Of a stretch of 20,423 bases of DNA, positions 1 to 20,423 are shown piece by piece. Every line of letters begins with the position of its first letter. The first letter of the stretch is position 1. Below the pieces are notes generated by a model, which did not search any database, was not told the origin of the DNA, and worked only from the letters and a program-made list of their open reading frames with translations. Source of the DNA: a virus. The stretch lies in IMG/VR virus record IMGVR_UViG_3300048018_000081, positions 1-20,423 of that record; one strand, 5' to 3'. Made by a program: the position numbers and the translations under genes.

Positions 1-84
1 TATCCGATATATTTCTGGGTAACACGAACAAAAGAACGTAACGATTTACTTGCTGAAATTTTAGTAGCAACTAGAAATAAGTAG
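1..84 (+). CDS. C-terminal end of an unknown protein (partial)
   Basis: Frame 1 is open from the window edge to a TAG at 82-84 and encodes the last 27 residues of a protein, ending in LVATRNK. The next gene's ribosome binding site (AGGAG at 83-87) overlaps this stop codon, which is typical of tightly packed phage genes and supports the frame being real. The fragment is too short to identify. It has a mixed, basic composition and no motif I recognise. Confidence 0.55.
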   Translation, partial: YPIYFWVTRTKERNDLLAEILVATRNK

Positions 85-93
85 GAGCATAAC

Positions 94-516
94 ATGAAAA
101 AATTTACAATATTAATTAGTTTTATTTTATTAACAGGTTCTGCATATGCTAATTCAATGTTAGGTATTGATTTTGATAAGCCTATAAACAAGCAATTTGC
201 GGGTGACCCTTACACTACTTGGGTTGATGGTGGAATTCGAATTTCTGAACCACACCGTGGTGTAGATTATGTAAAGATTGAAGTTGCCGGATTTGACGAG
301 GATGGAAATACTATGGCAACCGGTAAATTTACTCTTTACAGTAATGATATGCCCGATGAAGCAAACTGTCAAAAAGTTTCATTGATGATTAAGAAACTTA
401 TCCCACAAGGAACTCGTTTAAATAGTTATATGGGCAAAGATGATTTCGGTTGTGAAGAAAGTTATAGTGGCAATTCGTGGTCATTTGTTTACGGCGGTTC
501 TGTAAACCCTCAATAA
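94..516 (+). CDS. small secreted protein of unknown function
   Basis: This is a 140-residue protein. It begins with a clear signal peptide: lysines at 2-3, a hydrophobic stretch at about 4-14 and an Ala-Tyr-Ala cleavage site at 17-19. The mature part is acidic and has two cysteines (C92 and C120) that could form a disulfide bond in the periplasm. A strong AGGAG lies at 83-87, six bases before the ATG, and a hairpin terminator follows at 541-573, so this is the last gene of its operon. I do not recognise the family. Export to the host envelope is inferred from the signal peptide. Roles such as envelope modification, superinfection exclusion or lysis help are possible, but nothing here distinguishes them. 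Confidence 0.8.
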   Translation: MKKFTILISFILLTGSAYANSMLGIDFDKPINKQFAGDPYTTWVDGGIRISEPHRGVDYVKIEVAGFDEDGNTMATGKFTLYSNDMPDEANCQKVSLMIKKLIPQGTRLNSYMGKDDFGCEESYSGNSWSFVYGGSVNPQ

Positions 517-540
517 AAGTTTAAAAAGTTAACCCCTCGG

Positions 541-573
541 CGCCAGTAATAGAAATGTTACTGGCGTTTTTTT
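541..573 (+). terminator. rho-independent terminator
   Basis: Perfect 9-bp stem CGCCAGTAA (541-549) with TTACTGGCG (558-566), an 8-base loop, then seven T at 567-573. It closes the transcript of the secreted-protein gene just before the promoter of the next operon. Confidence 0.9.
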
Positions 574-586
574 ATGTAGAAAACAC

Positions 587-615
587 TTGAATTATCTGGT
601 GGAATATGTTATACT
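587..615 (+). promoter_or_regulatory. sigma70-type promoter for the uvsW operon
   Basis: The -35 box TTGAAT (587-592) and -10 box TATACT (610-615) are separated by exactly 17 bases, and an extended -10 TG is at 607-608. The predicted start is near 622, giving a leader of about 20 bases. The position directly after a terminator and before a replication gene fits an early promoter read by host RNA polymerase. Confidence 0.75.
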
Positions 616-641
616 AAGTTAAATGTTAAGAAAAGATACTA

Positions 642-2087
642 ATGAATAAATGTACAATCATAATCAAGGACGAAGTAAACGTTAAGTTAGAAGGTCTTGA
701 CCCATCAACTCGTAGAAAATGCAGTGACAAATTGAAGTATTTCTTACCTCATGCATATCATATGCCTGCATATAAACTCGGTAGATGGGATGGCACAGTC
801 CGCTTTTGTGATGTCGGTGGCAGAACATTTCTAAATCTATTAGATGATGTTTTACCAGTAATCATCGAACAAGGTTATGAGATAACCATCGATGATAGGC
901 GTGAGAACGAAGAAATGAGTTTTCCTATTATAACTGAGAACTTCTGGGAGGGAATTACTTGGCCTGAAGGACATGCAAAAGCGGGCGAACCAATTATCTT
1001 AAGAGACTATCAAGTAGAAGTAGTAAATCAATTCATATCAGCACCACAGTGTTTACAAGAAATTGCCACAGGTGCAGGTAAAACGATTATGACTGCAACT
1101 ATGAGTAGAGTAGTTGAGAAATATGGCAGGTCAATCATCATTGTACCAAACAAAGATTTGGTAAGACAAACAGAAGAAGATTACAGAAACTGTGGACTAG
1201 ATGTTGGTGTGTATTTTGGTGACAAAAAAGAAGAAGGCAAAACTCATACAATCTGTACTTGGCAATCTCTCAATTCGTTATTGAAAAAGACCAAGAAAGG
1301 TGAAGCCAATATTATGGACTTCATTGATGGTGTGTGTTGTGTGATTGTTGATGAAACTCACCAAGCAAAAGCAGATGTATTGAAAGATTTACTTACTAGT
1401 GTATTTGCTAATGTGCCTATTCGTTGGGGTCTAACAGGAACTATTCCTAAGAGTGATTGGGAATCTGCTAGTTTACGTAGTTCACTAGGTGAAGTAATAA
1501 ACAAACTTTCAGCAAAAGAATTACAGGACCAAGGTGTTCTAGCAAACTGTCATGTGAACATTGTACAGACACAAGAAACAGCAGTGTACTCCAATTATCA
1601 AAATGAAATGACATTTTTACTTGAAGACAAAAAGAGATTAGATTATGTTTCAGCCATGGTCAAGGATATTTCCAAAACAGGCAATACTCTTGTTCTAACA
1701 AATAGAATTAAAAATGGCGAAGCACTACAAGAACTGATACCAGAGTCCGAGTTTGTTCAAGGCTCTATGGCAGTAACAGATAGAAAAGATGCGTATAATG
1801 AAATAAACGCAGGTACTAATACAATCACAATTGCTACATATGGGGTAGCGGCAGTTGGTATTAATATTCCTCGTATTTTTAACTTGGTATTATTAGAGCC
1901 AGGAAAATCTTTTGTTAGAGTTATTCAGTCAATTGGACGTGGTGTTCGAATGGCAGAAGACAAAGACTTTGTACAGATATGGGATGTAACCAGTCGTTGC
2001 AAGTTTTCGAAAAGACATTTAACAGAACGTAAAAAATATTATAAAGAGGCTTCATATCCATTCACAATCGATAAGATTACATATTAA
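642..2087 (+). CDS. uvsW: UvsW-like DNA/RNA helicase
   Basis: This 481-residue superfamily 2 helicase is close to T4 UvsW in size (about 500 residues). The visible helicase motifs are Walker A ATGAGKT (142-148), a DETH Walker B (237-240), GLTGT motif III (263-267), the ATYGVAAVGIN segment (398-408) and QSIGRGVR motif VI (429-436). The N-terminal about 115 residues contain KLGRWDGTVRF, resembling the small UvsW N-terminal substrate-binding domain. In T4, UvsW unwinds R-loops and branched DNA, shutting down origin replication and promoting recombination-dependent replication and fork regression. Here it is the first gene of an early-type operon with a sigma70 promoter 27 bases upstream. The SD is weak (purine-rich AAGAAAAG). 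The next gene starts ten bases after the stop. Confidence 0.93.
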   Translation: MNKCTIIIKDEVNVKLEGLDPSTRRKCSDKLKYFLPHAYHMPAYKLGRWDGTVRFCDVGGRTFLNLLDDVLPVIIEQGYEITIDDRRENEEMSFPIITENFWEGITWPEGHAKAGEPIILRDYQVEVVNQFISAPQCLQEIATGAGKTIMTATMSRVVEKYGRSIIIVPNKDLVRQTEEDYRNCGLDVGVYFGDKKEEGKTHTICTWQSLNSLLKKTKKGEANIMDFIDGVCCVIVDETHQAKADVLKDLLTSVFANVPIRWGLTGTIPKSDWESASLRSSLGEVINKLSAKELQDQGVLANCHVNIVQTQETAVYSNYQNEMTFLLEDKKRLDYVSAMVKDISKTGNTLVLTNRIKNGEALQELIPESEFVQGSMAVTDRKDAYNEINAGTNTITIATYGVAAVGINIPRIFNLVLLEPGKSFVRVIQSIGRGVRMAEDKDFVQIWDVTSRCKFSKRHLTERKKYYKEASYPFTIDKITY

Positions 2088-2096
2088 AGGACAATT

Positions 2097-2597
2097 ATGA
2101 AAATATTAACACCAGATAACAAATGTTTTGAAATGGCAACATTACCAGAAGAGATTGATGATATTCGATACTGTGTAATGGATGTCACTGATAAAGACGA
2201 CCCAGACTTCTTTTTTATTCCTTTAGTATTCATTGAAACTTTCAGTGCGCCTAGTATGAATATAAGTATTGGACCATACAACATTGAAATGCCAATTGAC
2301 TGGAATATTATGATTGGCGAGGCAGACCTAGGAGTTTGCGAATTCATTCCTCTTACAAGTATCAATGAAAGAAAATTCGATACGCTATTGACAAATCCAT
2401 TAAAAGGGTTTACAATGGATTGGCAACCAATTAAAGTTAACAATGTGTTTGCAGATGTGAAATGGTTCTTCCCTAAATTGAAGTATGGACACATTCTTGC
2501 AATACCATTAGAATATGGAGAAAGCCCAAAGTGTGCATATTTTGTAAAAGACTTAAATCGTATTCCAGACCAAATGACAAGTTATGACTTCTTTTAG
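2097..2597 (+). CDS. conserved marine T4-like phage protein of unknown function
   Basis: This 166-residue soluble protein has AAGGA nine to ten bases before its ATG and follows the uvsW stop directly, so it is co-transcribed with uvsW. Segments such as FFFIPLVFIETF (48-59), VKWFFPKL and the late YFVKDLNRIP look like a compact beta-rich domain. I recall similar proteins in marine T4-like phages, always without a function; this is from memory. It has no catalytic motif, signal peptide or membrane segment that I can see. A sigma70-like promoter may lie inside its 3' half (2388-2416). Its ATG-proximal part overlaps no other gene, and its end overlaps the next gene by 14 bases. Confidence 0.85.
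   Translation: MKILTPDNKCFEMATLPEEIDDIRYCVMDVTDKDDPDFFFIPLVFIETFSAPSMNISIGPYNIEMPIDWNIMIGEADLGVCEFIPLTSINERKFDTLLTNPLKGFTMDWQPIKVNNVFADVKWFFPKLKYGHILAIPLEYGESPKCAYFVKDLNRIPDQMTSYDFF
2388..2416 (+). promoter_or_regulatory. possible internal sigma70 promoter
   Basis: An exact TTGACA (2388-2393) and a TACAAT (2411-2416) are separated by 17 bases, inside the preceding coding sequence. Eleven of twelve consensus positions match. The predicted start near 2423 would allow separate expression of the genes from 2584 onward. Because it lies within a gene it could be chance. Confidence 0.45.
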
Positions 2598-2787
2598 TAA
2601 CCATAGAATTGTAATAGACTCATATGAGAAATCTAGTATTGCTTATAATTGGTGTGTAGAAAATATTCCAGCATCTGATTGGATAGCAGTGACTACTAAT
2701 AATGATGAGGCTTTTTATTTTAGTTACGAAAAACATGCTCAAAACTTTTTGTTTGTGTTTGGTGGAAGGTATTATCATGGCGACTAA
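2584..2787 (+). CDS. small protein of unknown function
   Basis: This 67-residue protein starts at an ATG that overlaps the end of the previous gene by 14 bases. Its own end overlaps the next start by 11 bases, so translational coupling is likely. It contains a tryptophan- and aromatic-rich central part (YNWCVENIPASDWIAV, then EAFYFSYEKHAQNFLFVFGG) that reads like one small alpha/beta fold. I do not recognise the family. Support comes from its length without stops and its fit into the overlap chain, not from homology. Confidence 0.65.
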   Translation: MTSFSNHRIVIDSYEKSSIAYNWCVENIPASDWIAVTTNNDEAFYFSYEKHAQNFLFVFGGRYYHGD

Positions 2788-3259
2788 GTTACCACTAAGT
2801 GATGTATTAAGTGCAATCGATAGAAGAGATTTCAATTGGTATGCTAACCTTGATGATGAGAAAAAGAAAGCATGGAGTAGTTGGCTATTCATTCGATATG
2901 TGAGTTCTACAAAGAGCAAAGATAGAGATGAACTATTACTCAATACGAATGAGTTCGTAAATAAGAACTATGGCGATATTCATAAACATGAAGAACTTGT
3001 TTGGAAGTTAATGTGTTTGACTGGCACAGGCAAGAAACAATTCCATGAATGGATTAAGCCACCAAATTCTAAGATAAAGAAAGATGCAATCTCACAGTTT
3101 GTATCAGAAACGTATCCTACACTGAATGGTAGAGAAGTAGAATTGTTTCTAAAGATGAACGATGTTTCAGATTTGAAACAAATGGCTGTTGACATGGGTA
3201 TGTCAGATAAAGAAGTCAGTGAAATTTTTGAAAAGAAGAAAACAAAGAAGAAAAAATAA
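2777..3259 (+). CDS. conserved phage protein, possibly clamp-loader-related
   Basis: The start at 2777 (MATKLPLSDVL) is preferred over an in-frame upstream start at 2702. It has GGAAGG at 2764-2769, and the longer version would overlap most of the previous gene with implausible residues. The protein has 160 residues. It is helical, with FIRYVSSTKSKD near 39-50, NEFVNKNYGDIHKHEELVWKLM in the middle, GTGKKQFHEWI after that, and a very lysine-rich tail. The pattern faintly recalls gp62, the small subunit of the T4 clamp loader (187 residues), but it also resembles a separate family of unknown function that I recall from marine T4-like phages. I would not assign gp62 without a profile search. It is followed with no gap by the zinc-finger gene (TAA then ATG). 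Confidence 0.8.
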   Translation: MATKLPLSDVLSAIDRRDFNWYANLDDEKKKAWSSWLFIRYVSSTKSKDRDELLLNTNEFVNKNYGDIHKHEELVWKLMCLTGTGKKQFHEWIKPPNSKIKKDAISQFVSETYPTLNGREVELFLKMNDVSDLKQMAVDMGMSDKEVSEIFEKKKTKKKK

Positions 3260-3931
3260 ATGTTTGAATGTCAATATTGTCAGAAAAAATTCAAAGGTGA
3301 GAAGACCTTAATGGTTCATGTCTGTGAACCCAAAAGACGATACATGAATAAAAATGAGAAGTATTCTAGGTTGGCATTCTATGCCTTCAATCGTTTTTAT
3401 GAAATGACACAAGCAGTTGGTAAACCAATTGAGTTTGATATGTTTGCAAAAAGCAAGTTTTATCTAGGATTTACTAAATTCGGTAAACATATCATAAATA
3501 TAAATGCAATAAATCCTGAAGAATATATTGACTTTGTTATACGAAATAGTGTAAAATTAGATAAATGGACATCTGATTCAGTATATGAAACTTATATACA
3601 AGAACTGAATAGAAAAGAATCAGCGGACCGAGCAGTAGAACGAAGCATATTATTAATGCAGAAGTGGGGCGAAGAATATGATAGACCATTTAACACGTTT
3701 TTTAAAGAAGTCAGTAAACCATTGGCTATTCATTATATCAAATCAGGACGCCTTAGTCCTTGGGTTATTTTTAATAGTGATAATGGTGCTGAGTTGATTG
3801 ATAGTTTTTCTGACCATGAGTTGACTTTAATAAATGAGAATTTAGAGCCAGCATTTTGGACAAGAAAATTCAATGCAAGAGCAGAAGATGTTCAGTTTGT
3901 TAAAATGATATTGAAGAAGGCAGGTATATAA
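3260..3931 (+). CDS. zinc-finger protein of unknown function
   Basis: This 223-residue protein has an N-terminal zinc-finger-like motif: C4, C7, H20 and C22 within the first 22 residues, so C2HC rather than classic C2H2. The remaining about 200 residues are helical and charged, containing YLGFTKFGKHI, a long helical segment near 100-135 (ELNRKESADRAVERSILLMQ) and SGRLSPWVIF. The ATG comes directly after the previous stop, and its own stop overlaps the next start as TAATG. I recall the family in marine T4-like phages without a function. A nucleic-acid-binding role is plausible from the zinc finger and from the replication-gene setting, but it is inference. Confidence 0.85.
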   Translation: MFECQYCQKKFKGEKTLMVHVCEPKRRYMNKNEKYSRLAFYAFNRFYEMTQAVGKPIEFDMFAKSKFYLGFTKFGKHIININAINPEEYIDFVIRNSVKLDKWTSDSVYETYIQELNRKESADRAVERSILLMQKWGEEYDRPFNTFFKEVSKPLAIHYIKSGRLSPWVIFNSDNGAELIDSFSDHELTLINENLEPAFWTRKFNARAEDVQFVKMILKKAGI

Positions 3932-4122
3932 TGGCAATGAAAAAAGAAACTTCAGTAGTGGGTAGTCTACTAATACAGAAAGACCCAGAAACAGGTGAAT
4001 TATATATAGAGTTACCAAAGGATACTTTGGCGAAGTTGGGTTGGACAGAAGACGATGATTTAGAGTGGATAGAAAATCCAGATGGAAGTTGGCAAGTAAT
4101 CAAAAAGGAGAATAAGAAATGA
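3931..4122 (+). CDS. AbrB/SpoVT-like small protein
   Basis: This is a 63-residue protein. The core ELPKDTLAKLGWTEDDDLEWI followed by DGSWQVIK resembles the swapped-hairpin AbrB/MazE fold, in which 'lP.e.l..lGw..gD.le' is the hallmark. Members bind DNA as dimers in transcription regulators or antitoxins. No toxin gene sits beside it, so a regulator or accessory DNA-binding role is more likely than a toxin-antitoxin pair. The start could be M1 or M3 (MAMKK). It overlaps both neighbours (TAATG upstream, ATGA downstream), so it is part of the same polycistron. Confidence 0.75.
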   Translation: MAMKKETSVVGSLLIQKDPETGELYIELPKDTLAKLGWTEDDDLEWIENPDGSWQVIKKENKK

Positions 4123-4418
4123 ATCCAGAAGATTTAATGATAACATTAGATACAGATACAGATAGTTCTGATAGTGGTTACATATCGCCTACTACAATAA
4201 CACTTGATGATAATTATTGGAGTGATATGGTAACTGATACAAGAGACCAAGAAGCATTCAAATCAATAAATGACAGACTATCAACTATTGAAAGTCGTTT
4301 ATCAATTCTTAAACCAGACACAGAGATGTTATCAAAATATGAAGTATTGCAAGATATTTACAAACAATACAAGGCGGCAGAAGCATTGCTTTCTGGACCA
4401 GATGCGGAGACAGAATGA
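4119..4418 (+). CDS. small acidic coiled-coil protein
   Basis: This is a 99-residue acidic protein. The first about 40 residues are rich in Asp, Ser and Thr (LDTDTDSSDSG) and look disordered. Residues from about 45 to 90 form a likely coiled coil (INDRLSTIESRLSIL, then KYEVLQDIYKQYKAAEALL). It starts in an ATGA overlap with the previous stop and ends in an ATGA overlap with the phosphoribosyltransferase start. No family was recognised. An adaptor or oligomerisation role is possible but unsupported. Confidence 0.75.
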   Translation: MNPEDLMITLDTDTDSSDSGYISPTTITLDDNYWSDMVTDTRDQEAFKSINDRLSTIESRLSILKPDTEMLSKYEVLQDIYKQYKAAEALLSGPDAETE

Positions 4419-4909
4419 AAAATAATAGAAAATATACATGGGATGGTGTAGAAGAAGCAGTCAATTCTATCGCAATGCAAATGTTTAAAGATGAATGGCG
4501 ACCAGATTACATTGTGGGTATAACTCGTGGTGGTTTAGTGCCGGCAGTTTTACTTTCACATACTACTGATATCCCAATGAAAACATTATGTGTTCAATTA
4601 GAATCAGATGGCTTAGAAGCGAATACTGAACGAAATGCTATCATGGCTAAACATGCATTAAAAGAATATAAGAAAATTCTTATCATTGATGATATCAATC
4701 GAGGCGGTGATGCACTACAATGGATTCAAAATGATTGGCAAGATGCTATGGGTTTCTCAGGTGACTACACGCCAGAACAATGGCATTCAAATGTAAGATT
4801 TGCTTCACTAATTGATAACCCTAATTCAAAAGTTCCTATGGACTACTGTAACGAAGAAATTGATTTAGATGATGAAGAACTCTGGGTGGAGTTTCCGTGG
4901 GAGAGTTAA
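4415..4909 (+). CDS. type I phosphoribosyltransferase (Gpt/Hpt-like)
   Basis: This 164-residue enzyme fits the type I phosphoribosyltransferase fold. GITRGGLVPA (35-44) is the PPi loop. ILIIDDINRGGDA (88-100) is the PRPP-binding loop with the two acidic residues, and LWVEFPWE near the C-terminus is the hood segment typical of xanthine-guanine-type enzymes. Such enzymes join a purine base to PRPP to make the nucleoside monophosphate, so a salvage role during phage DNA synthesis is likely. The PRPP loop departs from the usual DDI-x-DTG-x-T by having NRGGDA, so the substrate or activity may differ. It lies in the early operon and overlaps both neighbours. Confidence 0.88.
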   Translation: MKNNRKYTWDGVEEAVNSIAMQMFKDEWRPDYIVGITRGGLVPAVLLSHTTDIPMKTLCVQLESDGLEANTERNAIMAKHALKEYKKILIIDDINRGGDALQWIQNDWQDAMGFSGDYTPEQWHSNVRFASLIDNPNSKVPMDYCNEEIDLDDEELWVEFPWES

Positions 4910-5217
4910 TCAGAAGAAATCCACTTAGAACACAAGAACGTCTTATGAGACTTCGTAGAATTGTAGGTCCTGAGAAGAACCCTAAAAGACGTTTTGCTTC
5001 GGATTTTGATAATGATGATTATTTAAAATGGACTGCTATCTCGTCTGATAAAATAGATTACGAGTTGAAGCCATTAGTAAGAGGTGCAGGTCGATTAGGA
5101 GAACTAGTTGATTGGTGCGATGACAATTGTAATGGAATATATGTTATAGGAAAAGGTGATAAGATATATTTCGAAGATGAAAATGATGCGGCAATGTTCG
5201 CTTTGGTGTGGAAATGA
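4897..5217 (+). CDS. small basic protein of unknown function
   Basis: This is a 106-residue protein. The GTG start at 4897 is favoured because GGTGGAG (4885-4891) is spaced five bases upstream; the next in-frame ATG (4945) lacks a comparable site. The N-terminal third is arginine-rich (RRNPLRTQERLMRLRR). The C-terminal part, IYVIGKGDKIYFEDENDAAMFALVW, looks like a small beta-alpha domain in which a strand precedes a helix carrying 'DAAMFAL'. It overlaps the phosphoribosyltransferase by 13 bases and the next gene by an ATGA. I recall proteins with this type of C-terminus in marine T4-like phages without a function. Confidence 0.75.
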   Translation: MGELIRRNPLRTQERLMRLRRIVGPEKNPKRRFASDFDNDDYLKWTAISSDKIDYELKPLVRGAGRLGELVDWCDDNCNGIYVIGKGDKIYFEDENDAAMFALVWK

Positions 5218-5807
5218 ATGTAGTAAAAACTGATATTGATATTGATGTAGTGAGTAGAGATGATTTGCTTGTACACTTCAATCACATACCTGCAATTATA
5301 AAAAAGAAAGACAATACATATGATAAACATAACAGCGGTGTATATCTTCAGCCTATTCCATTTGACCAACTTACCGGTCTTTCATCAATTGATTATAAAG
5401 AAGCAGAAGACAGAGGATACTTCAAGTTAGATTTTCTAAACAACTCTTTATATGAAGGTGTACGAGATGAAGAACATTTAGATAAACTAACAAACCAAGA
5501 ACCAATATGGGACTTACTGCAACATGAGGATGTTGTCAAAAATCTTGCACATGTTCATAATCATATTGGTGTACTTAAAGTTCTAAAACCACAAAACATT
5601 ATAGAACTTGCAGAAGTATTAGCAATCATTCGTCCAGCAAAAAGACCTCTCTTAAATGAGAGTAAAGAAAAAATTAAAAAAGAAGTATGGGTAAAACCAA
5701 CTGATGGTTCATATTATTTTAAAAAAGCACATGCGATTGCATATGCTGTTAGTATCGTTGTACAACTTAATCTATTTTGCGAACAAGTTGAACAGAACGC
5801 CTCTTAA
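5214..5807 (+). CDS. mini DnaE-like (DNA polymerase III alpha core-like) protein
   Basis: The 197-residue protein starts at ATG 5214 (ATGA overlap). A GTG at 5208 is an alternative. Landmarks of bacterial DnaE/PolIII alpha appear in the DnaE order. DIDID with RDD (7-17) recalls the palm 'PDxDxDF..RD', and SGVYL (41-45) recalls 'aGGVvi'. YKEAEDRGYFKLDFL (61-75) matches the segment with the third palm aspartate, 'vek.GLvKfDFLgL'. LKPQNIIELAEVLAIIRP (124-141) matches 'L.P..fed.iAlvAL.RPGP', and FKKAHAIAYA (169-178) matches 'FNKSHAaAYA'. Family knowledge: E. coli DnaE (1160 residues) uses D401, D403 and D555. Here the same landmarks are compressed into under 200 residues, so most of palm, thumb, PHP and C-terminal domains are absent. 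Polymerase activity is doubtful; a regulatory or clamp-related role is possible. I recall related proteins in marine T4-like phages. Confidence 0.8.
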   Translation: MNVVKTDIDIDVVSRDDLLVHFNHIPAIIKKKDNTYDKHNSGVYLQPIPFDQLTGLSSIDYKEAEDRGYFKLDFLNNSLYEGVRDEEHLDKLTNQEPIWDLLQHEDVVKNLAHVHNHIGVLKVLKPQNIIELAEVLAIIRPAKRPLLNESKEKIKKEVWVKPTDGSYYFKKAHAIAYAVSIVVQLNLFCEQVEQNAS

Positions 5808-6159
5808 TTCTCTTTTGAATTATATTCGATAAACTAGTTTCAGGTCCCCATAACACTTCACAGTCTTTAGTATTCATGTTTAGAATACATTCACTGAAAG
5901 GCTCAATTTGAGAACGAAGAAAAAGGTTTATAGGAATTAGTCTATTCGATTCCCACCACCATTGTTCACCAAGTTCAATGAAATGCTTTCTAGCCTCTGC
6001 GGACTCTAGCAGTTCAAAGTTGTACATTGACGTTATAGTAGCATCACTGTTAATTATGATTCCAAGATATTCAGTGTATTCCTTTTTATTGCCATATTTG
6101 ACACAGGAAAAGAACGGATAGTTTTCTTGGAGCCATTGTATTTTATCTTCGTCTATCAT
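5767..6159 (-). CDS. conserved marine T4-like phage protein of unknown function (minus strand)
   Basis: This is the only convincing minus-strand gene. The 130-residue product contains a WWWESNRLIPINLFL block (67-81), NMNTKDCEVLWGPETSLSN in the later part and a basic end QKRIKRRSVQLVRK (115-128). I recall this WWWESNR...GP...KRRKR architecture as a conserved family in marine T4-like phages, with no known function. Its 3' end overlaps the DnaE-like gene tail to tail by 41 bases, and no terminator separates them. No Shine-Dalgarno sequence precedes its ATG. A late-promoter-like ATAAATA lies a few bases upstream on the same strand. Confidence 0.85.
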   Translation of the reverse strand: MIDEDKIQWLQENYPFFSCVKYGNKKEYTEYLGIIINSDATITSMYNFELLESAEARKHFIELGEQWWWESNRLIPINLFLRSQIEPFSECILNMNTKDCEVLWGPETSLSNIIQKRIKRRSVQLVRKID

Positions 6160-6165
6160 AAAATA

Positions 6166-6172
6166 TATTTAT
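6166..6172 (-). promoter_or_regulatory. possible late promoter, minus strand
   Basis: Read on the minus strand, CATAAATAT includes the T4-late core ATAAATA and ends seven bases before the ATG at 6159. It lacks the G and C that flank the plus-strand copies, and the same CATAAATAT also occurs inside a gene at 3493-3501, so chance is a real possibility. The 51-base space between the two divergent genes must hold the promoters for both. Confidence 0.35.
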
Positions 6173-6197
6173 GCAATCTGGAATTCGTCTTCTGGAA

Positions 6198-6206
6198 GAT
6201 AAATAC
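6198..6206 (+). promoter_or_regulatory. late promoter (GATAAATAC)
   Basis: This copy of GATAAATAC matches the T4 late consensus core. The predicted start, about six bases after the motif, would be near 6211, which is the ATG of the following structural gene. Confidence 0.7.
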
Positions 6207-6210
6207 ATAT

Positions 6211-7014
6211 ATGATAAACTTTAACTTATACCAATACACACGAGAAATAGAAGTTGTTATGCAAGATGGCGACAACAATGCAACTATGACTCAATTCCTG
6301 GGGAATATGCCTATGTATGATACTACACACAAACTACACAAGGGTATTGATAATACTCTTAGATTTAAATTTAGAGACACAGATAGAAAGTCTGTAGACC
6401 TTACTGGAAAAACAGTTATATGGAAAATGTATGACCGACAATCCAGAGAGAATGTTCTCTTTAGATATCTTACAGTTACAAATGCAACCAAAGGAATGGC
6501 TACAGTTTCAATACCAACATCAGATACAATCATGCTCCCAGAAGGATTTTATCAATATGCGATGTATACAGTTGAAAATGGTGTAGAGCAAATCATTTAT
6601 ACAGATACAAATGATAATGCTCATGGTGTACTTGAAGTATTAGATGATGTTTATCCTACTTTTTCGGATTCACAACAAACAACTACTTTCTTTAATGATG
6701 GTACAAATTTCGTTTCTTCAGTGTTTGACGGAGCAGGTGATACAATCAAATCAAAATCACTACATACGTTTGCGGTTTACTATACAGGATTTACAGGAGT
6801 TTTAAAAATACAAGGTGATTTAAGTGAACAAGCAAGTTCATCAGATAATGACTGGTTTGATTTAACTCCATCACTTATGTATGACCCATCTATTACGATT
6901 AATAATGAAACTGGTGTACAAGGTTATGTTATTCAAGCAAACGTTAACTGGCTTAGAATTACATACCCAAATACAGCATCAGGTACAGTAGATAAGATAT
7001 TACTAAGAAACTAA
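6211..7014 (+). CDS. virion/baseplate-like structural protein with BppU-like N-terminus
   Basis: This is a 267-residue protein from ATG 6211. A longer reading from 6127 would overlap the minus-strand gene and is rejected. Another in-frame ATG at 6259 is possible and has a weak AGAAG before it. Residues about 40-125 (IDNTLRFKFRDTDRK, LTGKTVIWKMYD, then a strand-rich part ending LPEGFYQYAMYTVENG) read like the N-terminal domain of baseplate upper or tail proteins. The C-terminal half (LHTFAVYYTGFTGVLKIQGDLSEQ, DWFDLTP, NWLRITYP) resembles a beta-sandwich. A structural role is supported by the late promoter directly in front. It is unusual in being isolated among replication genes. Confidence 0.75.
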   Translation: MINFNLYQYTREIEVVMQDGDNNATMTQFLGNMPMYDTTHKLHKGIDNTLRFKFRDTDRKSVDLTGKTVIWKMYDRQSRENVLFRYLTVTNATKGMATVSIPTSDTIMLPEGFYQYAMYTVENGVEQIIYTDTNDNAHGVLEVLDDVYPTFSDSQQTTTFFNDGTNFVSSVFDGAGDTIKSKSLHTFAVYYTGFTGVLKIQGDLSEQASSSDNDWFDLTPSLMYDPSITINNETGVQGYVIQANVNWLRITYPNTASGTVDKILLRN

Positions 7015-7022
7015 TTAACCTA

Positions 7023-7051
7023 TTGACATTTGTGTTCCATTGGTGTATTAT
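7023..7051 (+). promoter_or_regulatory. sigma70-type promoter before the primase
   Basis: Exact TTGACA (7023-7028), 17-base spacer, then TATTAT (7046-7051). The start predicted from the -10 box falls on 7058, the A of the primase ATG, which implies a leaderless transcript. Confidence 0.75.
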
Positions 7052-7057
7052 AAGTAC

Positions 7058-8056
7058 ATGGAACTACAACAAACTGTTTATCAATTCATTCCCGGTAAGA
7101 CAAGACAAAGTTCAGGCGGTTGGCTGAGTTTTAATTGTCCGTGTTGTATCGACCAAGGTGAAACTAGGTCAGATACTAGAATGAGAGGTGGGTTGAAAAA
7201 CGAGGGCGAGTTAGTATCATATCATTGTTTTAATTGTGGTATTACAGCATCTCATAGAAAAGGTCAAGTCATAAACAAGAATTTTGTTAAGTTTATGAGA
7301 TTACTTGGTGTTCCTGAAAGTGAGATAAAGAGACTACAGATTGAAAGTATCCGAGAAAAAGAATTATCAGAAGGTCCGTGGGTGTTTAAATCAAAAACTC
7401 AAACTACAAGAATACCATCATTTCCTGGAATGGAGTTACCTGAAAATTCCGAAACATTGGATGATATACTAAATAAAGATACCCCACCTGAAGGTGCGAT
7501 TATGGCGGCAAAATATCTACTTGATAGAGGTGTTTATGATTTTGTTGATACATATTGGAGTAGTTCGTTTGGATTTAAAAATCGAATCATATTTCCATTC
7601 ACACAAGGTGATAGAATTGTAGGTTACACAGGCAGAGACTTTACAGGCAAATCAGAGTCTAAGTATATGACGAAGCAACCAAAGAATTTTTTATACAATT
7701 CTGATAAGATTAGAGAAGATAAAGAATATCTGATTGTAGTTGAAGGAACAATAGATGCGGCAGTCTTAGACTGTGTTGCAATAATGAGCAACGAAGCATC
7801 ACAGAATCAGATTGATTACATTAATCAGTTCAAAGGGGAAGTTATCGTATGTCCTGACAGAGATAACGCTGGTAAGAAGTTGATATATCAGGCACAAGAA
7901 AATGGTTGGAGTGTTTCATTTCCAACTTGGCAAGAACATATTAAAGATGCGGCAGATTCAGTAAAAGAGTACGGAAAATTATATACTCTGAAATCGATTA
8001 TTGATGGTCGTATAAGTAACAGTACAAAAATAAGTGTAAAAACACGCATAATGTAA
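7058..8056 (+). CDS. T4 gp61-like DNA primase
   Basis: This 332-residue protein is close to T4 gp61 (342 residues). An N-terminal zinc-binding motif is formed by CPCC (27-30) and CFNC (57-60). A Toprim domain follows: VVEGTIDA (227-234) carries the catalytic Glu, and VCPDRDNAG (264-272) carries the DxD pair. The primase makes short RNA primers for lagging-strand synthesis together with the gp41-type helicase encoded downstream at 8789. ATG 7058 is chosen because a TTG start at 7040 would lie inside the promoter and no Shine-Dalgarno sequence supports it. No SD precedes 7058 either. The stop at 8054-8056 is followed closely by the ClpP-like gene. Confidence 0.92.
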   Translation: MELQQTVYQFIPGKTRQSSGGWLSFNCPCCIDQGETRSDTRMRGGLKNEGELVSYHCFNCGITASHRKGQVINKNFVKFMRLLGVPESEIKRLQIESIREKELSEGPWVFKSKTQTTRIPSFPGMELPENSETLDDILNKDTPPEGAIMAAKYLLDRGVYDFVDTYWSSSFGFKNRIIFPFTQGDRIVGYTGRDFTGKSESKYMTKQPKNFLYNSDKIREDKEYLIVVEGTIDAAVLDCVAIMSNEASQNQIDYINQFKGEVIVCPDRDNAGKKLIYQAQENGWSVSFPTWQEHIKDAADSVKEYGKLYTLKSIIDGRISNSTKISVKTRIM

Positions 8057-8076
8057 AGCAGGAGCATTAATACAAT

Positions 8077-8724
8077 ATGAAAAATAAAGAAATAAAAATT
8101 AACGTGATACCAGAGCCAAAAGAAGCGCCGACACCACCACCGATGCCTCCTATGCCACAGCCACCAACTCCACCAAAACAACCTGGAGAATTCTTAAGAG
8201 AAAATGGTGTGTTACATATGGACAAAGAATTTAACCAAGATAACTGTATGCCATTAGTAAAAATGATAATGGAATACAATTTGATGCCTACAGATAAGGC
8301 ACCAGAAATTATTCACTTATATATCAACTCTCCTGGTGGTTATGTAGATAGTTGTATGCATCTTATTGATGTTATTAAACAATCTCGTATTCCAGTTTAC
8401 ACATACGGAATGGGGTCAATTGCATCCTGTGGTGTTATGCTTATGATGTCTGGTGTAAAAGGGCATAGATATCTGACACAGAATACGGCAGTTATGTCAC
8501 ATGAATTTAGTGGTGGAACTCAAGGCCAGTACCATGATATGTTAGATGCACATGCTCACATGGAATGGACAAATCAAAAATTGATGGAACATTATATCAA
8601 ATGTACTGGAAAGAAAGAGAATTACATTCGTAAGCACTTATTGGCACCAAAGACAGACCATTGGCTAACTCCTGAAGAAGCAGTTAAGCATGGGATTGCA
8701 GACCAACTTATAGAAACATATTAA
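8077..8724 (+). CDS. ClpP-like serine protease with proline-rich N-terminus
   Basis: This 215-residue protein belongs to the ClpP/S14 (crotonase-fold) protease family. The catalytic triad can be read as S117 in GSIASCG (113-119), H142 in MSHEFSGG (140-147) and D194 in KTDHWLTPEEA (192-202). INSPGGYVDS (83-92) is the family's substrate-binding segment. Residues 13-36 are very proline-rich (PEPKEAPTPPPMPPMPQPP), an N-terminal addition not typical of ClpP. GGAG at 8061-8064 is 12 bases from the ATG, a long spacing. In marine phages ClpP-like enzymes are often thought to act as maturation or host-remodelling proteases. Here it lies between primase and helicase, so its role is uncertain. Whether it pairs with host ClpX or ClpA is unknown. 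Confidence 0.9.
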   Translation: MKNKEIKINVIPEPKEAPTPPPMPPMPQPPTPPKQPGEFLRENGVLHMDKEFNQDNCMPLVKMIMEYNLMPTDKAPEIIHLYINSPGGYVDSCMHLIDVIKQSRIPVYTYGMGSIASCGVMLMMSGVKGHRYLTQNTAVMSHEFSGGTQGQYHDMLDAHAHMEWTNQKLMEHYIKCTGKKENYIRKHLLAPKTDHWLTPEEAVKHGIADQLIETY

Positions 8725-8731
8725 CTTTCTA

Positions 8732-8760
8732 TTGACAAATGAATCAGTATATCGTATAAT
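8732..8760 (+). promoter_or_regulatory. consensus sigma70 promoter before the helicase
   Basis: Exact TTGACA (8732-8737), 17-base spacer and exact TATAAT (8755-8760): a perfect consensus match. The predicted start near 8767 gives a 22-base leader containing AGGAAA (8780-8785). Strong early expression of the helicase by host RNA polymerase is likely. Confidence 0.9.
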
Positions 8761-8788
8761 AATATTTAACATCATTAATAGGAAATAA

Positions 8789-10207
8789 ATGTCAGAAGTA
8801 AAAAACTACTCTCCGGACTTGCAGAAGTTGTTTGTTCAATTTATGTTGACAGACCCACAGTTGTTTACTAGGGTAATGGGCATCATTGATGAACGTCACT
8901 TTGATAGACCGAACCGTGATATTGTGGGTTACCTAGTTAATTATTCTGAAGAATATTCTACTATGCCATCTGTTGAACAGATTAAAGCAGAGACAGGTCA
9001 AGAGATAGAATTACTAGAAGACATAGCAAAGCATAGTGATTGGTTTGTTGATGAGTTTGAAACATTCTGTAGACACAAAGCAATTGAACGAGCAATCGTT
9101 AATAGTGCTGATTTACTTGAAGAAGGTAAATATGGTGAAGTAGAAACAACTATCAAAGAAGCAGTTCAGATTGGACTAGCAAGGTCTTTAGGTACTGATT
9201 ATTTCCATGACCCTAGAAAAAGACTTGAAGTTCTAAAAGACAACAACGGACAAATCACTACAGGTTGGAAAGACTTAGATGATAAACTTTACGGCGGTAT
9301 TAATCGAGGTGAAGTAACTATCTTTGCTGGTGGTTCTGGTTCTGGTAAATCTTTGTTCATGCAGAATATGTCATTGAACTGGGCAGAAGCAGGTATGAAT
9401 GTTGTCTATCTTACTTTAGAATTGTCAGAAGAATTATCTGCAATGCGTATCGATGCAATGGCAACAGATAAGAGTACTAGACGTATCTTTAAAGAACTAG
9501 ATGATGTTGAGTTGAAAGTGAAGACTATCGGTAAGAAATCTGGTATGCTTAGAATTAAGTATATGTCTTCAGGTTCGACAATCAATGATGTCCGTGCTTA
9601 TCTAAAAGAACTTCAAATCGTTACAGGAAAAAATGTAGATTGTATTTGTATTGATTACTTAGACCTATTGATGCCGGCAACGAAGAAAGTTAATCCAGGT
9701 GATTTGTTTATCAAAGACAAGTACGTCACAGAAGAAATTCGTAACTTTGCAATGGAATCTGAAACAGTTGTAGTGACGGCATCTCAGTTAAATCGTTCAG
9801 CAGTAGAAGAGGTCGAATTTGACCATTCTCACATTGCTGGTGGTATCTCTAAAATTCAAACTGCTGATAATGTTATTGGCATCTTTACTAGTAACGCAAT
9901 GAGAGAACGTGGCCAATATCAATTACAATTATTGAAGACAAGAAGTTCTAGTGGTGTTGGTTCTAAGATAAATCTAGTATTTGACAGAGATAGTTTACGA
10001 ATTAGTAATTCAGACTTAGAAGACGATGATTTAGCAGTTGGTTCAAATGATTCACAAACTGCTAAAATAATGGATAAATTAAAGAATTCAACTACAGTAA
10101 CAAAGAATGACACAGATTCTGCTATTCCACCAGAGAAAACAGAGTCGGCAATGAGTCTCCGAGCAATGGTTAAGTCTAAAAAGGCTAGTCCATTTGATGA
10201 TAATTGA
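8789..10207 (+). CDS. gp41-like replicative DNA helicase (DnaB family)
   Basis: This is a 472-residue DnaB/gp41-family helicase; T4 gp41 has 475 residues. The N-terminal domain (about 1-130) is helical. The RecA-like domain has Walker A GGSGSGKS (181-188), a TLELSEE segment (209-215), Walker B CICIDYLDLL (285-294), a VTASQLNR sensor-like motif (329-336) and the GGISKIQTAD loop (351-360). The C-terminal about 70 residues are acidic and Ser/Thr-rich and look flexible. It unwinds the fork and activates the primase encoded at 7058. A late promoter overlaps its stop codon. Confidence 0.95.
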   Translation: MSEVKNYSPDLQKLFVQFMLTDPQLFTRVMGIIDERHFDRPNRDIVGYLVNYSEEYSTMPSVEQIKAETGQEIELLEDIAKHSDWFVDEFETFCRHKAIERAIVNSADLLEEGKYGEVETTIKEAVQIGLARSLGTDYFHDPRKRLEVLKDNNGQITTGWKDLDDKLYGGINRGEVTIFAGGSGSGKSLFMQNMSLNWAEAGMNVVYLTLELSEELSAMRIDAMATDKSTRRIFKELDDVELKVKTIGKKSGMLRIKYMSSGSTINDVRAYLKELQIVTGKNVDCICIDYLDLLMPATKKVNPGDLFIKDKYVTEEIRNFAMESETVVVTASQLNRSAVEEVEFDHSHIAGGISKIQTADNVIGIFTSNAMRERGQYQLQLLKTRSSSGVGSKINLVFDRDSLRISNSDLEDDDLAVGSNDSQTAKIMDKLKNSTTVTKNDTDSAIPPEKTESAMSLRAMVKSKKASPFDDN

Positions 10208-10214
10208 TAAATAC
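10206..10214 (+). promoter_or_regulatory. late promoter (GATAAATAC)
   Basis: GATAAATAC overlaps the helicase stop codon (TGA at 10205-10207). The predicted start near 10219 is right at the AGGAG (10219-10223) of the next gene, so the leader would be about 14 bases. Confidence 0.6.
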
Positions 10215-10232
10215 TGGTAGGAGAATTATTTT

Positions 10233-10496
10233 ATGACTAGTAAGAAACCACGTAGAAGTCTGTTCGAAGAGTTAAACTCTATGGCGATTTCTAAAAATGA
10301 ACCAGAGAGATTTGTCGAACAAAAAGGCGAACATATCATTTCTGGTGCAATTAATTTAATTGAATTCATTCACCGTGAATTCGATGATGATATTGCTGTG
10401 GACTTAACAAAACGTCTTGTTAATAGCATTCGTACTGGCGACATGAGAAAATTCAAAAGAGGAATAACTCATGCGAAACGAAAAGATGAATCTTAA
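10233..10496 (+). CDS. small conserved phage protein of unknown function
   Basis: This 87-residue protein starts with a basic stretch (MTSKKPRRSLFEELNSMA). A helical middle (HIISGAINLIEFIHREFDDD) is followed by LTKRLVNSIRTGDMRKFKRGI. AGGAG at 10219-10223 supports the ATG. I recall similar 'RRSLFEELN ... RLLNSI...KF.RGI' proteins beside the gp41 gene of marine T4-like phages, with no assigned function. The location suggests a replication- or late-regulation-related role, but that is inference from position. Its end overlaps the next gene by 26 bases. Confidence 0.8.
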   Translation: MTSKKPRRSLFEELNSMAISKNEPERFVEQKGEHIISGAINLIEFIHREFDDDIAVDLTKRLVNSIRTGDMRKFKRGITHAKRKDES

Positions 10497-10704
10497 GCAA
10501 CAACTAGAAGAGTTGAAAGTCTTAGCAGGTATCTATAAGCCATACCAAATGGAAGATAGTACGCAAGAGAATATTTCCTACACGGGTACTGAAAAATCTA
10601 AGTATCAAAAGAAACATAAAGTAGAACCAGGAACAAAAGAGTGGTTCAAGTTATGGTTTTCAAAACCTTATATGACAGGTGAAAACCCATACGGGAAGAA
10701 ATGA
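10471..10704 (+). CDS. small protein of unknown function
   Basis: This 77-residue protein starts at ATG 10471 (AGAGGA nearby upstream); the internal M6 (10486) is an alternative. The N-terminus has a short amphipathic helix (LKQQLEELKVLAGIY), and the middle is polar and lysine-rich. The C-terminus ends EWFKLWFSKPYMTGENPYGKK. It overlaps the previous gene and ends one base before the next start, in a late-type cluster. No family was recognised. Confidence 0.65.
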   Translation: MRNEKMNLKQQLEELKVLAGIYKPYQMEDSTQENISYTGTEKSKYQKKHKVEPGTKEWFKLWFSKPYMTGENPYGKK

Positions 10705-10705
10705 T

Positions 10706-11914
10706 ATGAAAGTTAGAGACATATTAGGCGCAGGCTTAGAAAGAAGATTTAGAGGTCCAAGAAAGCCTCGTCATAAACAAATTGGTTTTCATCAGAAGAT
10801 GAAGAAACTTCTGGACAAAGCACTTAATGAAGAAGGTGCTAGAATTCAGCATTTAGAAGACTTAATTATCTGGGATGGTTCAGTCGGTGGTCAAAAAGCA
10901 ATTGCAAAACTGCATCAAGTAGAAACTTCTCCAAAATCAATAAGCATTAAATGGGATGGCTCACCAGCCGTTATCTTTGGTCGCAATGAGAATGGTGAAT
11001 TTGTTCTTACAGACAAAAGTGGATTTGGTGCTAAAGGTTATAATGGCAGAGTAACAAGTGCAGATGCGTTAGGCGATATGTTTAACAATCGTAAAATGAG
11101 AGACCCGTCACCCGAGAAAGTAGCAGACAAAGAAGCGTTTGTTAATAATATGAAAACTATATGGGATAAAGTAGAAAGCGTTATACCTGCGGATTTCAGA
11201 GGATACTTACACGGCGACTTGTTATGGTTCTCAACTCCACAATCAAAAGACGGCAGACTTATATTCAAGCCAAACACAACAACATATTCAGTAGATGCTA
11301 AAAGTGATATCGGTAAAAAGATAATCAACTTTGATGTAGGTATTGTAGTTCATGTAGTGATTGACTTAGATGGTAACAAAAGCAATGTAGATATGGGTAA
11401 ACTTCAAGCAGGCAAAACATGGATTATGCCTCCAGTATATGTTACTAAATCTCCTGGTGTTGACTTGCCAGAAGTAGACAGATTAGAAAGTTATCTAAAA
11501 TCAAATGCAAATGCAATTGATAAGTTACTAGCAGTTCCAGCCGAATTAAAAATGGCAGACTTTGGTAACATTCTTTACACTTATATCAATAATAGTGTAA
11601 AAGCAGGCAACCTAGATAAACTAGGAAAGAATTTCAGTGAATGGGTAGAAACATCAAAACTAAGTGGACCTAAGAAAGAACGAGTAGTTCAGTGGGTAGG
11701 ACAAAACAGTGATGGCTTCGAAGCAATCTTCCAATTCATTAATGGTGTTATGACCACAAAGAACAAAATTATTAAAACTTTAGATTCTCAACCAGCAGAT
11801 ATCGAAGCCAGTACAAATGGCGAAAGAGGTGGAGAAGGCTATGTAATAGATAAAGATGTGAAACTGGTAAATAGAGCAGGGTTCACAGCGGCAAACATGA
11901 GGCAAGAGAGATAA
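10706..11914 (+). CDS. DUF6267-like protein with ligase/nucleotidyltransferase-type motifs
   Basis: This is a 402-residue protein. ATG 10706 is chosen over an in-frame start at 10679 because it follows the previous stop and has GGGAAGAA before it. Motifs match, in order, the covalent nucleotidyltransferase family of DNA/RNA ligases and capping enzymes: KWDG (82-85, motif I with the candidate lysine K82), YLHGDLLW (167-174, motif III), FDVGIVVHV (209-217, IIIa), GEGYVID (376-382, motif IV) and VKLVNR (385-390, motif V). These enzymes adenylylate the lysine and pass AMP to a nucleic-acid end. I recall marine-phage relatives named DUF6267. The ligase link is my inference. The motif III residue is Asp rather than Glu. 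An end-joining, RNA repair or AMP-transfer role is possible. Confidence 0.8.
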   Translation: MKVRDILGAGLERRFRGPRKPRHKQIGFHQKMKKLLDKALNEEGARIQHLEDLIIWDGSVGGQKAIAKLHQVETSPKSISIKWDGSPAVIFGRNENGEFVLTDKSGFGAKGYNGRVTSADALGDMFNNRKMRDPSPEKVADKEAFVNNMKTIWDKVESVIPADFRGYLHGDLLWFSTPQSKDGRLIFKPNTTTYSVDAKSDIGKKIINFDVGIVVHVVIDLDGNKSNVDMGKLQAGKTWIMPPVYVTKSPGVDLPEVDRLESYLKSNANAIDKLLAVPAELKMADFGNILYTYINNSVKAGNLDKLGKNFSEWVETSKLSGPKKERVVQWVGQNSDGFEAIFQFINGVMTTKNKIIKTLDSQPADIEASTNGERGGEGYVIDKDVKLVNRAGFTAANMRQER

Positions 11915-11939
11915 TTTTTTAACTACTAATAATAAGACC

Positions 11940-12077
11940 ATGGGAAAAAGAGCAGTACCACACGTAAAAACACCAAAAAGAGGACAGAGAGCAACTAAGA
12001 AGAATCTGTCACACTCAACATTCGTATCAAAAAGGCACCCTAACAGCAAACGTGTCACAAGTGGTGCAGTCACATAA
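11940..12077 (+). CDS. possible 45-residue very basic peptide
   Basis: An ATG at 11940 opens 45 codons ending in TAA at 12075-12077. The product (MGKRAVPHVKTPKRG...) is extremely rich in lysine and arginine, with few hydrophobic residues. It fills the gap between the ligase-like gene and the next late promoter. A ribosome binding site is not obvious (AATAAGACC upstream). The composition suggests a nucleic-acid-binding peptide if it is translated, but nothing further supports it. Confidence 0.4.
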   Translation: MGKRAVPHVKTPKRGQRATKKNLSHSTFVSKRHPNSKRVTSGAVT

Positions 12078-12086
12078 GATAAATAC
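12078..12086 (+). promoter_or_regulatory. late promoter (GATAAATAC)
   Basis: GATAAATAC comes directly after the 45-codon frame. The predicted start near 12091 gives a leader of about 24 bases containing AAGGA before the next ATG. Confidence 0.7.
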
Positions 12087-12114
12087 ATGTGATATGTAAG
12101 AAAAGGAAGAAGTG

Positions 12115-12312
12115 ATGTACAGCAAAGAGTGTAAATTGCATTTAGACGAAGCAAAGATGACACGATGGCAACATTTCAGACATGCACTTAGTATTGCTTG
12201 GAATTTAAAAAAGGCGGCAGGTGCAGTATTCATTCATGCATTTGCGCCAAGATATTTCAAAACATACGCAAGTGAAACATGTGACAGGATTGCGAAAGAG
12301 AACAAAAAATGA
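12115..12312 (+). CDS. DUF6356-like small membrane protein
   Basis: This is a 65-residue protein. ATG 12115 is favoured over GTG 12112 because AAGGA (12103-12107) is then spaced seven bases away. The sequence HLDEAKMTRWQHFRHALSIAW then a hydrophobic AAGAVFIHAFAPRYFKTYASE fits the DUF6356 pattern ('HL...m.w.qH..fA......aa...iHa..P..f...aS'). The family is mostly of unknown function and likely inserts as a membrane hairpin. A late promoter upstream suggests a role late in infection. The stop overlaps the next start as ATGA. Confidence 0.7.
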   Translation: MYSKECKLHLDEAKMTRWQHFRHALSIAWNLKKAAGAVFIHAFAPRYFKTYASETCDRIAKENKK

Positions 12313-13064
12313 GTAAATTAAAACTTGTAAATACTTTATCAGAAAGTAGATTATTCAGAACAAAACAAATGGCTGGCAGTGTCAAAATTGATGATGCCGC
12401 AGAATTAGTTTTTGTTCATTTACTTATATTGAATATCTTTAATAAAGATTATGACTTCTCTCCGTTGGCCGGTGATATAGCATCACGTACAATGTCTTAT
12501 AGAAACTTTGATTACTTTAGAACTAATGGCACTGATATGTACATGGCTCTCAATCGTTTGATGGGCAAAGATAATGATATTGGTGATAATGAAAAAGATG
12601 AAATAGCAAAGAGTAGACTTTCATTACAGAAAGCAGACGTTTTGAGATTTCTACTTCATTTCTCTAACAATAGAAGTGATGCATCTTTTGAACAAAGATA
12701 CTTACTAAGATACCAAAGAAACCTTAATATACAAGATGGATTGTTAAAATCTTTACGTAGATTAGTTGGTGATTGGGATAATCTTAATCAAAATCAAAGA
12801 GCCTTGGTAGTTACAAGATTAGTACAATATATGCGTAGAAAGGCAAGACTTGCTGAAATTATGCCTGCACTTCTAAAATTACAGAAACGTGGTAATTATA
12901 TGCATAAAGATAGTGATGAGGCTAAAGATACAGTCAAAAAACTATGGGATAAACCAATAGTTCAGGCTGGCGCCGCAATTGCAGGCTATAAGGCAGTACA
13001 AGCACTAGGTAAAAGATTAGGTGCTACTACGTACACTACTGATAGAAAACTTCGTAAGTTTTAA
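12309..13064 (+). CDS. conserved late phage protein of unknown function
   Basis: This 251-residue basic and helical protein starts in an ATGA overlap. The sequence includes IDDAAELVFVHLLILNIF (27-44), SRTMSYRNFDYFRTNGTDMYMALNRLMG (about 59-86) and repeated helices rich in Arg and Leu (SLRRLVGDWD, QYMRRKARLAEIMP). The C-terminus AAIAGYKAVQALGKRLG is Ala/Gly-rich. I recall similar proteins in marine T4-like phages without a function; a virion or assembly role is plausible because late units lie on both sides. No signal peptide, transmembrane segment or catalytic motif was seen. Confidence 0.8.
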   Translation: MSKLKLVNTLSESRLFRTKQMAGSVKIDDAAELVFVHLLILNIFNKDYDFSPLAGDIASRTMSYRNFDYFRTNGTDMYMALNRLMGKDNDIGDNEKDEIAKSRLSLQKADVLRFLLHFSNNRSDASFEQRYLLRYQRNLNIQDGLLKSLRRLVGDWDNLNQNQRALVVTRLVQYMRRKARLAEIMPALLKLQKRGNYMHKDSDEAKDTVKKLWDKPIVQAGAAIAGYKAVQALGKRLGATTYTTDRKLRKF

Positions 13065-13104
13065 TCAAAATCCGTTAACAACGTCTTAATTATCCTCACT
13101 TTTT

Positions 13105-13113
13105 GATAAATAA
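13105..13113 (+). promoter_or_regulatory. late promoter (GATAAATAA)
   Basis: GATAAATAA differs from the other copies only in its last base. The predicted start near 13118 precedes a stem-loop at 13119-13136 and is about 80 bases before the 96-residue gene. Confidence 0.65.
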
Positions 13114-13118
13114 GTGTG

Positions 13119-13136
13119 TAGGGTTATGAAACCCTA
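13119..13136 (+). promoter_or_regulatory. 5'-terminal stem-loop in the leader of the 96-residue gene
   Basis: TAGGGTT (13119-13125) pairs with AACCCTA (13130-13136) around a four-base loop. It begins one base after the predicted late start. A second short hairpin, GAGAT/ATCTC with loop ACT (13151-13163), follows in the same leader. Such leaders can protect mRNA from decay. Confidence 0.65.
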
Positions 13137-13199
13137 ACAGTAAAGACTACGAGATACTATCTCAAAGTTTAAATTAACATTCTTTTAAGGAGAAATAAA

Positions 13200-13490
13200 A
13201 TGGCTTCAAATACACTAGGTGGACAATCAAACGGTCTAGGTTCAAAAACTACAATCGTTAAATTAGCACTAACAAACATGACAGCGGCTAACTTAGGCAC
13301 TATCTATGCGGCAATGGGCGCATTAGGTCACACAGTTGCTGGTTCAGGTACAGCAGACGGTTCAGCATTCGTGGCTGGTACAACTGACGTATTATTCATC
13401 GCTCTTCAAGGCGCTGACTATACAGCAGATGCTTCAGACGCCCACGGCGTAACTGGTGCGGTTACTACTATCGAAGCAGTAATTGGCTAA
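13200..13490 (+). CDS. small hydrophobic virion-type protein
   Basis: This is a 96-residue protein rich in Ala, Gly, Thr and Val with no cysteine, reading like a small beta-rich decoration or head/tail protein (TTIVKLALTNMTAANLGTIYAAMGALG...). It has a strong SD, TAAGGAG (13186-13192), spaced seven bases from the ATG, and a leader with two hairpins. It has its own late promoter and its own terminator. That arrangement suggests a stand-alone, highly expressed structural gene. I cannot name the family. Confidence 0.8.
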   Translation: MASNTLGGQSNGLGSKTTIVKLALTNMTAANLGTIYAAMGALGHTVAGSGTADGSAFVAGTTDVLFIALQGADYTADASDAHGVTGAVTTIEAVIG

Positions 13491-13512
13491 TACCTAAACT
13501 TTTAATTAAGTG

Positions 13513-13541
13513 AAAAAGCCCTCTTTATGAGGGCTTTTTTT
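13513..13541 (+). terminator. rho-independent terminator
   Basis: Eleven-bp stem AAAAAGCCCTC (13513-13523) with GAGGGCTTTTT (13529-13539), a five-base loop and a T run to 13541. It separates the 96-residue gene from the giant fibre unit. Confidence 0.93.
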
Positions 13542-13571
13542 ATGTCTAAAGTTATCGTTTTTAGTATTTTG

Positions 13572-13580
13572 TATAAATAC
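13572..13580 (+). promoter_or_regulatory. late promoter (TATAAATAC), giant fibre gene
   Basis: This is the only copy that matches the T4 late consensus TATAAATA exactly. The predicted start near 13585 is the first base of a perfect 7-bp stem-loop. Confidence 0.8.
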
Positions 13581-13584
13581 ATTT

Positions 13585-13604
13585 GTAAGAGATTCAACTC
13601 TTAC
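13585..13604 (+). promoter_or_regulatory. 5'-terminal stem-loop of the fibre leader
   Basis: GTAAGAG (13585-13591) and CTCTTAC (13598-13604) form a perfect stem around the loop ATTCAA. It begins exactly at the predicted late transcription start. Confidence 0.75.
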
Positions 13605-13605
13605 A

Positions 13606-13682
13606 GATGGTTGAGATATCTTCCGACCAATCAGATGCATGAGACTTTTCCGTGCAGTCCATTGAGAATCCTTCCGATGGAT
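13606..13682 (+). ncRNA. three tandem conserved hairpins in the 5' leader of the fibre gene
   Basis: Three hairpins lie in a row. Hairpin 1 (about 13606-13632) has stem TGGT/ACCA. Hairpin 2 (about 13634-13659) has stem TGCA/TGCA. Hairpin 3 (about 13658-13681) has stem TCCAT/ATGGA. All three have TGAGA just inside the 5' arm and TTCCG just inside the 3' arm, with only three to four variable bases between (TATC, CTT, ATCC). The boxes can pair as U-G, G-C, A.C mismatch, G-U and A-U. In hairpins 1 and 2 a GA precedes the stem and TC follows it after one extra base. The outer stems differ but still pair, which indicates a conserved RNA structure. A weaker relative (TGGAA/GTCCG) may lie at 13723-13742. 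Function is unknown; translational control, protein binding or mRNA stability are possible. Confidence 0.7.
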
Positions 13683-13755
13683 AAAAAATAAAAATAAGTA
13701 AAATAAACGTTATGTATATTATTTCATGGAATGGTCCGTGGAGTAATTAATAACA

Positions 13756-13776
13756 ATGGCTAATTATAGGAGATAA
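13756..13776 (+). other. micro-ORF MANYRR overlapping the fibre gene's ribosome binding site
   Basis: ATG at 13756 opens six codons and a TAA at 13774-13776, two bases before the fibre ATG (13779). Its Arg codons contain the AGGAG (13768-13772) used by the fibre gene. GGAG at 13740-13743 is 12 bases upstream of the micro-ORF, so its own initiation would be weak. Confidence 0.3.
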
Positions 13777-13778
13777 TA

Positions 13779-16700
13779 ATGGCTGATATTAAAAACTTTG
13801 GTATCCGTGGTATAGGTGCTGATGTTCAGTTCGGTAAGTCGGGCGGTCGTGTTGTATATGATTCAGGTAATTCCCTGTTCAAAGTAACAACTGATGGTTC
13901 TACTCTAGGTAACATGAATGTCGCAACTCCAACTGCGAATGACCATGCGGCAAACAAGAGTTATGTTGACTCAGTTGCTTCTGGACTTGATGTTAAACAA
14001 TCAGTTCGTGCGGCTTCAACAGCAGACGTAACTCTAAGTGGACCGGGTGCAACAATTGATGGCGTAACTATGTCATCAGGTGACCGTGTTCTACTAAAAA
14101 ACCAGTCGGCAGCGGCTGAAAACGGTATCTACGTATTCAACGGCAGTGCGTCAGCAATGACACGTGCTACTGATATGGACGGTGCCGCTGAATTTGTTGG
14201 TTCTTTTTTCTTTGTTGAAGAAGGTACAATAAACTCAGACCAAGGCTTTGTATGTTCAACTAACGGTACAATTACTGTTGACACAACTGCAATCGCCTTT
14301 ACACAGTTCACAGGTACTGGTCAGTTAACAGCAGGTAATGGTTTATCTAAATCAGGTAACACATTTAATGCTAACGTTGACGATACATTTGTGCAAATTA
14401 ATGGTTCAGATGAACTAACTTTAAAAGGTACTTCGACTACTGGTCAAGCACTTCTTTCAGACGGTTCAAATGGTGTAACATATGGTGCAGTTAACTTGAC
14501 TTCTTCAAGTGCAGTTACTGGCGCTTTACCATTAGCAAACGGCGGTTTAGGTGTTGATGCATCTGATTCATCAGGCAAAACTACAGCACGTTCAAACTTA
14601 GGTTTGGGCTCAATGGCTACTCAGAACTCTGGTTCTGTTGCTATTACAGGTGGTTCAATTGATATTTCTGGTGGTACATTAACTCTAGCAGACGACCAAC
14701 TATCTGGTAACGTAATTTCTGGTGGTACAATTGACTCAGCGAACCTTTCAGGTGGCGCAGGCAAGACTATCTCTGGTTTCGATGTAACAATCGCGGCTGG
14801 TAAAACATTAGACGTTGACGGTGCAGTAGATATCGATGCTTCAAGTGGTAACATGGATGGCGTTGCTATCGGTGGTACAACTTCAGCGGCTGGTACATTT
14901 ACAACTATGGCTTCTGACTCAGTAGATATTAATGGTGGTGCTATTGATGGCGCAACTATTGGTGCTAACGTGGCAGCGGCAGGTACATTTACAAACGTAG
15001 ATGCTACTGGTACAATCAAAACAAACACACTAGACAACTACTCTGGTACAAACATTGCAGTTTCGGCTCCAATGGATATTACTGGTGATGTTGGTGTAAC
15101 TGGTTCAGTCACGGCAACAGTAGCAATGGTTACTGATACAATTAGTGAAAGAACTGGTAATGCTGGTGTAACTGTTGATGGTGTTGTAATGAAAGACGGC
15201 GTTGTAACTGGCGATTTAACTGGTGATGTAACTGGTGATGTAACTGGTAACTTAACAGGTAACTCTGCTGGTGTTCACACTGGTAATGTAACTGGTAATG
15301 TAACTGGTGATTTAACTGGTAACGTTGCAGGTAACGTAACTTCAACTGGAACTTCAACGTTTGCAACAGTTGACGTTAATGGCGGTGCAGTAGACGGAAC
15401 AGTAATTGGTGCTAACACATCAGCGGCTGGTACTTTCTCAACAATGACTTCAGCATCTGTGGCTATCACTGGCGGTACTATTTCAGGAACTGCTATTGAC
15501 TTGTCAGGACAAACTTTGACATTGACTGCGGATTCAGTATCTGGTGATTCAGTTCACGGCGGAACAATTTCTAACTTCGCTTCAACTGGTATTGATGATA
15601 ACGCAACATCAACAGCATTGACAATCGATTCAAGTCAAAATGCTACATTTGGTTCAGACCTAACAGTTACTGGTGACTTAACAGTTAACGGTTCTGTAAC
15701 ATCAATCTCTTCAACTAACACTACTATCGAAGACAACAACATTGTTTTAAACAATGGTGAGTCTGGTGCTGGTGTAACTGAAGGTTCAGCAGGTATTACT
15801 ATCGACCGTGGTACAGCGGATGATGCACTTATCAACTGGAATGAGACAACAGATGAGTTCGAACTAAAAGTTGGTGCTTCATATGGTGACTTAAAAGTTT
15901 CAACACTTACAGGTGACCTAACTGGTGCAGTAACTGGTAACGTAACTGGTAACTTAACTGGTAACGTAACAGGTGATGTAACTGGTGATTTAACTGGTGA
16001 CTCTGCTGGTACACATACTGGTGCAGTTGTTGGTAACGTAACAGGTAACGTAACTGGTAATTTAACTGGTGACGTAACAGGTGATGTAACTGGTGATGTA
16101 ACTGGTGACTTAACTGGTGACTCTGCGGGTACTCATACTGGTGCAGTTGTTGGTAATGTAACTGGTAACTTAACAGGTAACGTAACAGGTAATGTTTCTG
16201 GCAATGCTGGAACAGTAACTAACGGTGTTTATACAACTGACACTGGAACAGTAACTAACACAATGTTAGCAGGTTCAATTGGTAATGCTAAATTATCAAA
16301 TAGTTCATTTACTGTTGGTTCAACTGCGATTAACCTTGGTGATACAGCGGCAAGTCTTGCAGGCTTGACTACTGTAACATCTGCGTCATTCGTAGGTGAT
16401 TTAACTGGTGACGTAACTGGTGATACTGCTGGTACTCATACTGGTGCAGTAACTGGTAACGTAACTGGTAACATTACTTCATCAGGTACAAGTACATTTA
16501 CAGACGTTGACGTTAACGGCGGTGTTATTGATGGAACAACTATTGGTGCAACATCATCAGCGGCTGGTACATTCTCAACATTAGCATCTGCTTCAGCGAC
16601 ATTAACTGGTGGTACTGCTACTGGCATGACAACAGTTACAGCGACTAACCTAAACTCAGGTAATGTTGGTATTACTGGTGGTTCTATTTCAGGAACATCA

Positions 16701-18608
16701 ATCGACTTATCAGGTCAAACCCTAACACTAGGTGCTGACTCAGTTTCAGGTGACTCAATCCACGGTGGTACTATTTCTAACGCTTCATTGGCCGGTGACG
16801 CTACCGACACAATGACTGGTTATGATATTACTGTTGGTGCAGGACGTACATTAGATGTATCTTCAGGTACTCTAACACTAGGTACTAACCAGATTTCTGG
16901 TGATAAAGTACATGGTGGCGTTATTTCTGCTTTTGAATCAACTGGTATGGATGATAATGCAACTTCTACGAAGTTAACATTGTCAGACACTACTGCAACA
17001 TTTGGTGTTGCTGGTGACTTCGGTTCCAACGACCTAGATGCAGGTGATACAACACTTGGTTCATTGTCTGTAACAGGTAATGCTTCAATTACTGGTAACT
17101 TGACAGTTTCTGGTTCAGTAACTACAACTTTATCTGAGATTGTAAATATCGAAGATAATAACATTGTTCTTAACTCAAACGCAACTGGTTCGGCTACTGC
17201 TGATGCTGGTATTACGATTGAGCGTGGTGATGATGATAATGCTGTTGTTCTTTGGAACGAAACTTCAAATGCATTCGAACTTACTGTAGGCGCGGCTAAG
17301 GCTGACCTAACAGTTAATGATTTGACTGTAAATGAAATGACACTAGCAACTGACCTTGCGGCAAGCATGGGTGGTACGGGTACTGATACTTCAGCATTCG
17401 CGGCTTCATCTATCATGTTAAACAGTGGTTCAGGTACAGTAACAGAGATGGCAAAAGGTGCTAACTCAACTGTTCTTAAAGTTGGTGCAGGCGGTACTCT
17501 AGGTTATGCAAAAGTCGATTTGACTGCTGACGTAACTGGTACAATGCCAATAGCAAACGGTGGTACAGGTATCACTTCAGCAGGTTCTGATAATAAAGTT
17601 ATGACTTCAGACGGTTCTGCATTAGGTATGGAATATGTACAACATGTACGTAATTCAACTGGTGTAGTTGCGTTAGACGGTTCTGGCGTTACTTCAGGTT
17701 CTGGTGAATATATCGCAATTACTAACGGTACTGGCAAAGTAACACTAACAGCCAAAAATGCGGCGGCATCTGGTGCTGTAGATATGTATCTACAAGGCCA
17801 AGGTGGCGGTGACGTATTTATTGTTGGTCAATCTGGCGAAGCCTTAATTCAAGGTGAAGACGATACAGACCTAACAGTATCTGGCGGTGATGCTTCTGGC
17901 GGTGATGCTGGTGACTTAATCATCAAAGGTGGTAACGGTACAGGCGGTAACGCCTCTGGTGCGGTTGTCATTAAAGGTGGTAACGGTGGTTCAGCAGACG
18001 GAAACGTTCAAATTAAAGGTGCAGATGATACAGCAATCGCTACTTTCGTAGAGACTGCTTCAGCAACTGACTCTTTAACAGTAACTAACGGAACTGGCGG
18101 TGTAGAACTAGCAATGGCTGGTGGTACAAACGTCAACATGACATTAGCACCAAAAGGTAATGGTATTATACTTGCACCAAATGGCTATGACATGTCTTCA
18201 GCGGCTGATGCGGCTCTAGCAACTAAAGAATATGTAGATGACAAAGCGTCAACTTCAGGTTCTTCTGGTACTAGACGTGTGGCATTCTCTGCTAACGGTT
18301 CTTCATCATTCACAATCGGCACAATGGCTAACGTTGCAGGCAAGTCTTACTATGTAAAACGTGTTACTGCTAAAGTTACTGCCGCGTTTGTTGGTGCTGA
18401 TGAGTTAGTTGTTTCTGACGGTACAAATACTCTAATGGCAACAAGTGATGCTGACCTTTCTGAAGGCGGCTTATACATTGTTGACTTAGGTTTTGAAGAT
18501 GCAACAACAGGTGGTGCAACTATTACTGGTACAATCCAGAATGGCGGCGCATCTGCTTCACCAACAACTGGTGCAGTGATTGTTACAGTAGAGTACAAGC
18601 AAATCTAA
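13779..18608 (+). CDS. giant repetitive tail-fibre-like structural protein
   Basis: This is a 1609-residue protein, low in charge and rich in Gly, Thr, Ser, Ala and Asp, with almost no cysteine. The N-terminus has NDHAANKSYVDSVASGLDVK (54-73), a fibre motif repeated in part near the end as ATKEYVDD (1481-1488). The middle has tetrapeptide arrays (V/L-T-G-N/D) and two copies of a module with IEDNNIVLN (650-658 and 1124-1132) followed by ITIDRG/ITIERG and WNET. SGTAIDLSGQTLTL- and VHGGTIS-type segments also recur. Such beta-rich modular repeats are typical of phage fibres that bind the host surface. AGGAG is spaced six bases from the ATG. Codon use looks more GC-rich than its neighbours, possibly for high expression. 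Whether it is a long or a short fibre cannot be told. Confidence 0.85.
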   Translation: MADIKNFGIRGIGADVQFGKSGGRVVYDSGNSLFKVTTDGSTLGNMNVATPTANDHAANKSYVDSVASGLDVKQSVRAASTADVTLSGPGATIDGVTMSSGDRVLLKNQSAAAENGIYVFNGSASAMTRATDMDGAAEFVGSFFFVEEGTINSDQGFVCSTNGTITVDTTAIAFTQFTGTGQLTAGNGLSKSGNTFNANVDDTFVQINGSDELTLKGTSTTGQALLSDGSNGVTYGAVNLTSSSAVTGALPLANGGLGVDASDSSGKTTARSNLGLGSMATQNSGSVAITGGSIDISGGTLTLADDQLSGNVISGGTIDSANLSGGAGKTISGFDVTIAAGKTLDVDGAVDIDASSGNMDGVAIGGTTSAAGTFTTMASDSVDINGGAIDGATIGANVAAAGTFTNVDATGTIKTNTLDNYSGTNIAVSAPMDITGDVGVTGSVTATVAMVTDTISERTGNAGVTVDGVVMKDGVVTGDLTGDVTGDVTGNLTGNSAGVHTGNVTGNVTGDLTGNVAGNVTSTGTSTFATVDVNGGAVDGTVIGANTSAAGTFSTMTSASVAITGGTISGTAIDLSGQTLTLTADSVSGDSVHGGTISNFASTGIDDNATSTALTIDSSQNATFGSDLTVTGDLTVNGSVTSISSTNTTIEDNNIVLNNGESGAGVTEGSAGITIDRGTADDALINWNETTDEFELKVGASYGDLKVSTLTGDLTGAVTGNVTGNLTGNVTGDVTGDLTGDSAGTHTGAVVGNVTGNVTGNLTGDVTGDVTGDVTGDLTGDSAGTHTGAVVGNVTGNLTGNVTGNVSGNAGTVTNGVYTTDTGTVTNTMLAGSIGNAKLSNSSFTVGSTAINLGDTAASLAGLTTVTSASFVGDLTGDVTGDTAGTHTGAVTGNVTGNITSSGTSTFTDVDVNGGVIDGTTIGATSSAAGTFSTLASASATLTGGTATGMTTVTATNLNSGNVGITGGSISGTSIDLSGQTLTLGADSVSGDSIHGGTISNASLAGDATDTMTGYDITVGAGRTLDVSSGTLTLGTNQISGDKVHGGVISAFESTGMDDNATSTKLTLSDTTATFGVAGDFGSNDLDAGDTTLGSLSVTGNASITGNLTVSGSVTTTLSEIVNIEDNNIVLNSNATGSATADAGITIERGDDDNAVVLWNETSNAFELTVGAAKADLTVNDLTVNEMTLATDLAASMGGTGTDTSAFAASSIMLNSGSGTVTEMAKGANSTVLKVGAGGTLGYAKVDLTADVTGTMPIANGGTGITSAGSDNKVMTSDGSALGMEYVQHVRNSTGVVALDGSGVTSGSGEYIAITNGTGKVTLTAKNAAASGAVDMYLQGQGGGDVFIVGQSGEALIQGEDDTDLTVSGGDASGGDAGDLIIKGGNGTGGNASGAVVIKGGNGGSADGNVQIKGADDTAIATFVETASATDSLTVTNGTGGVELAMAGGTNVNMTLAPKGNGIILAPNGYDMSSAADAALATKEYVDDKASTSGSSGTRRVAFSANGSSSFTIGTMANVAGKSYYVKRVTAKVTAAFVGADELVVSDGTNTLMATSDADLSEGGLYIVDLGFEDATTGGATITGTIQNGGASASPTTGAVIVTVEYKQI
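15204..15335 (+). repeat. fibre tetrapeptide repeat array 1
   Basis: Eleven consecutive 12-base units encode four-residue blocks such as VTGD, LTGN and HTGN, with no interruption of the 4-residue register. Confidence 0.85.
15906..16205 (+). repeat. fibre tetrapeptide repeat array 2
   Basis: Twenty-five consecutive 12-base units (exactly 300 bases) encode VTGN/LTGD-type tetrads. Within it the 20-residue stretch beginning LTGDSAGTHTGAVVGN occurs twice, with near-identical DNA. Confidence 0.9.
16401..16472 (+). repeat. fibre tetrapeptide repeat array 3
   Basis: Six further 12-base units (LTGD, VTGD, TAGT, HTGA, VTGN, VTGN) keep the same register and are followed by ITSSGTSTF, as array 1 is followed by VTSTGTSTF. 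Confidence 0.75.
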
Positions 18609-18630
18609 TTTGTGAGTAATTTATAATAAC

Positions 18631-18649
18631 TATCACCATCATAGTGATA
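18631..18649 (+). repeat. short inverted repeat before the terminator
   Basis: TATCAC (18631-18636) and GTGATA (18644-18649) flank a seven-base loop just upstream of the terminator stem, so the end of the fibre transcript has two hairpins. Confidence 0.5.
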
Positions 18650-18653
18650 ATAG

Positions 18654-18682
18654 AAAGGGGGACTTAGTGTTCCCCTTTTTTT
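18654..18682 (+). terminator. rho-independent terminator
   Basis: AAAGGGGGAC (18654-18663) pairs with GTTCCCCTTT (18669-18678), with one G-U pair, around a five-base loop. T run to 18682. It ends the giant fibre transcript. Confidence 0.88.
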
Positions 18683-18723
18683 GTCTATAGCCAAAGTGTT
18701 ACTAGAGTAATATTAGTATATTT

Positions 18724-18732
18724 GATAAATAC
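18724..18732 (+). promoter_or_regulatory. late promoter (GATAAATAC)
   Basis: GATAAATAC lies 77 bases before the 283-residue fibre gene. The predicted start is near 18737. Its leader has no obvious 5' stem-loop, unlike the 13105 and 13572 units. Confidence 0.75.
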
Positions 18733-18808
18733 TTACAGAACTAAAATCTTTAACGACAGACTTAATTTATTAGGGCTGACATGAAATAACCGACGTTGAG
18801 GAACGAAA

Positions 18809-19660
18809 ATGGCTGTAACAATTAACGCAAAAGGGACCAGTGTCCCTTACTTTAAAATTGGAAAATCTGGAACCACCTTCTATCAAGGAGATGCAGACCC
18901 GAGTAGTACATACACAATAAACACAAATGACATTTGGTTTGATACCACAAATGGCACTGTAAAGTTTCGCACATCAAACTCTTGGTCAGGCATCACAACT
19001 GCTTCTGACTTAACTGTAACTGGCGACTTAACAGTTCAAGGTACAACTACTACAGTAAACTCAACAGAGATACAAGTTCAAAATACTTTAAAGTTTGAAG
19101 GCGCAACTTCAAATGAATACGAAACAACTCTAACAGTTGTTGACCCAACACAAGATAATGTAATCACAATACCAAATGCAACAGACACTTTAGTTGGTCT
19201 TGCAACAACAAACACGTTAACTAATAAATCAATTGATTTAGATTCTAATACACTTTCAGGCACACTAACAGAATTTAATACTGCTATGCAAGGTGATAGT
19301 TTTGTTTCTTTAACAGGTGCTGAAACACTTACAAATAAAACTTTAACTAGTCCTGTACTAAACGGAACACAGATGACACCAACTGGTGCTATCGTTATGC
19401 CAGTTGGCACAACAGCACAAAGACCAGGAACAGGTGTTGTTGGTATGATGCGTTTTAATTCTGACATAGATGCTTTTGAAGGTTACAATGGTGCATCTTG
19501 GGTTAAACTTGGTGGCTTGACTCCATCAAATGATTCCAGAGACAACGGATTAATTACTGATAGTGAAGTATTTAATGCAGATTACGGTTCTATTACTGAC
19601 ACTGATACAGCATCATATACTTTAGATAGAGGTCTTATAAGTGATAGTGATACAGTTTAA
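18809..19660 (+). CDS. tail-fibre-like structural protein
   Basis: This 283-residue protein is related in style to the giant fibre. It has DLTVTGDLTVQGTTTTVNS (67-85), where the giant has DLTVTGDLTVNGSVTS. Typical phage-fibre segments are LTNKTLTSPVLNGT (174-187) and GMMRFNSDIDAFEGYNGASWVKLGG (212-236), the latter resembling the trimeric C-terminal folding region of many marine fibre proteins. The last about 40 residues are acidic and repetitive (GLITDSEVF, YGSITDTDTA, GLISDSDTV). GAGGA is spaced six bases from the ATG. A role as a host-binding fibre, collar or whisker component is inferred from sequence style and the late promoter. Confidence 0.85.
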   Translation: MAVTINAKGTSVPYFKIGKSGTTFYQGDADPSSTYTINTNDIWFDTTNGTVKFRTSNSWSGITTASDLTVTGDLTVQGTTTTVNSTEIQVQNTLKFEGATSNEYETTLTVVDPTQDNVITIPNATDTLVGLATTNTLTNKSIDLDSNTLSGTLTEFNTAMQGDSFVSLTGAETLTNKTLTSPVLNGTQMTPTGAIVMPVGTTAQRPGTGVVGMMRFNSDIDAFEGYNGASWVKLGGLTPSNDSRDNGLITDSEVFNADYGSITDTDTASYTLDRGLISDSDTV

Positions 19661-19676
19661 TTATACTGTAAATTTA

Positions 19677-19685
19677 GATAAATAC
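19677..19685 (+). promoter_or_regulatory. late promoter (GATAAATAC)
   Basis: GATAAATAC lies 17 bases after the preceding stop codon and 27 bases before the next ATG. No terminator separates the two genes, so read-through is also likely. Confidence 0.75.
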
Positions 19686-19711
19686 TATTAACAAGAGTTC
19701 GGAGAAATAAA

Positions 19712-20101
19712 ATGGCAAGAACAAACGGAGCCGCATCGGCAAGTGAAGTAGTATCAGGTAACATTAACTTCTATACAATGTATGTATCGGGATTAGATAT
19801 TACACACACTGGTGATATATTAGACCAGTCACAACAAAATTTAGATGATATTGTTAATATCGTATCATTGGTAGCACAACCTGTTATTATGAATAATCCA
19901 TTATCAGTCACGTTAGGCGGACTAGCACCAACACTGACAGGTTCAGGATTTGTTTTTAAATTTGCAGTAGAACATGCAGACGTTTTTAAACGAAACTCTG
20001 ATGATGTTTTCATTCTAAAAGAATTAATTCACGGCATAACAATTGATGGTGTTGCATTATCGGCATCAAATATAGAATTTGTAATGTCTGATATACTTTA
20101 A
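19712..20101 (+). CDS. small late structural-type protein of unknown function
   Basis: This 129-residue protein has GGAG (19701-19704) spaced seven bases before the ATG. The sequence is mixed (NFYTMYVSGLDITHTGDILDQ, then QQNLDDIVNIVSLVAQPVIMNN) with a moderately hydrophobic second half (LSVTLGGLAPTLTGSGFVFKF). It has its own late promoter and is closed by a terminator at 20128-20153. A virion or assembly role is plausible from position beside the fibre genes, but no family was recognised. Confidence 0.78.
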   Translation: MARTNGAASASEVVSGNINFYTMYVSGLDITHTGDILDQSQQNLDDIVNIVSLVAQPVIMNNPLSVTLGGLAPTLTGSGFVFKFAVEHADVFKRNSDDVFILKELIHGITIDGVALSASNIEFVMSDIL

Positions 20102-20127
20102 ACTAATTATTCCTAATTAATTTTAAT

Positions 20128-20153
20128 AAAAGAGGACATAGTCCTCTTTTTTT
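20128..20153 (+). terminator. rho-independent terminator
   Basis: Ten-bp perfect stem AAAAGAGGAC (20128-20137) with GTCCTCTTTT (20141-20150), triloop ATA, and a T run to 20153. Confidence 0.93.
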
Positions 20154-20185
20154 GTTGTGGTTGGACATAATTTCTGGCACCAAAT

Positions 20186-20194
20186 GATAAATAC
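20186..20194 (+). promoter_or_regulatory. late promoter (GATAAATAC)
   Basis: GATAAATAC follows the terminator and precedes the partial gene at 20227 by 32 bases. The predicted start is near 20199. Confidence 0.75.
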
Positions 20195-20226
20195 AATTAA
20201 TGAATATTAATTAGGGAGTTGCGAAG

Positions 20227-20423
20227 ATGTCAGAGAAAGAACCAAAACTAGCACATCTGGAAGCAGAGAGTTTAGAGACACATGTGGCAGTATGTTATGA
20301 AAGATACCACCACTTCAATAAGTCATTAAAAGATATTAATGACAAAATTGAAAAGCAGGAAGTTGAGATGGATAAAGGGTTCAGCGAACTAAAAAAGATG
20401 GTTATGTGGACTGCATCTACCCT
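20227..20423 (+). CDS. coiled-coil protein, possibly holin- or XhlA-like (partial)
   Basis: The gene opens at ATG 20227 after GGGAG (20214-20218, eight-base spacing) and runs off the window with 65 complete codons. The sequence has HLEAESLETHVAVCYERYHHFNK followed by a coiled-coil stretch (LKDINDKIEKQEVEMDKGFSELKKM) and the beginning of a possible membrane segment (VMWTASTL). A coiled coil leading into a membrane segment resembles XhlA/holin-associated proteins, but the membrane part is cut off, so a lysis role is only a suggestion. It has its own late promoter. Confidence 0.75.
   Translation, partial: MSEKEPKLAHLEAESLETHVAVCYERYHHFNKSLKDINDKIEKQEVEMDKGFSELKKMVMWTAST

Follow-up and report, generated by a model that had tools for sequence, protein, structure and literature searches.

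The leader of a very large fibre-like gene, at positions 13580-13778 of the window (the whole stretch of DNA analyzed here, a virus record of 20,423 bases), carries three tandem hairpins that are conserved in a group of uncultured marine giant phages as sense-strand RNA. As a sequence-only reading of the window had proposed, these hairpins stand behind a late-promoter-like box and ahead of the fibre start codon; they occur in three copies or in one depending on the lineage, and are associated with the fibre gene. The existence of this boxed-hairpin element is well supported. It has the appearance of a new element of RNA-level control and may serve as a docking site for a protein. Our preferred account, held tentatively and at somewhat less than even odds, is that the leader is a cis-acting structured 5′ UTR in which a shielding hairpin and protein-docking hairpins control the fibre mRNA. 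Such an account would entail a protein partner and an effect on mRNA stability or translation.

The Fibre Gene and Its Setting

Judged from its genes, the window is part of a giant tailed phage. A phage DNA helicase gene was recognized by a PHROG match, and a DnaB-type helicase has the giant phages PA5oct, Atu_ph07, and SCTP-2 among its best relatives (best 20 of 3282 records); both are among the genes behind the assignment. A DNA similarity search with positions 13200-13790 against isolated phages gave no match. The gene of interest is an open reading frame on the plus strand (13779-18608) for a repetitive, fibre-like structural protein of 1609 aa, with PHROG matches to head decoration (residues 46-233), baseplate hub/tail lysozyme, and tail fibre families. 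Its start codon at 13779 is preceded by a Shine-Dalgarno sequence, AGGAG (13768-13772), which is predicted to be unpaired at a level of at least 92%, and the array of boxed hairpins ends at 13681.

Terminator-like hairpins lie on either side of leader and gene. On the upstream side, an 11-bp perfect inverted repeat on the plus strand (AAAAAGCCCTC/GAGGGCTTTTT, 13513-13539) runs into T and would close the preceding unit; it is absent from the output of a separate terminator scan. Downstream, a hairpin scan placed an 11-pair stem followed by a T-run at 18650-18684 (plus strand), so that leader and fibre gene may form one transcription unit. The genes flanking the fibre block adjoin each other directly, without the block, in 10 of the 20 relatives with genes listed (for example, loci L014, L015, L023, and L025), so that leader and fibre gene are gained or lost jointly. 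The block itself (window 13100-20200) has the look of an accessory block, made up of a small gene, the fibre gene, and the tail genes that follow.

Promoter-Like Box and Leader Layout

A T4-type late-promoter-like octamer, TATAAATA, is found at 13572-13579 on the plus strand; it is the sole copy in the window, where 2.25 would be expected, and is thus not above chance when taken alone. Such a box upstream of a structural gene is a feature of T4-type late units, and one of the octamers NATAAATA, NCTAAATA, or GGTAAATA is present in 58 of 58 distinct fibre leaders, in a script that searched specifically for the octamer. We infer a promoter at 13572-13579 and an mRNA start close behind it.

Directly behind the octamer begin the repeat arms of a 5′-terminal hairpin (13580-13609, plus strand; core TGTAAGAG/CTCTTACA), recognized both by RNA folding and as an inverted repeat; in most relatives the arms begin 3-5 nt behind the octamer, and the cores there read TGTAAGTG/CACTTACG, TGTAAGTC/GACTTGCG, or TGTAAGAT/ATCTTACA. 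A Watson-Crick stem of at least 6 pairs that starts within 12 nt occurs in 40 of these 58 leaders; when the leaders were shuffled 50 times, the count averaged 6.4 and never exceeded 11. With our own stem finder, a hairpin was found within the first 60 nt in 56 of 58 distinct leaders of fibres with the same N-terminus. Structured leaders are therefore widespread among fibre genes of this family, the boxed array being the form that one lineage has.

For the RNA of positions 13578-13690 the predicted folding energy is -36.8 kcal/mol, a z-score of -5.1 that none of 200 shuffles matched, and the fold consists of the three boxed hairpins and the stronger 5′ hairpin, the latter unnamed in the sequence-only reading. 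Behind the third boxed hairpin comes an A-rich linker, and between array and ribosome-binding site the window fold places a long A+U-rich hairpin (13718-13747, plus strand). A comparable A+U-rich hairpin of different sequence was seen in 18 of 25 distinct leaders, a by-eye reading without shuffle control.

A mini-ORF of six codons (Met-Ala-Asn-Tyr-Arg-Arg-stop) lies at window positions 13756-13776, overlapping the fibre Shine-Dalgarno sequence, and is retained in the three-copy leaders inspected, with Ile or Tyr sometimes the third residue. As a functional part of the leader it was dropped, being without counterpart in most one-copy relatives on a by-eye reading.

The Three Boxed Hairpins

The three boxed hairpins, each identified by sequence pattern, fold, covariation, and model match, lie on the plus strand at 13608-13629 (TGGT-TGAGA-TATC-TTCCG-ACCA), 13636-13656 (TGCA-TGAGA-CTT-TTCCG-TGCA), and 13658-13681 (TCCAT-TGAGA-ATCC-TTCCG-ATGGA). 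It had been noticed from the letters that TGAGA and TTCCG occur three times with 3-4 bases between them, and this holds: the pattern TGAGAN{2,5}TTCCG has three matches in the window, all on the plus strand and all within 13612-13676, against a shuffle mean of 0.09 (n = 100), with no shuffle giving three. The flanking arms TGGT/ACCA, TGCA/TGCA, and TCCAT/ATGGA had been read correctly, as had the GA before and the TC after the stem in copies 1 and 2, with one base separating the stem from the TC.

The boxes themselves had been taken for unpaired elements inside a stem, which is wrong. In each hairpin TGAGA pairs with TTCCG around a bulged A, in the order U.G, G-C, bulged A, G-C, A-U, and the boxes so form the upper part of the hairpin on a variable lower stem. 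The loops are 5 nt in copy 1, 4 nt in copy 2, and 5 nt in copy 3, and both their letters and their length differ among copies and relatives.

Conservation and Covariation

Relatives were gathered by two protein anchors, the upstream gene (best 80 of 148) and the fibre N-terminus (several scans, one of them giving the best 80 of 95). The claim that the flanks are conserved in structure rather than in sequence, which relatives lacking complementary stems would have refuted, was borne out in 17 distinct three-hairpin leaders: all four flanking pairs are present in 50 of 50 cores that had been chosen by their box letters only, not by pairing. The third core of L011 falls outside the box pattern and is paired in its own register. 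In an alignment of 15 of the 17 leaders, 25 pairs comprise 375 cells, of which 98.4% are standard pairs, and both sides have changed in 9 of the 25 pairs (29 such cells). Covariation amounted to 0.238 compared with 0.093 after shuffling (0 of 500 shuffles equal) and at most 0.047 in slid controls; the sequences are related, so that the shuffle figures overstate independence and are not probabilities. RNAalifold recovers the same helices unprompted.

When the hairpins were treated as separate units (28 distinct), covariation was 0.729 compared with 0.205 after shuffling and at most 0.117 in slid controls, and 96.9% of 224 cells were paired, a percentage that is partly by construction given that 22 units are of the three-copy type, from a script demanding pairing, and 6 are one-copy units picked by hand. 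The cores picked by box letters and the 15-leader alignment are therefore the cleaner tests of pairing.

Three-copy units vary much in their lower stems and little in their upper letters. In copy 2 of L028 the inner pair has changed from A-U to U-A, a swap that is supporting evidence for the bulged-A geometry predicted here, and copy 2 of L104 has a C in place of the bulged A. The seven unpaired cells of the 28-unit set fall at the upper G-C (five, all in one-copy units) and at the inner A-U (two, in three-copy units): the upper G-C is non-standard in 5 of the 6 one-copy units, and the inner A-U is lost in two three-copy units. For this reason the bulged-A geometry is firm solely for the three-copy group.

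By our own count, 35 of the 217 paired cells in the 28-unit set are G.U. On the opposite strand these would turn into A.C, leaving 182 of 224 cells paired, which argues that the structure is conserved as sense-strand RNA, i.e., as mRNA.

Distribution Among Phages

A hairpin model was run on the window and on 31 loci of 12 records. It gave 30 matches at E < 1, all at fibre leaders, three each in the window and in nine records; the other three records had none at E < 1. In two phage records of 342 kb there was a single match each at E < 1, again at the fibre leader. Among 80 loci that share the fibre N-terminus (the best of 95), many of which contributed sequences to the model, 30 have three hairpins, 12 have one, and 38 have none. 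Three tandem hairpins, as first described, are what the window has, with the refinement that copy number depends on the lineage (three or one). Part of the one-copy set is weak by the model: 5 of the 12 one-copy loci reach no better than E 0.11, and whole-record searches of G022 and G023, which hold such weak one-copy loci, yielded nothing at E up to 1. An extra match in L396 (E 0.3), on the opposite strand, was set aside.

Boxes that appear without paired flanks at chance frequency had been named as a result that would speak against the element. Taken alone, the boxes are indeed unspecific, since in 21 records they are about as frequent as the reversed pattern when one mismatch is tolerated, and record G021 (L193) holds one perfect box pair yet no stem worth E < 1; boxes with paired flanks are specific. 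In the records searched whole or in large part, no match at E < 0.2 stood before another gene.

Anchoring on the upstream gene gave the same association from the other side. The three-copy-type core was found in all 17 loci that had both 1300 nt of downstream sequence and a fibre hit, in 0 of 43 that had no fibre hit, and in 6 of the remaining 20, shorter loci. By these sequence counts the array is closely linked to the fibre gene.

Isolated phages that share the fibre N-terminus comprise 11 PA5oct-group records and Salicola phage SCTP-2, with two places each; in PA5oct (L358) and SCTP-2 (L359), proteins annotated as structural or hypothetical share about the first 50 fibre residues. One place was inspected in one PA5oct record and one in SCTP-2, and neither showed the array; a search of these two complete records with the hairpin model produced only weak matches (E 0.30; 0.60, 0.71, and 0.97). 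In bacterial genomes three loci were found, and in none did the match to the fibre begin at residue 1.

Relatives without the boxed array carry other leader hairpins, for example CCGAACGAA loops on three different stems. In L393, L394, L401, and L402, about 75-135 nt upstream of the fibre start, the invariant loop CCGAACGAA is followed by GAGGCAGACCCTC, and the stems read CCACC/GGTGG, CCACT/AGTGG, and GCCTTT/AAAGGC, in few sequences.

Comparison With Known RNA Elements

In line with the earlier statement that no named RNA element has these boxes, Rfam gave no match in the window at gathering score; for positions 13500-13800, at E up to 10, there were 30 weak matches, all below gathering, and the pan motif was not among them. 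The coat-protein operator of phages MS2 and R17 has a stem, a bulged A, 2 bp, and a small loop with fixed letters, and it overlaps the replicase start. All three window copies resemble it in having a bulged A and 2 bp above a stem. The operator has a 4-nt loop of fixed letters and overlaps the start codon that it controls, whereas the loops here are 4-5 nt long with variable letters, the array ends at 13681 ahead of a gene that starts at 13779, and the phage is a dsDNA phage.

The pan motif is the nearest described parallel. According to Weinberg et al. (2010; PMC2864571), it is a leader RNA with a small stem and conserved bulged As, mostly in tandem and suggested to be protein-binding; the likeness extends to the tandem small stems in a leader, the conserved bulged A, and the proposed protein site. 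On the same description the pan motif has two bulged As and belongs to bacterial pantothenate genes, whereas here there is one bulged A per hairpin, in up to three copies, before a phage fibre gene. The gene 43 translational operator of T4 and RB69 is likewise a leader hairpin on the mRNA of a T4-type phage, in that case read by a phage protein (PMC3014915); the protein reader is a proposal here. That operator is a single hairpin some 40 nt upstream, whose sequence extends to the ribosome site and whose loop is conserved, in contrast to tandem hairpins before a fibre gene in which the bulge is conserved and the loops are variable. Finally, the hairpin at 13580-13609 would resemble the 5′ stabilizing stem-loops of bacterial mRNAs (PMC3997798) in its place at the predicted 5′ end. 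The boxed array differs from these in its nearly fixed letters, which such stems do not require.

Our searches of the literature, in sources mostly short of full text, returned no description of this element and no account of late structural genes in giant phages being controlled through their leader RNA. The leader can be regarded as a candidate for a new RNA family, a structured phage leader with hairpins that resemble protein sites.

Possible Roles of the Leader

Three uses had been put forward for the hairpins, a protein-binding site, a translational switch, and an mRNA stabilizer, and by sequence alone these are inseparable. The 5′ hairpin would suit a stabilizer, and the nearly fixed bulged core would suit a protein site. 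Our preferred reading combines the two. The fibre mRNA would be transcribed from its own late promoter with the leader acting in cis, and the 5′-terminal hairpin would guard the mRNA end against 5′-end-dependent decay; that a 5′ hairpin or a bound protein stabilizes bacterial mRNAs is established (PMC3997798). The tandem hairpins would be repeated docking sites for a phage or host protein, with the lower stem merely keeping the shape and the protein reading the upper part (U.G, G-C, bulged A, G-C, A-U, and the 4-5 nt loop). A docking site is suggested because the lower stems change freely while the upper part is nearly fixed in all three copies of a leader. The lifetime or the translation of the fibre mRNA would then be tuned by how many of its one to three sites are occupied, and the outcome would be a very large structural protein produced late and in the correct amount. 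Against this reading, some 90 nt separate the array from the Shine-Dalgarno sequence downstream of it, too great a distance for simple occlusion of the ribosome. As to the reader, CsrA and RRM models had no match in four phage records, and a search for RegA found no match even in control genomes and hence has no bearing on the partner. It also counts against the preferred reading that 38 of the 80 relatives with this fibre N-terminus (best 80 of 95) are without the array.

In another reading, which we consider rather unlikely, the leader hairpins would be passive and would only keep nucleases away from the 5′ part of a late mRNA that is long and made in abundance; no specific protein would read them. 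It would fit the hairpin near the promoter-like box, which recurs throughout the clade with altered sequence, as well as the terminator-like hairpins on either side, which suggest a private transcription unit, and some further late leaders of these phages are structured too, according to a leader-wide scan that is a rough guide given its 30 shuffles per leader and crude gene finder. Under passive shielding the letters of the upper part should be free to change, but in three copies the bulged A and the pairs next to it vary little while the lower stems drift.

A more specific form of docking, which we regard as unlikely, is autogenous control tuned by copy number, in which the fibre protein itself or a dedicated partner would bind the bulged-A hairpins of its own leader and sister lineages would have substituted invariant-loop hairpins there. 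If this were true, it would add a layer of control to a late structural gene of a giant DNA phage. More generally, the element offers an RNA target that is well defined, covaries, and is present in several copies, and nature provides three-, one-, and no-copy versions before the same gene, which makes the question of a reader protein directly testable; a partner, if found, might constitute a new RNA-protein pair.

It is improbable, in our estimate, that the array is a long-range switch in which the pyrimidine-rich 3′ side of a hairpin (UAUCUUCC in copy 1) pairs with the Shine-Dalgarno sequence GGAGAUA and hides it. When Shine-Dalgarno sites were swapped among the three box-carrying groups, copy 1 of the window bound its own site at -6.9 kcal/mol compared with -4.5 for the others, L258 bound its own at -8.5 compared with -5.4 to -6.8, and L107, L108, L109, and L111 bound theirs at -9.4 to -9.6 compared with -4.6 to -5.9. 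However, these are just three independent groups, window copies 2 and 3 have no preference for their own site, and L106 prefers the site of L258. The GGGAG sites of L393 and L401, whose leaders lack the array, bind every hairpin better than its own site does. Furthermore, the Shine-Dalgarno sequence is predicted to be open, the UUCC side is already occupied within the hairpin, and copy 2 of L028 loses the UUCC side and keeps the hairpin.

Processing of the leader to a small RNA that acts elsewhere seems very improbable: it would agree with the layout of the leader, in which a compact, folded 5′ part gives way to an A-rich and largely unstructured linker, but the terminator scan found no terminator-like site after the array on the plus strand, and the tight linkage to the fibre gene also argues against it. 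Hardly credible is a role for the minus-strand transcript as a CsrA-type sponge, an antisense RNA whose loops have GGA close by. Each hairpin does read CGGAA on the minus strand, but the G.U cells would be lost as A.C, both the promoter-like box and the 5′ hairpin are oriented on the plus strand, and no CsrA was found in the four phage records, although a host CsrA would serve.

Other Leaders in These Phages

Small hairpins were also seen in the leaders of other genes. In two distant phages, near 9152 in L167 (G005) and near 16363 in L227 (G002), a gene whose product begins like a signal peptide is preceded by a leader in which two small hairpins in tandem, on differing stems, carry GAGT or GAGC at the loop, as read by eye; a script with 5-bp stems recovered the G002 pair only. 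Within the window, at 13104-13199, the leader of the small gene upstream of the fibre gene likewise contains GATAAATA; AGGGTT/AACCCT forms its 5′ hairpin, and another hairpin lies around GAGATACTATCTC. At 18723-18808, ahead of the tail gene that comes next, AACG/CGTT pairing in the leader is possible just before GAGG, with an inner part that differs among relatives.
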